Source: Lacunisphaera sp. (GTDB lineage: Bacteria; Verrucomicrobiota; Verrucomicrobiia; Opitutales; Opitutaceae). Taken from it: a stretch of 64,000 bases of DNA. The stretch's first letter is position 1; every line of letters begins with the position of its first letter. Positions 1-64,000 of this stretch are shown piece after piece. The stretch lies in assembly GCA_029945445.1 (NCBI GenBank), contig JAQSCO010000057.1, positions 46,985 through 110,984 of the forward strand, written 5' to 3'. The position numbers and the translations under genes were made by a program. Under the pieces are notes generated by a model. That model had not been told where the DNA came from, ran no database searches, and saw only the letters and a list, made by a program, of their open reading frames with translations.

Positions 1-1
1 G

Positions 2-580
2 GTGAGGGCACCCCGCCCCCAGGTAATTACCATCACCGCCGACGAGATGGCCCGCGCCAGCCACTTCCCGACTCCGTCCGCCGTGCTGGCCGTCGGCAAA
101 ATAACCCGGCCGGCGCTCGCCGCCGGCGCCCTTGATCACGGGCTCACCCTCGCCCTCGACGGCATCCAGGACCCGGGCAACGTCGGCACGCTGCTGCGCG
201 TGGCCGACTGGTTCGCCCTCGACCGGGTGCTGCTCTCGCCGGACTGCGCCGACCTGTTTTCCCAAAAGGTCATCAACGCCAGCATGGGCTCGTTCGCGCG
301 CGTGACCGTCCAGACCGCACCGCTCGCGGACGCGCTCGCCGGAATCAAGGTCCCGGTGCTCGGTTGCGAACTGCAGGGGGCTGAGGTGCATTCGCTCAAG
401 CCGCTCCGTGACGCCGTCATCGTCATCGGCAGCGAGGGCCGCGGCCTGTCGCCCGCCGTGCAAGCCCGGGTGACGCAGCGGGTGACCATCCCGAAGTTCG
501 GCGGGGCCGAGTCGCTCAACGCCGCCGTGGCCGCCGCGATCGTGTGCGACAACCTGCGGCGCGTCACCGGCCGGCCCTGA
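2..580 (+). CDS. TrmH/SpoU-family RNA 2'-O-methyltransferase, 5' end cut by window edge
   Basis: C-terminal catalytic part of a SpoU-fold enzyme that methylates a ribose 2'-OH of rRNA or tRNA using S-adenosylmethionine. The visible 192 residues carry the three family motifs: motif 1 around DGIQDPGNVGTLLRVADWF, motif 2 at VIVIGSEGRGLS, and motif 3 at IPKFGGAESLNAAVAAAI. The Asn/Arg of motif 1 and the Glu and Ser-Leu-Asn of motifs 2 and 3 are present, so the site looks intact. The frame is open to the left edge, and a GTG at position 2 is unlikely to be the true start because family members have a longer N-terminal substrate domain. The exact RNA target cannot be read from this fragment. Confidence 0.9.
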   Translation: MRAPRPQVITITADEMARASHFPTPSAVLAVGKITRPALAAGALDHGLTLALDGIQDPGNVGTLLRVADWFALDRVLLSPDCADLFSQKVINASMGSFARVTVQTAPLADALAGIKVPVLGCELQGAEVHSLKPLRDAVIVIGSEGRGLSPAVQARVTQRVTIPKFGGAESLNAAVAAAIVCDNLRRVTGRP

Positions 581-670
581 GCGCCCGCGGTCCCTCGGTC
601 GCCGGCGGAGAATATCGGTTCCTTCCTTTGCAGGCTTGCCTTCTGCCCGCTTCCTGTTCGGAATTTTCTC

Positions 671-1333
671 ATGAAGTCGAAGATTTTTGCGTCAGTCGGC
701 TCGGTTTTCTTCAGCGCAATCCTGCTCACGGCCCTGCCCGCGGCGGATAAGGCCCCGGCGTCCGCCGCCCCGTCCGGCTTTGCCTTCGTCGATACGGCCG
801 GCGCCGACGTGGCCGGCCTCACGGAATACGGCAGCAAAACCATCGAGCAGGTCGGCGCCCTGCTCATCTCCGAGACTGCCCGCGAACTCGCCACCAAGGA
901 AACCGCCCTGGCCGTCAGCGTGCTGCACCTGAAGAATCTCGAGCTGCCGAAGCCCACGGCCGGCAAGCCGACGGTCACCGCCATCAAGTTCACGAGCGTG
1001 CTGGTGCGCAATCCCCTGAACACCCCCGATGCGGCCGACCAGGCCGCGCTCGACAAGATCCAGGGCGAACTCGACAACGACCGCCCGGCCCCGAAGCTGC
1101 TCCTCCAGCGCGTCGATCACGCGGGCGCGGCCGCCGAGTGGCGCGTCTACCGCCCGATCGCCGCGACCCAGTCCTGCCTCGCCTGCCATGGTGACCCGGA
1201 AAAATTCCGGCCCGGCGTCAAGGAGGCTCTCGACCGCTTTTATCCGAACGACAAGGCCACCGGCTACTCGGCGCACGAGTGGCGCGGCTTCATCCGCGTG
1301 TCGCTCTCCGATCCGACGGTGGCGGCGAAGTAA
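671..1333 (+). CDS. Tll0287-like (DUF3365) single-haem periplasmic protein
   Basis: 220-residue exported protein. An N-terminal signal peptide (about residues 1-25, ending LLTALPAA) precedes a domain with one c-type haem motif, CLACH, at about residues 175-179. The GDPEKFRPGVKEALDRFYPNDKATGY stretch after the haem and the closing GFIRVSLS strand resemble the Tll0287/DUF3365 family, a PAS-like haem-binding fold used in sensing or electron transfer. The gene is convergent with the flavin/2Fe-2S reductase, 21 bp away. It lies next to a multihaem cytochrome block, so a redox role is likely. The ATG at 671 follows a pyrimidine-rich leader with no Shine-Dalgarno. The family name is recalled from motif pattern, not searched. 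Confidence 0.8.
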   Translation: MKSKIFASVGSVFFSAILLTALPAADKAPASAAPSGFAFVDTAGADVAGLTEYGSKTIEQVGALLISETARELATKETALAVSVLHLKNLELPKPTAGKPTVTAIKFTSVLVRNPLNTPDAADQAALDKIQGELDNDRPAPKLLLQRVDHAGAAAEWRVYRPIAATQSCLACHGDPEKFRPGVKEALDRFYPNDKATGYSAHEWRGFIRVSLSDPTVAAK

Positions 1334-1354
1334 TTTCCCGCGCCCCCGCGGGCG

Positions 1355-2584
1355 TCAGGCATCGAGCACCACATCGCCGCTGGGCTGGGCGATGCAAGTC
1401 AGGCAGGTGCGCGCCTCCGGCAGGAGACCGGGCGGCTGCACGTAGCCGACCTCGCCGGATTGCATCGCCACGACACAGGTGCCGCAGTGCCCGGCGCGAC
1501 AGCCTGAAGGGATGGCGATGCCGGCACTTTCGGCCAGTTCCAGCAGCGAGCCGCTCCCTTCGCTCCAGGCCAGGGTCCGGCCGCTCTTGCGGAAGCTGAC
1601 CTGGCAGCGCGCCGCGCGCACGGGCTCCAGCCCGCTCGTGGCGCGGCTGACCTGCTTCACGCTGGAGGCGCCGAATGTCTCGTAGTGCAGGTGCGCCTCG
1701 GGCACGCCCCACTGCCGGAGCTCCTTGGTCAGCGCCTCCATCATCGGGCCGGGCCCGCAATAATAGAAACGGTAGTTGTTCGACGGCAGCACCGCCCGGA
1801 GCAGTTCGATCGTCACCCGGCCCCGGATCTGGTAATCCTCGCCCTCGCGGTCGTCGGGGCGCGGCTGCGAGTAGCAAATCCGCAGCTGGATATTCGGATT
1901 GTCGCGCGTCACCTCGGCGAGCTCCTTGCGGAAAAGATGGTCACCGCCGTGGCGCACCCCGTAGAAAAACCAGATCACGCGGCGGCTCTGCTGGTGGACC
2001 AGCGTGTGGAGCATGCTCAGGACGGGCGTGAGGCCGATGCCGCCGGCGACGAGCACCACCGGCTCCGGGTCCGTGGGCTCGAGGAAGAAATTTCCCGCCG
2101 GGGCGCGGACATCGAGAATGTCACCCTCCTGCACCTCGCTGTGGAACAGCCCGGAGCCGAGGCCCGTCATGCGCTTGATCGTGACCCGGTAGTGGCCGGC
2201 GTGCGGGCGGTCGCTGAGGCTGTAGCAGCGGACCAGTTGCCCGCTGCCCTGCGGATGCGGCAGCTGGAAGGTGAGATACTGCCCGGGCTTGAAGGTGGGG
2301 AGCGGCCGCGCGTCGTGCGGCACGAGGTAGAAGGACCGGACGTCGGAATTTTCGATGACCCGGCGCTGGACGACGAACTTCCGCACCCCGTTCCACGGAA
2401 ACGGCCGGTCGGCGAGCTGGTGGCGGGTCTCCCGCAGCGTGGCGAGTTCTTCCTTCAGCTGGGCGATCTCCAGTGATTGCCGGAGGGCGTCGGCCCGCTC
2501 CCGCTGCAGGCCGGCCAGCAGGCTCAGGGCGAGCTGCCCGATGACCAGCAGGATGAGGGCGGCACCAAGGTAAGTCCAAAACAT
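1355..2584 (-). CDS. Membrane-anchored ferredoxin reductase (FAD/NAD domain + 2Fe-2S)
   Basis: 409 residues from the ATG at 2584. A single N-terminal membrane segment (FWTYLGAALILLVIGQLALSL) is followed by a short coiled stretch, then an FAD-binding barrel with RCYSLSD (flavin motif RxYS), an NAD-binding half with GGIGLTPVLSML and YYCGPGPMM, and a C-terminal plant-type 2Fe-2S domain (CRAGHCGTC plus a distal CLTC). This is the layout of oxygenase-type and flavohaemoglobin-type reductases, which move electrons from NAD(P)H through FAD to a 2Fe-2S centre. The frame is open to 2704, but those 40 extra residues have no membrane-protein character, so the later start is chosen. It is transcribed divergently from the multihaem operon and may feed it. 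Confidence 0.88.
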   Translation of the reverse strand: MFWTYLGAALILLVIGQLALSLLAGLQRERADALRQSLEIAQLKEELATLRETRHQLADRPFPWNGVRKFVVQRRVIENSDVRSFYLVPHDARPLPTFKPGQYLTFQLPHPQGSGQLVRCYSLSDRPHAGHYRVTIKRMTGLGSGLFHSEVQEGDILDVRAPAGNFFLEPTDPEPVVLVAGGIGLTPVLSMLHTLVHQQSRRVIWFFYGVRHGGDHLFRKELAEVTRDNPNIQLRICYSQPRPDDREGEDYQIRGRVTIELLRAVLPSNNYRFYYCGPGPMMEALTKELRQWGVPEAHLHYETFGASSVKQVSRATSGLEPVRAARCQVSFRKSGRTLAWSEGSGSLLELAESAGIAIPSGCRAGHCGTCVVAMQSGEVGYVQPPGLLPEARTCLTCIAQPSGDVVLDA

Positions 2585-2802
2585 GGGCTGGAGCAGGCGG
2601 GAGTTTCCGGAGGCAGGGTGTGGGCCGGGCGGCGGACTCGTTTCCCCGTGGAATCGGTGCCGGCCGGCGCGAGATGGCATCGCGCATTTTTCGCCGCCTG
2701 ACAAACGGATTCGGGGGGACTTTCAGCTTGCGCTGCCCTTTCACGGCATGATGTTTGCCAAGAGGCTGCACGATCCGTCTCGCTCCACCTTCCTCCCGTT
2801 CC
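2585..2802. other. Divergent intergenic region, likely promoters of reductase and cytochrome operon
   Basis: 218 bp between the reductase (leftward) and the tetrahaem cytochrome (rightward). Both transcription units should start here. I see no convincing -35/-10 pair, no FNR-like TTGAT/ATCAA dyad and no riboswitch fold. Frames from both flanking genes run open into it but encode nothing protein-like. Confidence 0.4.
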
Positions 2803-3822
2803 ATGGCCCTGCTTAAGCCCCGACGCTGGATCCAATCTGTCGCCCTAGCCGCCCTGCTCCCCCTGCCCGTCATCGCCGCACCAGCCGTCGCCAAGACCGG
2901 CGGACCGGCCTCCTGCGCCGAGTGTCACCTGCAGGAAATCGAGGCCTGGAAGCTCAGCGTGCATTTCAAGACGCTGAACACGATGCACCGGCGGCCTGAG
3001 ACCGTGGCCATGCTCGCCAAGCTCGACCTCAAGAACATGAAGTCCGAGGCGAGCTGCATCGAATGCCACTACACCAGCGAGCTCGTCATGGACCAGAGCC
3101 AGGTCACCACCGGCATCTCCTGCGAATCGTGTCACGGCGCCGGCGCGGACTGGGTCAAGACCCACGGCGACTACGGCGAGGGTGTCACCAAGGCGACCGA
3201 GTCCACCGAGCACCGCACCCGGCGCCGGGCCACCGCCATCGCCAACGGCATGCTGAACCCGGACAACCTCTACGGCGTCGGGGCCAACTGCTACGGCTGC
3301 CACATCCTCAATGACGAAAAGGTCGCCAATGTCGGCGGCCACTCCGCCGGGAGCGCCGGGTTCAACCTGCTCACCTGGTCGCAGGGCGAGGTCCGCCACA
3401 CCATCCTCGCGCACGACAACAAGGCGAACCCCGAGGCGACGCCCGAGCATCGCCGCCTCCTTTACCTCGTCGGCTGCATCCTCGAGACGGAGTTCAGCTT
3501 CCGCGCCACGGCCCGCGCGACCGAGAAGGCGGCCTTCGGGATCACCAGCGCCCGCCGGGCCGACGCCGCGCGCAAGCAGCTGGAGAAAATCCAGTCGCTC
3601 GCGCCCACGCCCGAGCTGGCGCCGATCATCACGGTGGCCAAGGCCGCCGGACTGCGCCTGAACAATGTCGCCGAGCTCACCGCCGCCGCCGACCGGATCG
3701 CCACGCTCGGCCACGAGCTCGCCGAGCGCGTCACGGGCGACAAGCTCGCCGCCCTCGACCCCCTCCTCCCGGACTCCGCCCAATACAAGGGCACGCCCTA
3801 CCAAGTAGTCGCCAAGCCGTGA
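2803..3822 (+). CDS. Tetrahaem cytochrome c (c554-like)
   Basis: 339 residues from the ATG at 2803, which directly begins a signal peptide (basic KPRR then SVALAALLPLPVIAAPAVA). Four CxxCH haem sites occur at residues 38, 85, 107 and 163 (CAECH, CIECH, CESCH, CYGCH), all in the N-terminal half. The spacing and the GISCESCHGAGADWVKTHGDY context resemble the cytochrome c554 family of periplasmic electron carriers. The C-terminal third is helical, haem-free and rich in Ala/Leu. It is the first gene of a rightward run reaching 8601, with 22 bp to the next gene. An upstream in-frame ATG at 2755 gives a poor leader and is rejected. Confidence 0.88.
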   Translation: MALLKPRRWIQSVALAALLPLPVIAAPAVAKTGGPASCAECHLQEIEAWKLSVHFKTLNTMHRRPETVAMLAKLDLKNMKSEASCIECHYTSELVMDQSQVTTGISCESCHGAGADWVKTHGDYGEGVTKATESTEHRTRRRATAIANGMLNPDNLYGVGANCYGCHILNDEKVANVGGHSAGSAGFNLLTWSQGEVRHTILAHDNKANPEATPEHRRLLYLVGCILETEFSFRATARATEKAAFGITSARRADAARKQLEKIQSLAPTPELAPIITVAKAAGLRLNNVAELTAAADRIATLGHELAERVTGDKLAALDPLLPDSAQYKGTPYQVVAKP

Positions 3823-3844
3823 TCGGCCGGCCACACTGAACGCC

Positions 3845-5599
3845 ATGGCGAAATCCGCGAGCCGTCCCCCTGTCCGTCCCGGTTCGACCGCGCCTTACAC
3901 GGCGGCCAAGCGGCTGGCCGAGCCCGAGCGCTGGGACGTGCCCTTCAGCACGGACATGACCGAGGCCGACGTCGACCTCGTGCTCTCGCATTCGCTGTTC
4001 GCCAGCACCCGCGCGGACCGCTTCCCGGCCTCCATCCCGCTGCGGGGCGTGCTGAAGAACGACGCCCGCATCCGCCGGCTCCAGCAGGGCGAGATTGTCG
4101 TGCGCCAGGGGGACTACGGCCACTCGGCCTTCATCATCCTGACCGGGGCGGTGCGGGTGCTCATCAAGGAGCCGCCCGCCGAACTGCTCGGCCGGCGCGA
4201 GCGCGTGCGCCCGTCGGTGTGGGGCAGCCTCAAGCGCTGGCTCAACCGGCCGCGTTTCGCCGAGCAGACCGCCGCCCGCGGCAACCACCCGGGCTGGCAG
4301 GTCGGCCGGGGCGGCGAGCCGCGGATTTTCCTGCAGGACGTGCCGGGCGTGCTCGAGGCCAACGGCACGGTCGATCTCGGTCCGGGCGAGTTCTTTGGTG
4401 AGATCGCTGCGCTCGGGCGCACGCCGCGCACGGCCACCGTGATCGCGAAGGGCGACGCCCAGCTGCTCGAGATCCGCTGGCAGGGCCTGCGCGAACTCCG
4501 CAACTATGCCCCCGAGTGGAAGCAGGAGATCGACCGCCGCTACCGCGAACGCAGCCTTATCACCCACCTGCGCGAAACACCGCTGCTGTGGGGTCTGGAC
4601 CCGGCCACCCTCCAACTCGTGGCCGACGAGACCCGCTTCGAGACTTTCGGTGAACTTGACTGGCACGGCACCTACGCCCGCGGCCGCGAGGGCGGTGAAA
4701 AAGCGCGGCTCGAGCAGGAACCCATGATCGCCAAGGAAGGCGACTACCCCAACGGCCTCCTGCTCGTGCGCAGCGGCTTCGCCCGCGTCAGCCACATCTA
4801 CAACCACGGCGAGCGGACCGACACCTACCTCGCCAAGGGCGAGGCCTTCGGCCTCCCGGAGATCGCGACCGGCTGGCGGAGCCAGCAGCACGTCCCGCTG
4901 CGCTCCAGCCTGCGCGCGCTCGGTTACGTGGACTTGCTCTTCATCCCCACCGCGGTGCTCGAGCAGCACGTGCTGCCGCGGCTCCCCGCCGCAGAGCTGG
5001 CGAAACTGACGCTGGCGCCCGCGCCGGAGATCGAGGTGTCCGCCGTCGAGAAGACGGAACGCGGCGGGGAGAACTTCCTCGAGTTCATCGTCGCCCAGCG
5101 CTTCATCAACGGCCGTGCGACGATGCTGATCGACCTCGACCGCTGCACGCGCTGCGACGACTGCGTCAGCGCCTGCGCGGCGACGCACGACAACAACCCG
5201 CGCTTCATCCGCCAGGGCCCGGAGGCCAGCGGCGTGATGGTGGCCAGCGCGTGCATGCACTGCGTCGACCCCGTCTGCATGATCGGCTGCCCCACCGGCG
5301 CCATCCACCGGGAGAGCGCGGACGGCCAGGTGGTCATCAATCCCGACACCTGCATCGGCTGCAGCGTCTGCGCCCACAGCTGCCCCTACGGCACGATCCA
5401 GATGGTGGCATTGCACGACGACGAGGGCCTGCCCGTCGTGGCGGAGGAGACCGGGGCGCCGATCCGCCGCGCCACCAAGTGCGACCTCTGCGTCGACCTG
5501 CCGGGCGGGCCGGCCTGCGTCCGCGCCTGCCCTCATGACGCCCTGATCCGGTCCGACATGCGCGATGTCAGCGCCCTGACCGAGTGGCTGCACCGATGA
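3845..5599 (+). CDS. Cyclic-nucleotide-binding domain protein fused to a four-cluster ferredoxin
   Basis: 584 residues, no signal peptide, so cytoplasmic. Residues about 73-220 form a CRP-type cyclic-nucleotide-binding domain whose phosphate cassette GEFFGEIAALGRTPRTATVI (181-200) is canonical; a roughly 65-residue insertion (about 112-175) interrupts it. Residues about 255-390 look like a second, degenerate domain of the same kind. Residues 430-565 form a HybA/DmsB-like iron-sulphur unit with four Cys quartets: 434/437/440/444, 470/473/478/482, 503/506/509/513 and 546/549/558/562, each suited to one 4Fe-4S cluster. There is no DNA-binding helix-turn-helix. It overlaps the following membrane gene by ATGA, so the two are translationally coupled. 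A nucleotide-sensing electron carrier is inferred. Confidence 0.9.
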   Translation: MAKSASRPPVRPGSTAPYTAAKRLAEPERWDVPFSTDMTEADVDLVLSHSLFASTRADRFPASIPLRGVLKNDARIRRLQQGEIVVRQGDYGHSAFIILTGAVRVLIKEPPAELLGRRERVRPSVWGSLKRWLNRPRFAEQTAARGNHPGWQVGRGGEPRIFLQDVPGVLEANGTVDLGPGEFFGEIAALGRTPRTATVIAKGDAQLLEIRWQGLRELRNYAPEWKQEIDRRYRERSLITHLRETPLLWGLDPATLQLVADETRFETFGELDWHGTYARGREGGEKARLEQEPMIAKEGDYPNGLLLVRSGFARVSHIYNHGERTDTYLAKGEAFGLPEIATGWRSQQHVPLRSSLRALGYVDLLFIPTAVLEQHVLPRLPAAELAKLTLAPAPEIEVSAVEKTERGGENFLEFIVAQRFINGRATMLIDLDRCTRCDDCVSACAATHDNNPRFIRQGPEASGVMVASACMHCVDPVCMIGCPTGAIHRESADGQVVINPDTCIGCSVCAHSCPYGTIQMVALHDDEGLPVVAEETGAPIRRATKCDLCVDLPGGPACVRACPHDALIRSDMRDVSALTEWLHR

Positions 5600-6417
5600 A
5601 ACCTTTCGTCCGCCGCCGCTGGATTCTCTCACTGGTCACGCTCGGCGTTGCGCTCGTGCTGGCGGGCACGTGGCGCCTCGGCCACATCGCGCTGCGGCCC
5701 GTCGCGATGTATAGCGGGTGGTTGCTGCTAGCCCTCGTGCTGGGGCTCGCGTTTTTCAACGCCCGGAAGAAACTGCCCTTCCTTCCGCTGCTCGACGCGA
5801 ACACCTGGCTGCAGGGGCACATCTATGCGGGGTGGGTCGCCGTGTTCGTTTATTTTCTGCACGCCGGTTTCCGCTGGCCGGACGGCCAGCTCGAGTCGCT
5901 GCTCGCCCTCGTGTTCTACGTCGTGGCCGCCAGCGGCGTCTTCGGCCTCTGGCTGAGCCGGTGGCTGCCGCCGCGCCTCGCCCGCTCCGGCGAAAGCCTG
6001 GTCTATGAGCGCATCCCCCTGCTCCGCCACCGGCTGCTGGCGGAGGTGAAGCAGACGGTGCGCCAGGCCGAGACCGAGACGCAGTCGACGACGCTCGGTG
6101 ATTTTCACCTGCACTTCCTGAGTGGATATTTCTCGCGCCGGCCCGGACTCCTGTCGCCCCTGACCGGCGAGGACCGCGCCCACCACCGCGTCAGCCGCGA
6201 GCTCACGGCGCTGCGCCGCTTTCTCAACGACCGCGAGGCGGCCTTCGCCGACCAGCTCGCCGAGTTCGTCGAGACGAAGCGCAATCTCGACTTCCAGCTC
6301 GCGGGGCAGCGGCTGCTCAAGGTCTGGCTCTTCGTGCACGTGCCGCTGACCTTCGCCCTCCTCGTGCTGCTGGCCGCCCATGTGTGGCTCGCCCTCAATT
6401 TCTCGCACCGGCTCTGA
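5596..6417 (+). CDS. Integral membrane protein, possible b-type cytochrome subunit
   Basis: 273 residues with about five membrane spans: near residues 10-28, 34-50, 70-90, 98-118 and 243-266. His residues sit inside or at the edges of spans (GHIYAGWVAVFVYFLHAGF and WLFVHVPLTFALLVLLAAHVWLAL), the pattern seen in cytochrome b561 and ferric-reductase-like haem b proteins. The long hydrophilic stretch between the fourth and fifth spans (about 125-240) is charged and probably cytoplasmic. The ATG overlaps the stop of the ferredoxin-like gene (ATGA) and the stop lies 3 bp before the decahaem gene. It is therefore the likely membrane partner of the complex. The alternative start at 5584 only adds three residues. 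Haem binding is inferred. Confidence 0.8.
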   Translation: MKPFVRRRWILSLVTLGVALVLAGTWRLGHIALRPVAMYSGWLLLALVLGLAFFNARKKLPFLPLLDANTWLQGHIYAGWVAVFVYFLHAGFRWPDGQLESLLALVFYVVAASGVFGLWLSRWLPPRLARSGESLVYERIPLLRHRLLAEVKQTVRQAETETQSTTLGDFHLHFLSGYFSRRPGLLSPLTGEDRAHHRVSRELTALRRFLNDREAAFADQLAEFVETKRNLDFQLAGQRLLKVWLFVHVPLTFALLVLLAAHVWLALNFSHRL

Positions 6418-6420
6418 CCC

Positions 6421-8601
6421 ATGCGCCGCCTTCTCCAGAGCATCATCCACAACCGCAAGCTCTACGACCGGCCGCAGGACGAGTGGACGTGCGGCCGCGC
6501 CGCCGAGGGCTGCGCCTGCGTCTTCGGCCCCGGGGCCAAGGGCGAATGCCGGGCGACCAGCCAGTGCCTGCCGGCCAAGCAGGGCGACCGGTGGGTCTGC
6601 ACGCGCGCGATCTCCCTCGGGGCGGCCTGCGCGCCGGGCCCGCTGCCCGACGGCTCCTGCGGTTGCCCGGTGCCGCCCTGCCGGCCGGTGCGCAGCTTGC
6701 GCAGCCAGCGCGGCCGGCTCACCTGGCTCGCTGTCTGTGCCGCGCTGGGCGTGGTGCTGCTCGCCCTGTGGGGCCGCAGCGGCCAGGCGTGGACCAACCC
6801 CGGCCCGCTGACCGCCCAGCACGCCACGTCGGCGCAGCGCTGCTCCGACTGCCATGTCGAGCCCGCGACGGTCGCGGTCACCGCCGTCGCCGCGGCGGCC
6901 CGGCGCGCCGCGCACGACACGCTGTGTCTCAAATGCCACGACCTCGGCCGGCACGGCCGGTCGCCGCACGGCGTCGAGCCGGCCGACCTCGCCCGGGTGA
7001 GCGCCGCCACCAAATCCAACCTCGCGAAAGTCCCCGTGTGGCTGGCCGCCGCCCAGCCGCTGGTGCGCGGCATCGCGCCCGACCTCGCCTGCGCCGCCTG
7101 CCACCAGGAACACCACGGCCGGGATTTTGCGCTCAAGCAAATGTCCGACCAGCAGTGCCAGGTTTGCCACCAGGGACAGTTCGCCAGCTTCGGCGACGGC
7201 CATCCGGAGTTCACGGACTATCCCTACGAGCGGCGGACCCGCCTGCACTTTGACCACACGGCCCACCTGCAGAACCACTTTCTCCTCCGGCAGGTGGTCG
7301 CGCGGGCCCCGACCTCCTGTTCCAGCTGCCACGAGCCGGCCGGCGACGGCCGCCAGATGCTGGTGCGCGACTTCGCCCAGAGCTGCGCGAAATGCCACGC
7401 CGGCCAGATCGAGGGCGAGGGCCGGGCGGGCGCCAAGGGCCTCGTGTTCCTCCGCCTCCCGGAATTCGACACCAATGCGCTGCAGGCGGCCGGCGAGCCG
7501 GTCGGGGAATGGCCGGCGTTTTGCGAAGGCGGGCTCACCCCGTTCATGCGCTGGATGCTGGAAGGCGACGTGGTGGCGCGCGACGCGCTCGGTGTCCTCG
7601 GCCCGGCCAATCTCGCCGATCTCTCCGCCGCCACCCCGATGCAAAAGGCCGCCGCCGCCCGGCTGCTCTGGAGCGTGAAGGGCCTGCTCGCCGACCTCGT
7701 CGCGCAAGGCCAGGGCGTGATGCTGCGCCGCATGGCCTCGCCGACCAAGACCGGGCGCACCGGCCAGCTGCCGGCCGACAGCCTGCTCGCCGTGCAGCAG
7801 GCGTGGCTGCCCAACCTGCTCAAGGAAGTCGCCGCCTACCGGCGCGGGGAAAAACCCGCGCTGCCCGTGCGGGCCGCTCCCGCCACCGCCAGCCTGCCCG
7901 CCGCCAAGCCCGGCGCGGCCAAGCCCGCGGCGGATGATGACCTGCTCTCGGACGCCCCGGCGGCACCGGTGCCCGCCGCCGTGACGGTGGCCGCTCCGCC
8001 GCCCGCCTCCCCTTCGCCGGCGCTGATCGAGATGGACGATGCCGAACTGCGCGTCGCCGAGGGCGGCTGGTATCGGCGGGACGAGACCTACACGCTTTAT
8101 TACCGGCCGGACGGCCACGCGGATTCCTTCCTGACCGCGTGGCTCGACGCCACGGCCGGCGATCCCTCGTCGTCGGCGCGCGCGATTTTTGCCCAGCTCT
8201 CCGACCCGCAGGCGCCCGGGCTCTGCATGAAATGCCATTCGGTCGACACGACCAAGAGCGGCACGCTCGTGAACTGGTTGCCGGCGCGACCGGAACCCAA
8301 CCACCACAAATTCACCTTCTTCAAGCACGCGGCCCATTTCAGCCTGATGGGCGACCAGGGCTGCAAGACCTGCCACGCCCTCGACGCCAAGGCGGACTAT
8401 GCCGCGGCCTTCGGCACCAATCGCGACCCCGCGATCTTCCACAGCAACTTTGCGCCGCTCAGTAAGGACACCTGCGCCACCTGCCACCAGCCCGGGGCGG
8501 CCGGCGCGAGCTGCCAGCAATGTCACAACTATCACACGGGCACCTTGCAGACCCTGCGGGCCCCGGTGTCGGATTTCAAGCGACCGTCCACCGGCAACTG
8601 A
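6421..8601 (+). CDS. Decahaem cytochrome c with cytosolic Cys-rich head and one membrane span
   Basis: 726 residues. Residues 1-92 hold ten Cys (24, 31, 33, 43, 49, 60, 70, 80, 82, 87), none in a CxxCH motif. One membrane span follows (about 101-118). The rest carries ten CxxCH sites at 141, 169, 224, 246, 300, 322, 602, 648, 685 and 698, split six plus four by an Ala/Pro-rich linker (about 480-535). The topology suggests a cytosolic metal-binding head joined through the membrane to a periplasmic multihaem wire. Extra His residues (HFDHTAHLQNH, HHKFTFFKHAAHF) can be distal haem ligands. It is the last gene of the run. The head may accept electrons from the ferredoxin-like protein; this is inference. 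Confidence 0.88.
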   Translation: MRRLLQSIIHNRKLYDRPQDEWTCGRAAEGCACVFGPGAKGECRATSQCLPAKQGDRWVCTRAISLGAACAPGPLPDGSCGCPVPPCRPVRSLRSQRGRLTWLAVCAALGVVLLALWGRSGQAWTNPGPLTAQHATSAQRCSDCHVEPATVAVTAVAAAARRAAHDTLCLKCHDLGRHGRSPHGVEPADLARVSAATKSNLAKVPVWLAAAQPLVRGIAPDLACAACHQEHHGRDFALKQMSDQQCQVCHQGQFASFGDGHPEFTDYPYERRTRLHFDHTAHLQNHFLLRQVVARAPTSCSSCHEPAGDGRQMLVRDFAQSCAKCHAGQIEGEGRAGAKGLVFLRLPEFDTNALQAAGEPVGEWPAFCEGGLTPFMRWMLEGDVVARDALGVLGPANLADLSAATPMQKAAAARLLWSVKGLLADLVAQGQGVMLRRMASPTKTGRTGQLPADSLLAVQQAWLPNLLKEVAAYRRGEKPALPVRAAPATASLPAAKPGAAKPAADDDLLSDAPAAPVPAAVTVAAPPPASPSPALIEMDDAELRVAEGGWYRRDETYTLYYRPDGHADSFLTAWLDATAGDPSSSARAIFAQLSDPQAPGLCMKCHSVDTTKSGTLVNWLPARPEPNHHKFTFFKHAAHFSLMGDQGCKTCHALDAKADYAAAFGTNRDPAIFHSNFAPLSKDTCATCHQPGAAGASCQQCHNYHTGTLQTLRAPVSDFKRPSTGN

Positions 8602-8632
8602 GCCGGTGATGGCGCGGTGCTGGCGTCACGCC

Positions 8633-9013
8633 TTACTTGCGGGTCACGGCGCAGACCTTGCGGGCCTTCGCGACGTTCCACAGTCCGGCGCGCTCGGCGG
8701 CGAGCGGGTCGTTCTTGGCGTCGTCGAGCGTAACTTTCCGGGCCGGGCCCTTGCCGGCGACATCCCACAGCCCGGCGCGGACGGCGGCTTCGGGATCGGC
8801 TTTGGCCGCGTCGAGCGTGAGCTTTTTCGCGGGCCGAACGACATCAAACATCCCGGCACGCTCCAGCGTGAATTCGTCCAGGCGGGCATCCTCCAGCTTC
8901 ACCGGCCCGGGGGATTGCGCCCGGGCGGGCAGACCGACGAGACCGCAGACCGCCGCAACCAGGACGATCGCGGCGCACCGGGCGTTCACGGTGGAAAAAT
9001 TCATGGTCTTCAT
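8633..9013 (-). CDS. Small exported protein with tandem RAGLWDV-type repeats
   Basis: 126 residues from the ATG at 9013 (another ATG at 9004 is possible). A signal peptide (AAIVLVAAVCGLVGLPARAQ) precedes about 75 residues of tandem repeats. Each unit reads roughly ERAG(L/M)(W/F)(D/N)V, a short basic linker, then K(L/V)TLD(A/D)AK(A/N)DP; I count three partial units. I do not recognise the family. The conserved Gly-Leu-Trp and Asp-Ala-Lys pairs imply a repeat fold rather than low complexity. It is convergent with the decahaem cytochrome and has its own upstream region at 9014-9160. Confidence 0.75.
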   Translation of the reverse strand: MKTMNFSTVNARCAAIVLVAAVCGLVGLPARAQSPGPVKLEDARLDEFTLERAGMFDVVRPAKKLTLDAAKADPEAAVRAGLWDVAGKGPARKVTLDDAKNDPLAAERAGLWNVAKARKVCAVTRK

Positions 9014-9160
9014 GGTGGGTGTGGGTTGATGGTGGCGGAGCGGCGAAGGGTTTCCCTCACCTACCCATATTGCCACATTACCTACATCGGCACTCCGCAG
9101 GACTTGCTGTAATTGGCGCAGGGCTTGCCGGGCGCCGGCGGCCCAAACGCGGCGGATGCC

Positions 9161-10978
9161 TCACCCTTTCTTCCGCGCGATCCAGGCGCGGACGTTTTCC
9201 TCGAGCAGCTCCATCGGCAGCGCGCCGTCCTTGAGGATGAGGTCGTGGTATTCGCGGAGACTGAACTTCGCGCCAAGTTCCTTCTTCGCGAGTTCGCGCA
9301 TCTCGAGGATCTTCAGCTGGCCGACCTTGTAGGCGGTCGCCTGGCCGGGCCACACAATATAGCGGTTGGTCTCGGTGAAAATGTCGCGCTCGGGGTTCGG
9401 CGTGTTCTTCCGGAAGTAATCCATCACCTGCTCGCGCGTCCAGTGCTTGGCGTGCGCGCCGGTGTCGACCACGAGACGCACGGCGCGCAGCAACTCGTCG
9501 TAGAGCCGGCCGAAGTCCTGGTAGGGATCCTTGTAGAAGCCGAACTCCTTCGGGAAATACTCGGCGTAAAGCGCCCAGCCCTCGACGTAGGCGGTGTTGC
9601 CGCCGAACTTGCGGAACTTTGGGATGCCGGTCAGCTCCTGCGCAATGGCGATCTGCATGTGGTGGCCGGGGATCGCCTCGTGGTGCGCGAGCGTCTCCAT
9701 CTCGAAGATCGGCACGCCGCGCATGTCGACCGTGTTCACGTAATAGACCCCGGGTCGCGAACCGTCGGGCGCGGGCTCCTCGTAGAACGCTCCGGCGGCT
9801 CCCTTCTCGCGGAACGGCTCGACCACGCGCACTTGCAGCCCGGCTTTCGGCTTCACGCCAAAGAACTCGTCAAGGCGTGCGGTCATGTCCGCGATGATTT
9901 CCGAGGCGCGCTTCAGGTAGGCGGCCTTTCCCTCGGGCGTCGTCGGGTAATAGAATTGCGGGTCCTCCTTGATGAACTTGAAGAAGGCCGTCAGGTCGCC
10001 CTTGAAACCGGTCTGTTTCATGATGGCCTCCATGCCTTGGTGGATGCGCGCGACCTCGCGCAGGCCGAGCTGGTGGATCTCCTCGGCGCTCATGCCCGTC
10101 GTCGTGGACTGGCGCAGCCGGTAGGCGTAGTATTCCCGGCCGTCGGGCAATTTCCACACCCCGTCATCGTTCGTCGCGAGCTTCTCGTGGGCCTCGAGCA
10201 GCGTAATTAGCCGGGCGTAGGCCGGCTGCACGACGCCGGTGAGCGCCGCGCGAGCGTCGGCCAGCAGCTGCGCCTTGGCGGCGGCCTCGACGTCCTTCAA
10301 CGCGCCGACCTTGCCCTCGATATCCTCGAGGAGCGCGCTCTTCTTGCCGGACTGGTCGAACGGTTCGCCGGCGACGACCTCGCGGCAGGATTCCAGCACG
10401 AGGCCGTAGACGAAGCGCGGCGGCAGGATGCCCTTCGCGGCGCGGAGTTTCACACCGTCGATCAGCTGGTCGAACATCGGCCCCATGCCGCGCAGGCGCG
10501 CGAGGTAGGCGCGGGCGTCGTCCGCCGAGTCCACGCGGTGGTAGTTGATGAGAAACGCCGGCGCCTCGGAGTGGAGGCCGGACATCTGGTTCAACGGATA
10601 ATTATGGTAGCGCCACTTCCAGCCCTCGATGGTGCTCTCGGCATCATGGACAAAGAGCCGGTAGCTCGTCTTCGCCGAGTCGTCGAGCAGGTCGAAGTTG
10701 ATGGTGCGCTTCAGCTCTGCGAAATCCTGCGCGTTGTGGACGAATTCCTCGAGCGCGTGCTGCTCGGAGAGGTCGTCCCACTTGTCGTAGTCCTTCTTCA
10801 GGCCCAGCTGGGTCATGAACTGAGGGCTGCGGGCGACGGACTCGTCAAACACGCGGTCGAAAAACGTGTTCGCCTTGGCCGACTCGGCCTGGATCTGTTC
10901 GGTGGTGGCCGCGCAGGCGGCGCACACCGCCAGCGCGGCGGTCGCACCCGCGGCCAGGAAGCGTGGGATGGTTTGCAT
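9161..10978 (-). CDS. DUF885-family metallopeptidase, exported
   Basis: 605 residues with a signal peptide (about 1-23, FLAAGATAALAVCAACAA). The C-terminal half holds the zinc motif LAHHEAIPGHHMQ, with a downstream glutamate in AYVEGWALYAE, the signature of the DUF885 group of gluzincin-like peptidases. Length and the closing YKVGQLKILEMRELAKKELG segment are typical of full-length members. Family members are presumed periplasmic peptidases; substrates are mostly unknown. Fifty-one bp separate it from the oxidoreductase upstream on the same strand, so the two may share a transcript. All expected motifs are intact. Confidence 0.9.
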   Translation of the reverse strand: MQTIPRFLAAGATAALAVCAACAATTEQIQAESAKANTFFDRVFDESVARSPQFMTQLGLKKDYDKWDDLSEQHALEEFVHNAQDFAELKRTINFDLLDDSAKTSYRLFVHDAESTIEGWKWRYHNYPLNQMSGLHSEAPAFLINYHRVDSADDARAYLARLRGMGPMFDQLIDGVKLRAAKGILPPRFVYGLVLESCREVVAGEPFDQSGKKSALLEDIEGKVGALKDVEAAAKAQLLADARAALTGVVQPAYARLITLLEAHEKLATNDDGVWKLPDGREYYAYRLRQSTTTGMSAEEIHQLGLREVARIHQGMEAIMKQTGFKGDLTAFFKFIKEDPQFYYPTTPEGKAAYLKRASEIIADMTARLDEFFGVKPKAGLQVRVVEPFREKGAAGAFYEEPAPDGSRPGVYYVNTVDMRGVPIFEMETLAHHEAIPGHHMQIAIAQELTGIPKFRKFGGNTAYVEGWALYAEYFPKEFGFYKDPYQDFGRLYDELLRAVRLVVDTGAHAKHWTREQVMDYFRKNTPNPERDIFTETNRYIVWPGQATAYKVGQLKILEMRELAKKELGAKFSLREYHDLILKDGALPMELLEENVRAWIARKKG

Positions 10979-11029
10979 AAGGGAAGGCCTGTTTGCCGCG
11001 AAATCCCGCCCGGCGCAAGCCCGCGACGC

Positions 11030-12061
11030 TCAGCCCTCGCCGTCGTAGCGCATCCCGACCGCGGCGCGCCACGCGTCGAGCACCGCCATGTTGCCGAGCG
11101 TGTCAGCGTGCGACATCGCCGGCGACTCGAGTTCGCCGCGCGCGATGGCGTCGCCCACGGTGTCGGCCTCGAGCGCGTAGAGGGGCTGCGCGTTGGCGAA
11201 TTCCATTTTCTCCGGGGCCGCGCCACCCGGCCGGTGAAGGGTGATAACCGCGGGCTTGTTCGGTTCGCCGGGATGAAACGGGCTCGGCACATCGATCCAC
11301 CCAGCCGAGCCGAGCAGGCGGGTGCGGATTTCCAGCGGCGTGCAACTGCTGCAGCTGAGCTGCGCGGTGATCCCGCCGGGGTAGGCCACGGTCGCTGCGG
11401 CGAATTCATCAGCGCCGGTGACCGTGTTCAACCGGCCGCTGCCGTGAAAACTAAGCGGCTCCGCAAAGGCCCGGCCCGCCGCGGCCCCAGCCATCCGCCG
11501 CGAGAAGGAAACGGGGTAACACCCGAGGTCGAGGATCGCGCCGCCGCCGAGCGCCTTGTTGAAGATGCGGTGCGCCGGGTCGAACTTGAACGGCACGGTG
11601 AAGTTCGCGTGGATCGCCCGCAGCTCACCGATCGCCCCATCGCGCACTAGCTCCGCGAGCTTTGCCGTCTGCGGGTGGCAGCGATACATGAATGCCTCCA
11701 TCAGGAAAACCTGGTGCGCCCGCGCGGCGTCCACCATCTGCTGCGCACCGGCCCGGTTCAGGGCGAGCGGTTTCTCGCAGAGGATGTGCTTGCCGGCCGC
11801 CGCGGCCCGCCGCGTCCATTCGAGGTGCGATGGATGCGGCGTGGCGATGTAGACCGCTGTCACCTCCGGGTCGGCCAGCAGCGCCTCGTAGCTGCCGTGG
11901 GCGCGGAGGCCGCCGAAGTCCGCGGCGAATTTTTCCGCCGCCGCGCGCGTGCGGCTGCCGACCGCCACCAGCCGGCCCGTGCGGGACTCCGGCAGCGCCG
12001 CCGCGAACTTGCGCGCGATGCCGCCGGTGGCGAGGATACCCCAGTTGAGCTTCGGGCTCAT
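11030..12061 (-). CDS. Gfo/Idh/MocA-family NAD(P)-dependent oxidoreductase
   Basis: 343 residues. The Rossmann start reads WGILATGGIARKFAAAL, followed by VAVGSRTRAAAEKFA, the substrate-loop EKPLALN after KHILC, and GGGAILDLGCYPV in the C-terminal domain. This matches the sugar and trans-dihydrodiol dehydrogenase branch of the Gfo/Idh/MocA family, which oxidises a secondary alcohol, usually of a sugar, with NAD(P). There is no signal peptide, so it is cytoplasmic. The ATG overlaps the stop of the thioredoxin-like gene upstream (shared bases 12058-12061). The substrate cannot be assigned from sequence. Confidence 0.9.
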   Translation of the reverse strand: MSPKLNWGILATGGIARKFAAALPESRTGRLVAVGSRTRAAAEKFAADFGGLRAHGSYEALLADPEVTAVYIATPHPSHLEWTRRAAAAGKHILCEKPLALNRAGAQQMVDAARAHQVFLMEAFMYRCHPQTAKLAELVRDGAIGELRAIHANFTVPFKFDPAHRIFNKALGGGAILDLGCYPVSFSRRMAGAAAGRAFAEPLSFHGSGRLNTVTGADEFAAATVAYPGGITAQLSCSSCTPLEIRTRLLGSAGWIDVPSPFHPGEPNKPAVITLHRPGGAAPEKMEFANAQPLYALEADTVGDAIARGELESPAMSHADTLGNMAVLDAWRAAVGMRYDGEG

Positions 12062-12567
12062 TCGTGGTCCCAGTCGTGGCGCGCGTCATCCACCATCTGC
12101 TGCAGCACGGGAAAGCGGATTTCACCGTAATTGAAAGCCACGCGCAGCTTGCCGGCGCGGTAGACCCAGGTCGTGGGAATCCACGTGAGCGGCTGCCCGA
12201 GGAAGGAATTGAGCCGCTTCTCCTCGAGGCGCGAGGGATTCGGATGGTTGAGCAGGAGTAGGTTTGGCTGCGCGCCGAGGCCGGCCGCCTTCAGGCGCGA
12301 CGCCGGGTCCTGGCCCTTGTGCCAGATGTTAATGAAGACGACCTTCACGTCCGGGTTGGCTTCGGTGAATGTCTTCCAGCCGTCCGGCAGCAGCTCGGCG
12401 CGGCAGTTCGGGCACCATGGCGCCCAGAAATGCACGATGGTCACCTGCGGGCCGGCGACCAGGGCAGCGACCTGCGCCTCCAGCGGGTCGGGAGCAGCCG
12501 GCACGGCCTCCGCCGCGCGGAGCAAAGTTGCGGTGGCGAGCAGGAGCAGGACGGCCAGGCGTTTCAT
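12058..12567 (-). CDS. Thioredoxin-like (TlpA-type) exported protein
   Basis: 169 residues. The signal peptide (AVLLLLATATLLRAA) is followed by a thioredoxin fold with the redox pair WCPNC (Cys 52 and 55) after VTIVHFWAP, and a cis-Pro region at TWIPTTWVYRAGKL. It resembles periplasmic TlpA/ResA reductases that donate electrons to cytochrome c maturation or other exported thiols. It overlaps the oxidoreductase start by four bases, so translation is coupled, although a functional link between a periplasmic and a cytoplasmic enzyme is not obvious. The CPNC spacer is unusual beside the CPPC or CGPC of better-known members. Confidence 0.85.
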   Translation of the reverse strand: MKRLAVLLLLATATLLRAAEAVPAAPDPLEAQVAALVAGPQVTIVHFWAPWCPNCRAELLPDGWKTFTEANPDVKVVFINIWHKGQDPASRLKAAGLGAQPNLLLLNHPNPSRLEEKRLNSFLGQPLTWIPTTWVYRAGKLRVAFNYGEIRFPVLQQMVDDARHDWDHE

Positions 12568-12620
12568 CCCGGGGAAGATGCGCGGTCCGGCCGTTTATTC
12601 CACTGCTTTCCGTGTCACCG

Positions 12621-13358
<738 letters not shown>

Positions 13359-13441
13359 GCCCCGAGGAAACCGGCGGCGGCGCCCGCGTCAATGCGGACC
13401 GCGGTGGAAACCCCCGCCTATTTTCAAGCCGCCCCGGTTTG

Positions 13442-13518
13442 AGTGTAGGGCCGGCGTTTGTCGCCGTGCCGTGGTTCGCTCGCGTTGCGGTCCGCCGACA
13501 AGCGGCGACCCTACCCAT
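13442..13518. repeat. Imperfect palindrome, GTAGGG-type intergenic element
   Basis: The 173-bp gap between the TerC start and the AEC stop carries a long imperfect palindrome. The left arm begins TGTAGGGCCGGCGTTTGTCG at 13444; the right arm, CCGACAAGCGGCGACCCTAC, ends near 13515. Arms of about 20 bases pair with several mismatches around a roughly 25-base centre. Related GTAGGG or CCCTAC edges occur near 26034, 49788 and 59358, so it may be a dispersed repeat. Confidence 0.6.
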
Positions 13519-13531
13519 GGCCTCTCCTTCC

Positions 13532-14485
13532 TCACGGCGCCAGCCCGGCGAACGCCAGTCCGAAGCGGATCCAGAAAGGGATCGTGAACAACGCCAGCGC
13601 CGTCGTGCCGAGAATGATCTGCACCGCGACCAGCGGCTGCCCGCCGTAGATCCGCGCCACGATGATCGAGATCACCGCGGAGGGCATCGCCGCCTGCACG
13701 ACGAGCACCCGCTTGAGTTCCACCGAGCACGGCAGATAACGGGCCGTGAGCAGGTAGACAAAGGGCAGCACCCCCAGCCGCAGCAGCCAGGCCGTGAGTG
13801 TGACCCGCGTGTCCACCAGCTGTCGCGGGTCGTCGAGGTGCGGCTGGAGGCTCGCGCCGGACATGACCAGCCCGAGCGGGATGGCGCACAACGCCAGCGC
13901 ATGCACGAGTGTCATTGCCACCGCCGGCACGTGGGGACCGGCGCCGCTGAGATTGACGATGAGGGCAACGAGGAGTGCGATGACCGGGGCGTTGATGAGC
14001 TTGCGCCAGCCGGCGAGCGGCGAGAGGCCCGTCACCACCAGCACGCCGCCGGTCCAGATCGCGGCCTCGACGCCGACGTTGTGCACGAGCAGCAGGGCGC
14101 GGCTCTCCGGCCCGAACATCGCGTCCATCAACGGCAGCGGCAGGTAACCGTAGTTGGTCAGGCCCACCGCCAGCGCGAACGTGCGCAGCCCGTGGCCGAT
14201 CGTCAGCCCCAGCGCCCGCGCGACATACCAGCCGACCAGCATCGACACCAAGGTCAGCCCGAAGCCCAGCGTCGGCGCCCACAGCAGGTTGCCCGGCTCG
14301 CGCAACGTCGGGTTGGCCACGATCGACTCCAAGATGAGGCACGGGAAGGTGACGCGCACGACCAGCTTGAAGAGGCTGTCCTCCCCCGCCTCGGTGATCC
14401 ACTGCCAGCGCCGCAGCCCCACGCCGAGCGCGATCAGCGCGAACACCGGCAGGATGATGAGGAAGAGCTGGCCGTAGGGCGTCAT
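13532..14485 (-). CDS. AEC-family (auxin efflux carrier-like) transporter
   Basis: 317 residues from the ATG at 14485, with about ten membrane spans arranged as two five-span halves. It starts YGQLFLIILPVFALIALGVGLRRWQWI, contains LTNYGYLPLPLMDAMFG and AAMPSAVISIIVARIYGG, and ends in a hydrophobic span, all typical of AEC carriers exporting organic anions or amphipathic molecules. It is paralogous to the carrier at 39138-40070. A frame extension to 14527 runs into a palindromic repeat and is rejected. Substrate unknown. Confidence 0.88.
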   Translation of the reverse strand: MTPYGQLFLIILPVFALIALGVGLRRWQWITEAGEDSLFKLVVRVTFPCLILESIVANPTLREPGNLLWAPTLGFGLTLVSMLVGWYVARALGLTIGHGLRTFALAVGLTNYGYLPLPLMDAMFGPESRALLLVHNVGVEAAIWTGGVLVVTGLSPLAGWRKLINAPVIALLVALIVNLSGAGPHVPAVAMTLVHALALCAIPLGLVMSGASLQPHLDDPRQLVDTRVTLTAWLLRLGVLPFVYLLTARYLPCSVELKRVLVVQAAMPSAVISIIVARIYGGQPLVAVQIILGTTALALFTIPFWIRFGLAFAGLAP

Positions 14486-14487
14486 TA

Positions 14488-14580
14488 CAGAATACGGAGG
14501 ACAGAGAACAGGGGACGGGAAAGCCAACCCCGATTAATCTCCGTTTGCCGGCTTTGTCCTGTCCTCTGTCTTCTGTCCCC
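14488..14580. repeat. Inverted repeat overlapping the 3' end of the flavoprotein gene
   Basis: Left arm 14488-14525 (core GGACAGAGAACAGGGGACGG) and right arm 14550-14580 (core GTCCTGTCCTCTGTCTTCTG) pair imperfectly around a 24-base loop. The right arm is read through by the upstream flavoprotein gene and supplies its Arg/Lys/Thr/Asp-rich C-terminus (DRGQKTEDRTKPANGD). The element therefore appears to have inserted at, or extended, a gene end. Confidence 0.7.
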
Positions 14581-15835
14581 GATCCGCTGAGCCCGCCATC
14601 GCGCGCCCGGCCAGCCAGCCCGCGGTCCACGCCGCCTGGAAATTGAAACCGCCTGTGATGCCGTCGATGTCGAGCACCTCGCCGGCGAAATGCAGCCCGG
14701 GCACGAGCCGGCTGGCCATCGTCTTGAAATCGACCTCGCCCAGCCGCACGCCGCCGCACGTCACGAACTCCTCCTTGAACAGGCTCTTGCCGTCCACGGC
14801 GAACTCACCCGCGCACACCTGCGCGCCCAGCGTCCGTAGCGCCGCGCCCGGGACGACCGCCCACTGCGTCTCCGCCGCGATGCCCGCCGCCGCCAGCAGT
14901 TTCTCCCACAGGCGCAACGGCAGGCCGACCGGGCCCCACGTGCCGATCTGTTTCTTGGGATTGGCCGCGCGGGCGCGCTCCAACTCGGCGCGCAGCGAGT
15001 CGGGGTTGAAGGCCGGCGCCCAGTTGACGAGCAGGGTGAACTGGTAGCCGCAATCATGCAGCTCGCGCGCGCCCCAGGCCGACAGCTTCAGGATGGCCGG
15101 GCCGCTGAGGCCCCAGTGCGTCACGAGCAGCGGCCCGCGGTCTTTCAGGGCCGAGCCGCGCACCGCCACCGCCGCTTCCTCCACCGAGATGCCGGAAAGG
15201 TCCTTCAGCCGCGCATCCTTGATGTGGAAGGTGAACAACGACGGCACCGGCGGCTCGATGGTGTGGCCGAACTGCTGGGCGATCGCAAAACCCGTGTTGG
15301 TCTTGTTGCCACCGGTGGCAAGGAGCAGCCGGTCGCAGGTGACGGTCTCGCCGGTGGTGAGGGTGAGCTTGAAGGTGGAACGCGCAGACCCCGGCGCGCT
15401 GGGGTCTGCGCGCTCCACCTGTTTGACGCCGCAGTTTGTCCGGAGCACCACCCCGGCCTTCCGCGCCGCGCCCTGCAGGCAGTCCACGATCGTCTGCGAA
15501 TCGTCGGTCACGGGAAACATCCGGCCGTCGGCCTCGGCCTTCAGCCCCACGCCGCGGGCCGCGAACCACTCGGCCGTGTCGCGCGGCTGCCAGCGGCTGA
15601 AGGCCCCGAGCAGCTCGCGCGCGCCGCGCGGGTAGCGCCGCACCAGCTCGCGCGGCTCGAAGCACGCGTGCGTGACGTTGCAGCGGCCGCCACCCGAGAC
15701 CTTGACCTTCGCCAGCGGATGGGCCGTGGCCTCGTAGATCGTGACGGCACAGCCGGGATCAGCCTCGGCACACGCGATGGCCGCGAAGAATCCCGCCGCC
15801 CCGCCGCCGACCACGATAACCTGCCGTTGATGCAT
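14534..15835 (-). CDS. HI0933/YhiN-type FAD-dependent oxidoreductase carrying a palindromic insertion
   Basis: 433 residues from the ATG at 15835. An FAD-binding Rossmann motif VVGGGAAGFFAAI is followed by VSGGGRCNVTHACFEPRELV, GRMFPVTDDSQTIVDCL and DEBL-like GEVLDIDGITGGFNFQAAWTAG near the end, all diagnostic of the HI0933 family (BaiN/YhiN-like), flavoproteins of poorly known function. Two intrusions are visible: an in-frame 48-bp palindrome (15373-15420) encoding VERADPSAPGSARSTF-like residues, and a repeat-derived C-terminal tail. A longer frame to 15901 overlaps the terminator at 15878 and is not used. The active-site motifs survive, so the gene is probably functional. Confidence 0.88.
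   Translation of the reverse strand: MHQRQVIVVGGGAAGFFAAIACAEADPGCAVTIYEATAHPLAKVKVSGGGRCNVTHACFEPRELVRRYPRGARELLGAFSRWQPRDTAEWFAARGVGLKAEADGRMFPVTDDSQTIVDCLQGAARKAGVVLRTNCGVKQVERADPSAPGSARSTFKLTLTTGETVTCDRLLLATGGNKTNTGFAIAQQFGHTIEPPVPSLFTFHIKDARLKDLSGISVEEAAVAVRGSALKDRGPLLVTHWGLSGPAILKLSAWGARELHDCGYQFTLLVNWAPAFNPDSLRAELERARAANPKKQIGTWGPVGLPLRLWEKLLAAAGIAAETQWAVVPGAALRTLGAQVCAGEFAVDGKSLFKEEFVTCGGVRLGEVDFKTMASRLVPGLHFAGEVLDIDGITGGFNFQAAWTAGWLAGRAMAGSADRGQKTEDRTKPANGD
15373..15420. repeat. Near-perfect 20-bp-arm palindrome inside a coding sequence
   Basis: Arms 15373-15392 and 15401-15420 match at 19 of 20 positions (left AGGTGGAACGCGCAGACCCC, one base different from the reverse complement of the right arm) with an 8-base loop. 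The 48 bp are a multiple of three and keep the flavoprotein reading frame open. In RNA this would form a very stable hairpin inside the message. Confidence 0.9.
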
Positions 15836-15877
15836 GCGCGCGCAGCGTGCGCCGGCCGGGGCGGCTTGTCCAAAAAT

Positions 15878-15911
15878 AAAAGCGCCGTGGCCCCACGCCA
15901 CGGCGCTTTTT
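15878..15911 (-). terminator. Intrinsic terminator of the Spy/CpxP-like gene
   Basis: A 13-bp perfect stem (AAAAGCGCCGTGG at 15878-15890 with CCACGGCGCTTTT at 15898-15910) and a 7-base loop, followed on the minus strand by a run of T (TTTTATTTTT). It lies 35 bp past the stop of the 15945-16367 gene and separates it from the flavoprotein gene. Confidence 0.9.
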
Positions 15912-15944
15912 GCACACTACCTGCTGCCCTGTAGCAGAAATGGA

Positions 15945-16367
15945 TTACTCGGACTTTTCTTTCTTCTGACCCTTGTCACCGCGCGGGCCGTGCTCGCGCA
16001 TCTTGGCGCGCATCTCGTCGAACTTCGTCGCCTGGTCGGCGGTGAGGACGGCGCGGCGCTGATCGGCGAAGCCCTTGTTGAGCGCCTGCATCTTGGCGCG
16101 CTTGTCTTCCTTGGCCACCGAGGTGTCGTCGCGGAGGGCCTTGCCGGCGGTGCGTTCCTGCTCGCCGATGGCCTTCCACTTGGCTTCCTGGTCGGCGGTG
16201 AGGCCGAGTTCCTTGGCGGCGTGCTCCATCATGGCGCCGGGACCGCGTTCACGCTTCGGATGGTCGCCCGGGGGCGGGCCAGCGGGTTCATCGGCGGCAC
16301 GGACAGCGGGAACGGCCAGCAAAAGCAGGCCGGCAAGAGCGAGGATCAGTTTCGGGAAGTATTTCAT
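15945..16367 (-). CDS. Spy/CpxP-like periplasmic protein with two LTxxQ motifs
   Basis: 140 residues from the ATG at 16367. A signal peptide (LILALAGLLLLAVPAVRA) precedes a charged helical protein with two LTADQ motifs (LTADQEAKWKAIGEQ and LTADQATKFDEMRAK), the hallmark of Spy/CpxP/CnrX-type periplasmic chaperone or metal-stress proteins. The C-terminus is highly basic and acidic (GDKGQKKEKSE). It is a single-gene unit ended by a strong intrinsic terminator. A longer reading frame to 16406 lacks signal character and is rejected. Confidence 0.85.
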   Translation of the reverse strand: MKYFPKLILALAGLLLLAVPAVRAADEPAGPPPGDHPKRERGPGAMMEHAAKELGLTADQEAKWKAIGEQERTAGKALRDDTSVAKEDKRAKMQALNKGFADQRRAVLTADQATKFDEMRAKMREHGPRGDKGQKKEKSE

Positions 16368-16534
16368 GATATGGGTTGGTTGATTACGGGGGTTACGACG
16401 CGGCACGCGCCCGCAGGTTTCATCTTTTGGCCGGTCGGGTGAGAAAAATTCGGCCCCCGCTTGTAACCTTGCCCGCGCCGGATCGTCCAGCGGCCGCTTT
16501 ACTCCGACCCTGATTTAACCCACTGTCCGCGGCC

Positions 16535-17281
16535 ATGATCGAAGTCACCGGCCTGACCAAGCGCTACGGGGAATTCACCGCCGTCCGCGACCTGTCGTTC
16601 ACCGTGCAGCCCGGCGAGGTCATGGGTCTGGTCGGCCCCAACGGCGCGGGCAAGACCACCACGCTGCGCTGCGCCACCGGCATCATCCCGCCCACCCTCG
16701 GCTCGGTTTGGATCGGCGGCGTTGACCTGAAGGAGGACCCCGTCGGGGCGAAACGCCGGCTGGCCTTCATGCCCGACGAGCCCCGGCTGTTCGACCATCT
16801 CACGGTCGAGCAGCACCTGAACTTCGTCGCCCGCCTGCACAATGTGGCCGACTGGCAATCGCGCGCGGAACCCATCCTCGCCGACCTGGAGATGGCCGAC
16901 AAACGCGCGCTGCTCCCGGCGGAACTTTCCCGCGGCATGAAGCAGAAGCTCGTCATCGCCTGCGGCCTGCTGCACTCGCCCAGCGTCATCTTCTTCGACG
17001 AGCCGTTGACCGGCCTCGACCCCGGCGGCATCCGCCGCATGAAGGAAACCATGCGCCGGCTCGCCCGCGACGGCGCGGCCATCATCCTCAGCTCGCACCT
17101 GCTCAGCCTGGTCGAGGAAGTCTGCAGCCACGTGCTCATCCTCAAGGCGGGCGAAAAGGTTGCCGACGGCTCCATCGCCGACATCCGCGCGCGCTTCGCC
17201 GTCGCACCCGAGGCCAGCCTGGAGGACGTGTTCTTCCGCGCGACCGAGACGCCCGCGGCGCCGCCGGTCCTGCCGCCATGA
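16535..17281 (+). CDS. ABC transporter ATP-binding protein
   Basis: 248 residues. Walker A GPNGAGKT at 34-41, signature LSRGM at 131-135, Walker B VIFFDEP at 151-157 and the switch His at 188 (SSHLL) are all present. The C-terminal extension is typical of exporter-type ABC-2 ATPases. The stop overlaps the permease start by ATGA. Pairing with a large permease implies an export or membrane-remodelling pump; the substrate is unknown. The 167 bp upstream (16368-16534) must hold the promoter, but no clear hexamers are seen. Confidence 0.93.
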   Translation: MIEVTGLTKRYGEFTAVRDLSFTVQPGEVMGLVGPNGAGKTTTLRCATGIIPPTLGSVWIGGVDLKEDPVGAKRRLAFMPDEPRLFDHLTVEQHLNFVARLHNVADWQSRAEPILADLEMADKRALLPAELSRGMKQKLVIACGLLHSPSVIFFDEPLTGLDPGGIRRMKETMRRLARDGAAIILSSHLLSLVEEVCSHVLILKAGEKVADGSIADIRARFAVAPEASLEDVFFRATETPAAPPVLPP

Positions 17282-19032
17282 CCGGCGCGTTCCTCTATCT
17301 CTACGTCACCACGGTGCGCAATTCCGTGGTGCAGCGCCTCCAGCGGCTGCGCCAGCCGAAATACCTGTTCGGCGCGATCGCGGGTGCCGCGTATTTTTAT
17401 TACTTCGTCTTCGGCCGCGCCTTCCGGAACTACGACGCCCGCCCCGGGGCCGCCCCGATCCCGGTCGGCGGGGGGCCGGATGTCATGGCGTGGATCGAGC
17501 CGTTCGCCGCGCCGGTGCTGGCCGTCGTCGTGCTGCTCGCCTGGCTGCTGGGCAACAGCCGCGCCGCGCTGCAATTCACCGAGCCGGAAACCGCTTTCCT
17601 CTTCCCCGCCCCCGTATCCCGCCGCACGCTGATCCATTACAAGCTCCTGCGCGGCCAGCTCGGCATCCTCGTGTCCGCCTTTTTCATGACGCTGCTGTTC
17701 CGGCGCGGCAGTGCGTCCGGCCACGCGTTGCAGCAGGCGGCCGGCTGGTGGGTGGTGTTCTCGACGCTGAACCTGCATTTCATCGCCGCGTCGTTCGCGC
17801 GCCAGCAACTGTTCGAACTGGGGCTCAACCCGTGGCGCCAGCGGCTGCTGGTCGGCGTCGCCCTGCTGCTGCTGGCCGTCGCCGGCTGGTGGTGGCTGCC
17901 GGCGCCCGCGGACAGCTCGAGCTTCGAGGCCATCATGGCTTACGCCCAGCACCTGCTCGGCGCGCCGCCGCTGTCGTGGCTGCTCCTGCCGTTCCGGCTC
18001 GTGGTGCGGCCCTACTTTGCGGCTGATGCGGGGGCCTTCTTCCTTGCGCTCGGGCCGGCGTTGCTGGTGGCGCTGGCGCACTATTTCTGGGTGGGGCGGG
18101 CCGACGTGGCCTTTGAGGAGGCGTCGCTGGAACTCGCCGCCAAGCGGGCGAAGATCGTCGCGGACCTCCGCGAAGGCCGCTGGGGTGCCGGCCGCCGCGC
18201 GCCGACCAAGCCGCGCCCCGAGCCCTTCCGCCTCCGGGGTCGCGGGTGGGCGCCGCTGGCCTTCCTCTGGCAAAACCTGGTCGCGCTCGGGCCGTTCTTC
18301 CGCCTGCGCACCTGGCTCATCGCCTGCCTCGCGATGTTCGCGCTCACCAGCTGGCTTGGCGCCGACCGGGGTCGGGCGGATTACCTGGTGCTCGTTGTCG
18401 CGTTCTCCGGCATGCTCAGCCTCGCCGCGCTGCTGGGCGGGCCGCTGTTCATGCGCCGCGAGGTGCAGCAGACGCTCACCCAGCTCGACATCACCAAGGC
18501 CTACCCGCTGGCCGGCTGGCAGATCGTGCTCGGGCAGCTGCTGTCACCGATCCTCCTGCTGACGTTCCTCGAATGGTTTTTCCTGCTCAGCTTCATCCTC
18601 GCGGCCGGCGCGACCAAAAAGAAAATCGCCTTCCTGGTCATGCTTGGCGCAGGCGGCATCGGCGGCATCGCGTTCATCGTGCCGCCGCTTGTCGGCCTGC
18701 TGCTGTGCCTGCCGTATGCCGGGGTGCTTTATTTTCCCGCGTGGGCCGCGACCCCGCCGAACCAGGCCGGCGGCGCCGGCATCGAGGTGCTGGGCCAGCG
18801 GCTGATCTTCATGCTGGGCTACCTCATCGTGCTGGTGGTGGCGCTGCTGCCGGCGGCCGCGGCGGGTGGCCTGGTCTGGTTCATCGCCCAGGCTCTCATC
18901 GGCCAGATCACCGCCTTTATCCTGACCACGCTCACGGTCAGCGTCATCCTCGGCGCGGAACTCACCGGCTGCGTCTGGTGGCTGGGCGGGAAACTGGAAC
19001 GGTTCGACCTGTCCACGGAGATGCCGCGCTGA
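17278..19032 (+). CDS. ABC exporter permease, large
   Basis: 584 residues with about ten to twelve membrane spans in two halves, separated by a cytoplasmic basic stretch (about residues 280-325, AAKRAKIVADLREGRWGAGRRAPTKPRPEP). The N-terminal half resembles permeases with the motif LQFTEPETAFLFPAPVSRRTLIHYK, which contacts the ATPase in several putative ABC exporters of this size. It is translationally coupled to the ATPase gene by an ATGA overlap. No binding protein is encoded nearby, consistent with an exporter. Confidence 0.87.
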   Translation: MTGAFLYLYVTTVRNSVVQRLQRLRQPKYLFGAIAGAAYFYYFVFGRAFRNYDARPGAAPIPVGGGPDVMAWIEPFAAPVLAVVVLLAWLLGNSRAALQFTEPETAFLFPAPVSRRTLIHYKLLRGQLGILVSAFFMTLLFRRGSASGHALQQAAGWWVVFSTLNLHFIAASFARQQLFELGLNPWRQRLLVGVALLLLAVAGWWWLPAPADSSSFEAIMAYAQHLLGAPPLSWLLLPFRLVVRPYFAADAGAFFLALGPALLVALAHYFWVGRADVAFEEASLELAAKRAKIVADLREGRWGAGRRAPTKPRPEPFRLRGRGWAPLAFLWQNLVALGPFFRLRTWLIACLAMFALTSWLGADRGRADYLVLVVAFSGMLSLAALLGGPLFMRREVQQTLTQLDITKAYPLAGWQIVLGQLLSPILLLTFLEWFFLLSFILAAGATKKKIAFLVMLGAGGIGGIAFIVPPLVGLLLCLPYAGVLYFPAWAATPPNQAGGAGIEVLGQRLIFMLGYLIVLVVALLPAAAAGGLVWFIAQALIGQITAFILTTLTVSVILGAELTGCVWWLGGKLERFDLSTEMPR

Positions 19033-19048
19033 CCGCGCCGGCCGCCGC

Positions 19049-19420
19049 ATGAACTTCGCCCGCCTTTCCGCGCTCGCGCAATCGGTCGTCGCCGCCGCCC
19101 AGCGCCGGTTGCCGCCCGAGGTGCGCGCCGCCGCCGCGGCGGTGGCCGTCTGCTTCGAACCCCACCCCAACGCCGCCATCGTCGCCGAGGGCTGGGAACC
19201 CGACATCCTCGGGCTGTTCATCGGGCATGAGCATCACGGCGAGCTGGCCGACAGCCAGCCGCTGCCGCCCCAGATCATGCTGTTTCTGGAAAACATCTGG
19301 GACTACGCCGAGGGCGACGAGGGGATCTTCCGCGACGAAATCCGCCTGACCTACCTGCACGAACTCGGCCATTACCTCGGCTGGGATGAGGGCGAGGTCG
19401 CCCGCCGGGGGCTCGAATAG
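19049..19420 (+). CDS. Small zincin-like metallopeptidase
   Basis: 123 residues. The zinc-binding motif sits at the C-terminus, TYLHELGHYLGWDE (HExxH plus a downstream acidic residue), preceded by an Ala-rich N-terminal helix. Length and motif position match the single-domain Zincin_1 group (PF06262 as I recall it), cytoplasmic proteins of unclear substrate. It follows the permease by 16 bp, so it is probably on the same transcript. Confidence 0.87.
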   Translation: MNFARLSALAQSVVAAAQRRLPPEVRAAAAAVAVCFEPHPNAAIVAEGWEPDILGLFIGHEHHGELADSQPLPPQIMLFLENIWDYAEGDEGIFRDEIRLTYLHELGHYLGWDEGEVARRGLE

Positions 19421-19540
19421 CGGGGTCTACACCCACCACGGGCTAAGTAGGGCTTTCATTTCCCCCCTGAATCTGCTTATTCGCCATTTGGAAAACAGCT
19501 TTGCGCTCCCCGGGTGCAGGCCCATTATCGTTCCCAAACC

Positions 19541-20224
19541 ATGAAGAAGTTCCTCATCACCCTTTTCTGTGCCCTCGCCCTTCCCGGTGCGCTGTCCGCC
19601 GCCGGCCTGACCCGCGCGACCGTTGTCCAGCATCTCGATACCTGCGAGGCCATCCTCCAGGACCTCCAGGCCAACGCCAAGACCGCCATCCCGGCCGACA
19701 TCCTCCGCCGCGCCAAGGGCATCGTCATCGTCAACCAGTTCCAGGCCAGCTTCATCTTCGGCATCAAGGACGGCTACGCCGTCGCCCTCGTCCGCCGCCC
19801 GAACGGCAAGTGGTCCGTGCCCGCCTTCCTCAAGGCCGGCGAGCTCAGCGTCGGCCTCCAGGCCGGCGGCAAGTCCATCAACGCCGTCTACGTGCTCATG
19901 GACGACCAGACCGCACGCCTCCTCTTCAAACCCAAGATGAACCTCGGCGCCGAGGCCAAGGCCGTCGCCGGCATCCGCGCCGCCGAGCGCGAGCGCATGA
20001 CGCAGTCCCTCACCACCGAGCCGAACGTCTATGTCTATTCCGCCACCGAGGGCCTCTTCCTCGGCGCCGCGCTCAAGACCGGCTACATGTCGCCCCACGA
20101 GGAGGCCAACCGCCTGTTCTACGACACCAACAACCGCCTGCCGGAATTGCTGTTCAGCGACTGGGTCACGCCCCCGACGGAGGCCCGGTTCATCATGGAC
20201 TACGTGACGCGCATCACGCAGTAA
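19541..20224 (+). CDS. SYLF-domain lipid-binding protein, exported
   Basis: 227 residues from the ATG at 19541, starting a signal peptide (KKFLITLFCALALPGALSA). The remainder is a SYLF (Ysc84) domain: IPADILRRAKGIVIVNQFQASFIFGIKDGYAVALVRR, then SVPAFLKAGELSVGLQAGG and FKPKMNLGAEAKAVAG. The family binds phosphoinositides in eukaryotes; bacterial members are exported proteins of unclear role. It is followed after 22 bp by a strong terminator shared with the convergent cinA-like gene. The upstream start at 19514 gives a non-signal leader and is rejected. Confidence 0.9.
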   Translation: MKKFLITLFCALALPGALSAAGLTRATVVQHLDTCEAILQDLQANAKTAIPADILRRAKGIVIVNQFQASFIFGIKDGYAVALVRRPNGKWSVPAFLKAGELSVGLQAGGKSINAVYVLMDDQTARLLFKPKMNLGAEAKAVAGIRAAERERMTQSLTTEPNVYVYSATEGLFLGAALKTGYMSPHEEANRLFYDTNNRLPELLFSDWVTPPTEARFIMDYVTRITQ

Positions 20225-20246
20225 GCGCGAATCCCCGCTGCTTCTT

Positions 20247-20275
20247 AAAACCCGCCGCCATCCGGCGGGTTTTTT
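20247..20275. terminator. Bidirectional intrinsic terminator
   Basis: Stem AAAACCCGCCG (20247-20257) pairs with CGGCGGGTTTT (20263-20273), followed by more T and preceded by A-rich sequence, so it works for both the SYLF gene (plus) and the convergent CinA-like gene (minus). The minus-strand stop codon lies inside the T tract. Confidence 0.92.
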
Positions 20276-20771
20276 ATGGGCGAAATTCGCGCAGATACGC
20301 CGCGAGCTGCCGCACCACCTCCGCCGCCACGCGTTCCTGCGCCGCGCGGCGCGTCGCGCCGGGCATTTCGATTTGGCCGGAAATGATCGCGGCGCGCCCG
20401 CCGCGCCGCACGTGGCACAGCGCCCACCACGCCATCGGCTCCTTGATGCCAGCCGGCCGGCTTGGCTCGGCGTAGCCGGTCGTCGCCACCGCGACATCCG
20501 CGCCGAACAAGACGCACGCGCCCTGCGCCATCTCCACCGCCACGCGCTGCGACACGCAGTTGGTGCGCCGCGCGTGCGCGCGGTTCACGCCGAGCAGCTT
20601 CACCTTCTCGTCGAGCGAGTAGGCCGTGACCCCGCCGCGGAAATAATTCGACGCCCCCGGCACGGCGCCGATCGCCGCCTGCACGTGCCCGCACGTCAGG
20701 CTCTCCGCCACGGCAAGCGTCAGGCGCGGCTTCGCCAGCAGCAGGGGCTTCAGTTCGGCCGCGGGCGTCAT
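20274..20771 (-). CDS. CinA C-terminal-domain nicotinamide-nucleotide amidase
   Basis: 165 residues. TLAVAESLTCGHVQAAIGAVPGASNYFRGGVTAYSLDEK, then AHARRTNCVSQRVAVEMAQGA and VAVATTGYAEPS, are the conserved blocks of the stand-alone CinA C-terminal (PncC) amidase, which hydrolyses nicotinamide mononucleotide to nicotinate mononucleotide for NAD recycling. The fused N-terminal MoaB-like domain is absent, as in many bacteria. Its ATG overlaps the stop of the exonuclease III gene (shared base 20771), so the pair is co-translated. Confidence 0.9.
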   Translation of the reverse strand: MTPAAELKPLLLAKPRLTLAVAESLTCGHVQAAIGAVPGASNYFRGGVTAYSLDEKVKLLGVNRAHARRTNCVSQRVAVEMAQGACVLFGADVAVATTGYAEPSRPAGIKEPMAWWALCHVRRGGRAAIISGQIEMPGATRRAAQERVAAEVVRQLAAYLREFRP

Positions 20772-21532
20772 CACTTCAGCTCCAGACCGACCGGGCAGTG
20801 GTCGCTGCCCATCACCTCGGGCGAGATCCACGCGCGCTTCAGCGCGAGCTTCAGCTTTTCGGAAACCACGAAGTAATCGACGCGCCACCCGATGTTCCGG
20901 GCGCGGCAGTTCATCATCTGGCTCCACCACGTGTAGTGGCCGGGGCCTTTTTCGAACTCGCGGAACGTGTCCACGAAGCCTTTCGCGAGCAGCGTGGAGA
21001 AATTCCCGCGCTCCGCGTCGGTGAAGCCGGCGTTGCGCCGGTTGGTCTTCGGGTTGGTCAGGTCGAGCTCCGTGTGCGCCACGTTCAGGTCGCCGCAGAA
21101 CACCACCGGCTTGCCCTTCTTCTCGAGTTTTTTTAGGAACGCGAGGAACGCCGGGTCCCACTCCTCCGTGCGGTATTGCAGCCGCGTCAGCCCGCGCTGC
21201 GAGTTGGGCTGGTAGACGTTGACGAGGAAGAAATCCTTGAACTCCGCGGTGATCACGCGGCCCTCGTCGTCGTGCCCGGCCAGCCCGATGCCGTTGGTCA
21301 CCTTGAGCGGCGGCACGCGCGTGAAGATCACCGTGCCGGAGTAGCCCTTCTTCACCGCCGAATACCAGTGCGGCGTGTAGCCCGTGACCCACGCCACGTG
21401 CTGCACGTCGCCGGGGTGCGCCTTGGTTTCCTGGAGGCAGATGACGTCGGCCTCCACCTTGCCCATGTAATCGAGAAAGCCCTTCCTCAGCGCGGCGCGG
21501 ACGCCGTTGACGTTCCAGGAAACGAGTTTCAT
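20771..21532 (-). CDS. xth: Exodeoxyribonuclease III
   Basis: 253 residues. The EEP nuclease fold is complete: SWNVNGVRAAL with Asn7, ICLQETKA with metal-binding Glu35, VFCGDLNVAHTELDL with the catalytic Asp/Asn, and SDHCPVGLE with the terminal Asp-His. The enzyme nicks DNA at abasic sites and removes 3' blocks in base-excision repair, in the cytoplasm. Typical length. It forms a two-gene operon with the CinA-like gene through a one-base stop/start overlap. Neighbouring DUF167 reads away on the other strand from 21619. Confidence 0.95.
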   Translation of the reverse strand: MKLVSWNVNGVRAALRKGFLDYMGKVEADVICLQETKAHPGDVQHVAWVTGYTPHWYSAVKKGYSGTVIFTRVPPLKVTNGIGLAGHDDEGRVITAEFKDFFLVNVYQPNSQRGLTRLQYRTEEWDPAFLAFLKKLEKKGKPVVFCGDLNVAHTELDLTNPKTNRRNAGFTDAERGNFSTLLAKGFVDTFREFEKGPGHYTWWSQMMNCRARNIGWRVDYFVVSEKLKLALKRAWISPEVMGSDHCPVGLELK

Positions 21533-21618
21533 GCGCTCAGTCCGAAGCTTTGCGGCAGCGGCGGCAACACGTTTTCGTGCGCTTTACCTTGGGAACCCCA
21601 CTCCGCATCCTGTGCCCG

Positions 21619-21894
21619 ATGCCCTCCTGCACTCTCGAGCTGAAGACCATCCCCAACGCCCCGCGCGACGCGATCGCCGGCTGGCTGGGCGACGTCCTGA
21701 AGGTGAAGGTCCATGCGCCCGCGCTCGACGGCCGCGCCAACGAGGCGCTGCTCGCCTTCCTCGCCGCCAAGCTCGGCCTGCCCCGGCGCGCCGTCACCCT
21801 CGTCCGCGGCGAGAAATCCCGCCACAAGGTCGTCCGCCTCGAAGGTGTTACGCTTGCCCAGGTAAAGGCCTGCCTGCCCGCCGCCGCGACATGA
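21619..21894 (+). CDS. DUF167/YggU-family small protein
   Basis: 91 residues from the ATG at 21619. The pattern LKVKVHAPALDGRANEALLAFLAAKLGLPRRAVTLVRGEKSRHKVVRLEG, including the GRANEAL and GEKSRHK boxes, is diagnostic of DUF167 (YggU). Function unknown; structures show a small alpha/beta fold. A frame extension to 21550 reads into the promoter region of xth and is rejected. Divergent from xth, with 86 bp between starts. Confidence 0.9.
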   Translation: MPSCTLELKTIPNAPRDAIAGWLGDVLKVKVHAPALDGRANEALLAFLAAKLGLPRRAVTLVRGEKSRHKVVRLEGVTLAQVKACLPAAAT

Positions 21895-21952
21895 CACACG
21901 CCACCGTTGCCTCGCCCGCGCGCCGCCGGTGAGCTTTCCCTCCCTCGTCTGT

Positions 21953-23461
21953 ATGTCCGTTTTCTCGCCCATCCCCCTCGGTCAACGCATCCCCGGCAGC
22001 CCGCACTCCGTCGCGTGCAGCCTGCCGACGCTGCACGACATCGTGGGCTACGAGGAGGGCCGGCCCGAGACCACCCGCCACATCGCGTCGGGCTATCCGC
22101 GCTTCGTCGTGCACTCGCACGCCAAGCTTCTCTGCGAATACCTCGGCCGCCGCCCGGAACTCGCCGGCCGCTCGCTCTGGCTGGTCACCTCGTCCGCCAT
22201 GGCCACCGCCCTCGCCGGCCATCTTGGTCGCTCCCGCCCCGCCCATGCCGCCGTGTTCCGCGTCGACGGCCTTGATGGCGTCGCGCACACCGACACCCCG
22301 GAGCTGAACGCCCGCGGCAAGGTCTTCCTCCAGCACCTCGGCGGCTTCCTCTCCTCGCGCGCGGCGGAGGACCACCTCGTGCGGCTCGGCGTGCTGCCGG
22401 CCGCCGCCAGAGAAAAACTTTTTGCGGGCGACGCCACCGCCGAGATCAAGCGCGTGCTGCGCACGGTCTACGCCGCGGGCGACGCCGACCTCCTCCTCGC
22501 GCCGAGCGGCATGAACGCCCTCCACGCCGCCTTCCGCGCCATCGGTACGCTGCAGGCGCCGCGCGGCCGCACCGCGTGGGTGCAGCTGGGCTGGCTGTAC
22601 CTCGACAGCATCGCGCTGCTGAAAAAATTCACCCCCGACCCGGCGCGCGACTACTTGCGGCATGGCGATGTCACCGACCTCGCGGGGTTGGAGAAACTTT
22701 TCGTCACGCATGGCGCCCGCATCGCCGGCCTGGTGATCGAGGCCCCGACCAATCCGCTGATCCAGACGCCCGACGTCGCCGCGGTGGTCGCCCTCGCCCG
22801 CCGGCACGGGGCGCGCGTCATCCTCGACCCCGCCATCAGTTCGCCCTTCAACGTCGATTTGCTGCCCCACGCCGACCTCGTCGCGCAGAGCCTCACGAAA
22901 TACACCGCGCACGAGGGCGACGTCATCGCCGGCGCCGTGGTCGTTAATCCCACCGGCCCGGATGCGGACGAACTCCGCCGGCTTGCCGCGGACAACCTCG
23001 AGCCGGTGCACCCGCGCGACCTCGCCCGCCTGGCCGCGCAGATCGGTGCGACCGCGGAGATCGTCGCCCGCATGAACGCGAGCACCATGAAGGTCGCGGC
23101 GTTCCTCGAATCACATCCGGGTGTCCAGCAGGTCTGGTGGTCGCTGCAGCCCGCCACGCGCGTCAACTACCTCAAGGTCGCGCGCACGCCGGAATCGGTC
23201 GGCGGCATTATCTCATTCACGCTGAAGGGGCCGCTCGCGAAATTCTACGACGCCGTCCGTTTACCCAAGGGCCCGAGCTTCGGCATGACGACGACGCTCA
23301 TTTCGCCGTTCATCTACCTCGCGCACTACGACCTCGTCACGTCGGAGGCCGGCCGCGCCGAGCTCGCCGCGCACGGCCTGTCGCCCGACCTGCTCCGCCT
23401 GTCCATCGGCACCGAGCCGGTCGATGACATCATGGCGTGCCTGGCCGAGGCCCTGGCGTAA
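21953..23461 (+). CDS. Cys/Met-metabolism-type PLP-dependent transferase
   Basis: 502 residues from the ATG at 21953 (a GTG at 21929 is the alternative). The C-terminal two thirds match the cystathionine gamma-synthase fold: VIEAPTNPLIQTPDV, then RVILDPAISSPFN with Asp292 near the pyridine nitrogen, and SLTKYTAHEGD with the Schiff-base Lys316. It is about 100 residues longer than classical MetB/MetC because of an N-terminal extension (YEEGRPETTRHIASGYPRF and neighbours). The canonical DNTFASP is replaced by DPAISSP. Likely substrates are O-acylhomoserine or cystathionine-like compounds; not certain. Confidence 0.87.
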   Translation: MSVFSPIPLGQRIPGSPHSVACSLPTLHDIVGYEEGRPETTRHIASGYPRFVVHSHAKLLCEYLGRRPELAGRSLWLVTSSAMATALAGHLGRSRPAHAAVFRVDGLDGVAHTDTPELNARGKVFLQHLGGFLSSRAAEDHLVRLGVLPAAAREKLFAGDATAEIKRVLRTVYAAGDADLLLAPSGMNALHAAFRAIGTLQAPRGRTAWVQLGWLYLDSIALLKKFTPDPARDYLRHGDVTDLAGLEKLFVTHGARIAGLVIEAPTNPLIQTPDVAAVVALARRHGARVILDPAISSPFNVDLLPHADLVAQSLTKYTAHEGDVIAGAVVVNPTGPDADELRRLAADNLEPVHPRDLARLAAQIGATAEIVARMNASTMKVAAFLESHPGVQQVWWSLQPATRVNYLKVARTPESVGGIISFTLKGPLAKFYDAVRLPKGPSFGMTTTLISPFIYLAHYDLVTSEAGRAELAAHGLSPDLLRLSIGTEPVDDIMACLAEALA

Positions 23462-23483
23462 CGCCCGCACCCCCGGAGCCAAC

Positions 23484-23567
23484 GTCAACTAATAGTATAC
23501 TACGCGTCTGGAAGCAACGCGGGTCAGACCGGAATAGGCCCAGGCGCATAGTATACTATTAGTTGAC
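23484..23567. repeat. TAGTATACTA inverted-repeat element, copy 1 (84 bp)
   Basis: Arms GTCAACTAATAGTATACTA (23484-23502) and its perfect reverse complement (23549-23567) enclose a 46-bp GC-rich centre whose edges also pair (GCGTCTGG with CCAGGCGC). It sits between the convergent PLP-enzyme and MATE genes. It supplies the last codons and the stop of the MATE gene. It is strikingly AT-rich against its surroundings. Confidence 0.93.
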
Positions 23568-24908
23568 ATTGGGGGGCGCGGCCGCCGTGAGCCGGTGGAA
23601 GCGCCAGCCGAGCAGCAGCGCGGCGCAGCCCAGGCCCGCGGCCAGGCCGGTCCACACGCCCAGCGGACCGAGCGTGGTGTGGAAGGCCAGCCAGTAGCCC
23701 AGCGGGAGCGACACGACCCAGTAGGCCACGAACGTGATCGCCGTTGGCACGCGCACGTCATGCAGCCCGCGCAGCGCCCCGACGCTGATAACCTGGCCGC
23801 CATCGAACAATTGGAAGAACGCCGCCACCACGAGCAATTGCGCCGCGAGCCCCGCGACATCCGCCGCCGGCGTGAAGCCCGCGGTGATCCACCGGCCCGC
23901 GAACGCAAACAGCAGCGCGCAGCCCGTCATGAAGACCAGCCCCGCCGCCAGCGCCCCGAAGCCGATCGGCCGGAGCGCCGCCGTCCGGCCCTCACCCTGC
24001 GCGCGGCTGATCCGCAGGCTGACGGCGATCGACAGCCCGAGCGGCACCATGAAGGTCAGCGCCGCGCAGCCAAGCGCCACCTGGTGCGCCGCGAGCGGCA
24101 CCGTGCCGATCCAGCCCATCATCAGCGCCGCGGACGCAAACGCCCCGGCCTCGAAGAGCAGCATGCCGCCCGCGGGTCCGCCCAGCTTCAGCAACTGGAC
24201 GAAACGCGCGCGCTCCCAGCCCGTCCAGGGCGCCGCGCGCACCACCGCGAAATGCCGCGAGCGCCGCAACCACACCGCGATCGCGGCCACGGCGGCGAGC
24301 CGCGCAATCAAGGTGGCCCAGCCCGAGCCCACGAGGCCCAACGGCGGAAACCCGAGATGGCCGAATACCAGCATCCAGTTGAAAAGCACGTTCAGCCCGA
24401 CATCCGCAAGGATGATGGCCATCGGCACCCACGGCCGGCCGAGTGACTCCGCGAACTGGCGTTGCACTTGGAAAACCAGCACCGGCACCACTGAGGCCGC
24501 GATGAGCAGGAAGAACGGCCACACGATCGCCACGACCTCCGGCGGCTGGCCGAACCGGTGAAACTGCGTCGACAAAAGCACCATGAGCCCGAGAGCCCCC
24601 AGCCCGACCGCCAGCCCCAGCGCCCGGCCGTGCCGCAGCCACGCCGCGCAGCCCGCCTCGTCGCCCGCCCCGTGGTCGCGTGCGGTGAAGACGCCCGCCC
24701 CGATCAGCAGTCCGATACCCACGATGTAGAAGATGCCGAACAACCCGTGCGTGAAAGCGGCCGCCGCCAACTCCACCTTGCCCACGCGCCCGATGAACGC
24801 GCTGTCGGTCAGCCCGATCAGCATCTGGCTGACCTGCCCGACGATGATCGGGAAGGCCAGCGCCAGCGTCGGGCGCAGCTCGCGGCGGAGATCGGCGAAA
24901 TTAACCAC
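23559..24908 (-). CDS. MATE-family multidrug and toxin efflux transporter
   Basis: About 449 residues and twelve membrane spans in two homologous halves. It starts LRPTLALAFPIIVGQVSQMLIGLTDSAFIGRVGKVELAAAAF, the conserved MATE entry, and repeats the pattern in the second half (GGPAGGMLLFEAGAFASAALMMGWIGTVPLAAHQVAL). Family members export cationic drugs using sodium or proton gradients. I chose the GTG at 24908 because the frame's ATG at 24983 lies inside a palindromic repeat and gives a repeat-derived leader. The last residues (NVN) and the stop come from the TAGTATACTA element. Confidence 0.87.
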   Translation of the reverse strand: MVNFADLRRELRPTLALAFPIIVGQVSQMLIGLTDSAFIGRVGKVELAAAAFTHGLFGIFYIVGIGLLIGAGVFTARDHGAGDEAGCAAWLRHGRALGLAVGLGALGLMVLLSTQFHRFGQPPEVVAIVWPFFLLIAASVVPVLVFQVQRQFAESLGRPWVPMAIILADVGLNVLFNWMLVFGHLGFPPLGLVGSGWATLIARLAAVAAIAVWLRRSRHFAVVRAAPWTGWERARFVQLLKLGGPAGGMLLFEAGAFASAALMMGWIGTVPLAAHQVALGCAALTFMVPLGLSIAVSLRISRAQGEGRTAALRPIGFGALAAGLVFMTGCALLFAFAGRWITAGFTPAADVAGLAAQLLVVAAFFQLFDGGQVISVGALRGLHDVRVPTAITFVAYWVVSLPLGYWLAFHTTLGPLGVWTGLAAGLGCAALLLGWRFHRLTAAAPPNVN

Positions 24909-24985
24909 GCAGGGACGAAGGACGCGAAGCCGGGACCAAGCAACTTGGTTTTCGTTTGTTCTCCCTGTGCTTCGCGCCTTCATGG
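24906..24985. repeat. Nested palindromic element upstream of the MATE gene
   Basis: Outer arms GAAGGACGCGAAGC (about 24918-24930) and GCTTCGCGCCTTC (24969-24981) pair with a one-base bulge; between them an inner ACCAAG/CTTGGT hairpin (24935-24949) forms. The whole unit lies in the 5' leader region of the MATE gene. It resembles dispersed CTTCG-rich palindromes I recall from verrucomicrobial genomes (not checked). Confidence 0.75.
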
Positions 24986-25000
24986 CGAGCTGTAAGGCCC

Positions 25001-25114
25001 GACCTCGCCCGCGGTCTCGTCCTCGTCGCCGCGTTCACCCACGCAACGTGGAACTTCACGGCCAAGCGCGCGGGCGGCATCGTGCTCGGCGTGATTGCGC
25101 TGGCGCTGGGCTGA
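25001..25114 (+). pseudogene. Remnant of an EamA/DMT-family transporter
   Basis: 37 in-frame codons ending in a stop translate to DLARGLVLVAAFTHATWNF, TAKRAGGIVLGVIALALG. The first part matches the start of EamA drug/metabolite transporters, where a HATWN motif is typical; the second matches their last helix ending (GVxLIALG). The whole transporter body of roughly 250 residues is missing, so this looks like a large internal deletion. There is no start codon in frame. It lies directly behind the palindrome at 24906-24985. Confidence 0.6.
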
Positions 25115-25135
25115 GCCCGGCCTAAAATTTCTCCC

Positions 25136-25363
25136 GTGCGCCGCTCCAAGGAAATCATGGTCCTGTTTGCCCTGCTCGTGGGCATGATCGGCTTTGTGCT
25201 GTGGTATGTCGTCGACCGCCGCGCGAAGAACCGGGCCGCTTTGCCCGGAAATCCGGCGGAGCGCGGAGTTTCCGGGACAAACACCGGGCCGGCCGCAGCC
25301 GGCAGCGGTGCACCCGTGGCCGGGAAGACGGTCCCGCCGGCAACCCCGCCAAAAAAGGACTGA
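25136..25363 (+). CDS. Small single-span membrane protein containing a palindromic repeat
   Basis: 75 residues from a GTG at 25136 (ATG at 25157 possible). One membrane span (IMVLFALLVGMIGFVLWYVV) is followed by a basic stop-transfer DRRAKNR and a Pro/Ala/Gly-rich tail. The tail is partly encoded by the palindrome at 25240-25281, which has a second copy at 61445. The stop is 4 bp before the TRIC-channel start, so the two probably form an operon. No family recognised. It could be a genuine short protein whose tail was rewritten by the repeat. Confidence 0.5.
   Translation: MRRSKEIMVLFALLVGMIGFVLWYVVDRRAKNRAALPGNPAERGVSGTNTGPAAAGSGAPVAGKTVPPATPPKKD
25240..25281. repeat. TTTGCCCG palindrome, copy 1
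   Basis: Left arm TTTGCCCGGAAATCCG (25240-25255) pairs with CGGAGTTTCCGGGACAAA (25264-25281) with two bulges. A related sequence at 61445-61486 keeps the ends (TTTGCCCG and CGGGACAAA plus the following ACCGG) but differs inside the stem, which marks it as a dispersed repeat. Confidence 0.85.
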
Positions 25364-25367
25364 CCCC

Positions 25368-26036
25368 ATGCTCAAGGAAAGCTTCGATCTGCCGGTGCTG
25401 TTCGACCTGGGGGCGACCTTCGCGTTTGCGCTGACGGGCGCGCTCGCGGCCATCAAGCGCGGCTACGACATCGTCGGCGTGCTGGCGCTGGCGCTCGTCA
25501 CGGGCATCGGCGGCGGCCTCATCCGCGACGGGCTGTTCCTCGTGCACGGCCCCACGCCGCTGCTGACCAACCCGCACTACATCGAGATCATCCTCGCCGC
25601 CGTCGTGTGCGGCATCCTCTTCGGCGCGCGCATCCACCGTTTCGCACGGCTGATCGTCGTGGTGGACGCCCTCGGGCTCGGCGCCTACGCGGCGTTCGGC
25701 GTGCAAAAATCTCTCCTCGCCGGCCTCAACCCGCCGGCGGCCGTCCTGATCGGCCTCGTCAATGCCGTGGGCGGCGGCGTGCTGCGCGACCTGCTCACGC
25801 GCGAGGAACCGCTCGTGTTCAAGCCCGGGCAGTTCTATCTGCTCACGGCACTGGCCGGCGCGGTGACCTTCCTGTTCTGCAGCGTGACCATGGAGCTGTC
25901 GGCCAACCGGTCCGCGATCGCCGCGGTCGTGCTGACGTTCGCCTTTCGCGCGCTCACCATCACGCTGAACTGGCGCACCGCGCCCGTCGCCTCCGGCAGC
26001 ATCTTCGAGAACGACGAGGCGCCGCCGAAACGGTAG
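25368..26036 (+). CDS. TRIC-family (UPF0126) membrane channel protein
   Basis: 222 residues, about seven spans, made of two homologous halves. Each half has the glycine-rich signature: DLGATFAFALTGALAAIKRGYDIVGVLALALVTGIGGGLIRD and DALGLGAYAAFGVQKSLL..LIGLVNAVGGGVLRDLL. Prokaryotic TRIC proteins form trimeric monovalent cation channels. An AAGGA Shine-Dalgarno-like sequence eight bases upstream of the ATG at 25368 is one of the few in this window. It is probably co-transcribed with the small membrane protein before it. Confidence 0.92.
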   Translation: MLKESFDLPVLFDLGATFAFALTGALAAIKRGYDIVGVLALALVTGIGGGLIRDGLFLVHGPTPLLTNPHYIEIILAAVVCGILFGARIHRFARLIVVVDALGLGAYAAFGVQKSLLAGLNPPAAVLIGLVNAVGGGVLRDLLTREEPLVFKPGQFYLLTALAGAVTFLFCSVTMELSANRSAIAAVVLTFAFRALTITLNWRTAPVASGSIFENDEAPPKR

Positions 26037-26058
26037 GGCGGGCCGGGTCCGCCCGCCC
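26036..26058. terminator. GC hairpin between convergent genes
   Basis: GGGCGGGC (26036-26043) pairs perfectly with GCCCGCCC (26051-26058), with a 7-base loop and no T run. It sits in the 32-bp gap between the convergent TRIC and DUF3016 genes and could slow RNA polymerase from both sides. Confidence 0.5.
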
Positions 26059-26068
26059 GCGGCGCGGC

Positions 26069-26608
26069 TCAGTCTTTGCGGGCCGCGAACTCCAGCTGCA
26101 ACCAGTCGTCGAGTATATCCTTCTCATAGCGGAGGGGATCATCGCGGAACGCGCGGGTGATGCGCATCTGGTAGGCGAGATCCGTCAGCTTGCGCTCCCC
26201 TTCCTTGCTCACGCGGCCGTCCGCGTCCGTCAGCTGGAAGGTGAGTTTCAGGCGCGGCAGATAGATTTCCTTCACGATGCGGACATCGCTGAGCTGCGGC
26301 CCGCGCCACGGCTCGAAGTCGCCGGCCAGGTCGATGTCGGTGAAAGTGATGATCAGTTTTTGCCCCGGGGCCAGCCGCCGGCCGGCTTCCTTCTCGAGGT
26401 GCTCCTTGAGCAACGGGAGAAAATATTCGCGCCCCCGGGCATTATCCATGTCCATGCCGCTGTCCTTCAAATCGGTGTAATTTTCCGGGTGGTCAAAGAC
26501 CACCTTCACCGGCGAGTCGGCCGGGACCGGCTTGTCGGCCGCGTAAAGCGCCCCGGTGGCGGTGCCGAGCAGGAGCGCGAGGAAGGCATGGCGGGCAGGA
26601 ATCTTCAT
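26069..26608 (-). CDS. DUF3016-domain exported protein
   Basis: 179 residues from the ATG at 26608. The signal peptide (ARHAFLALLLGTATGALYAA) is followed by VKVVFDHPENYTDLKDSGMD and a beta-rich body (IITFTDIDLAGDFEPWRGPQLSDVRIVKEIYLPRLKLTFQLTDADGRV), ending in a charged helix. The Pro-Glu-Asn-Tyr-Thr-Asp start and the DIDLAGDFEPW box match DUF3016, a family of periplasmic proteins of unknown function. Single-gene unit, convergent with TRIC. Confidence 0.85.
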   Translation of the reverse strand: MKIPARHAFLALLLGTATGALYAADKPVPADSPVKVVFDHPENYTDLKDSGMDMDNARGREYFLPLLKEHLEKEAGRRLAPGQKLIITFTDIDLAGDFEPWRGPQLSDVRIVKEIYLPRLKLTFQLTDADGRVSKEGERKLTDLAYQMRITRAFRDDPLRYEKDILDDWLQLEFAARKD

Positions 26609-26700
26609 GACCAGGCGTGGTTGGGGGTTTGATGAGGGCGTCGGACGCCGTGCCCTGTTCCCTGAGCGTAGCCGGCCGGACGCTTTTTGCAACCCACCGT

Positions 26701-29700
26701 TCACTTCGCCATGGCCGCCGGTGCCGGCGCGAGGGCGGGCGCCCGGCCGCGCTTCCGCGCCAGCCAGTGCGTGAAGCGGTCCATGTAGAGATAGATGACC
26801 GGCGTGATGTAGAGCGTGAGCAACTGCGACACCATGAGTCCGCCGACCACCGCGAGCCCGAGCGGGCGGCGCGAGTCGGCGCCGGCACCGAGGCCAAACG
26901 CGATGGGCACCGCGCCGGCCAGCGCGGCGAAGCTGGTCATCATGATCGGCCGGAAGCGCACGATGCACGCCTCGACGATGGCGGCCTCGGCGTTGAAGGC
27001 CGCGCCCTGCTCGTTCTCCTTCGCGATGGCAAAGTCGATCATCATGATGGCGTTCTTCTTCACGATGCCGATGAGCAGGATGACCCCGACGTAGCCCATG
27101 ATGTTCAACTCCTGCGAGAACGCCCAGAGCGTGACCAGGGCGCCGAAACTCGCGGCGGGCAGGCCGGAGAGGATGGTCAGCGGGTGGATGAAATCCTCGT
27201 AGAGGATGCCAAGCACGATGTAGATGACGACGATCGCCGTCGCGATGAGCAGGCCCATGCCGGCCAGCGACGAGGCGAACGCCTGCGCCGAACCCACGAA
27301 GCTGTAGCTGACCGTGGAGGGCAGTTCGCGGCGCGCGAGCTCCTGGATGGCGGCGGTGGCGTCGCCCAGCGAGACGCCGGGCTTGAGGTTGAAAGAGATC
27401 GTGACCGCCGGCAGCTGGCCGAGATGGTTGACGGTAAGGGGGCCGACGTCGCGGCGGAGGGAGGCAACGGTGTCGAGCGAGACGAGCTTGCCGCTCCGGC
27501 TGCGGAGATAGATGAGCGAGAGGGCCGAGGGATCGCGCTGGAATTCCTGCGCCACTTCCATGATGACGAAATACTGGTTGGTCGGCGTGTAGATGGTGGA
27601 CACCTGCCGCGTGCCGAATGCGCTGTAGAGCGCGTCCTCGATCTGTGCGGGCGTGATGCCGAGTGTGTCGGCGCGGTCGCGCTGGATGTCGACGCGCAGC
27701 TGCGGGCTGGTGATCTGCAGGTCGGAGTTCACGTCGACCAGCAGCGGGATCTCGTGGAACTTCGCCTCGAGGCCACCGGCGACGGTGTAGAGTTCCTTGA
27801 GGTTGCTGCCGAAGAGCGAGACCTGGTAGAGCGCCTTGGTTAATTGACCGCCGATGCGAATGGCTGGCGGGATCTGCGGGTAGGCCTTGAAGCCCGGGAT
27901 CACGCCGAGTTTCTGGCGGAGGTCGCCCATGATGGCGTCGATGGCGGCGCGCTCATTGCGCGGCTTCAACCGCATGAAGATGCGCCCCTGGTTCGAGGTG
28001 GCGTTGGTGGCGCCGCCCGAGCCCATGGCGGACATCATCGCCTCGACGTAGGGCAGCTCCGACACGATCTTCGCCGCGGCCTGCTGGTGCCGCGACATCT
28101 CCTCGAAGGAGATGTCCTGCGCCCCCTCGGTGAAGACCAGCACGAGGCCGGTGTCGTCCGTCGGGATGAAGCCCTGCGGGAGCACCTTGAGCAGCCCGGC
28201 CGTCAGCCCGGCCATCAGGCCGGCAACACCGATGACCAGCAGCCGGTGCCGCAGACTGACGAGCAGAGTGCGCTGGTAGAAGGCGCGCAGGCCGTCGAAG
28301 AATCGTTCGCTCAGATTGTAGAATTTTCCGTGCACCGGGGTCTCCGCGTGCGAGCGCAGGAAGCGGCTGCACAGCATCGGCGTGAGCGTGAGCGACACGA
28401 CGCCGGACACGAGGATCGCCGCCGTGATGGTGACCGCGAACTCATGCAGCAGCCGGCCGAGGATGCCGCCCATGAACATGAGCGGGATGAACACCGCCAC
28501 CAGCGACAGCGTCATCGAAAGGATGGTGAAGCCGATCTCGCGGGCGCCCTTGAACGCCGCCTCGCGCACCGGCATGCCGGCCTCGATGTGCCGGACGATG
28601 TTCTCGAGCATCACGATGGCATCGTCCACGACGAAGCCGACCGAGAGCGTGAGCGCGAGCAGCGAGAGGTTGTCGACCGAGTAGCCGCAGAAATACATCA
28701 CCACGAAGGTGCCGAGCAGCGCCATCGGGATCGCCAGCGCCGGGATGATCGTCGCGCGCAGCGTGCGCAGGAAGAGGAAGATGACGAGGATGACGAGCCC
28801 GATCGACAGCATCAGCGTCAACTGCACGTCGTGCACGGAATCGCGCACCACCTCGGAGGTGTCGCGCAGCACACTGAAGGTGACCGACTCGGGGAGCTGT
28901 TTCTGGATCAGCGGCATGAGCGCCTTCACGCGGTTGGCGACCTCGACGGTGTTGACGCCCGGCTGCTTCTGCACCGCGAGCACCATGGAGCGGGCGGGAT
29001 TGAGCTTCCCGTCGACGCGCTCGGCAAACCAGGTGGCGACGCGCGCGTCCTGCACGCTGTCGATGACCTGCGCGAGCTCGCCGAGGCGGATGGGGGCGCC
29101 GTTACGGTAACTGACGACGATGTTGGTGAACTCGCTGGCGTTGGCCAGCTGGCCGCTGGCGAGGATCTGCACCGACTGGCGATAGCCGTCGAGCAGGCCG
29201 GTGGGCTGGTTGACGTTGTGCGAGCTGAGCGCGGTGCGCACCTCGTCGAGCGTGACGCCACGGCTGGCCAGCAGGCGCGGGTCGAGCCGGACGCGCAGCG
29301 CGTATTTCTGCGCGCCATAGACCTGCACTTGCGACACGCCGTCGACGGTGGACAGGCGCTGCGCCATCATCGTCTCCGCGTATTCGTCGACAACGGAGAG
29401 CGGGAGCGTAGGCGAGCTGACCGCCAGATACATGATGGGCTGGTCGGCGGGGTTCGTCTTGCGGAGCGACGGCGGCGACGGCATGTCCTGCGGCAGGCGC
29501 CGCGCCACAGCGGCGATGGCGGCCTGCACGTCCTGCGCGGCGGCGTCGATGTTGCGCTCGAGCGTGAACTGCAGGGTGATCTGCGTGCTGCCGGTGCCGC
29601 TGGTGGACACCATCGAGTCGATGCCGGCGATGGTGGAGAACTGCTGCTCGAGCACCGTGGCGACCGCGCTGGCCATCGTCTCGGGCGTGGCGCCGGGCAG

Positions 29701-29850
29701 CGAGGCGCTGACGACGATGGTGGGAAAGTCGACGTTGGGCAGGTCGCTGACCGGCAGGAGGCGGTAGGCCATCACGCCGAAGAGGCACAGCGCCGCGGTC
29801 AGAAGCGTGGTCATCACCGGGCGGCGGATACAGGCGGCGGGGAGGTTCAT
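26701..29850 (-). CDS. RND multidrug efflux permease (MdtB/MdtC-like)
   Basis: 1049 residues from the ATG at 29850. Twelve spans and two large periplasmic loops. It begins NLPAACIRRPVMTTLLTAALCLFGVMAYRLLPVSDLPNVDFPTIVVSASLPGA. The proton relay is intact: DD in VGFVVDDAIVMLENIVRH of span 4 and Lys in GIVKKNAIMMIDFA of span 10. It moves drugs or other amphipaths out of the periplasm or inner membrane using the proton gradient, as a trimer with the adaptor. It is the last gene of a marR-adaptor-permease operon; 13 bp separate it from the adaptor. No outer-membrane channel gene lies in the window. Confidence 0.95.
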   Translation of the reverse strand: MNLPAACIRRPVMTTLLTAALCLFGVMAYRLLPVSDLPNVDFPTIVVSASLPGATPETMASAVATVLEQQFSTIAGIDSMVSTSGTGSTQITLQFTLERNIDAAAQDVQAAIAAVARRLPQDMPSPPSLRKTNPADQPIMYLAVSSPTLPLSVVDEYAETMMAQRLSTVDGVSQVQVYGAQKYALRVRLDPRLLASRGVTLDEVRTALSSHNVNQPTGLLDGYRQSVQILASGQLANASEFTNIVVSYRNGAPIRLGELAQVIDSVQDARVATWFAERVDGKLNPARSMVLAVQKQPGVNTVEVANRVKALMPLIQKQLPESVTFSVLRDTSEVVRDSVHDVQLTLMLSIGLVILVIFLFLRTLRATIIPALAIPMALLGTFVVMYFCGYSVDNLSLLALTLSVGFVVDDAIVMLENIVRHIEAGMPVREAAFKGAREIGFTILSMTLSLVAVFIPLMFMGGILGRLLHEFAVTITAAILVSGVVSLTLTPMLCSRFLRSHAETPVHGKFYNLSERFFDGLRAFYQRTLLVSLRHRLLVIGVAGLMAGLTAGLLKVLPQGFIPTDDTGLVLVFTEGAQDISFEEMSRHQQAAAKIVSELPYVEAMMSAMGSGGATNATSNQGRIFMRLKPRNERAAIDAIMGDLRQKLGVIPGFKAYPQIPPAIRIGGQLTKALYQVSLFGSNLKELYTVAGGLEAKFHEIPLLVDVNSDLQITSPQLRVDIQRDRADTLGITPAQIEDALYSAFGTRQVSTIYTPTNQYFVIMEVAQEFQRDPSALSLIYLRSRSGKLVSLDTVASLRRDVGPLTVNHLGQLPAVTISFNLKPGVSLGDATAAIQELARRELPSTVSYSFVGSAQAFASSLAGMGLLIATAIVVIYIVLGILYEDFIHPLTILSGLPAASFGALVTLWAFSQELNIMGYVGVILLIGIVKKNAIMMIDFAIAKENEQGAAFNAEAAIVEACIVRFRPIMMTSFAALAGAVPIAFGLGAGADSRRPLGLAVVGGLMVSQLLTLYITPVIYLYMDRFTHWLARKRGRAPALAPAPAAMAK

Positions 29851-29863
29851 GGCGGGGTCCTCA

Positions 29864-31015
29864 TTATTTCTTCGCCGGGGCAACACCCAGCGGTGCGCCC
29901 GAAAGGGCGTGGGCCTCGGCCTTCATGCCGGGCAGGAGGCGGAGCTGGCCGTCGGTGACGACGGTTTCGCCGGCGGCGACGCCGGTGGCGAGCAGCGTGC
30001 TGTCGCCGGCGGTGCGGAGCACCTTCACGGGACGGAGCTCGACCGTCGAGTCGGCCTTGAGCACGTAGACCGTGGAACCGTTCTGGCTGTTCAGCACCGC
30101 GGTGCTGGGCACGACGATGGCCGCGGGATCGATCCCGGTCTGCGTCACGGCGTAAACGAAGCGCCCGGGCCAGAGCGCGTGGTCGGAGATGGAGAAGACC
30201 GCCTTGAGCATGATCATGCCCGTGGTGGGATCGACGGTGTTGTCGATGAATTCGAGCCGGCCGGCCGGGTGGCTGAGGCCGGTGGTGCGGTCGGTGACCG
30301 TGACGGTGGCGGTGCCCGCGGTGAGGGCTGCGCGGATTTCCTCGAGCGAGCGTTCGGGCACGGCATAGGCCACCGTGACCGGATCGAGCTGGTTGATCGT
30401 GACGAGCGTGAAGTTGTTGTCGTTGGCCTTCACCAGCGCGCCCTCGTGGAGCAGGCGCTGGCCGGTGCGGCCGGCGATGGGCGCGCGGATCAGGGTGTAG
30501 CCGAGGAGCAACTCGGAGTTGGCGACGGCCGCCTCCTTGGCCTGCACCTGCGCCTTGGTCGTCTCGGCCTTGGTCTCATACTGCACGTATTCCTCCTTGG
30601 AGATGGCGGCCTGGTCGTTCAGGCGCTGGTAGCGGTCGAGGTCGGCCTGCGCCTGGGCGGCCATGGCGCGGGCATTGGCGAGGTCGGCCCGCGCGCTGCG
30701 CAGGCTGTTCTCGAACGGCCGGCGGTCGAGCGTGACCAGCAGGTCGCCGGCCGCCACGTCGTCGCCTTCCTTGAAATTAACCTGTGCAATGACGCCGTCG
30801 ACCTGCGACTTCACGCTCACGGCCCGCTGCGCCTGCACCGTGCCGATGGACTCGATGCGCCGCGGCATGTCCTGTTGGAGGACCACGGCGATCTGCACCG
30901 GCACTGCGGGCGCGCCAGTGCCGGCCTTGGCGGCGGCGGAACGGCTGCAGCCGGCCGCGACGATCAGGCCGGCGGCACAGGAGATGGCGGCGAGGGAGGA
31001 GAGACGTGTCTTCAT
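29864..31015 (-). CDS. RND periplasmic adaptor (membrane fusion lipoprotein)
   Basis: 383 residues from the ATG at 31015. A lipobox (LIVAAGC, Cys at about 23) makes it an inner-membrane lipoprotein. The order is the standard one: barrel-sandwich half (VKSQVDGVIAQVNFKEGDDVAAGDLLVTLDRRPFENSL), helical hairpin with Ala/Gln heptads (ARAMAAQAQADLDRYQRLNDQAAISKEEY), second half (LLGYTLIRAPIAGRTGQRLLHEGALV), then beta-barrel and membrane-proximal domains. It bridges the RND pump to an outer-membrane channel encoded elsewhere. It lies 9 bp from the MarR gene's stop. Confidence 0.95.
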   Translation of the reverse strand: MKTRLSSLAAISCAAGLIVAAGCSRSAAAKAGTGAPAVPVQIAVVLQQDMPRRIESIGTVQAQRAVSVKSQVDGVIAQVNFKEGDDVAAGDLLVTLDRRPFENSLRSARADLANARAMAAQAQADLDRYQRLNDQAAISKEEYVQYETKAETTKAQVQAKEAAVANSELLLGYTLIRAPIAGRTGQRLLHEGALVKANDNNFTLVTINQLDPVTVAYAVPERSLEEIRAALTAGTATVTVTDRTTGLSHPAGRLEFIDNTVDPTTGMIMLKAVFSISDHALWPGRFVYAVTQTGIDPAAIVVPSTAVLNSQNGSTVYVLKADSTVELRPVKVLRTAGDSTLLATGVAAGETVVTDGQLRLLPGMKAEAHALSGAPLGVAPAKK

Positions 31016-31023
31016 GAGAGGGT

Positions 31024-31479
31024 TCAACGGGACTTGGGATCGAGCCGCCGCAGGTTGTCCTTGATCAGCGTAAGGTCGGCCAGCAGTGCCGTGCGCCGGT
31101 TCGCGGTGATACCCTGCAGGTAATCGCGGCGCAGGCGCTGCGCCCGGTCTTCCAGCCGGCCGATGATGCGCTCGGCCCGGGCGGTCAGTTGCAGGTGATA
31201 GGCGCGCGCGTCCGCCGCGTCGTCGCCGCGGCGGATCCAGCCGGCCTTCTCGAGTCGCGTCGCCTGCCGGCTGATGGTGATCTTCTCCATCTGGAGGATT
31301 TCCGCCAGCTCGGTCTGGGTGCTGCCGGGCTGCCGGGCCACATAATAGAGGAAAAGCCACTGCGCGCGGGTCAGGCCGAGGTCGCGCACGCGGCGGTCGA
31401 ACTCCTTCCGGGCCAGCCGGCTGATGTCCGCGAGCAGGAACCCGAGGCTTTGGTCGAGATTGGGACGCAGGGCGGCCAT
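31024..31479 (-). CDS. MarR-family transcriptional regulator of the efflux operon
   Basis: 151 residues. The winged helix-turn-helix is clear: [47 protein letters not shown], flanked by dimerisation helices at both ends. It heads the operon that encodes the adaptor and RND permease. An 18-bp perfect palindrome 12 bp upstream of its start is the likely autoregulatory operator. The natural ligand is unknown, but MarR proteins usually release DNA on binding phenolic or drug-like compounds. Confidence 0.94.
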
Positions 31480-31490
31480 GGAGGATTTAT

Positions 31491-31508
31491 TGGTAAGCTA
31501 GCTTACCA
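31491..31508. promoter_or_regulatory. MarR operator: perfect 18-bp palindrome
   Basis: TGGTAAGCTAGCTTACCA is a perfect dyad centred at 31499/31500, 12 bp before the marR start. On the minus strand a possible -35 TTGCAA (31511-31516) lies directly upstream, so a bound dimer would cover the promoter spacer and -10. Size and position are typical for MarR autoregulation. Confidence 0.88.
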
Positions 31509-31587
31509 GTTTTGCAAGTGTGACCCGGCCGGCCGCCGCATTTGCGGATTGGCGGCCGGGGCCGGGCGGCCTACCCATGGTGACCCC

Positions 31588-33072
<1,485 letters not shown>

Positions 33073-33102
33073 CCCGCCGCGCCGCGCGCCGTCACCCATC
33101 CC

Positions 33103-33882
33103 ATGAACCAGCTTTGGAACCCCGCGCGGCTCGTGATCGGCTTCGTGGTGCTGTGCGCGATCTTCGTGCCGTTGGAGTCCCTGTTTCCGCTCGCGCGGCG
33201 GCAATTCTGGCAGCGGCGTGGCGTGTGGGCGGATGTCACCCACTTCTTCATCACCGGCGCCATCCGCAAGCTGCTGACGCTGTTCGTGGCGTTCGTGCTG
33301 ATCGCGCTGCTCGGTTTCCTGGTTTATCCGCCGCTGCAGCACGCCCTGACCTCGCTGCCGTGGTGGCTGCAGTTCGTCCTCGCCAACGTCGTCTTCGATG
33401 TCGGCGCTTACTGGGGCCACCGCTGGGCGCACACCGTGCCGTTCCTCTGGCGGTTCCACGCCGTGCACCATTCGAGCGAGCATCTCGACTGGGTGGCGGC
33501 GAGCCGGCTGCATCCGTTTGACCAGACCTTCATCCGCATCTGCGGCATCCTACCGGTCTACCTGCTCGGGTTCACGAAGGAGACCTTCGGCGCGCTGATT
33601 GCGTTCGAGGGCCTGCTGGCGATCTTCATCCATGCGAACGTCCGCTGGCGCTTCGGCTGGCTCGAGTGGCTGATCGCCACGCCGGCTTTCCATCACTGGC
33701 ATCACGCCAATGAGGGCCCCGCGACCGCGCACAAGAATTTCTCCGGCCTGCTGCCGTGGGTCGACTGGCTCTTCGGGACTTTTTATCTGCCGAAAAAATT
33801 CCCGGCCAAATATGGCATCAACGAGCCCATGCCCGAGGGTTACGTCGGCCAGCTGGCCGCCCCGTTTCGCAAACAGCCCTGA
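33103..33882 (+). CDS. Sterol-desaturase/fatty-acid-hydroxylase family membrane protein
   Basis: 259 residues, about four to five spans. The His clusters of the di-iron membrane hydroxylase family are present: HRWAH (about 107-111), HAVHHSSEH (about 120-128) and HHWHHANE (about 200-207). Such enzymes hydroxylate or desaturate lipids with O2 using a di-iron centre held by the eight or so His. The lipid substrate cannot be told. It follows glpK by 30 bp on the same strand and may be co-transcribed; lipid and glycerol metabolism fit loosely together. Confidence 0.9.
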   Translation: MNQLWNPARLVIGFVVLCAIFVPLESLFPLARRQFWQRRGVWADVTHFFITGAIRKLLTLFVAFVLIALLGFLVYPPLQHALTSLPWWLQFVLANVVFDVGAYWGHRWAHTVPFLWRFHAVHHSSEHLDWVAASRLHPFDQTFIRICGILPVYLLGFTKETFGALIAFEGLLAIFIHANVRWRFGWLEWLIATPAFHHWHHANEGPATAHKNFSGLLPWVDWLFGTFYLPKKFPAKYGINEPMPEGYVGQLAAPFRKQP

Positions 33883-33997
33883 CGCCGGGGCCGGCCGGGG
33901 GTCGATTTTGGGTAATTTTTCGCTCTGGCGGCCACCGGGAGGCTTGCAGCCGGGCCGCAGGGCGGGCAAAACGTCCGTCCACACACCAGCCCGCCGC

Positions 33998-36900
33998 ATG
34001 AAAATGTCCCGCCTGTTTTCCGTCGTCCTGTTCGCGTTCATCATCGGCACTGCGGCCTCCGCGCAGGACAGTACCGAGATTATCGCGCTCCGCGCCAAGG
34101 CCGAAAGAGGCAACGGCATCGCCCAATACAACCTGGGCCTCGCTTACCTGGAGGGCCGCGGCACCGTCGCCGATCCGATCCAGGCCTACGTCTGGCTCAG
34201 CCTCGCGCGGGAAAACGGCACCCGGGGACGGGCACTCGACACCCTCGTCGGCTCGCTCGACAAGGCCACCTTGGAGGCCGCCCAGCAAAAATTCACCGCT
34301 TACAAGGCCGCGAATAACATAAGGACCGCGGCCCCCGCCACCGCCGCGCGCGTCGAATCGGCGCCCGCCAAACCCGCCGGGCCCGGCGCACCCATGAGCC
34401 TCGTCGAGGCGCCCAAAGCCCCGCCGGGCGGCGCCGAGCGCGATTCGCTGGCCGCCCGGGTGGCTGAACTCACTGCCGACCTCGCCGTGCTTCGCGCCGA
34501 CCGCCTGCGCCTGGCCCAGCTCGCCGCGCAGAATGAAAAATTCACGGAAGCGGCCACGGAGGCCAACCACAACCTGCAGGAGAAGGTCCAGGCCGCCGAG
34601 ACCCGGCAGGCTGAACTTTCCCGCGAGGCCGAGACGGCGAAAGCCGAACTCGCGCGGACCAAGCAGTCCCTCGCCGCGCTCGAGCAGGCGCCCAAGCCCG
34701 CCGCCGATACCACGGCGCTCACCGCGAAGACCCGCGAGCTGCAGGCCGCCCTCACCGAACTCGAGGCCTCCCGCACCTTCGGTCGCCAGGTCGAGGACAC
34801 GCTGAACAAGGTCAACGACGACAAGGCCCGCGTCGCTGCGGCCGCCGCGGCCGAGTTGGAAGCCGCGCGCAAATTTGGCCAGCAGGTCGAGGCCACGCTG
34901 AACCGCGTCAACGACGAGAAGACCGCCCTCGCCGCGCAGCTCGCTTCGGCCACGGCCGCGACGACCCGCGCCCAGCAGGAGGCCGCCGCTCTCGCGCAGG
35001 CCAACCAGGCGCTCGCCGCGAAGCCCGTTGGGCCGGCCCAGCCCGACCTTTCCGTCCGCGTCGCCGAACTCGAGGGCCAGCTGGCCAAGGCAAAGCAACC
35101 CGCCGCGCCGGCTTATCCGGATCTGCGCAGCAACGTCGCGGCGCTTGAGTCGCAGCTCGCCGTCGCCAAGTCAGCCAAGCCGGCCTATCCTGATTTGTCC
35201 GGCAAAGTCGCCGAACTTACCGCGGCGCTCGCGGCCCAGCCCGCCGCCCCGGCCTACCCCGACCTTTCGGGCAAGGTCAACGCGCTGGAAAGCCAGCTCG
35301 CCACCCTCACCACCGAGACCGGACGGGCCAAGCAGCAGGTCGCGATGCTCACCCAATCCGCGGCGGATCTGTCCACCGAAACCGCCAAAGCCAGACAGGA
35401 AGCCGTCACTCTCGCGAAAGCGAAGGAGGAAACGCAGCAGGCGCTCGCCGCCGCCCGCGCGGCCAAGCCGGCTTATCCCGACCTCGCCGGCAAGGTCGCC
35501 GAACTCGAGACCGCCCTCGCCGCGAAGCCCGCCGCGCCCGCCTACCCCAACCTCTCCGGCCGCGTCGCTGAACTTGAGGGCCAGCTGGCCAAGGCGAAGC
35601 AGCCGGTCGCCCCGGCTTATCCGGATTTGCGCGGCAACGTCACGGCGCTTGAGGCGCAGCTCGCGGCGGCCCAATCTGCGAAGCCCGCCTATCCCGACCT
35701 GCGCGAGCAGTCCGCCGCGCTCGAGACGCAGGTCGCCGCCCTGACCAAGGCCAGGCAGAACGCCGAGGCCGCCCTGGCCGCCAAGCCCGCTGCGCCGGCC
35801 TACCCCGATCTCTCTGGCCGGGTGGCCGAGCTCACCGCCGCGCTCGCGGCGAAGCCCGCCGCGCCGACTTACCCCGATCTTTCCGGTCAGGTCACCGGCC
35901 TTGAGCGACAGGTCGCCACGCTCACTCAGAATGCCGCGGAGATGCAGCAGGCGCTCGCCGCGGCCCGCTCGGCCAAGCCGGCTTATCCCGACCTCGCCGG
36001 CAAGGTCGCCGAACTCGAGACCGCCCTCGCCGCGAAGCCCGCCGCGCCCGCCTACCCCAACCTCTCCGGCCGCGTGGCCGAACTCGAGGGCGCCGTCGCG
36101 GAGACGTTGCGCCGGCTCGGTGAACGCGAGAGCCAGTTGCAGCAGCTCGCCGCGAAGCCGGCCGCGCCCGCCTACCCGGACCTCTCCGGCCAGGTGAAGG
36201 ATCTGGAAAAAGCGCTTGGTGACACGAACCGCCAGCTGATCGCCGCGCAGAACGCCAAGCCCGCCGCGCCCGCGTATCCGGACCTCTCCGGCAAGGTCGC
36301 CGAGTTGGAGGCCGCATCCGCCAAGTCCCGCGAGGAGGCCGCGCAGAAATTCGCCGCCGCTGAGCTGGCCCGCGCTGACCTCTCGCGACAGTTCGACGCC
36401 TACAAGAGCGCCACTGTCGCCTCGCAGCGCGAAAGCACGACCCTGCAGGCCAGCCTCAAGATGCTCGAGTCCGACAAGGCCTCGCTCCGCCGCCAGGCGG
36501 AGACCGCCACAGGCGAGGCCGCCCAGTTGCGCACGCAGGTCGCGGCGCTCAAGACCGCGGCGGCGGCGCTCAAGCCCGCCGCACCCCCGTATCCCGATTT
36601 GCGCGGCCAAGTCGCCGATCTCGAGGCCAAGCTCGCCGCCAAGCCGGCCGCTCCGGCCTATCCCGACCTCTCCGGCAAGGTCGCCGAACTCGAGACCGCC
36701 CTCGCGGCGAAGCCCGCCACCGCGGTTTATCCCGATCTCTCCGGCAAGGTCCGCGAACTGGAAACCAAGCTCACCAATCTGGGCGCCGCCAGCCAGGCCG
36801 CTGAGGCCCAGGCGAGCAGCCTCATGACCGAGCGCAATGCCGCCCGCACCGCGCAAGGCGAACTGCGTGACACCGTGGCCAAGCTCGCCCAGGACAAGGC

Positions 36901-39067
36901 CGCGCTGGCCACCGAGCTGGAAAACTCCCGCAAGGCCGCGCCGGCCTATCCTGATTTGTCCGGCCGCGTGCACGAGCTTGAGACGCAGCTCGCGGCCAAG
37001 CCGGCCGCCCCGGCCTACCCCGATCTGGCCGGTCGCGTGCGCGAACTCGAAACGAAACTGGTCTCGGCCGAGAAGGCTCTCGCCGAAAAACCCGGCGTGC
37101 CCGCCTACGCCGATCTTTCCGGCAAGGTCGGCGAACTTGAGTCCACCATCTCGAACCTGACCGGCGAGGTCGCCCAAGCCAAGCAGTCGCGCGCCGAGCT
37201 CTCGCGGCAGTTCGACGCCTACAAGAGCGCCACCGTCGCCTCGCAGCGCGAAAGCCTGACCCTGCAGGCCAGCGTTAAGATGCTCGAGTCCGACAAGGCC
37301 TCGCTTCGCCGCCAGGCGGAGACCGCCACGGGCGAAGCCGCCCAGCTGCGCACGCAGGTCGCGGCGCTCAAGACCGTCGCGGCCGCCGTCAAACCCGCCG
37401 CCCCTGCTTATCCCGATCTTTCGGACAAGGTCACCGCCCTCGAAAACCAGCTCGTGGTCCTCGCCGCCAAGCCCGCCACGCCGGCCTACCCCGATCTTTC
37501 TGGCAAGGTCGCCGAATTGGAGACCAAGCTGGCCGCGGCCGCGCAGGCCGTCGCCGCCAAACCCGTCGCGCCCGCGTATCCGGACCTCTCCGGCAAGGTC
37601 GCCGAATTGGAATCCTCTCTCGGTGAATCCACCCGCAAGCTGGCCGCGGCCAACAGCGCGATGGTCGAGCTCCAGCAGGATGTTTCCGCCGCCCGCCGCC
37701 CCGTCGCCCCGCCGGGCTACTTGGAGCACATGCGCGAACTTGAGACCGCCCTCGCGCAGGCCAAGGCCGCGGCGCAACCGGCCGCCCCCGCCTACCCCGA
37801 CCTCTCCGACCGCGTCAGCGAATTGGAAGCCGCCCAGACCAGCCTGAAGCAGCAACTGGCTGCCGCCTCGACCGTGGCTCAGAACGCCGCCCAAGCCGGC
37901 AGCGACAGCACCCAGCTCCGCCGCGAGCGCGATGAACTTTCCGGCCGCCTGACCGGCCTCGCCGGCGAGGTCGCCCAGCTGCGCAGCGACCGCGAGCGCA
38001 TGCAGAAAATGCTCGCCGATGCCGGCAAGCAGATGCGCGACGGTGCCGCCGATGCCTCGCGGATCAAGGAGCTTGAGACCCAGACCGCCGCCCTGTCCGC
38101 CGAAAACACCCGCGCCCGGCAGGAAACCGCCGCGCAGACCGAGGCCGCTAACACGCAAATCACCCAGCTCAAGACCGCCCTCGCCGAGAAGCCAGGCGCG
38201 CCCGCCTATCCGAACTTCTCCGACAAGGTCACCGCGCTCGAAAACCAGAACGCTGTCCTCACCGCCGAAGCCGGCCGCGCCAGGCAGGAAGTCGCCGTGC
38301 TGACCCGCGCCCGGGACGAGGCCGCAAAGACCGGCAGCACTCCGGCTTATCCCAACCTCTCCGGCAAGGTCGGCGAGCTGGAATCCTCTCTCGCCGCCAC
38401 GCAGCGCCGGTTGACCGAAACCCAGGCCGCGCTCGCGGCTGAGCAGGCCAAGCCCGCCACGGTCGCCACCACGGCGGCCCCGGTCACCGACACCGCTGAG
38501 CTGCAGAAGAAGCTCACGGAGACGGAGGACAAGCTCGCCACCTCGCTGCGCGGTTACGCGTCACTCCAGCGCGAGCGGGATGCGCTCGCCGAAAACACCC
38601 GCAAGTCCGCCGCGGACGTGAACGCGCAGAACAACGCGCTTGCCGCGCGCCTCACCGACGTGGAAGACCGCGTGGCCGCCACGCAGGCCGAGGCCGCCCG
38701 CGCCAAGGAGGCGCTCGGGGCCCTGCAGCGTTCGACCGCCCAGGCCACCAACGAACTCGCCGCCACCCGCGCGCTCGCCCAGCAGCTGCAGGGCTCGAAC
38801 ACCGTGCTCGCCAGCGAGAATTACCAGCTGAAGACCATGCTCTCGCGCACCCCGGGCGCGCCGGTGACCGCCAGCGCCGCCCCCACGGCCGCGACCACGG
38901 TGCCCGCGGTCCGCACGCACGTCATCGCCAGCGGCGACTCCCTCACGCGCATCAGCCAGCGCTACTACGGCAACGCCAACCGCTGGCCCGACATCTACAA
39001 CGCCAACCGCGACAAGATCGGCGCGGACGGCGTGCTGCGCGTCGGCGTCGAGCTGCGGATCCCGTAA
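33998..39067 (+). CDS. Giant exported coiled-coil protein with about 27 Y-P-D-L repeats, Sel1 start and LysM end
   Basis: 1689 residues from the ATG at 33998. Signal peptide (LFSVVLFAFIIGTAASAQ); a Sel1-like helical repeat (about 25-75, GNGIAQYNLGLAYLEGRGTVADPIQAYVWLSLA); a long Ala/Glu/Lys/Gln coiled coil; and a C-terminal LysM (last about 50 residues, THVIASGDSLTRISQRYYGNANRWPDIYNAN) for peptidoglycan binding. The coil is punctuated about 27 times by AAPAYPDLSGKVAELE-type units, whose Pro-Xaa-Tyr-Pro would kink each helix. Two blocks of about 220 bp (36377 and 37195) are near duplicates, and a roughly 115-bp block recurs at 35465 and 35968. A cell-wall-bound structural or spacer protein is inferred. 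Repeats make assembly length uncertain. Confidence 0.92.
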   Translation: MKMSRLFSVVLFAFIIGTAASAQDSTEIIALRAKAERGNGIAQYNLGLAYLEGRGTVADPIQAYVWLSLARENGTRGRALDTLVGSLDKATLEAAQQKFTAYKAANNIRTAAPATAARVESAPAKPAGPGAPMSLVEAPKAPPGGAERDSLAARVAELTADLAVLRADRLRLAQLAAQNEKFTEAATEANHNLQEKVQAAETRQAELSREAETAKAELARTKQSLAALEQAPKPAADTTALTAKTRELQAALTELEASRTFGRQVEDTLNKVNDDKARVAAAAAAELEAARKFGQQVEATLNRVNDEKTALAAQLASATAATTRAQQEAAALAQANQALAAKPVGPAQPDLSVRVAELEGQLAKAKQPAAPAYPDLRSNVAALESQLAVAKSAKPAYPDLSGKVAELTAALAAQPAAPAYPDLSGKVNALESQLATLTTETGRAKQQVAMLTQSAADLSTETAKARQEAVTLAKAKEETQQALAAARAAKPAYPDLAGKVAELETALAAKPAAPAYPNLSGRVAELEGQLAKAKQPVAPAYPDLRGNVTALEAQLAAAQSAKPAYPDLREQSAALETQVAALTKARQNAEAALAAKPAAPAYPDLSGRVAELTAALAAKPAAPTYPDLSGQVTGLERQVATLTQNAAEMQQALAAARSAKPAYPDLAGKVAELETALAAKPAAPAYPNLSGRVAELEGAVAETLRRLGERESQLQQLAAKPAAPAYPDLSGQVKDLEKALGDTNRQLIAAQNAKPAAPAYPDLSGKVAELEAASAKSREEAAQKFAAAELARADLSRQFDAYKSATVASQRESTTLQASLKMLESDKASLRRQAETATGEAAQLRTQVAALKTAAAALKPAAPPYPDLRGQVADLEAKLAAKPAAPAYPDLSGKVAELETALAAKPATAVYPDLSGKVRELETKLTNLGAASQAAEAQASSLMTERNAARTAQGELRDTVAKLAQDKAALATELENSRKAAPAYPDLSGRVHELETQLAAKPAAPAYPDLAGRVRELETKLVSAEKALAEKPGVPAYADLSGKVGELESTISNLTGEVAQAKQSRAELSRQFDAYKSATVASQRESLTLQASVKMLESDKASLRRQAETATGEAAQLRTQVAALKTVAAAVKPAAPAYPDLSDKVTALENQLVVLAAKPATPAYPDLSGKVAELETKLAAAAQAVAAKPVAPAYPDLSGKVAELESSLGESTRKLAAANSAMVELQQDVSAARRPVAPPGYLEHMRELETALAQAKAAAQPAAPAYPDLSDRVSELEAAQTSLKQQLAAASTVAQNAAQAGSDSTQLRRERDELSGRLTGLAGEVAQLRSDRERMQKMLADAGKQMRDGAADASRIKELETQTAALSAENTRARQETAAQTEAANTQITQLKTALAEKPGAPAYPNFSDKVTALENQNAVLTAEAGRARQEVAVLTRARDEAAKTGSTPAYPNLSGKVGELESSLAATQRRLTETQAALAAEQAKPATVATTAAPVTDTAELQKKLTETEDKLATSLRGYASLQRERDALAENTRKSAADVNAQNNALAARLTDVEDRVAATQAEAARAKEALGALQRSTAQATNELAATRALAQQLQGSNTVLASENYQLKTMLSRTPGAPVTASAAPTAATTVPAVRTHVIASGDSLTRISQRYYGNANRWPDIYNANRDKIGADGVLRVGVELRIP
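36377..36598 (+). repeat. Internal near-duplicate block A of the giant protein
   Basis: Encodes about 73 residues starting LSRQFDAYKSATVASQRES. It differs from block B (37195-37418) at scattered, mostly third-codon positions, implying an older duplication kept under selection. Confidence 0.9.
37195..37418 (+). repeat. Internal near-duplicate block B of the giant protein
   Basis: Second copy of the block at 36377; the protein is nearly identical (KMLESDKASLRRQAETATG and so on), with a handful of changes such as T to L and A to V. Confidence 0.9.
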
Positions 39068-39085
39068 GGTAGAGCATCCAGGGGG

Positions 39086-39106
39086 AACCCGGCCTCCGGA
39101 CGGGTT
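39086..39106. terminator. Weak hairpin between convergent genes
   Basis: AACCCG (39086-39091) pairs with CGGGTT (39101-39106) around a 9-base loop, 19 bp after the giant gene and 32 bp before the AEC stop. There is no T run, so intrinsic termination is doubtful. Confidence 0.35.
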
Positions 39107-39137
39107 GACTGCGCGTGCCACCGAACAAACGTGTCCC

Positions 39138-40070
39138 TCAGAACACGCCCACGATCACCGCCAGCGCGACCACCGACGTCAGCACGCTGAAAACGATGGT
39201 GGCGGAGGCGAGCGCCTCGTCGCCCTTCATCTCCAGCGCCATGGTGTAGGAGACGATGGCGGTGGGGCACGCCAGCAGGATGAGCAGCACCTTAAGTTCC
39301 ACCGCGCCCAACCCGAGCGCGCGGCCCGCGCCCCAGCCGAGCAGCGGCGAAAGGATCGTCTTCAGCAACGCGGAGGCCAGCGGCGCGCGCCAGTGGGCGC
39401 CGATCTTCACCGTGACGAGCGAGCCGCCGACGCCCAGCAGGCCGAGCGGCAGCGCCATCTCACCGAGCGCGTTGAAGGTCTTGTCGAGCGCGGCCGGCAG
39501 CGTCCAGCCCGCGAGCGCGAAGCCCATGCCCGCAAACGTCGCCAGCAGCGGCGGCGTGGTGGCGAGCTGCCTCAGCAGCGGCTTCACCATCGCCCAGCCC
39601 GGCGTGTGCTGGCTGACCAGCAGCACGCACACCGCGGCGGTATTATAGAACACCATCATCGGCGCGACCGTCAGGATCGCGGCCGTGCGCACCGTCACGC
39701 CCCACGCCAGCGGCGTGTCAGGCAGCGAGAAAATGACCGGCAGACCGACAAACGCCAGATTGCCGCGGAAAGCGCCCTGCACGAAGGTCCCGGCCGCCGC
39801 GCCAGGCACGCCGAGCAGCCGCGCCATGAGATAGCCCGCCGCGATCACCAGCATCGTCGCCCCGAGCATCGCCGTGAGCATGAGCCCGGCGCCACCGAAG
39901 TGGTGGAACGAATCGACCAGCTGGGAAAACAGCAGCGCCGGCAGGCCCAGCCAGTAGGTGACGCGGTTGGCCTCCTTCAGGAAATTCTCCGACACCAACG
40001 CCGTCCGCTGCATGACGGCGCCGACCGCGATCAGCAGAAAGACGGGGGCGAGGACGTTGAGAATCTGCAC
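39138..40070 (-). CDS. AEC-family transporter, second paralogue
   Basis: 310 residues from a GTG at 40070. About ten spans; begins QILNVLAPVFLLIAVGAVMQRTALVSENFLKEANRVTYWLGLPALLFSQLV and has AFRGNLAFVGLPVIFSLP and LLACPTAIVSYTMALEMKGDEALAS. Same family as 13532-14485 but clearly diverged. It is transcribed away from a 3-hydroxyisobutyrate-dehydrogenase-like gene, with a palindrome between them. An ATG at 40133 would put 21 basic residues in front and overlap that palindrome, so the GTG is preferred. Export of an organic acid related to the neighbouring enzyme's substrate is a guess. Confidence 0.87.
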   Translation of the reverse strand: MQILNVLAPVFLLIAVGAVMQRTALVSENFLKEANRVTYWLGLPALLFSQLVDSFHHFGGAGLMLTAMLGATMLVIAAGYLMARLLGVPGAAAGTFVQGAFRGNLAFVGLPVIFSLPDTPLAWGVTVRTAAILTVAPMMVFYNTAAVCVLLVSQHTPGWAMVKPLLRQLATTPPLLATFAGMGFALAGWTLPAALDKTFNALGEMALPLGLLGVGGSLVTVKIGAHWRAPLASALLKTILSPLLGWGAGRALGLGAVELKVLLILLACPTAIVSYTMALEMKGDEALASATIVFSVLTSVVALAVIVGVF

Positions 40071-40130
40071 GGCCCGCGACACTGGGCGCCGGGCGACAGC
40101 GCGGCGAGTCCGTTTTCCCCCGCTTAGGCC

Positions 40131-40169
40131 CAAGCCGGTTTGTAATATAATACGTTACAAACCGGTTTG
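40131..40169. promoter_or_regulatory. Palindromic operator in a divergent promoter
   Basis: CAAGCCGGTTTGTAA (40131-40145) and TTACAAACCGGTTTG (40155-40169) pair at 14 of 15 positions around TATAATACG. The loop contains TATAAT (40146-40151) on the plus strand and TATTAT on the minus strand, so the dyad surrounds -10 elements for both the AEC gene and the dehydrogenase gene. AT-rich against its surroundings; a dimeric regulator site controlling both genes is likely. No regulator gene is adjacent. Confidence 0.75.
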
Positions 40170-40234
40170 AGCGGGGCCCGGTCCAGGTCTGTTTTGGCAT
40201 CGCCTCACACCGGTGGAAGTGTTGCGGTCGGCGC

Positions 40235-41110
40235 ATGTCCGCGCACTCCATCGCATTCATCGGCACCGGCGTCATGGGCCGCAGCATGGCGGGCCACCTG
40301 CTCAAGGCCGGCCACACCCTGCACGTCTTCAACCGCACCCCGGCCAAAGCGCAGGCGCTGCTCGAGGCCGGCGCGCACTGGCACGACACGCCCGGCGCGG
40401 CGGCGGCACAGGCGGACTTCGTGATCTCGATCGTCGGCTTCCCCGCCGACGTGGAGGCAACCTACTTCGGCGCCGCCGGCGTGCTCGCGCACGCGCAGCC
40501 CGGCGCGGTGCTCATCGACATGACCACGTCGAGCCCGCTGCTCGCGCAGCGCATCGCGACGGCCGCAACCGCGAAGGGCCTCGGCTCACTCGACGCGCCG
40601 GTCTCCGGCGGCGACGTCGGGGCGCGCGAGGCACGGCTCGTCATCATGGTCGGCGGCGACGCGGCCGCCTTCGTGCGGGCGAAGCCGCTGTTCGAGGTCA
40701 TGGGCAAGAACATCATCCTGCAGGGCGGACCCGGCGCGGGCCAGCACTGCAAGCTGGCCAACCAGATTTCCATCGCGTCGATCATGATGTCGTGGTGCGA
40801 GGCGCTGACCTACGCGCAAAAGGCCGGGCTCGATCCGGCGCGCGTCATCGAGAGCATTGGCGGCGGCGCGGCGGCGAGCTGGTCGCTCAACAACCTCGCG
40901 CCACGCGCGCTCAAGGGCGACTTCGCCCCCGGCTTCTACGTGAAGCATTTCCTGAAGGACATGCGTCTCGCGCTCGAGTCGGCCGGGGCGATGCAGCTCA
41001 GCCTGCCCGGGCTGGCGCAGGCCAAGAAACTCTACGACGAGGTCGAGCGTCGCGGCTGGGCCGATTCCGGCACGCAGGTGCTGCTGCGGCTTTATGCGGA
41101 GCAGGCGTAA
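40235..41110 (+). CDS. 3-hydroxyisobutyrate-dehydrogenase-family NAD(P) oxidoreductase
   Basis: 291 residues. Rossmann motif AFIGTGVMGRSMAGHLLKAGHTLHVFNRTPAKA, substrate motif DAPVSGGDVGAREARLVIMVGG, and catalytic Lys in GAGQHCKLANQI. This is the beta-hydroxyacid dehydrogenase family, which includes 3-hydroxyisobutyrate, tartronate semialdehyde and succinic semialdehyde reductases. The specific acid is not determined. Divergent from the AEC carrier over a palindromic promoter. GGAAG lies about 20 bases upstream, too far for a normal Shine-Dalgarno. Confidence 0.92.
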   Translation: MSAHSIAFIGTGVMGRSMAGHLLKAGHTLHVFNRTPAKAQALLEAGAHWHDTPGAAAAQADFVISIVGFPADVEATYFGAAGVLAHAQPGAVLIDMTTSSPLLAQRIATAATAKGLGSLDAPVSGGDVGAREARLVIMVGGDAAAFVRAKPLFEVMGKNIILQGGPGAGQHCKLANQISIASIMMSWCEALTYAQKAGLDPARVIESIGGGAAASWSLNNLAPRALKGDFAPGFYVKHFLKDMRLALESAGAMQLSLPGLAQAKKLYDEVERRGWADSGTQVLLRLYAEQA

Positions 41111-41114
41111 GCGG

Positions 41115-41157
41115 ACACACCCTGTCGCTGCGGCCACCCCCTTCAGGGCGGGGTGTA
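41115..41157. repeat. Imperfect palindrome downstream of the dehydrogenase gene
   Basis: ACACCCTG near 41117 can pair with CAGGGCGGGGTGT ending near 41156, around a GC-rich loop. No T run follows. It may act as a message-end stabiliser or belong to a dispersed repeat family. Confidence 0.45.
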
Positions 41158-41237
41158 TCGGAATTTCGGCTTAACGATATAGCTCCGCATAGATTTGCCC
41201 CGGGAGGCCGACCGTGTTTTGCTGCCGGCCTGCCCCC

Positions 41238-42650
41238 ATGAAATCCAAGTTCCTGCCCCTGCTCGCCACGCTGGTGTTCCTCGCCCCGTTCCTGTCCCGC
41301 GCCGCTGACGCACCCGCGGCCGCCGCCGACCCCGAAAGCCCCACCGCCAAGGAAAAGCGCCTCGCGTGGTTCCGCCACGACAAGTTCGGCCTCTTCATCC
41401 ACTGGGGCCTCTACGCCATCCCGGCCGGCTACTGGAAGGGCGCACGCGCGCCAGGCATCGGCGAATGGGTCATGAACCGGATGAAGATCCCCGTCGCCGA
41501 ATATTCGCAGCTCGCCGCGCAGTTCAACCCGGTGCAGTTCGACGCCGAGGCCTGGGCGCAGCTCGCCGAGGACGCCGGCATGAAATACGTTGTCATCACC
41601 TCGAAGCACCATGACGGCTTCGCGCTCTTTAAGTCCGCCGTCAGCCCCTACAACGCCGTCGACGCCACGCCCTTCAAGCGCGACATCATCAAGGAGCTCG
41701 CCGCCGCTTGCGCGAAGCATGGCCTGCGCTTCGGCGTCTACTACTCGCAGTCGCAGGACTGGCACGAACGCGGCGGCACGGGCAACAACTGGGACTTCCC
41801 CGAGAACGCCGTGAAAGACAAGGACGGCTCCTACGACCAATACCTCCGCGAAAAGGTCGAGCCGCAGCTGCGCGAGCTGCTCACCAACTACGGCCCGATG
41901 TGCCTCATCTGGTTCGACACGCCGCAGCTGATGACCGGCGACCGGCCCAAGCGCCTCACCGACATCGTGCGTACGCTGCAGCCCGACACCCTGATCGACG
42001 GCCGCCTCGGCGCCGTCGGCGACTACCAGAGCACGGGCGACAACGTCATCCCGGCCAAGGCCAATGACGACGCCTTCGAGGTGCCTGCCACCCTGAACCA
42101 GACCTGGGGTTTCCGCACGGACGACCACAACTGGAAGTCGCCCGGCGAAGTCGTCTTCAAGCTCGTCGACATCGTCTCCAAGGGCGGTAACTACCTGCTC
42201 AACGTCGGGCCAATGGCCAACGGCGTCATTCCCCAGCCCAGTCAGGACAATCTCCGCGCCGTCGGCGCATGGCTCAGGATGAACGGCGAGGCCGTCTACG
42301 GCACCGGGCGTTCCCCCTTCGGCGAGGAGTTCGGCGACTACGCCGCGACCCAGAAAACCACCGACGGCAAGCCCCTGTTCCTCGCCCGCACCGACTGGCG
42401 CTGCACGACCAAGCCCGGCCGGCTTTACTTCACGCTCTTTCGGATCGGCCGCGAGGGCTTCATGCTGCCGGCCTTCAAGAACGCGATCAAATCGGCCACG
42501 CAGATTGACGAGACGGGCCGCCGCGTGCCGCTCCAGGTCCAGACCGGGGCCGACGGCATCCGCAAGCTCGACGTCCCGCGCGCGGCCGTGCTCGACACCA
42601 TGGGCGCCGTGGTCGTCGTCGAGTTCGAGGGCGGCAAGGTTGAACGCTGA
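41238..42650 (+). CDS. GH29 alpha-L-fucosidase, exported
   Basis: 470 residues from the ATG at 41238. Signal peptide (KFLPLLATLVFLAPFLSRAA). GH29 features: FGLFIHWGLYAIPAGYW (about 50-66), YVVITSKHHDGFALF (117-131), FGVYYSQSQDW and the nucleophile Asp227 in MCLIWFDTP. The enzyme removes alpha-L-fucose from glycans by a retaining mechanism in the periplasm or outside the cell. The C-terminal beta domain is complete. Next to a convergent GH28 enzyme, so plant or algal polysaccharide use is likely. Confidence 0.93.
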   Translation: MKSKFLPLLATLVFLAPFLSRAADAPAAAADPESPTAKEKRLAWFRHDKFGLFIHWGLYAIPAGYWKGARAPGIGEWVMNRMKIPVAEYSQLAAQFNPVQFDAEAWAQLAEDAGMKYVVITSKHHDGFALFKSAVSPYNAVDATPFKRDIIKELAAACAKHGLRFGVYYSQSQDWHERGGTGNNWDFPENAVKDKDGSYDQYLREKVEPQLRELLTNYGPMCLIWFDTPQLMTGDRPKRLTDIVRTLQPDTLIDGRLGAVGDYQSTGDNVIPAKANDDAFEVPATLNQTWGFRTDDHNWKSPGEVVFKLVDIVSKGGNYLLNVGPMANGVIPQPSQDNLRAVGAWLRMNGEAVYGTGRSPFGEEFGDYAATQKTTDGKPLFLARTDWRCTTKPGRLYFTLFRIGREGFMLPAFKNAIKSATQIDETGRRVPLQVQTGADGIRKLDVPRAAVLDTMGAVVVVEFEGGKVER

Positions 42651-42671
42651 GGCTACCGCCGATCTGGCCGC

Positions 42672-44354
42672 CTAATCGATCCGCTTGTTCTCCAAGCCGG
42701 CGCAGTCGCGGGTCGTGAAGCCGTGGACTTCCTTCAACGTGAAGACTGATACGCCCTCGGCGTGCGGGAGCGTCACGTTGTCGAAGAGCACGTTGGTGGC
42801 GTCCTCCATCTGCACGGGCGGGCGCAGGTCTTCCTTCGCATAGCGAAGTTCGATGTTGGTCATCGTGAAATTCTTCACGTGCCGCGCAAAGAGGCCCCAC
42901 GAGGGCATCGTGCCGAGGCGGCCGGGCTCGGGGTAGCGGGCGGGCTCATACTTCGGCACCTCCACGGCGGCCTGCTCCTTCGTGCCGCCGCCGACGAAGT
43001 CGATGAAGATGTTGCTCAACGTAACGTCCTCGACCGGGTGGCCGGGCTCGCCGACGATCAGGATGCCGCTCTGGGCGGCGACGTTGTGCGCAACGACGTT
43101 GTCGATCTTGATGCGACGGGCGGTGCCGACCGCGATCGGTGCCGGGCCGCGCAGGCGCTCGCCGAGGCGGATGTAGATCGGCGCGTTGTTGATGTCGCGC
43201 ATCGTGAGGTTCGAGATGGTGATGTCCTCCATCAGCCCGCCGTCGACCTCCTCGAGCGCGAGGCCGCGGCAGGCCTCGAACACGCAGTTCGTGATGGTGA
43301 GGTTGCGGAAGCCGCCGTTGGCCTCGGTGCCGAGCTTGATGCGGCCGGTGCCGCCGTTCTGCATCACCTGCTTCTGCCGCGTGCCGTCGAGCAGCGTGCC
43401 CTCGTCGAAGCCGCTGACCTGGCAGTTGGTGATGGTGATGTTTTCCGTCGGCATGATGCGGCCGAGGCCGAAGGAGGCCTTCGGGCAGATGCCATCGTCG
43501 TAGGGCGAGTTGACGGTGCAGTTCGACACGCGGACATTCTGGCAGCAGTCGAAGTCGATGCCGTCGCGGTTGGTGTCGATCTTGAGGCCGTCGCAGGTCC
43601 AGTTCTGCACGCCGGTGGCGAGGATGGCGAAATGGCCGCCGTGGTAGATGGTGAAGTCGCGGAAGATGACGTTGCGGCAGTTCTTGAGGGCGATGGCCTT
43701 GTTGCCCACGCCGGCGGGCAGCGTGTCCCTGCCGGGATAGCCGAACGGGCCGGGCGGATGAGCGGCGATGGCGTCGAGCGCGGCCTTGGGCAGGGGGAAA
43801 GCCACGCGGTAGTTGCCGTCGGAGGCGACCACGGCGGAGGTGGTTTCGCGGCGCGCGGCGCGCTCCTCCGGCAGGGCATCGCGCCGGCCTCCGCCCTTGC
43901 TCAAGCCGCGGCCGAAGATCCGGCCGGGCCCCGTGATGGCGATGTCGGTGAGATCCTCGCCCCAGATGAGGCTGTTGTGCCAGTGCGAGTGGCCGAAGTC
44001 CTCGTAGTAGTCGACGTTCGGCACCGGGCCGGTGGTGGGCTCGGGCGCGTCGTAGCCGACGGTAAGATCCTCCGACGGCTCGGCGGCGACGATGGTGGCG
44101 CCCATGTCGAGGTAGAGCGCGACATGGCTCTTCAGATGGATCGAGAAGCTCAGGTAATTGCCGGCCGGGAAGAACACCGTGCCGCCGCCGTTCGCGGCCG
44201 CGGCATCGATGGCGGCGTTGATGGCCGTGGTGTCGAGGGTGGCGCCATCGCCCTTGGCGCCGTGGGCGCGCACGTCGAAGACGCGGGCCGGGGTCTGGGC
44301 GAGGACCGCGGAGGCGGTCGTCAGGACAAGCAGGAGGAACGCGGGGTAACGCAT
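42672..44354 (-). CDS. GH28-like polygalacturonase-type glycoside hydrolase, exported
   Basis: 560 residues with signal peptide (RYPAFLLLVLTTASAVLAQ). Right-handed beta-helix start VFDVRAHGAKGDGATLDTTAINAAIDAAAANGGGTVFFPAGNY. Active-site blocks NRDGIDFDCCQNV, SPYDDGICPKAS and GTGRIKLGTEANGG correspond to the NTD, DD and RIK motifs of GH28; the family's GHG block is not obvious (CPKASFG instead), so substrate could differ, for example rhamnogalacturonan or xylogalacturonan. Convergent with the fucosidase, 21 bp apart. Upstream, TTACGTAA (about 44407-44414) is a short palindrome in the presumed promoter. Confidence 0.9.
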   Translation of the reverse strand: MRYPAFLLLVLTTASAVLAQTPARVFDVRAHGAKGDGATLDTTAINAAIDAAAANGGGTVFFPAGNYLSFSIHLKSHVALYLDMGATIVAAEPSEDLTVGYDAPEPTTGPVPNVDYYEDFGHSHWHNSLIWGEDLTDIAITGPGRIFGRGLSKGGGRRDALPEERAARRETTSAVVASDGNYRVAFPLPKAALDAIAAHPPGPFGYPGRDTLPAGVGNKAIALKNCRNVIFRDFTIYHGGHFAILATGVQNWTCDGLKIDTNRDGIDFDCCQNVRVSNCTVNSPYDDGICPKASFGLGRIMPTENITITNCQVSGFDEGTLLDGTRQKQVMQNGGTGRIKLGTEANGGFRNLTITNCVFEACRGLALEEVDGGLMEDITISNLTMRDINNAPIYIRLGERLRGPAPIAVGTARRIKIDNVVAHNVAAQSGILIVGEPGHPVEDVTLSNIFIDFVGGGTKEQAAVEVPKYEPARYPEPGRLGTMPSWGLFARHVKNFTMTNIELRYAKEDLRPPVQMEDATNVLFDNVTLPHAEGVSVFTLKEVHGFTTRDCAGLENKRID

Positions 44355-44808
44355 GGTAGGAAAAAGTTATTTTACCGCCCGCCAGACGCGAAGCCTTATT
44401 GTCTCGTTACGTAAGATTTCAAAGGTCCGCTTGGCCACGGCGCTCAGACCGACCGGAAAAAATCGCCCTCAAGGCGATCGCCGGACCGCCGCAGGTCACG
44501 TGAATGCCGAACTGCGGTCCGCCGAACCTGGCGTCCGCCCAGACGACCGGCGTGTCCAGGCAGAGGCCGCGGAACCACGCGCAGAAGGGAATCGCGACAC
44601 AGTTCATGCACAGGTAGACCGCCGGGCCGCAGATCAATCACGCCGACCGCCGGGGCGGTTTGCGGCGGGATGCTCCGGCGCCGGTCGGGGCCGTCGGATT
44701 CACGGCGCCAACCCGCCGCAATCATTGGGCCGGCTCAGCCCCGTAGCGGCCGGCGGCATGACACGCGCGCCAGTTGACTCACCCGGGACGGTGGCGCCCA
44801 ATGTCGGC
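44355..44808. other. Intergenic region of about 450 bp between the GH28-like gene and PpnP
   Basis: The left part must hold the GH28 promoter (minus strand), with a TTGAAA-like hexamer near 44417 but no good -10. The middle carries the possible zinc-finger fragment described separately. The right part (44640-44808) is GC-rich and shows no clear promoter, hairpin or reading frame that I trust. Long frames crossing it have no family features. Confidence 0.4.
44419..44637 (-). pseudogene. Possible remnant with half of a ClpX-type zinc finger
   Basis: A 72-residue frame starting at a TTG reads ICGPAVYLCMNCVAIPFC near its start. This resembles the second half of the ClpX C4 zinc finger (GPxVYICdxC), but the first CxxC pair is missing and a stop codon lies directly upstream. 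The rest (VWADARFGGPQFGIHVTCGGP) matches nothing I know. It may be a decayed gene or chance. Confidence 0.25.
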
Positions 44809-45132
44809 ATGTCCCTTCCCGCGCAGTTCTCCGGCGTCACCGTCCACACCAAGGCCAATGTCTATTTCGACGGCCGGGTCGTCAGCCACACCGTGCTGCT
44901 GCCCGACGGCGCGAAGAAGACGCTCGGGCTGATCTATCCCGGCAGCTACCACTTCGGCACCGGCGCGCCCGAGCGGATGGCAATCACGGCGGGCGGCTGC
45001 CGCGTCACGCTCGACGGACAGACCGCCGTGAAGGACTACGCTGCGGGCACGTTCTTCGACGTGCCCGGCCAGAGTGGCTTCACCATCGAGGTGGCCGGCG
45101 GGATCTGCGAATACATCTGCTCGTTCCTCTGA
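44809..45132 (+). CDS. ppnP: PpnP-type pyrimidine/purine nucleoside phosphorylase
   Basis: 107 residues. AQFSGVTVHTKANVYFDGRVVSHTVLLPDGAKKTLGLIYPGSYHFGTGAPERMAITAG and the terminal GFTIEVAGGICEYICSFL are the single-cupin pattern of PpnP (YaiE, DUF1255), which phosphorolyses many nucleosides to base and ribose 1-phosphate. Full length. The ATG at 44809 is chosen because homologues begin close to this residue; the frame is open much further upstream without family similarity. It is followed by a cyclophilin gene 48 bp later. Confidence 0.92.
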   Translation: MSLPAQFSGVTVHTKANVYFDGRVVSHTVLLPDGAKKTLGLIYPGSYHFGTGAPERMAITAGGCRVTLDGQTAVKDYAAGTFFDVPGQSGFTIEVAGGICEYICSFL

Positions 45133-45180
45133 GCCCGGAAACGGGCTGGCGCGGCCGGCCCGCGGCGCTATGGTCGCGCC

Positions 45181-46314
45181 ATGCGTTTACCCAAATCCCT
45201 GGTCCTGCTGGCCGTGCTGGGGCTCGCCGCCGCGCTTCCCGCCGAGGAAAAGCTCGCGGACGGCCTCTACGCCGAGTTCACCACGCCGCACGGCGTGATC
45301 GTGACCGAACTGTTTTATCAAAAGGTCCCGCTGACCGTCACCAGCTTCGTCGGCCTCGCCGAGGGCTCGCTCGCCCCGCGCAACGGCCAGCCGTTCTACA
45401 CCGGCCTCACCTGGTATCGCGTCGTGCCGGGCTTCGTCATCCAAAGCGGCAACCCCGGCCTCAAGGACACCGGCGACGAAAGCATCCCGCATAAGTTTCC
45501 CGACGAGTTCGTGCCCGGCCTGCACCACCGCGAGGTCGGCACGCTCTCCATGGCCAACGCCGGACCCGATACCAATGGCTGCGAGTTTTTTGTCACGCTC
45601 GGGGACGACACCCGCCTCAACTATCTCCACAGCGTCTTCGGGCGCACGGTGCGTGGGGCCGAGTTGCTGCCGCAGATCAAGCCGGACGAGCCTTTCTCGA
45701 TCAAAATCCTCCGCGTCGGCGCCGGGGCTCGCGCGTTCAAGGCTGACCCGGCGACCTTCCAGGCGCTGGCCGCCAAAGCCGGGCCATACGCCGGCGAGAC
45801 GGCGCCGGGGCCGGCGGCGCACTTCGACGATCCGGACCACCTCATACCCACCGAGCCGCCGCGCGCGAAGAACTTCAACTTCAAGCTGAATAATTTCCAG
45901 CGCACCACCGGGGTGCGGATCGTCGCACGCCTGTCCGCCCAGGCCCCGCCCGCCGCCGCGGACGCCGTGCCCGGCGCCTACATGCACGCGCTCGCCGAGA
46001 AACTCGGCACCGCGCAGCGTGGCGCCCTTGCCGCCTATTTCGCCGCCGAGGACGACTGGCGCGTGTGGTTGAGTGACGAAGCCGCCGATGTTTTCCTCGG
46101 CCATCACGCGACGGCCGCCGATCTCGCACCCGAGGGCCGCTTGCACCAGATAAAGACGGCCTTCATCGACGCGGCCGTGGCCGAGGGCAACGCCGCCTTC
46201 GCCGCGCAGCTGAAAACCGCGCCGCCGGACCGTCCGGTGCCTCCCGCCCAGCGCCTCAAGCTCCAGACCGACGCCCTCCTTGACCATCTCATCCTCCAGC
46301 TCGAACCCAAATGA
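45181..46314 (+). CDS. Cyclophilin-type peptidyl-prolyl isomerase, exported
   Basis: 377 residues. Signal peptide (LVLLAVLGLAAALPAE), then a cyclophilin domain (about 28-180): GVIVTELFYQKVPLTVTSFVGLAEG, FYTGLTWYRVVPGFVIQSGNP, LSMANAGPDTNGCEFFVTLGDDTRLNYLHSVFGRTVRG. It catalyses cis-trans proline isomerisation in periplasmic folding. The C-terminal 190 residues are a separate helical region with no known domain that I recognise. The stop overlaps the M20 hydrolase start by ATGA, so the two are coupled. Confidence 0.9.
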   Translation: MRLPKSLVLLAVLGLAAALPAEEKLADGLYAEFTTPHGVIVTELFYQKVPLTVTSFVGLAEGSLAPRNGQPFYTGLTWYRVVPGFVIQSGNPGLKDTGDESIPHKFPDEFVPGLHHREVGTLSMANAGPDTNGCEFFVTLGDDTRLNYLHSVFGRTVRGAELLPQIKPDEPFSIKILRVGAGARAFKADPATFQALAAKAGPYAGETAPGPAAHFDDPDHLIPTEPPRAKNFNFKLNNFQRTTGVRIVARLSAQAPPAAADAVPGAYMHALAEKLGTAQRGALAAYFAAEDDWRVWLSDEAADVFLGHHATAADLAPEGRLHQIKTAFIDAAVAEGNAAFAAQLKTAPPDRPVPPAQRLKLQTDALLDHLILQLEPK

Positions 46315-47645
46315 AATTCTCCTGCCTCGCCCCCGCCCTGCTCGCTTGCGCCTTCGTTCCCCTCGCCTCCGCCGCGGATGGCGTGCGCGACGCAGTGGCG
46401 AACAAACTCGCCGCCGACTATCCCGCGCTCGAGAAATTCTACACCGACCTGCACCTGCACCCGGAGCTCTCGCTCATGGAGGAGAAGACCTCTGCCAAGG
46501 TCGCGGCCGAGCTGCGCGCCGCCGGCTTTGACGTCACCGAAAAATTCGGCGGCTATGGTGTGGTTGGCGTGCTGCAGAACGGCGCGGGCCCGACCCTGCT
46601 CATCCGGACGGATCTCGACGGCCTGCCTGTGGCCGAGGAGACCGGACTGCCTTACGCGAGCACCACGCGCGTCACCAACCTCGCCGGCCAGGAGGTGTCG
46701 GTCATGCAGGCCTGCGGCCACGACATCCACATGACCGTGTTCACCGGCACCGCCCGGATGCTCGCTTCGCTGAAGGACCAGTGGTCCGGCACCCTGGTAT
46801 TCATCGGCCAGCCCGCCGAAGAGCTCGGCGTCGGCGCGCGCGCGATGCTCACCGCCGGCCTGTATCGGAAATTCCCCAAGCCCGACTATGCCGTCGCCAT
46901 CCACGACAGCGCCACGCTGCCCGCCGGCACCGTCGGCACCGTCGAGGGCTACATCATGGCCAACGTCGACTCGATGGACATCACCGTGCGCGGCGTCGGC
47001 GGCCACGGGGCCTACCCGCACGCGACGAAGGACCCCATCGTGCTGGCCGCGCGCATCATCGGCGCGCTGCAGACCGTGGTCAGCCGCGAGACCCGGCCGC
47101 TCGATCCCGCCGTCGTCACCGTCGGTTCCATCCACGGTGGCACCAAGCACAACATCATCCCCAACGAGGTGAAGCTGCAGCTCACCCTCCGTTCCTATTC
47201 CGAACCGGTCCGCGTGCACACCATCGAGGCCATCCGGCGCATCTGCCGCGGCGAGGCCATCGCCGCCGGCCTGCCCGAGAACCTGATGCCCGTGATCACC
47301 GTCAAGGAGGACGAGTTCACGCCCGCGACCTACAACGATCCGGCGCTCACCCGCCGCGTGCGCGGCGCGCTGGAGCGTTCGCTGGGCCCGGACAACGTGA
47401 AGACGATCGACCCCGAGATGGGCGGCGAGGACTTCAGCGAGTTTGGCCGCACCACGGACAAGGTGCCGGTGTGTCTCTTCCGCGTCGGCGCGGTCGATCC
47501 CGCCAAGGTTGCCGAGAGCCAGCGCACCGGTGTGGCGCTGCCCTCGCTGCACTCCAGCCGATTCGCCCCGCTGCCCGAGCCGACAATCAAGACCGGCATC
47601 ACCGCCGTCACCGCCGCCGCACTCGACCTGCTGGCGAAAAAGTAG
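46311..47645 (+). CDS. M20-family amidohydrolase/peptidase, exported
   Basis: 444 residues. Signal peptide (LAPALLACAFVPLASAAD). Di-zinc ligands of the M20D amidohydrolase type: DLHLHPELSLMEEKT, ACGHDIHMTVF (His/Asp), GQPAEELGVGARAML (Glu) and GGEDFSEFGR near the end; a dimerisation lid lies between. The family hydrolyses N-acyl amino acids or small peptides. Export is unusual for aminoacylases but occurs in exported amidohydrolases. Overlaps the cyclophilin gene by four bases. Confidence 0.9.
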   Translation: MKFSCLAPALLACAFVPLASAADGVRDAVANKLAADYPALEKFYTDLHLHPELSLMEEKTSAKVAAELRAAGFDVTEKFGGYGVVGVLQNGAGPTLLIRTDLDGLPVAEETGLPYASTTRVTNLAGQEVSVMQACGHDIHMTVFTGTARMLASLKDQWSGTLVFIGQPAEELGVGARAMLTAGLYRKFPKPDYAVAIHDSATLPAGTVGTVEGYIMANVDSMDITVRGVGGHGAYPHATKDPIVLAARIIGALQTVVSRETRPLDPAVVTVGSIHGGTKHNIIPNEVKLQLTLRSYSEPVRVHTIEAIRRICRGEAIAAGLPENLMPVITVKEDEFTPATYNDPALTRRVRGALERSLGPDNVKTIDPEMGGEDFSEFGRTTDKVPVCLFRVGAVDPAKVAESQRTGVALPSLHSSRFAPLPEPTIKTGITAVTAAALDLLAKK

Positions 47646-47694
47646 GGTCAAGGCGTGATTTTCAAGGGAGTGGCACCCGGCCCCTCGCGCCTTT

Positions 47695-47770
47695 TGTCAA
47701 CGAATAGTATACTAGGTGCCTTTCCCCTGGAGCGGAAATCCCCAAGGCATTAGTATACTATTGGTTGACA
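47695..47770. repeat. TAGTATACTA inverted-repeat element, copy 2 (76 bp)
   Basis: Left arm TGTCAACGAATAGTATACTA (47695-47714) and right arm TAGTATACTATTGGTTGACA (47751-47770) pair at 19 of 20 positions. The 36-bp centre begins and ends with pairing TGCCTT/AAGGCA. It lies between the convergent M20 and Glu/Leu dehydrogenase genes, 49 bp and 38 bp from their stops. Confidence 0.93.
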
Positions 47771-47808
47771 TTTCGGGCACGTCACCGCTGGCGCGGGTCG
47801 CGGCTGGG

Positions 47809-49107
47809 TTACAGCAGTTCGGGGATGATCTTGAGCGAGCCGTCGGCATTCGGGCGCAGGCGGTCCTTCGCCATCTCGTAGGCGATCTCACGCAGCGTGA
47901 TGTCCTTGCGCCGGCTGCCGTTCAGGCGGCTGAACATCTCGTCGATGTTCTCGGTGATGATGCGTGTGACGAGTTTTTCCAGAAAGGCGCGGCCCGTGCC
48001 GTCCTCGGCCATCACGCGGGCGCGGAATTCAGTGTCCACGTCGGCCTTGGCCTCGACGTAGGCGGCGATGACGCCGCCGGAGTTGACGATGAAGTCGGTG
48101 AGACTGAACACGCCGCGGCGCTGCTGCAGGAAATACTCGCAGACGAGATCGGCGGGGTTGTTGGCGCCCTGCAGGACGAGGCGGGTGTTAATGTGCGCCG
48201 TGTTGTGGGCGTTGATTGCGTGCGGCCGCGCGGCGGGCACAAGGATGACACACGGCATCTCCAGCAGGCCGTCAACGTGTTCGCCGTCGAAACGCTGTTT
48301 GACCGGGCCGCGATAGGCGGCCAGTCCGTCGGGACTGCGGCGGATCGCGCAGAGTTCGTCGACGTTCAGGCCCTCGGGCTGGTAGAGTCCGGCGTTGATG
48401 TCGGACGCGCCGACGATGCGGGCGCCGAGCGAGGCGAGCTTCTGGGCGATGGGGGCGCCGACATTGCCGAAGCCCTGGATGATAACGCTGGAATCCTTGA
48501 TGCGCACCTCGGGCACGTGCTTCTCGGTGGCGACCGCGGCGGCGAAGAGGCCGTGCGCGGTGATGGCCCATTCGTCGAGCGGGAAGCCGCCCTGCGCCGG
48601 CGGCCGGCCGACGCCGCCGCGGCCGTGATGCGCCGCGCCGTTGTGCTCGGCGAACGCCTCGTAGATCGTCTGCATGTCCGTCTCGTTCGTGCCCATGTCG
48701 GGGCCGGGGATGTATTCGGGAATGGTCCACAGCGCCTCGGCCACCGTGCGGATGAACTGCCTCTTCAGCTCCGGCTGGCCGGCGAAGGCCCGCGGGTCGG
48801 CGCGCAGGCCGCTCTTCGCGCCGCCGAGCGGCAGCATCGCGGCGGAACTTTTCAGGGTCATCGCCGCGGCGAGGCCGTAGACCTCGTCGGCTGTGACGTC
48901 GGGCGCGAGGCGCACGCCGCCGAGCCCGCGGCCGCGCACAAGGTTGTCCACCGCGACGTAGCCCCAGGTCGTGTCGTCGGCGGGATCGTAGAGCCGGTAG
49001 ATCGTGGCGGGGCCAAATTCGTTGGTCACGATCTTGTAGCGCTTCTCGATGTCGGCGCCCCGGGCGGCGGCGGCCTTGAGGCTGCGGGGGAGTTTGGGCG
49101 TCTGCAT
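47809..49107 (-). CDS. Glu/Leu/Phe/Val dehydrogenase family enzyme
   Basis: 432 residues from the ATG at 49107 (a TTG at 49116 also fits). Substrate and catalytic lysines lie in MTLKSSAAMLPLGGAKSG (Lys86 and Lys98), the PGPDMGTNETDMQTIYE block is typical of glutamate dehydrogenase, and the NAD(P) domain has VIIQGFGNVGAPIAQKL. It interconverts an amino acid and its 2-oxoacid with ammonia, most probably glutamate and 2-oxoglutarate, in the cytoplasm. Length fits. An unusual spacer (HHGRGGVGRPPAQGGFPLDEW) sits before the nucleotide-binding domain, close to the KPxxxGGSxGR site of other members. Confidence 0.88.
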   Translation of the reverse strand: MQTPKLPRSLKAAAARGADIEKRYKIVTNEFGPATIYRLYDPADDTTWGYVAVDNLVRGRGLGGVRLAPDVTADEVYGLAAAMTLKSSAAMLPLGGAKSGLRADPRAFAGQPELKRQFIRTVAEALWTIPEYIPGPDMGTNETDMQTIYEAFAEHNGAAHHGRGGVGRPPAQGGFPLDEWAITAHGLFAAAVATEKHVPEVRIKDSSVIIQGFGNVGAPIAQKLASLGARIVGASDINAGLYQPEGLNVDELCAIRRSPDGLAAYRGPVKQRFDGEHVDGLLEMPCVILVPAARPHAINAHNTAHINTRLVLQGANNPADLVCEYFLQQRRGVFSLTDFIVNSGGVIAAYVEAKADVDTEFRARVMAEDGTGRAFLEKLVTRIITENIDEMFSRLNGSRRKDITLREIAYEMAKDRLRPNADGSLKIIPELL

Positions 49108-49245
49108 GAGCCTCAACTAGTCGGCCGCGGCTATTTCCCAAGGTAAAATGACCCATTAAGCCAAAAGCATGAGCTGCAGTGGAGGCGCGATTACTTCCCC
49201 GGATAACCCGCAAATCACCTTTCCTTTCGCGTCGGTCCGGGTGCA

Positions 49246-49785
49246 ATGTCTCCCAACGTCATGCGCTCCTTTGGCATCATACTCATTCTCGGCTTGGTGC
49301 TGGCCTTCATCGCCTTTCAGGCCCGCACCGGCATCTTGCGCCACCACAGCGCCAGCGACCAGCCGGCCAACAAATACATGCGGCAGATGATGGATCACCC
49401 GACGCTCAGCTCCGCGGACGCCGCCATCCTGATGGAACGCTACGGCACGGCGCACCTTAACCCGTCCGGCCTGCGCTACATCCGCCTCGCCCCCGGCGCC
49501 GGCCAGCCGCCGGCCCGCGGCGCCGAGCTCGTGGTGCATTACGAGGGGTTCCTGCTCGACGGCACGAAGTTTGACAGCTCGCGCGACCGCGGCGAACCCT
49601 ACGTCTTCCGTGTCGGCACCGATAGCGTCATCAAGGGCTGGGACGAGGCCTTCGGCGGCATGCTGAAGGGCGAGAAGCGCACGCTCATTGTTCCCTACTG
49701 GCTCGCCTATGGCGAGGCCGGCCGCGGCACGATCCCGTCCAAGGCGACGCTCGTGTTCGAGGTTGAACTGATCGATATCCGATAA
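49246..49785 (+). CDS. Membrane-anchored FKBP-type peptidyl-prolyl isomerase
   Basis: 179 residues (ATG at 49261 also possible). One N-terminal membrane segment (SFGIILILGLVLAFIAFQA) anchors a C-terminal FKBP domain (about 80-179): ELVVHYEGFLLDGTKFDSSRDRGEPYVFRVGTDSVIKGWDEAFGGMLKGEKRTLIVPYWLAYGEAGRG. These blocks are the standard FKBP pocket. It assists folding of exported proteins. It stands alone, divergent from the dehydrogenase gene and convergent with the metallopeptidase operon. Confidence 0.92.
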   Translation: MSPNVMRSFGIILILGLVLAFIAFQARTGILRHHSASDQPANKYMRQMMDHPTLSSADAAILMERYGTAHLNPSGLRYIRLAPGAGQPPARGAELVVHYEGFLLDGTKFDSSRDRGEPYVFRVGTDSVIKGWDEAFGGMLKGEKRTLIVPYWLAYGEAGRGTIPSKATLVFEVELIDIR

Positions 49786-49810
49786 GGCAGGGTCGGCGCA
49801 AGCGAGGGCC

Positions 49811-50578
49811 CTACAGCCCGACCAGGCCGCCATTGCGCTTGAGCCATTTCTCGGCGTCGCGCCACCACGGGCAGACCTCCGCCACGCGCGCCCAGAAGCG
49901 GTCGGAATGGTTCATCTCCCGCCGGTGCATCAGCTCATGGTAGATGATGTAGTCGCGCACGCTGTCGGGCGCCTGCACAAGCCGCCAGTTCAGCGAGATC
50001 GTCCCGCCCGCCGAGCACGAGCCCCAGCGCGAACGTTGGTTGCGCACCGTGACGTGCTTCACGTCCGCGCCGGTCTCGGCCGCCAGCTCCCACGCGCGGC
50101 CGGGCAGCTCGATCTTCGCGCGCCGCGCGAACTGCGCCTCGAGCGGCGCGCGCAGGTCGCCCTCGAGCGAGGCAACGCGAAACACATCGGCCGCTACACA
50201 GACCTGCGAGCGTTCACCCACCGTGGCGACACGGATTTCCTGCAACTCGCCGCGCCAGAGCACCGCCGTGCCGACGGTCCAGGTTTCCGCGGCGCGCGGC
50301 TTGCGCGCCTGCCGGGCGCGGGCACGTTCCAGCCAGTCGCGGTGCGAGTCGACGAAGCGCCGCGCTTCATGCTCCGAGCCGCGCGCCGGGATCGTCGCCA
50401 CGGCGACGCCGTCCTTCCGCAGGGTCAGCCGGTAGTTCCGCGCGCGCAGGCTGCGCACGAACACCAGCTCCGGCTCGACGGCCGTTCTTATCTCCAGGGT
50501 TGCCTGTTGCGCGCTGTTCACGGGCTCCACGGCTAAGGGCCGCGGGCCCCCGACGCCAGCCATGAATGCCTCGGTCAC
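49811..50578 (-). CDS. YgjP/DUF45-family metal-dependent hydrolase
   Basis: 255 residues from a GTG at 50578. The C-terminal block VTVRNQRSRWGSCSAGGTISLNWRLVQAPDSVRDYIIYHELMHRREMNHSDRFW has the HExxH zinc motif with the third His in NHSDRFW, diagnostic of the M48-related YgjP group. The GTG overlaps the stop of the phosphoesterase gene (GTGA), so it is the third gene of a tightly coupled leftward operon with CstA. The ATG at 50563 is an alternative that would lose that overlap. Confidence 0.87.
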   Translation of the reverse strand: MTEAFMAGVGGPRPLAVEPVNSAQQATLEIRTAVEPELVFVRSLRARNYRLTLRKDGVAVATIPARGSEHEARRFVDSHRDWLERARARQARKPRAAETWTVGTAVLWRGELQEIRVATVGERSQVCVAADVFRVASLEGDLRAPLEAQFARRAKIELPGRAWELAAETGADVKHVTVRNQRSRWGSCSAGGTISLNWRLVQAPDSVRDYIIYHELMHRREMNHSDRFWARVAEVCPWWRDAEKWLKRNGGLVGL

Positions 50579-51015
50579 AGGGACACCAGCCGCCAGTCGG
50601 GCGGCCGGCCTTTTTCCAAGGTCAGCCAGGCGAAGCTCGCGCGCGCGCCCCGGTTCGGCCGCGTGATGCAGCCGGGATTGAGCCAGCGGACGCCGCGCTC
50701 GTCGGTTTCGTCCCGTGGCGCATGCGTGTGGCCGTGCAGCACAAAATTGACATCCGCCGGGATGCGGCCGGGCGGGATATGGGTCAGGAAAAATTTCCAG
50801 CCCGCGCGCTCCAGCCGCAGCTCCAGCGGCCAGAAATTATGACTCTCGTTGTTCCCGAGCACGACCTGCAGCGGCTTGCCGAGCTGCTGGAACTCCCCCA
50901 GCGTGGCCGGGTCGCACACGTCGCCGAGGTGCCAGATCTCATCGGCGCCCGCCAGCCGCGCGGGCAGGTTCGGCGGGAACTTGTCGTGCGTGTCGGAGAT
51001 GACCGCGATGCGCAT
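50575..51015 (-). CDS. YfcE/MJ0936-type metallophosphoesterase
   Basis: 146 residues. ISDTHDKFPP, WHLGDVCD, VLGNNESH and FVLHGHTHAPRDE supply the di-metal ligands of the calcineurin-like fold (Asp, His, Asp, Asn, His, His). Such small enzymes hydrolyse phosphodiesters, often cyclic-nucleotide-like ones. Start and stop overlap its neighbours: one base with cstA upstream and four with the metallopeptidase downstream. Confidence 0.9.
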   Translation of the reverse strand: MRIAVISDTHDKFPPNLPARLAGADEIWHLGDVCDPATLGEFQQLGKPLQVVLGNNESHNFWPLELRLERAGWKFFLTHIPPGRIPADVNFVLHGHTHAPRDETDERGVRWLNPGCITRPNRGARASFAWLTLEKGRPPDWRLVSL

Positions 51016-53069
51016 CACTTGACCGTGGAGGCGCCGGCGAGCGGCACATAAGGCTCCTCGCGCAGGCTGGCCGGGCGCCGGCCCGCCAGCAGTTGCCACC
51101 AGACCCGGGCGCAGGCGCCCACGACCAGGGTCACCAGCAGCAGGAACACGCCGGTGACCGCGGCATTCACGTGGGCGTTGAAAATCTGCCGGGCCAGCGC
51201 CGCCGCATCCGCCGGCGCGGCCGTGGCCAGCCGTTGCGCGAGGCTGTCGGCCTGCGCCAGGAAGCCGAGCCGGGGGTTCGCGCTGAAGATCAGCATGAAA
51301 CCGGCGGTGAATGTCACGCACAGCAGCCACCCGAGCGGCAGGAGCGTCACCCAGAGGTGGCGGGTGCGGCCCATCTTCAGGAGCACGGTGGTGCCGAGCG
51401 CCAGCGCCAGCACGGCGAGCAGCTGGTTCGCCACGCCGAAGATGGGCCAGAGCGAGCGGATGCCGCCGAGTGGATCGATCACGCCTTGGTAGAGAAACCA
51501 GCCCCAGCCCGAGACAAAGAGCAGCGTCGCGGCAAAATTTCCCACCGCGGTGCGGGTGTCGCCGAGCGGCGGCCACAGGTGCCCGAGCATATCCTGCATG
51601 AGGAAGCGCCCCACCCGCGTGCCGGCGTCGATGGCCGTGAGGATGAACAGCGCCTCGAACATGATGGCGAAGTGATACCACAGCGCCATGGCCGTGCGCC
51701 CGCCGAGCACGCCGGCGAACATCTGCGCCATGCCGAGGGCGAAGGTCGGCGCCCCGCCCGCGCGGCCGATCATGGTCTTCTCGCCGACGCTGGCGGCGAG
51801 GTCGGCCATCTGCGCCTCGGTCACCGGAAAGCCCAACGCCGTGATGCTGCTCGTGACCGCGGTGGCCGTGCCGGTGACGTTCACGGCGAAATACTCGCCC
51901 GGCTGCATCGAGCAGGCCGCGATCAGGGCCATGATCCCGACGCACATCTCGGTGATCATCGCGCCGTAGCCGACGACGCGGATGTGGCTCTCGCGCATGA
52001 TCAGCTTCGGCGTGGTGCCCGACGCGATGAGCGCGTGGAACCCCGAGACCGCGGCGCACGCGATGGTGATGAAGCAGAACGGGAACACCGGCCCCGGCAG
52101 GATCGGGCCGCCGCCATGGACAAACTGCGTGAAGGCGGGCATCTGCAGCGCCGGGGCAAGCCACACGATGGCGGCGCCGAGCAGCACGACCGTGCCGATC
52201 TTCATGAACGTGCTCAGGTAGTCGCGCGGCGCGAGCAGCAGCCACACCGGCAGCACCGCCGCCACCACGCCGTAACCCATGAGCCACCAGGCGAGCGCAG
52301 GCCGCGACAGCGTCAGCCACGACTCCAGCGCGGTGCCCGGCAGGAATTTTCCGCCCCACACCGCGGCGAGCAGCGCGATGACGCCGAGGGCGCTGACCCA
52401 GCCGAGCCGGCCGGAGTTGTGCCCGCCGCCGCGCAGCAGCAGGCCCATCACCACGGCGATGGGCATGGTGGCCGCGATGGTGAACAGGCCCCACGGACTC
52501 TCGGCGAGCGCGTTGACCACCACCAGCGCCAGCACCGCGAGCAGGATGGTCATGATCGCCAGCGTGCTGACGAGCGCGAGCGTGCCGGCGAACGGCCCGA
52601 CTTCGTCGCCCACCATCTGGCCGAGCGACTTGCCGCGGCGCCGCACCGAGCAGAACAGGATGACGCTGTCGTGCACCGCGCCGCCGAGCGTGGCGCCGAC
52701 CAGGATCCAGAGCATGCCGGGCAAAAAACCGAACTGGGCCGCGAGCACCGGCCCGACCAGCGGGCCCGGCCCGGCGATGGCCGCGAAGTGGTGCCCGAAG
52801 ACCATCCACTTGTTGGTCCGCACAAAATCCCGGCCGTCCTCGTGCACCTCGGCCGGCGTGGCGCGCAGCTCGTCGAGCGTCAGCACCTTCGCCATGAGCC
52901 ACGCGGAGTGGAAGCGCCAGGCCACGGCGAACACGCAGACCGCCGCGACCACCATCCAGAGCGCGCTGACCGGTTCGCCCCGCGACCAGGCCAGCGTGAC
53001 AAACGCGGTGACGCCGAATGCCACCACGAGGGTCCAGACGACGACGCGCAGCAGTTGGGTGAGTTTCAT
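51015..53069 (-). CDS. cstA: CstA-family carbon starvation/peptide (pyruvate) transporter
   Basis: 684 residues with about sixteen to eighteen spans. The conserved N-terminal block FVRTNKWMVFGHHFAAIAGPGPLVGPVLAAQFGFLPGMLWILVGATLGGAVHDSVILFCSVRRRGKSLGQM is unmistakable CstA. Later blocks such as ITTAVTSSITALGFP fit. CstA proteins import peptides or pyruvate under carbon limitation. It heads a three-gene overlapping operon. No sensory LytTR/BtsSR-type system is adjacent. Confidence 0.94.
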   Translation of the reverse strand: MKLTQLLRVVVWTLVVAFGVTAFVTLAWSRGEPVSALWMVVAAVCVFAVAWRFHSAWLMAKVLTLDELRATPAEVHEDGRDFVRTNKWMVFGHHFAAIAGPGPLVGPVLAAQFGFLPGMLWILVGATLGGAVHDSVILFCSVRRRGKSLGQMVGDEVGPFAGTLALVSTLAIMTILLAVLALVVVNALAESPWGLFTIAATMPIAVVMGLLLRGGGHNSGRLGWVSALGVIALLAAVWGGKFLPGTALESWLTLSRPALAWWLMGYGVVAAVLPVWLLLAPRDYLSTFMKIGTVVLLGAAIVWLAPALQMPAFTQFVHGGGPILPGPVFPFCFITIACAAVSGFHALIASGTTPKLIMRESHIRVVGYGAMITEMCVGIMALIAACSMQPGEYFAVNVTGTATAVTSSITALGFPVTEAQMADLAASVGEKTMIGRAGGAPTFALGMAQMFAGVLGGRTAMALWYHFAIMFEALFILTAIDAGTRVGRFLMQDMLGHLWPPLGDTRTAVGNFAATLLFVSGWGWFLYQGVIDPLGGIRSLWPIFGVANQLLAVLALALGTTVLLKMGRTRHLWVTLLPLGWLLCVTFTAGFMLIFSANPRLGFLAQADSLAQRLATAAPADAAALARQIFNAHVNAAVTGVFLLLVTLVVGACARVWWQLLAGRRPASLREEPYVPLAGASTVK

Positions 53070-53159
53070 GCGGAGGGGTGGCGCGAAATTACACCCTGCA
53101 ACATCCGAGAAACCTCGCGGGCCGCAACTTAGAAATCCTTCTCCCAGCGGGGCAGGATC

Positions 53160-54242
53160 TCAAGGCGTGAGCCGGCGCGCCGCTGCCTGCGCCTTGAGGC
53201 AGAGTTCCGCCGCCTTAAACGCATGCGCCTGGCTCATCGCGACCTCGGTGCGGTTGAGACAGTCGAGGATGAATTCACCAAAGAATCGGAAACCCACCTG
53301 CCCCGCAACGCTCAGATGCTGCTCGCCCTTGTCGTCCACGAGGTACAGCTGGTCGCCGGCCTTGTCGCGCGCGACGTCCACATATTTGCGGAGCTCGATG
53401 TAGCCCTTCGTGCCGAGGATGACCAGGCGGCCGTCGCCCCAGGTGCTGAGGCCCGGCGGCGTGAACCAGTCCACGCGGACGTAGTTGCTCGCGCCGCTGT
53501 TGCCGACGAGCGAGGCCTCCCCGAAGTCCTCGAACTCCGGCGTGTCGGCGTTGGCGAAGTTGCCGACCGCAGCCGCGGCCACGGTCGCATCCGTCGACCC
53601 GCTGTAATAGAGGAACTGTTCGAACTGGTGGCTGCCGATGTCGCAGAGGATGCCGCCGTATTGCTCGCGGTTGTAGAACCATGAGGGACGCCCGGCCTTG
53701 GGCCCGATGCGGTGCGGCCCGAGTCCGAGCACCTGGACGACCTGGCCGATCGCCCCGCCGTGCACGAGCTCGCCGGCATGCATCGCGCACTCCACATGGA
53801 GGCGCTCGCTGAAGTAGACCATGTATTTGCGGCCCGTCGCCGCGGCCACTCCCTGCGCCTTGGCGAGCTGGTCGAGCGTGGTGAACGGCGTCTTGTCGGT
53901 GAAGTAGTCCTTGCCCGCCTCCATGACGCGGCAGCCGATGGCCCCGCGCACGTTGGGGATCGCGGCCGCGGCGACCAGCTTCACCATCGGGTCCTGCAGG
54001 ATCTCCTCGAACGACTGTGCGACGCGCACGCGCGGGAACTTGGCCTGGAAGGCCTCGACCTTCTTCGCGTCGGCGTCGTAGACCCACTTGAGCGTGGCGC
54101 CGGCCTCGATCAGGCCGTTGCACTGGCCGTAGATGTGGCCGTGCTCGAGGTAGGCCGCGGCGAAGACGAATTCCCCGGGTTTCACCACCGGCTGGGACTT
54201 CCCCTGCGGCGCGTAATTCATGCCGTCTGCTTTCTGGGCCAT
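53160..54242 (-). CDS. Gfo/Idh/MocA-family oxidoreductase
   Basis: 360 residues from the ATG at 54242 (54221 also possible). The Rossmann part is atypical (FVFAAAYLEHGHIYGQCNGLIEAGATLKWVYDADAKKVEAFQAKF), with no clean GxGxxG. It is followed by DPMVKLVAAAAIPNVRGAIGCRVMEAGKDYFTDKTPFTT, where the usual EKP is DKTP, and by GGILCDIGSHQFEQFLYYSG. Both are recognised variations within this dehydrogenase family. Divergent from a second, more standard member at 54336. The frame is open far upstream across that gene, but only this stretch has family motifs. Confidence 0.85.
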   Translation of the reverse strand: MAQKADGMNYAPQGKSQPVVKPGEFVFAAAYLEHGHIYGQCNGLIEAGATLKWVYDADAKKVEAFQAKFPRVRVAQSFEEILQDPMVKLVAAAAIPNVRGAIGCRVMEAGKDYFTDKTPFTTLDQLAKAQGVAAATGRKYMVYFSERLHVECAMHAGELVHGGAIGQVVQVLGLGPHRIGPKAGRPSWFYNREQYGGILCDIGSHQFEQFLYYSGSTDATVAAAAVGNFANADTPEFEDFGEASLVGNSGASNYVRVDWFTPPGLSTWGDGRLVILGTKGYIELRKYVDVARDKAGDQLYLVDDKGEQHLSVAGQVGFRFFGEFILDCLNRTEVAMSQAHAFKAAELCLKAQAAARRLTP

Positions 54243-54335
54243 GCCGCCAAGGAATCCCCGCCGGACCCCGATGGCAATGCCTTTGGCGGAAGCGCTCGAC
54301 ATCACCGCGTGGCGGGCGAAGCTCGGCGGACCCGC

Positions 54336-55376
54336 ATGGCAGCAGCACCCCTTGGTTTTGGCATCATCGGCGCCGGCACGATCGCCGGCTTTCATGCGCA
54401 GGCCATTGCGCAGCTCACCGGCGCCCGGCTCGTCGGCGTCGCGAGCCGCTCGGCCGACAACGCGCGCAGGGTCGCGGACCCGCATGGTGCGTTCGCGACC
54501 ACCGACACCGCCGCGCTGCTCGCGCGCCCCGACCTTCACGTCGTCTGCATCACCACGCCGAGCGGCGCGCACCTTGAGCCCGCCCTTGCCGCCATCCGCG
54601 CCGGCAAGCATGTGGTGATTGAGAAACCAATCGAGACGACGACGGCGCGCGCCGACCAGCTCCTCGCCGCGGCGGAAATAGCCGGCGGGCGCATCGTGCC
54701 GATCTTCCAGGGCCGCTTCGGTGACGGCGCCCGCACGGTGAAGGCCGCCCTCGACGCCGGGCGCCTCGGTCGCCTCGTGCTCGCGAGCGCCTACGTGAAA
54801 TGGCACCGCACGGCGCAGTATTACACCGGTTACCGCGGCTCGCTCGGCCTCGACGGCGGCGGCGCGGTCATCAACCAGGCCATCCACGGCCTCGACCTGC
54901 TCCAGTGGTTCGCCGGCCTGCCAGCCGAGGTGTTCGCGTGGAAGACCCGCCGCGTCCATACCGGCATTGAGGCCGAGGATACGGCCGCCGCCGCGCTGAA
55001 GTTTCCCGGTGGCGCGCTCGGCGCCTTCGAGGCCAGCACCGCGCTGTGGCCCGGCTGGTCGCGGCGCATTGAAATCTGCGGCGAACACGGTTCCATTTCG
55101 CTCGAGGATGACCGCATCGCACGCTGGGAATTCCGCGAGGCGCACCCCGCGGACGACGCCATCCGCGCCGGCGGCGCGGCCAACGCCCTCGGGTCGGGTG
55201 CGAGCGACCCCAAGGCCATCAGCACCGAGGGCCACCGCCGGCAGTTGCAGGACCTCGTGGACGCCCTGCACGAAAACCGCGCGCCCGCGCTGGACGGCCG
55301 CGAAGGCCGCAAGGCCGTAGCTTTCGTGAACGCAATCTACACCTCGGCCGAATCCGGCCAGCCGGTGAAGCTATGA
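54336..55376 (+). CDS. Gfo/Idh/MocA-family NAD(P)-dependent oxidoreductase
   Basis: 346 residues from the ATG at 54336. FGIIGAGTIAGFHAQAIAQLTGARLVGVASRSADNARRVA gives the NAD site, KHVVIEKPIETTTARADQL the catalytic EKP, and GGGAVINQAIHGLDLLQWFAG the substrate-domain motif. Probable sugar dehydrogenase or oxidoreductase in the cytoplasm. The divergent 93-bp gap to the other family member (54243-54335) should hold both promoters. Just downstream lies a decayed transporter (55378-55578), perhaps once its partner. Confidence 0.92.
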   Translation: MAAAPLGFGIIGAGTIAGFHAQAIAQLTGARLVGVASRSADNARRVADPHGAFATTDTAALLARPDLHVVCITTPSGAHLEPALAAIRAGKHVVIEKPIETTTARADQLLAAAEIAGGRIVPIFQGRFGDGARTVKAALDAGRLGRLVLASAYVKWHRTAQYYTGYRGSLGLDGGGAVINQAIHGLDLLQWFAGLPAEVFAWKTRRVHTGIEAEDTAAAALKFPGGALGAFEASTALWPGWSRRIEICGEHGSISLEDDRIARWEFREAHPADDAIRAGGAANALGSGASDPKAISTEGHRRQLQDLVDALHENRAPALDGREGRKAVAFVNAIYTSAESGQPVKL

Positions 55377-55377
55377 A

Positions 55378-55578
55378 ACCACCGTTCCCTGGTGGCGCCT
55401 GCTGAACCACAGGCACTGGTTCGTGTTCGCGGTCTACGCGATCTACCTGCCCGAGTTTTTCCCGACGAGCCGGCGCCGCACCGTCACAAGCTTCTGCTAC
55501 AATTTCGGCCGGCTCGTCGGCCTCGCCGTGCTACCCTTCCTGCCCGAGACCAAGGACCAACCGCTGCCCGAGGAGTGA
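55378..55578 (+). pseudogene. Remnant of a sugar-type MFS transporter C-terminus
   Basis: About 66 in-frame codons ending at a TGA (55576-55578). Fragments VYAIYLPEFFPTSRRRT, SFCYNFGRLVG and LPFLPETKDQPLPEE match the last spans and C-terminal PETKGxxLPE motif of sugar-porter MFS transporters, but spans between RLVG and LPFLPETK, and everything upstream, are missing. No start codon fits. The 3' end lies 10 bp from the TAGTATACTA element at 55589. Confidence 0.7.
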
Positions 55579-55588
55579 GCCCCGGCAT

Positions 55589-55649
55589 TGTAAACCAATA
55601 GTATACTACACGCCCGAGACTGCGGCCGTTAGTATACTATTGGTTGACA
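55589..55649. repeat. TAGTATACTA inverted-repeat element, copy 3 (61 bp)
   Basis: Left arm TGTAAACCAATAGTATACTA (55589-55608) and right arm TAGTATACTATTGGTTGACA (55630-55649) pair at 19 of 20 positions, with a 21-bp GC-rich centre that can pair further (CGCCCG with CGGCCG). It lies between the MFS remnant and the convergent galactokinase gene. Confidence 0.93.
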
Positions 55650-55682
55650 TTACGCACGCGGCCCGGCGGCGAAGAAACCCCG

Positions 55683-56852
55683 TTAACCGCGCCAGAGCAC
55701 CGTCGCGCCGTCGGCGCTTTGCAGGTGGATAACCTCGGGCGGGCGGGCGGGCGGCGCCGCGTAGCGCCTGGCGATCTCAACGGCGTCCTGCTCGGTGAAG
55801 ATGTCCCTGGTGAGCGCCATCACCGCGCCGCCAAAGCCGCCGCCGGTCAGCCGCGCGCCGAGCACCGCCGGATGCGGCTCCAGCAGGTTGACGAGCGCGT
55901 CGAGCGCCGGTGTGCTGTTCTCGAAGAGATGCTGCGAGCTGCGGTGGGAGGCGGTCAGCAGGCGTCCGACCATGGCGAGGTCGCCGCGTTGCAGCGCGTC
56001 CGCCGTGTCGTGCACGCGGGCATTCTCCTCGACGATGTGCCGGGCGCGTTTCGCCAGCACCGGCGTCAGCTTCTTTTCCCGCGACGCCAGCTGCGCCGGC
56101 GTGAGGTCGGCAAGCAGCGCCACGCCGAGCGCCTGGGCGGCGTCGAGGCATTCCCGGTGGCGCGTGGCGTAGAGGCCGTCGATCAGCGCGTGCTTTTCCC
56201 GCGTGTTGAAGATCCAGAGAGGCGCCGACGCCGGGAACGGCACGCGGGAGAAAACCGGGCCGCGACAGTCGATGTGCACGAGCTGGCCCGCGCGGCCGTG
56301 GGCGCTCGTGCCCTGGTCGAGGATGCCGCACGGGACGCCGACATATTTGTTCTCCGCGTGGCGGCCGAGTGCGGCGAGCCGGCCCGCCTCGAGGGTTCCG
56401 CCCACCAGCGCGAGCAACGCGAGGGCCGTGGCCAGCTCGAGTGCGGCGCTGCTACTGAGTCCGGCGCCCGAAGGCAGGTCGGACACGACCAGCAAGTCGA
56501 AGCCGGCAGGCTGCGGCAGGTTGAAATCCTTCAGGCTGCGCCAGACGCCGAGCGGGTAGTTGGCCCACGAGCCGGAGCCGGTGATGCGCGTGCCGGGATC
56601 GGCCGGCAACTCAAGGACTGAAGGGCCGCTCGCGCTGAAGAGGCGAAAGCGTCCAGCGGGATTGGGCGCGGCGGCCACCCACACGTAGCGGTCGATGGCG
56701 GCACCGAGCACCGCGCCGCCGTTGTAGTCCGTGTGGTTGCCGATGAATTCCACCCGGCCCGGCGCGCGCGCGATGACTGTGGGCGCGTGGCCGTAGGTCC
56801 GCTGGAACAGGGCGGAGATTTCCTGGGTGGTTGGCGGGCGCACAGGCGTCAA
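55683..56852 (-). CDS. galK: Galactokinase
   Basis: 389 residues. Substrate signature GRVEFIGNHTDYNGGAVL (about 32-49), ATP-binding GHMP motif LPSGAGLSSSAALELATAL and C-terminal RLTGGGFGGAVMAL are all intact. It phosphorylates galactose at C1 with ATP in the Leloir pathway. EFIGNHTDYNGG replaces the more common NLIGEHTDYN, the Asn-His variation being seen in some other bacteria. Other Leloir genes are not adjacent. It is 39 bp from the SGNH-esterase stop, same strand, so galactose-rich pectin breakdown could be linked. Confidence 0.94.
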   Translation of the reverse strand: MTPVRPPTTQEISALFQRTYGHAPTVIARAPGRVEFIGNHTDYNGGAVLGAAIDRYVWVAAAPNPAGRFRLFSASGPSVLELPADPGTRITGSGSWANYPLGVWRSLKDFNLPQPAGFDLLVVSDLPSGAGLSSSAALELATALALLALVGGTLEAGRLAALGRHAENKYVGVPCGILDQGTSAHGRAGQLVHIDCRGPVFSRVPFPASAPLWIFNTREKHALIDGLYATRHRECLDAAQALGVALLADLTPAQLASREKKLTPVLAKRARHIVEENARVHDTADALQRGDLAMVGRLLTASHRSSQHLFENSTPALDALVNLLEPHPAVLGARLTGGGFGGAVMALTRDIFTEQDAVEIARRYAAPPARPPEVIHLQSADGATVLWRG

Positions 56853-56891
56853 GGAGAACGCACGCGGGCGCCGGGCGTCAAGGACGCGGCC

Positions 56892-58193
56892 TCAATTCTT
56901 CGTCCCCGGTTCCGGCTGGCGGGGTGACGGCCCACCCGGACCGGGCGACTGCTGCAGGTATTCCGGGGGCGGCTCGGGGTGCGCGGGGTCCATGTCCCTG
57001 TAGTCCTCCACGATGAACTTCGCGAGGCCCGGCACGTTCGCCTTGAGACCGCGGACAATATTTTTCGCCAGCAGGTAGCCGCCGTAGCCGCTGAGGTGCG
57101 TCTGGTCGGCGAACGCCGTGCCGACGTCCGGCCCGAGCGCGGTCCACATTTCCTTGCTCATGGCCCACTGGTCGATGAGCGGCACCTTGTTCTCCGCGGC
57201 GAACTCCCGCATGGCGCGCGCCCACGGCCCGACCGTGTCGCCGTTGCTCCGACGCTCCATCGGCGTCACCAACACGAGGGTCCCGCCGTGCCGCTTGGTC
57301 TCGGCGAGATACACGCCGAGGTAGGCCTTGAAGGTCGTCGCGGGCTCGGTGTCGGTCTGCGGCCACTGCGCCTTCGAGTCATTGTGCGCAAACTGGATCA
57401 GAAAAAAATCGCCGGGCTTCATCTGGCTGAGCACCTTGTCCAGCCGCTGCCCGGTGACGAAGCTCTTGCTCGTCTCGCCGCCCTCGGCGCTGTTGCAGAC
57501 GGCAACCTCGGGCTTGAGGAACTGGCAGAGCTGCGTCGGCCAGTTGCCGCCGGGGCCGCGCCGCGGGTCGCCGACCGTCGAGTCACCGGCCGTAAAGATT
57601 GTCGGCACGGTGTCGTCCTTCATGATCGCCAACCGGGTCACCCGCGGCCGGCGGCCGTTGAACTCAACGGTAAGCTTTTCGTCCCATTGGCGCGCCCCGG
57701 CCTCGCCGGCCAGGAACATGTGGACGATCGAGCCGCCCGGCGCGTTCTGCGGCGGCGGCGGCAGCTGCGGCCGGCGCACGTTGGCGTAGAAGGTCCGTGT
57801 AACGAATTGTCCGGACGCGGTGGCAATATCCACCGCGTTGATGTGGCCCGACTCCGTGCGGATGGTCGTGTTGGATGTGCCCGTCGGATCGCCCAGCGTG
57901 ACGGTGCACCGGTAATTGCCCTCCGGCACCTTCACGGAAAAGAACCAGGGCGTGTCCGTGGACTGTTTCGTGCCGAGGTCATAGCCGCAGCCTTTTTCGA
58001 TCGAGTAGGCTTCATCCCCCGCCACCGCCGTGTAGCCGGCGGGCGCCACCCCGGGCACGAGGCTGAACTTGAACTCGGCCTGCACCGGTGGCGCGGGCGG
58101 CAGCGGTTTGTCCTCGGGCCGCTGGGCGAACAACGCGGTGGCGCCGAGCAGCAGGCTGGCGGCGATCAGGAATCGGGTGGAGGGGGTTTGCAT
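56892..58193 (-). CDS. SGNH-type (rhamnogalacturonan acetylesterase-like) exported esterase
   Basis: 433 residues with signal peptide (FLIAASLLLGATALFAQ). A beta-rich N-terminal domain (about 37-190, FSLVPGVAPAGYTAV...) precedes the SGNH catalytic domain: TIFTAGDSTVGD with nucleophile Ser205, GGETSKSFV, FLIQFAHNDSKAQ and DQTHLSGYGG for the Asp-His pair. This matches RGAE-type enzymes that deacetylate pectic rhamnogalacturonan. The Pro-rich tail (PEPPPEYLQQSPGPGGPSPRQPEP) is disordered. Same strand as galK and plausibly co-transcribed. Confidence 0.9.
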   Translation of the reverse strand: MQTPSTRFLIAASLLLGATALFAQRPEDKPLPPAPPVQAEFKFSLVPGVAPAGYTAVAGDEAYSIEKGCGYDLGTKQSTDTPWFFSVKVPEGNYRCTVTLGDPTGTSNTTIRTESGHINAVDIATASGQFVTRTFYANVRRPQLPPPPQNAPGGSIVHMFLAGEAGARQWDEKLTVEFNGRRPRVTRLAIMKDDTVPTIFTAGDSTVGDPRRGPGGNWPTQLCQFLKPEVAVCNSAEGGETSKSFVTGQRLDKVLSQMKPGDFFLIQFAHNDSKAQWPQTDTEPATTFKAYLGVYLAETKRHGGTLVLVTPMERRSNGDTVGPWARAMREFAAENKVPLIDQWAMSKEMWTALGPDVGTAFADQTHLSGYGGYLLAKNIVRGLKANVPGLAKFIVEDYRDMDPAHPEPPPEYLQQSPGPGGPSPRQPEPGTKN

Positions 58194-58288
58194 GCGGTGC
58201 AGGCAGGGTGCGCCTCCGCCGTGCCGTCCGCCAGACCGTTTCTATATTACAGTAAGGGCACGGGTGCCCGCGAAGCGCGAATTCCGGC

Positions 58289-59230
58289 TCAGGCCGGGGG
58301 CACGGAATACGGCGCCTCAGTCCGCACCGTCCACTGGTTGTCGAGGCGTTTCGAAAAATCCAGCGGATCCCCGACCCCGACCGTGCCACGCGCGACCTGG
58401 TAGGCCCAGACCTGGAAGTAAGTGAGCGTCGCACCGCCGTAGATCGTCGAGAAGGCGCCGTCCACGGCGTCCTGGCCGCACGCGATGTCGATGCGGCCGA
58501 TGCGCGGCTTATGAAAACGCGCGTCGGTCGTGAACCACTGGCCGCCGAGGTAAACCTCGGCGTAGGCGTGAAAATCCATGTGGTTCTCCGGGTCGGGCCA
58601 GCCGATGTCGGGCAGGTGTCCGGTCACGTAGCGCGCCGGGAGGTTGAAGGTGCGGTTGAGCGCCACCGCCAGGTGCGCGAAGTCGCGGCACACGCCGTAG
58701 CCGCGCTGCAGCACATCCCACGCGGACAGATCGGGCCGGCCGGACAGATAGCGATACTCGAGGTTGTCGTGCAGCCACTGGCTGATCGCGGTCACGCGCG
58801 GCAGGCCGTGCTCGACCTGACCGAATTTTTCCCACGCGAAATTGGTCAGCTTGTCCGAGTCGCAGTAACGGCTGGGCAGCGTGTAGCGGAGGATCTCCGG
58901 CGGCAACTCGTCCGGCGCGGCCGGCCGGGCGGCGGTGAGCCCGGCGTTGTCGGGCGACGAGGAGACGGCCAGGATGGCGTCGTGGCGGATGAAGTTGGTC
59001 CCGGGTGCGAGGCGCACGCGCCAGACGCGGTTGCCGTGGCTGTCGGTGAACTGGCTGGCCGGGAGCCCGTCGCCCAGCGTGAGCGCCTGGAAGACGACCG
59101 CGTGGTTGCGGCCCGGGCGCGGCTGCAGGTTGAGCAGCAGCGAGGCCGTGCCGGTGACCGCGTAGGCGAGACTGCAGCCCACGCGCACCGTCAGGTCGAA
59201 TTCCGGCGCGGGGTTGGGAATGGCGGGCAC
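58289..59230 (-). CDS. Transglutaminase-like cysteine protease-fold protein
   Basis: 313 residues, no signal peptide. The N-terminal beta domain (about 10-90) is of the bacterial transglutaminase N type; the catalytic domain has Cys181 in YGVCRDFAHLAVALNRTFNLPARYVTGH, His221 in HMDFHAYAEVYL and Asp236 in WFTTDARF, the complete Cys-His-Asp triad. Members act as transglutaminases or proteases; many cytoplasmic ones are linked to protein crosslinking or circularly acting ligase/protease pairs. No partner gene is adjacent. Confidence 0.92.
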   Translation of the reverse strand: MPAIPNPAPEFDLTVRVGCSLAYAVTGTASLLLNLQPRPGRNHAVVFQALTLGDGLPASQFTDSHGNRVWRVRLAPGTNFIRHDAILAVSSSPDNAGLTAARPAAPDELPPEILRYTLPSRYCDSDKLTNFAWEKFGQVEHGLPRVTAISQWLHDNLEYRYLSGRPDLSAWDVLQRGYGVCRDFAHLAVALNRTFNLPARYVTGHLPDIGWPDPENHMDFHAYAEVYLGGQWFTTDARFHKPRIGRIDIACGQDAVDGAFSTIYGGATLTYFQVWAYQVARGTVGVGDPLDFSKRLDNQWTVRTEAPYSVPPA

Positions 59231-59475
59231 GCCGTCTGGATAGCAGGAACATGACCAGCCGGACGATGCATATCGGTTGCCGCGGCGGGCGATACGGCAA
59301 CGGGTTGCCCGGCCACGGGCTTAGCCGGAAAATATTCCCCCGGCGGACCGGGCGCCATGTAGGGCTACACCCCATTTTGCCGGCGAGGCTTCGCGTGTAG
59401 GGTTGGCGGCACGACGCAGGAACCGCGCCGCCGCGGCGGAACCCGCGCAACACCTTCCAAACCAATCATCCTCCC
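59231..59475. other. Intergenic region with GTAGGG-type repeats
   Basis: 245 bp between the divergent transglutaminase and CsbD genes. Around 59358-59412 two TGTAGGG units in the same orientation (59358 and 59396) flank GC-rich sequence able to fold. No clear promoter hexamers. Confidence 0.4.
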
Positions 59476-59670
59476 ATGAATAACCTCACCCTCAAGGGCG
59501 ACTGGAATATCGCCAAGGGAAAATTGAAACAGCAATACGGCCAGCTCACCGACAATGACCTCGCCTACGAACGGGGCCGTGAGGACGAACTCATCGGCCG
59601 CATCCAGAAACGCGTTGGCCTTAGCCGCGAGGCGGTCGAGAAAGCCGTCCACGAAATTTTTTCGGCCTGA
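59476..59670 (+). CDS. CsbD-family stress protein
   Basis: 64 residues. LKGDWNIAKGKLKQQYGQLTDNDLAYERGREDELIGRIQKRVGLSREAVEKAVHEIF is the whole CsbD domain, with its WN..KGK..Q..G.LTD..L pattern. CsbD proteins are small, highly charged and induced by general stress; molecular role unknown. Start in a C-rich leader (cctcccATG). Followed 31 bp later by the YXWGXW lipoprotein gene, likely the same transcript. Confidence 0.94.
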   Translation: MNNLTLKGDWNIAKGKLKQQYGQLTDNDLAYERGREDELIGRIQKRVGLSREAVEKAVHEIFSA

Positions 59671-59701
59671 TCGCCGCCTTTTCCCTTCCTTCACTCCCAC
59701 C

Positions 59702-60136
59702 ATGAACATAACAAAAAACGTCTCCCTCTTCGCCCTCTGTGGTGCGCTCGGCCTCCTGGCCGGCTGTACCTCGGAGCCCGAATCGCATCTCGTCACCGCG
59801 CCCCCGCCGCCCGCCCCCGGCACGGCGCCCGCCCCGCAGCAAGTCGTCGTCGTCACCCAGCCGCAGCAGGTCGTCGCGACCGCCTACGTGCCCGGCGCGG
59901 CGAACAGCTACGTCGTGCTGCAAGCCCCGCCCGCGCCCCAAGCCCCCGAAGCCATCCCGGCGCGCCCGTCCGACGCGCACGTCTGGGTCTCCGGCTACTG
60001 GACGTGGCAGGACAACCGTTACGCCTGGATGGCCGGCCACTGGGTCGTGCCGCCCTACGCCGGCGCCAAGTGGGTCAACCCCCGCTCGGAATCCGAGGGC
60101 GGCGCCTTCCGCTTCTACGAAGGCCACTGGGCCTGA
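59702..60136 (+). CDS. YXWGXW-repeat lipoprotein
   Basis: 144 residues. Signal peptide with lipobox LLAGC (Cys at about 21), a Pro/Ala/Gln-rich spacer, then tandem aromatic repeats: HVWVSGYWTWQDNRYAWMAGHWVVPPYAGAKWVNPR and FRFYEGHWA. This is the YXWGXW pattern, common in exported or outer-membrane lipoproteins of unknown function. It follows CsbD on the same strand, suggesting an envelope-stress pair. The stop is 28 bp before a terminator. Confidence 0.9.
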   Translation: MNITKNVSLFALCGALGLLAGCTSEPESHLVTAPPPPAPGTAPAPQQVVVVTQPQQVVATAYVPGAANSYVVLQAPPAPQAPEAIPARPSDAHVWVSGYWTWQDNRYAWMAGHWVVPPYAGAKWVNPRSESEGGAFRFYEGHWA

Positions 60137-60164
60137 AGCGCGCCTTCGGGCTGCTTTAAATAAC

Positions 60165-60197
60165 AAACCCGTCCAGGCCTTGGCCTGGCGGGTTTTT
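60165..60197. terminator. Bidirectional intrinsic terminator
   Basis: AAACCCGTCCAGGCC (60165-60179) pairs with GGCCTGGCGGGTTT (60182-60195) followed by TTT, ending the YXWGXW transcript. On the minus strand the same hairpin lies directly behind the tRNA and is followed by T-rich sequence, so it may end the tRNA transcript too. Confidence 0.88.
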
Positions 60198-60200
60198 CGT

Positions 60201-60277
60201 TGGCGTCCCCACGGGGATTCGAACCCCGGTTCTCTCCGTGAAAGGGAGGCGTCCTAACCGGGCTAGACGATGGGGAC
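60201..60277 (-). tRNA. tRNA-Glu (anticodon TTC), CCA encoded
   Basis: Seventy-seven bases read GTCCCCATCGTCTAGCCCGG at the 5' end, CTTTCAC for the anticodon loop, a T arm CCGGGGTTCGAATCCCCG-like stem, and GGGGACGCCA at the 3' end. Acceptor GTCCCCA/TGGGGAC pairs fully, and CCA is genomic. The anticodon stem CCTCC/GGAGA has a C-A mismatch at the outermost pair (27-43). Possible promoter on the minus strand: TTGCGC and TAGCTT about 18 bp upstream of the 5' end. Confidence 0.95.
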
Positions 60278-60375
60278 CCAGCACGGAATCGGGGAAGCTA
60301 CGACCTGCCTTCCCTCGCGCAAGGATTATCTCGGGCCCCGAACACGAGTGCCGGCGGCCCTTCATGCGGCGATAC

Positions 60376-61437
60376 TTAGCGCGCACCGGCCGGGGTTTCG
60401 AAGCGGCTCTTCATCCGCAGGAATCTCCGCTCCACCAGGTAATACGACGCCACCGCCAGCAGGACACTGACAGGCACCTTGACGCCCAGCCGGACCAGCA
60501 ACGGGGCCGCCGGGATGAGTTTCTCCACCATGTAATAGACCGGCAGGTGCACCAGGTAGAGACCGTAGGAAATTTTTCCGATGAACACCATCGGGCCCCA
60601 GGCCAGCGGCCGCGCGAGCCGCGAGTGCGCACCGGCCACCAGGTCCGCGATCACCAGCATCGCCGCACCCGCCACCAGGACGTAGCCGATCCAACCCATC
60701 CACGGGCTATACCAGGTGACCGTGTGGATCACGAGCAACAGGCCCGCCAACGCCAGCGGGGCCAGCCACCGGCCGAGCGCACGGCTCGCGGCGTCGGGCA
60801 GTCTGCCACCCGGCAGGCTTTGCACGAAATAGGCGAGCGCCGCGCCGGTCATCAGCGTGTCCATCCGCGTATCGAGCCCGAAGTTGATCCGCTCGTTCGG
60901 ATAGATCCCGACGCGGCTCGCGCGGTAGAGCGCGATCAGCAGCGCGCCGATGATCAACAGCCGCGCCTTGGCCGCCGGCGAACGCCCCGTGCGCTCCAGC
61001 AGCACGATGACCAGCGGCCAGAGCAGGTAGAACTGCTCCTCGACCGCGAGCGACCAGCAATGGTTCAGCCACGTGAGCTGGTAATTGTAGAACGCGAGCG
61101 CCCAGTTCGCCGTGTAGCTCAGCGCGAAGGCCAGCTCCGTCGCCGGAAAACGCCGCTCCAGCCATCCCATCCCCGCCGCGACGAAGGCGCCGGTGAGCAA
61201 CAGCGCCGGCGCCAGCCGCAGCATCCGGCGCGCGTAGAAATTCCTAAAGCTGATCGAGCCCGTCCGCGCCGACTCCGTGCTGAGGATCGTCGTGATGAGA
61301 AATCCGCTGAGCACGAAAAAGATATCCACCCCCACCCCGCCGCTGCGGAACCACGGCACGCCGCCATGCGCGCACATCACGATGCCGACGGCCACGGTGC
61401 GCAATCCGTCGAGGCTGGGGTAATAGGTGTGTTTCAT
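60376..61437 (-). CDS. Acyltransferase-3 family membrane protein (OafA-like)
   Basis: 353 residues from the ATG at 61437, ten spans. YPSLDGLRTVAVGIVMCAHGGVPWF with the catalytic His, GGVGVDIFFVLSGFLIT, FYARRMLRLAPALLLTG and WSLAVEEQFYLLWPLV are the classical blocks. These enzymes O-acetylate cell-surface sugars or antibiotics using acetyl-CoA from the cytoplasm. No SGNH domain is fused. The frame is open to 61605, but the extra N-terminal 56 residues cover a palindrome and look non-coding. Confidence 0.93.
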   Translation of the reverse strand: MKHTYYPSLDGLRTVAVGIVMCAHGGVPWFRSGGVGVDIFFVLSGFLITTILSTESARTGSISFRNFYARRMLRLAPALLLTGAFVAAGMGWLERRFPATELAFALSYTANWALAFYNYQLTWLNHCWSLAVEEQFYLLWPLVIVLLERTGRSPAAKARLLIIGALLIALYRASRVGIYPNERINFGLDTRMDTLMTGAALAYFVQSLPGGRLPDAASRALGRWLAPLALAGLLLVIHTVTWYSPWMGWIGYVLVAGAAMLVIADLVAGAHSRLARPLAWGPMVFIGKISYGLYLVHLPVYYMVEKLIPAAPLLVRLGVKVPVSVLLAVASYYLVERRFLRMKSRFETPAGAR

Positions 61438-61444
61438 GGTGCCG

Positions 61445-61486
61445 TTTGCCCGCGAATCCGCCGAAGGACGGAGTTCTCGGGACAAA
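61445..61486. repeat. TTTGCCCG palindrome, copy 2
   Basis: TTTGCCCGCGAATCCG at 61445-61460 pairs imperfectly with CGGAGTTCTCGGGACAAA (61469-61486). It has the same ends and the same following ACCGG as copy 1 at 25240 (about 240 bases of context otherwise unrelated), supporting a dispersed repeat. Confidence 0.85.
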
Positions 61487-61618
61487 TACCGGGCGACGAG
61501 CACGTCGCAACGGTGCGCCGTTATTGGTTGAGGGTTATTCGCCAGGGGTGGAGCGAAATCGGGCCGCCGGCACATGCCGCACATAAGATTCCCCATAATA
61601 TACAAACCCCGACCTTTC

Positions 61619-61690
61619 CCGCGGATAACGCGGATGGCCGCGGAGGGATTCAGTCATAAATTATCCGCGCTTATCTGCGTTACCCGCGGA
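61619..61690. repeat. CCGCGGATAACGC inverted repeat
   Basis: Left arm 61619-61643 begins CCGCGGATAACGCGGAT; the right arm 61666-61690, reverse-complemented, begins CCGCGGGTAACGCAGAT. About 20 of 25 positions agree, with a 22-base centre. Not seen elsewhere in the window. Confidence 0.75.
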
Positions 61691-61797
61691 GAATTTCAGT
61701 TTTCAGGCTTCCGCCTTTTTGTCTTCACCCTCAGGTTTGCTTCGCCATCTCCGCGCCAAGCGCTCCGTCAGGTCTCAAGTTTCAGGTTTTCGCCTCA

Positions 61798-62709
61798 ATG
61801 AATTTCGCCGCCATCGCCGCTTCCCTCCCGCCCGCCGCCGTCACCACCATCGACGGCCTGCCCTGCCCGCGCCTCGCCTCCGGCAAGGTCCGCGAGATCT
61901 TCGACCTCGGCGACGCGCTGCTGCTCACCGCAAGCGACCGGCTCTCCGCCTTCGACGTCATTCTGCCCGACGGCATCCCCGGCAAGGGCATCATCCTGAC
62001 GCAAATGAGCCTGTGGTGGTTCGCTCAGACGGAGGGACTCATCGCCAACCATCTGCTCCCGGACCAGGCCGGCGAGTTCGCCCGCCGCGGCCTCACCAGC
62101 CGCGATCTCCAGCTGCGCAGCATGATCGTCCGCAAGCTCAAACCGCTCACCATCGAGTGCGTCGCGCGTGGCTACCTTATCGGCAGCGCGTGGAGCGCCT
62201 ACCAGCACAACGGCGAGGTTTGCGGCATTCCGCTCCCGGCCGGGCTCCGCCAGGCCGACCGGCTCCCCGTCCCCATCTTCACGCCCACCACCAAGGCGCC
62301 CAAGGGCCAGCACGACGAGCCCATCACCGACGCCATCGGCGCCGACGCGATCGGCGAGGAACTTTACGCCAAGGTGAAGGCCGTGAGCCTCGCGCTCTAC
62401 CAGTTCGGCCACGATCGCGCGCGAAAGGCCGGGATGATCCTGGCCGACACCAAGTTCGAATTCGGCACCGACGCCGCCGGCCGGCTCTATCTCATCGACG
62501 AGGTGCTCACGCCGGATTCGTCGCGCTACTGGCCCGCCGCCGAATACCGCCCGGGCATCTCGCCGCCGAGCTATGACAAGCAGTTTGTGCGCGACCATCT
62601 CCTCGCGCTCAAGTGGAACCAGACCCCGCCCGGCCCGCGCCTCCCGGCCGACGTCATCAGCCGCACGCAGGAAAAATACCTCGCGGCGCTGAAGAATCTG
62701 CTTACCTGA
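61798..62709 (+). CDS. purC: Phosphoribosylaminoimidazole-succinocarboxamide synthase
   Basis: 303 residues. ASGKVREIFDLGDALLLTASDRLSAFDVILPDGIPGKGIILTQMSLWWF is the SAICAR synthase start; VARGYLIGSAWSAYQ, IFTPTTKAPKGQHDEPIT and LADTKFEFGTD complete the ATP and aspartate sites. It joins aspartate to CAIR using ATP in purine synthesis. The length fits the longer bacterial/fungal-type enzyme. Starts 108 bp after the last palindrome; followed 9 bp later by a small exported protein, likely co-transcribed. Confidence 0.96.
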   Translation: MNFAAIAASLPPAAVTTIDGLPCPRLASGKVREIFDLGDALLLTASDRLSAFDVILPDGIPGKGIILTQMSLWWFAQTEGLIANHLLPDQAGEFARRGLTSRDLQLRSMIVRKLKPLTIECVARGYLIGSAWSAYQHNGEVCGIPLPAGLRQADRLPVPIFTPTTKAPKGQHDEPITDAIGADAIGEELYAKVKAVSLALYQFGHDRARKAGMILADTKFEFGTDAAGRLYLIDEVLTPDSSRYWPAAEYRPGISPPSYDKQFVRDHLLALKWNQTPPGPRLPADVISRTQEKYLAALKNLLT

Positions 62710-62718
62710 TTCCGTTGC

Positions 62719-63189
62719 ATGAAACGTGTCCTCCTCGCTCTCGCGCTGGCCGGCCTGGCGGCCACCACCGGCCGGGCTGTGCTGGGCGAGACCCTCGCGC
62801 AGCTGAAGGAGCACATGGGCAAGCCCGAGGCGCAGTCACGGAAGGACGCGGCGGTGTGGTTCTTCGAGGTGGAGGCCGGACGGCTGGTCTACACGGTCAC
62901 GTTCAATGACAAGGGCCTGTCCATCGCCGAGGGCATCAAGCCGCTCAAGCAGGCCGTCTTCACCAGCAAGGCGGCGCAGGATTTCATCGACGCACAGCTC
63001 ACGCTGGCCAAGGACTCGAAGACTGTGCGTTCCTTCCAGCCGGGCGAGACCTACCTTTTTGGCGGCCAGCCCTTCACGTGCGCCCCCGAGGAATACGTCA
63101 CCGTGGACGAGGCCCGCGATCTCGTGGTCGTCTGGAACCGCAGCCGGGCGCCCTCCGTCATCGCCTTCCGCCGCGAGATGCTGAAGTGA
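62719..63189 (+). CDS. Exported hypothetical protein
   Basis: 156 residues. A signal peptide (RVLLALALAGLAATTGRAV) and a mixed alpha/beta body beginning LGETLAQLKEHMGKPEAQSRKDAAVWFFEVEAGRLVYTVTFNDKGLSIAEGIKP. I recognise no family. The start (GETLAQLKEHMGKP) resembles the opening of small outer-membrane-assembly-type (SmpA/BamE-like) domains, which also start with a helix and a Gly-x-Pro turn, but this is only suggestive. Co-directional with purC. Confidence 0.75.
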   Translation: MKRVLLALALAGLAATTGRAVLGETLAQLKEHMGKPEAQSRKDAAVWFFEVEAGRLVYTVTFNDKGLSIAEGIKPLKQAVFTSKAAQDFIDAQLTLAKDSKTVRSFQPGETYLFGGQPFTCAPEEYVTVDEARDLVVVWNRSRAPSVIAFRREMLK

Positions 63190-63193
63190 GGGC

Positions 63194-63246
63194 AGTGGCA
63201 CCGGCTTCCAGCCGGTGAAACCCTGCGGCCGGAAGCCGCCGCCACT
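63194..63246. repeat. Inverted repeat between convergent genes
   Basis: Left arm 63194-63214 (AGTGGCACCGGCTTCCAGCCG) pairs with right arm 63226-63246 at 18 of 21 positions, around an 11-base loop. The right arm contains part of the stop codon of the HD-GYP gene. The two flanking genes are convergent, so it could serve as a two-way terminator or transcript-end stabiliser. Confidence 0.85.
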
Positions 63247-64000
63247 ACTCCCCCGAATACCCGGGGATTTTCTTCACGTCGACCTCGTCGACCTGGGCGG
63301 GATCCATGAACTCCTTCGCGTAGCGCTCGTAGACGCGCGCGCGGACAAAGATGTCGAACAACTCCGGGTCGATGTGGCCGTTGAGGCGCATCTGCCCGAG
63401 GATCTGCAGCGACTCGGTGAGCGTCTTGCCCGGCTTGTAGGGGCGGTCGCGCGCGGTGAGGGCCTCGAAGATGTCCGCGATGCCCATGATGCGCGCCTGC
63501 ACCGACATCTGGGCGCCGGTCAGGCCGCGGGGATAGCCCTTGCCGTCCATCCGCTCGTGGTGGCCGCCGGCGTATTCCGGGACGTTCTGCAGATGGCGCG
63601 GCCAGGGCAGCGCCTCGAGCATCTGGATGGTGACATCGATGTGGTGGTTGATGATCTGCCGCTCGGCCGCCGTCAGGGTGCCGGCCTTGATGGTGAGGTT
63701 CTCGATCTCATCGGGCGTCAGGAAATCCACCACCTCGCCCAACGGGTTTTTCCAGCGGTATTTCGTGGCGATGTCGTGGACGCGGTCCTGGTTTTCGGGC
63801 GACATGGTCTCGCCGCCAATGTTGCAGAGGCGGAGGAACTCGCGGTCTTCCTGGATTTCCCAGAGCCGCTGGCGGTAGGCCTGATCGATGGCCTTGGCGT
63901 CGGCGTCCGGCGCGCGCTGCCGGCGCAGCATCGCGACCTCGGCGTCGCGCTTGAGCACCTCGAAGCGGGTGTCGATGAGGCCGATGCGGTCGAAGATGGT
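63245..64000 (-). CDS. HD-GYP-type phosphodiesterase or response regulator, N-terminus beyond window
   Basis: The visible C-terminal 251 residues contain IENLTIKAGTLTAAERQIINHHIDVTIQMLEALPWPRHLQNVPEYAGGHHERMDGKGYPRGLTGAQMSVQARIMGIADIFEALTARDRPYKP, the GYP half of an HD-GYP cyclic-di-GMP phosphodiesterase. HHERMDGKGYP is present. The frame stays open to the window edge. The HDxGK half is not seen, so whether the metal site is complete cannot be judged. Helical sequence before it suggests a linker to a receiver or sensor domain. Confidence 0.85.
   Translation of the reverse strand, partial: TIFDRIGLIDTRFEVLKRDAEVAMLRRQRAPDADAKAIDQAYRQRLWEIQEDREFLRLCNIGGETMSPENQDRVHDIATKYRWKNPLGEVVDFLTPDEIENLTIKAGTLTAAERQIINHHIDVTIQMLEALPWPRHLQNVPEYAGGHHERMDGKGYPRGLTGAQMSVQARIMGIADIFEALTARDRPYKPGKTLTESLQILGQMRLNGHIDPELFDIFVRARVYERYAKEFMDPAQVDEVDVKKIPGYSGE

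Follow-up and report, generated by a model that had tools for sequence, protein, structure and literature searches.

PCC4, a putative porin–cytochrome system that is itself only predicted, has been reported from Planctomycetes and from Zeta-, Gamma- and Alphaproteobacteria (He et al. 2017, PMC5566968). In the available text of that paper, PCC4 is modelled as an uptake system of iron oxidisers in which an outside donor supplies the quinone pool, and a quinone-active cytochrome b is proposed. Porin–multihaem clusters with a proposed role in electron transfer to humic substances have been described in Verrucomicrobia, the phylum of the locus analysed here; in the text available they consist of an outer-membrane porin and an octahaem cytochrome, unlike the module reported below (PMC5615132). 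Clusters of a large decahaem cytochrome, a porin and a ferredoxin-NADP reductase in karst metagenome-assembled genomes resemble, by the description available, a porB/c10B form of the system, whereas porB was not found in the genome studied here (PMC13264449).

Here we analysed 64,000 nucleotides of DNA from Lacunisphaera sp. (assembly GCA_029945445.1, contig JAQSCO010000057.1), hereafter the window, in which the following features were delineated:

671-1333, + strand: TLL, stand-alone Tll0287-like (sCache_heme) mono-haem c protein; PF11845, 5.3e-15 (Pfam)
1355-2584, - strand: RED, N-terminal hydrophobic helix, then FAD_binding_6, NAD_binding_1 and Fer2 (2Fe-2S) (Pfam; hydropathy)
2585-2802, no strand: divergent intergenic region common to RED and P1, candidate promoter/operator
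2803-3822, + strand: P1, tetrahaem cytochrome of the cytochrome c554 superfamily; 4 CXXCH; PF13435, 1.5e-15 (Pfam)
3845-5599, + strand: P2, cNMP-binding domains, then a four-cluster 4Fe-4S ferredoxin (Pfam)
5596-6417, + strand: P3, five-helix membrane protein, probable di-haem b
6421-6708, + strand: P4 N-terminal Cys-rich domain, predicted cytoplasmic; two four-Cys repeats; likely metal-binding
6709-8601, + strand: P4 remainder, one membrane helix, then a decahaem cytochrome c, predicted periplasmic; 10 CXXCH

The TLL protein and the eight-cysteine domain of P4 lay outside the original prediction.

A four-gene module with PCC4-like gene content

The original prediction described a four-gene module at 2803-8601 with gaps or overlaps of at most 22 bp, and the ORFs and their spacing match it: P1 and P2 are 22 bp apart, P2 and P3 overlap by 4 bp (ATGA), and a 3-bp gap separates P3 from P4 (ORF 6421-8601, + strand). 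The sequence features behind its cofactor assignments were confirmed as well. The 14 predicted c-type haems correspond to four CXXCH motifs in P1 and ten in P4, where 5,000 shuffles of each protein gave means of 0.009 and 0.05 and maxima of 1 and 2, respectively; the four 4Fe-4S quartets of P2 are matched by Fer4 families, and their 16 cysteines are all conserved, each in 92-94 of the 94 rows of the alignment (two duplicates and the window twice included); and the P3 histidines placed like haem b ligands (His75, 89, 248 and 262) are invariant in all 65 rows of alignment A2 (64 of the 75 listed rows plus the window). Gene calling followed a simple ORF rule, which sets some starts too far upstream. 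The RED ORF extends to 2704, and with Met41 (2584) chosen as its start, the form seen in relatives, the flavin/2Fe-2S reductase diverges from P1 across 218 bp (2585-2802), as had been noted; hydropathy and sequence give it a single N-terminal membrane helix.

The claim that the module is undescribed, in contrast, does not hold, as PCC4 shares its inner-membrane motifs, pfam13247 Fe-S gene and tetrahaem and decahaem cytochromes, to judge from the available text of PMC5566968. As in subgroup II of PCC4, the window P3 has five helices, SGXXG on TM4 and WX3HX13H on TM3 and TM5; the gene just upstream, P2, matches PF13247 (39.7 bits, cut-off 26.2); and P1 and P4 are the tetrahaem and decahaem cytochromes, presumably periplasmic. 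The PCC4 redox gene lies upstream of the tetrahaem gene, whereas RED adjoins P1 divergently. Porin and pentahaem cytochrome were found in neither cluster nor genome here, and the TLL gene is extra. Judged by its predicted proteins, the module matches subgroup II of PCC4 in gene content, except that it lacks the porin and the pentahaem cytochrome.

The statement that no catalytic oxidoreductase is present needs qualifying: the FAD/NAD/2Fe-2S reductase encoded divergently accompanies the module regularly, at 62 of the 69 P2 loci with enough flank. Membership of the Nrf, Nap, Dms or Hyb systems was rejected: no catalytic subunit occurs among the window proteins, and the NCBIfam matches of P2 are far below cut-offs. 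Ferric reductases and NADPH oxidases (FRD, PF01794) likewise pass electrons from NAD(P)H over a flavin to a pair of b haems that HX13H motifs hold across a membrane, a likeness described in the available text of PMC5566968. In the module, however, these steps are distributed among several proteins, and a 4Fe-4S relay and a multihaem exit are part of the path; the P3 sequence gives no match to the FRD transmembrane domain up to E 1.

Conservation across genomes

The neighbourhoods of P2 homologues were compared in loci collected by P2, so that all counts cover P2-bearing loci only. At E 1e-3, tblastn gave at least 524 relatives, which may include plain ferredoxins, and the best 80 (one genome per species) were used; among the 94 loci are the window's own (L030) and two regions present twice (L018/L032 and L019/L035). 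Among loci with enough flank, P2 is succeeded by P3 in 90 of 91 and by P4 in 79 of 81, across several phyla. With the genes together across phyla and the P3 histidine pairs invariant, the predicted membrane-crossing electron module is well supported. A quick tree of P2, with SH-aLRT support only, left out 4 of 95 rows (the fragment L029 and the duplicates L030, L032 and L035).

At 7 of the 69 loci no RED was found, the class relatives L027 and L028 have only P2-P3-P4 at the locus, and P1 has no match in the one-contig genome of the relative G122, which keeps the other module genes. TLL occurs at 9 of 94 loci, none of which carries porA, c5, porB or c10B; it is, among the collected loci, restricted to the porin-less form.

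A ferredoxin with predicted cyclic-nucleotide-binding domains

P2 matches cNMP_binding (91.9 bits) in addition to the Fer4 families. The phosphate-binding cassette of its first cyclic-nucleotide domain is intact (FGEIAAL..PRTAT), and the Gly-Glu pair and Arg that we take to serve phosphate binding are kept almost throughout (G185, E186 and R195 in 94, 94 and 93 of 94 rows, respectively); in the alignment the second domain looks degenerate here. P2 is predicted to be a cyclic-nucleotide receptor, and the window's genome holds 11 matches to the cyclase domain PF00211. FHA domains were found in three of three P2 and four of five RED proteins among the extra-long copies scanned, a selection from the long ORFs, which also include those of L034 and L068.

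One Sphingobium plasmid record holds a fusion gene that joins a P2 homologue to a pyridine nucleotide-disulphide oxidoreductase (PF13738, PF07992). Behind it come homologues of P3 and of P4, the latter decahaem, and a gene with the annotation cpdA (cAMP phosphodiesterase), the last of which could be there by coincidence. The window P3 itself gave no match against plasmids; the distant Sphingobium homologue was found later, beside the P2 match. The open-access literature searched yielded no description of a cNMP-binding ferredoxin beside multihaem cytochromes: 'cyclic nucleotide-binding' has a count of 0 in the available text of PMC5566968, and 'cyclic nucleotide' 0 occurrences in that of PMC10734462. 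Also new relative to the literature searched are the occurrence of the core with two unrelated porin-like sets or none, the P2 pocket intact in nearly all copies, the eight-Cys cytoplasmic domain predicted in P4, FHA domains in some lineages and the Sphingobium P2-oxidoreductase fusion near cpdA.

P3 and the cysteine-rich domain of P4

In the window P3, the two WX3HX13H motifs read WLQGH..H (71-89) and WLFVH..H (244-262), SGXXG reads SGVFG (113-117), and a helical insert of ~110 residues separates TM4 from TM5. Both histidine motifs are present in 88 of 92 P3 ORFs and SGXXG in 87 of 92. The helices are seen in an AF2 model (pLDDT 94.7), and P3 probably carries two b haems. Neither Pfam nor NCBIfam gives a match to it up to E 1, and PDB sequence searches gave no relative of P3 or P4. 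Unrelated sensor domains (rmsd ~7 to 9) head its fold search, so the rows for cytochrome b561 (4o6y; Z 8.0, rmsd 3.3 over 139 residues, among the low-rmsd rows) and NADPH oxidase (8qta; Z 6.8, rmsd 4.1 over 127, amid unrelated helical rows whose Z is comparable or higher) lend weak support.

P1 has a signal peptide, read from sequence, and the haem parts of P1 and P4 are placed in the periplasm by inference. P4 begins with two cysteine repeats (24, 33, 43, 49 and 60, 70, 80, 87), and all eight cysteines are invariant in the 59 rows of alignment A3 (58 of 73 rows plus the window), the rows left out including L102, which holds only one of the two repeats, L027 and L028, which lack the domain, and L070, where it is degraded. 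AF2 models the domain with pLDDT 88.4 and shows a membrane helix at 93-125; an Arg-rich stretch read from the sequence before this helix suggests a cytoplasmic N-terminus. The eight-Cys domain likely binds metal. It has no Pfam match, its profile gave nothing below E 0.03 against PDB sequences (five chance-level rows, best E 0.038), and a fold search comparing 2 chains gave no match at Z 2 or more.

The outer-membrane half

A porA profile (A4) found no match in G000 (the window's genome), G122, G155, G075 or G274, although a strongly diverged porin could escape it. The match to G126 in the first search arose by construction, its own copy being in the profile; with that copy left out, G126 was found at 1.6e-167, and still none appeared in the five. 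For c5 (A5), nothing was found in G122, G155, G075 or G274, while the control G126, outside the profile, was found at 2.4e-286; in G000 the only match covers 23 positions (E 0.004) inside an eight-haem TPR protein. Nor was porB found in the window's genome, in a search where the G160 match arose by construction and the held-out repeat (1143.9 bits) covered collected ORFs only. G075 gave no match to any of the three porin types searched for in it. The profiles A4-A6 and A8 were built from longer, more regular members (A4, 18 of 23 loci; A5, 17 of 22; A6, 8 of 13). An MtrAB/PioAB-type conduit was rejected for lack of a match to the MtrB/PioB porin (PF11854) in G000, in a search whose built-in controls gave one below-cut-off match only.

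The porin and pentahaem cytochrome were thus not found in the genome or in three genus siblings carrying the module, and since the held-out control was found, we read the module as the inner half of PCC4 rather than as a full member; the outer-membrane part was probably lost in the genus. Elsewhere the core lies beside one of two unrelated porin-like sets, porA/c5 or porB/c10B, or beside none, many loci labelled 'none' ending at contig edges. The Mariprofundus locus L058 reads porA-RED-P1-P2-P3-P4, and the porB/c10B form lies near the core in other Verrucomicrobiota.

The window's genome also holds an unlinked pair of a cytochrome and a porin-like protein (C54), which may be of the kind described in PMC5615132 (7 CXXCH in the ORF versus 8 sites in the text available). 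The module and the C54 porin-like protein occur together in 7 of 288 genomes, and a link between them was rejected: within family f1 the C54 type is present in 5 of 9 with the module and 8 of 16 without it.

Proposed electron path and alternatives

We lean slightly towards the reading that the module is an inner-membrane conduit, the inner half of PCC4, carrying electrons from NAD(P)H to the periplasm under cyclic-nucleotide control; its cofactors, order of transfer and gating are predictions from sequence, and the outward direction is the least certain part. NAD(P)H would deliver electrons to RED, the probable entry point, whose FAD and then 2Fe-2S centre would hand them on to P2 with its four 4Fe-4S clusters. 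From there they would cross the inner membrane on the two b haems of P3 to reach the periplasmic cytochromes, decahaem P4 and tetrahaem P1. As P2 would also be a cyclic-nucleotide receptor, flow would probably be switched by cAMP or cGMP. With the outer-membrane part probably lost, electrons would likely be accepted by carriers in the periplasm (P1, TLL) or by another conduit. This reading is favoured by the conserved gene order across phyla, the regular presence of RED, the invariant P3 histidine pairs, the Sphingobium fusion with its cpdA neighbour, the intact P2 pocket, the PF00211 matches, the FHA-bearing copies and the searches that did not find porA and c5 in the genome and siblings, with the held-out porA control. 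Against it stand the apparently degenerate second cNMP domain, the loci where no RED was found and the bare P2-P3-P4 of L027 and L028.

The flow that He et al. drew for PCC4, in the available text of PMC5566968, runs against an outward direction, and together with the Mariprofundus locus it favours electron uptake, in which an outside or periplasmic donor would feed P1 and P4, then P3, P2 and RED, making NAD(P)H. We regard this as unlikely, though a serious contender: neither linked porin type was found in the genus, most hosts, judged from record titles alone, are not known iron oxidisers, and the uphill reduction of NAD+ would need a driving force that no part obviously supplies. Were P3 instead to exchange with the quinone pool, as the quinone-active cytochrome b proposed in PMC5566968 and, weakly, the b561 fold row suggest, P2 and RED would be regulatory or secondary. 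We consider this rather improbable: at nearly all loci, a set gathered by P2, P3 is accompanied by P2 with its 16 cluster cysteines, and the Sphingobium fusion places a flavin NAD(P)H domain on P2. Very improbable is a signalling device, in which a low electron flux would inform cNMP/FHA signalling of the redox state of the periplasm instead of serving respiration. The cNMP and FHA domains would suit it, as would TLL, a haem Cache protein whose stand-alone relatives are assigned redox-related roles in the available text of PMC12889525, but 14 c haems and four 4Fe-4S clusters would be costly for a sensor, and a Pfam scan found no kinase or cyclase output domain among the window proteins.

Beyond the proposed gated inner-membrane conduit in this genome, we tentatively propose a hitherto unrecognised, phylum-crossing class of ligand-gated conduits in which the ferredoxin would itself be the cyclic-nucleotide receptor, with FHA domains added as phosphopeptide inputs in some lineages, the new eight-Cys domain would dock the cytoplasmic side, and the core would be plugged into at least two unrelated porin–cytochrome exits or none. 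Control of respiratory and extracellular electron chains is usually ascribed to gene expression and substrate supply; if P2 both conducts and binds nucleotide, control of the conduit would be direct and fast. Because the porin-less form isolates the inner-membrane step, it makes the predicted PCC4 testable. The module is a widely conserved, barely studied bacterial gene set, and as the hosts of the best 80 loci are, by record titles, mostly uncultured soil, sediment and water bacteria, it could matter for electron disposal in such communities.

Intergenic region between RED and P1

Within 2585-2802, inverted repeats are only short or imperfect. A five-sequence alignment with four genus-group relatives shows its longest well-kept stretch at ~2713-2756, and this block is a candidate promoter/operator in the RED/P1 gap.

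The gene set is the inner half of a predicted porin–cytochrome system

Sequence analysis bore out the original prediction of four adjacent genes encoding a tetrahaem cytochrome, a protein with cNMP-binding domains and 4Fe-4S quartets, a membrane protein and a decahaem cytochrome, separated by overlaps or gaps of at most 22 bp, together with a divergent flavin/2Fe-2S reductase (RED) that shares with them a 218-bp promoter region:

671–1333 (+): TLL, Tll0287-like mono-haem protein, beyond RED
1355–2584 (−): RED, hydrophobic N-terminal helix plus FAD, NAD and 2Fe-2S domains
2803–3822 (+): P1, tetrahaem cytochrome of the c554 superfamily with a predicted signal peptide
3845–5599 (+): P2, cNMP-binding domains, then four 4Fe-4S quartets
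5596–6417 (+): P3, membrane protein, unmatched in Pfam and NCBIfam
6421–8601 (+): P4, decahaem cytochrome with an N-terminal Cys-rich domain of approximately 90 residues ahead of a membrane helix

On the RED side of the promoter region, a block around TTTCAGCTTGCGC (2713–2756) is conserved in four relatives of the genus group, two of which lack a detected P1.

The proposal that this module is undescribed did not hold. He et al. 2017 (PMC5566968) put forward a putative system, PCC4, itself only predicted, in which a porin and cytochromes of 4, 5 and 10 haems accompany a five-helix inner-membrane protein bearing SGXXG and two WX3HX13H motifs; in its subgroup II, which includes Planctomycetes, a pfam13247 Fe-S gene lies upstream of the membrane protein. 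All of these inner-membrane protein motifs are present in P3 of the window, P2 matches pfam13247, and the haem counts of P1 (4) and P4 (10) are those of two PCC4 cytochromes. Among 92 P3 open reading frames (ORFs), both His motifs were found in 88 and all three motifs in 84. The module is an inner-membrane conduit of an already known kind, belonging to a predicted porin–cytochrome system, and the window gene set is the inner half of PCC4, not the PCC4 complex. Among the other open-access papers listed by the searches, only PMC13264449 uses the term PCC4. As far as these listed papers show, what is new is the porin-less form in the window's genus, the swap of unrelated outer parts around the P2–P3–P4 core, the cNMP and FHA inputs on the conduit, and the Cys-rich domain of P4.

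P2, P3 and P4 are conserved as a unit

P2 occurred in 13 of 288 genomes of the phylum at E 1e-30 or better. From a scan with one genome per species we retained the best 80 of the listed P2 loci, whose record titles name Verrucomicrobiota, Planctomycetota, Alpha- and Zetaproteobacteria, SAR324, Nitrospinota, Omnitrophota and Poribacteria; 94 loci were examined in total, including the window itself and two regions fetched twice. Where the contig was sufficiently long, P3 lay downstream of P2 in 90 of 91 loci and P4 in 79 of 81, so the expectation that the genes stay together in other genomes holds for these three; RED was found in 62 of 69. P1 proved the loosest member: 44 of 83 loci have it immediately upstream and in the same orientation, and the others had an opposite-strand three-haem relative (24), a tetrahaem P1 farther away (4), an over-long ORF with two CXXCH motifs (1) or no P1 found (10). 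P1 was not found in the one-contig genome of a genus sibling (G122), nor at L031.

Several loci depart from this arrangement. For a planctomycete P2 (L065:238-2007), the sole adequately flanked P2 without P3, neither P3 nor P4 was found within 6 kb downstream. Two loci of the same class (L027:8005-12543 and L028:7292-11723) show a minimal form in which P2 is accompanied by a long P3 and by a 10-haem P4 that lacks the Cys-rich domain; their second cNMP domain looks intact, and RED and P1 were not found there. In genome G121 one copy has its RED and P4 broken up among several ORFs and another copy is partial (L024 and L029), which could reflect assembly error or decay.

Four His residues of P3, arranged as HX13H pairs, are invariant in all 65 aligned proteins, fitting two b haems that would be stacked across the membrane, and the structure model has a pLDDT of 94.7. 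Read from the sequence by the positive-inside rule, the P3 N-terminus and a 110-residue helical insert would face the cytoplasm. The same rule would put the P4 N-terminus inside, so that the two repeats of four cysteines, fully conserved in all 59 aligned proteins, would be cytoplasmic and the decahaem part outside.

Different putative outer parts lie near the core

A family of approximately 490 residues (porA) lies near the core in 23 of 94 loci, ending in Phe in 20 of these, and a pentahaem cytochrome (c5) in 22 of 94. One or both occur in 25 loci, including Mariprofundus L058 with porA, in agreement with PCC4 as PMC5566968 describes it. A second family of approximately 790 residues (porB) lies near the core in 13 of 94 loci, from other Verrucomicrobiota including the window's own family; 8 of the 13 also have a large protein that is mostly decahaem (c10B). 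The porA/c5 and porB/c10B sets were never found together at one locus, and profile comparison of porA with porB gave no homology (probability 0.3 per cent). Size, scarcity of Cys, signal peptides and C-terminal residues that are mostly aromatic suggest that both are porins; the sole family hint is one porB matching PF13372 below the cut-off, with none for porA.

The only c5 profile match in the window's genome covers 23 positions at E 0.004, and four genus siblings, three of which carry the module, gave none; G126, a control outside the profile, was detected at 2.4e-286. The porA profile likewise had no match in these five genomes, and again none when rebuilt without the copy from G126, which it then detected at 1.6e-167. 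In other verrucomicrobial loci, mostly Opitutae, RED, porA and c5 follow one another on the strand opposite P1 to P4 (L036, L037, L043, L047 and L050; likewise L046, with c5 undetected). In the window's group the promoter region directly adjoins RED, with TLL beyond it. Nine of the 94 loci (7 of them distinct) contain TLL, and none of the nine has porA, c5, porB or c10B. A quick tree built from 91 P2 sequences places the TLL group in one clade (SH-aLRT 100) nested within 22 mainly verrucomicrobial rows (SH-aLRT 97); because 10 of these 22 have porA or c5, the window's group has likely lost the outer half. At a related locus (L039), RED adjoins P1 and neither porA nor c5 was seen.

Unlinked to the module, contig C54 of the window's genome (L125:7589-10630) encodes an ORF with 7 CXXCH motifs and a 739-residue, Cys-poor, porin-like protein with a signal-like start, no Pfam match and relatives in 15 of the 288 genomes of the phylum. 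The pair is perhaps the verrucomicrobial octahaem–porin system of PMC5615132; within the family its occurrence shows no association with that of the module. In sibling G075, which carries the module, searches for three porin types found none of them. Two 8-haem TPR cytochromes lie elsewhere in the window's genome (L122:7617-9839 and L123:6909-9173).

Favoured electron path and putative signal inputs

Function is best indicated by a natural fusion on a Sphingobium plasmid (AP027325.1, 635720-648913; L138), the one record examined of the 12 Sphingobium records with a P3 homologue. The plasmid carries a distant form of the core, in which a pyridine nucleotide-disulphide oxidoreductase makes up the N-terminal part of the P2 homologue (199 bits) and homologues of P3 (77 bits) and of the decahaem P4 (153 bits) come next; eight genes were tested there, and none showed homology to RED. 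This arrangement argues for electrons reaching P2 from a flavin NAD(P)H module, a role that RED would fill elsewhere, and hence favours a path in which electrons would pass from NAD(P)H through RED, P2, P3 and P4 to P1. Electron uptake into quinone, the direction preferred by He et al. (PMC5566968), seems to us a less probable alternative to this outward path. A gene annotated cpdA (cAMP phosphodiesterase) follows the Sphingobium P4 homologue, whose N-terminus looks FHA-like, with a PF16697 match below the cut-off.

In the first cNMP pocket of P2, Gly and Glu are retained in all 94 aligned rows and Arg in 93, and FHA domains occur on P2 (L021, L057 and L082) and on RED (L021, L057, L064 and L082; not found on RED of L084). 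Signal inputs thus recur on the cytoplasmic electron carriers, and a nucleotide may bind P2 and change electron flow. The second cNMP domain of the window P2 looks degenerate, and the window's genome holds 11 matches to the cyclase domain PF00211.
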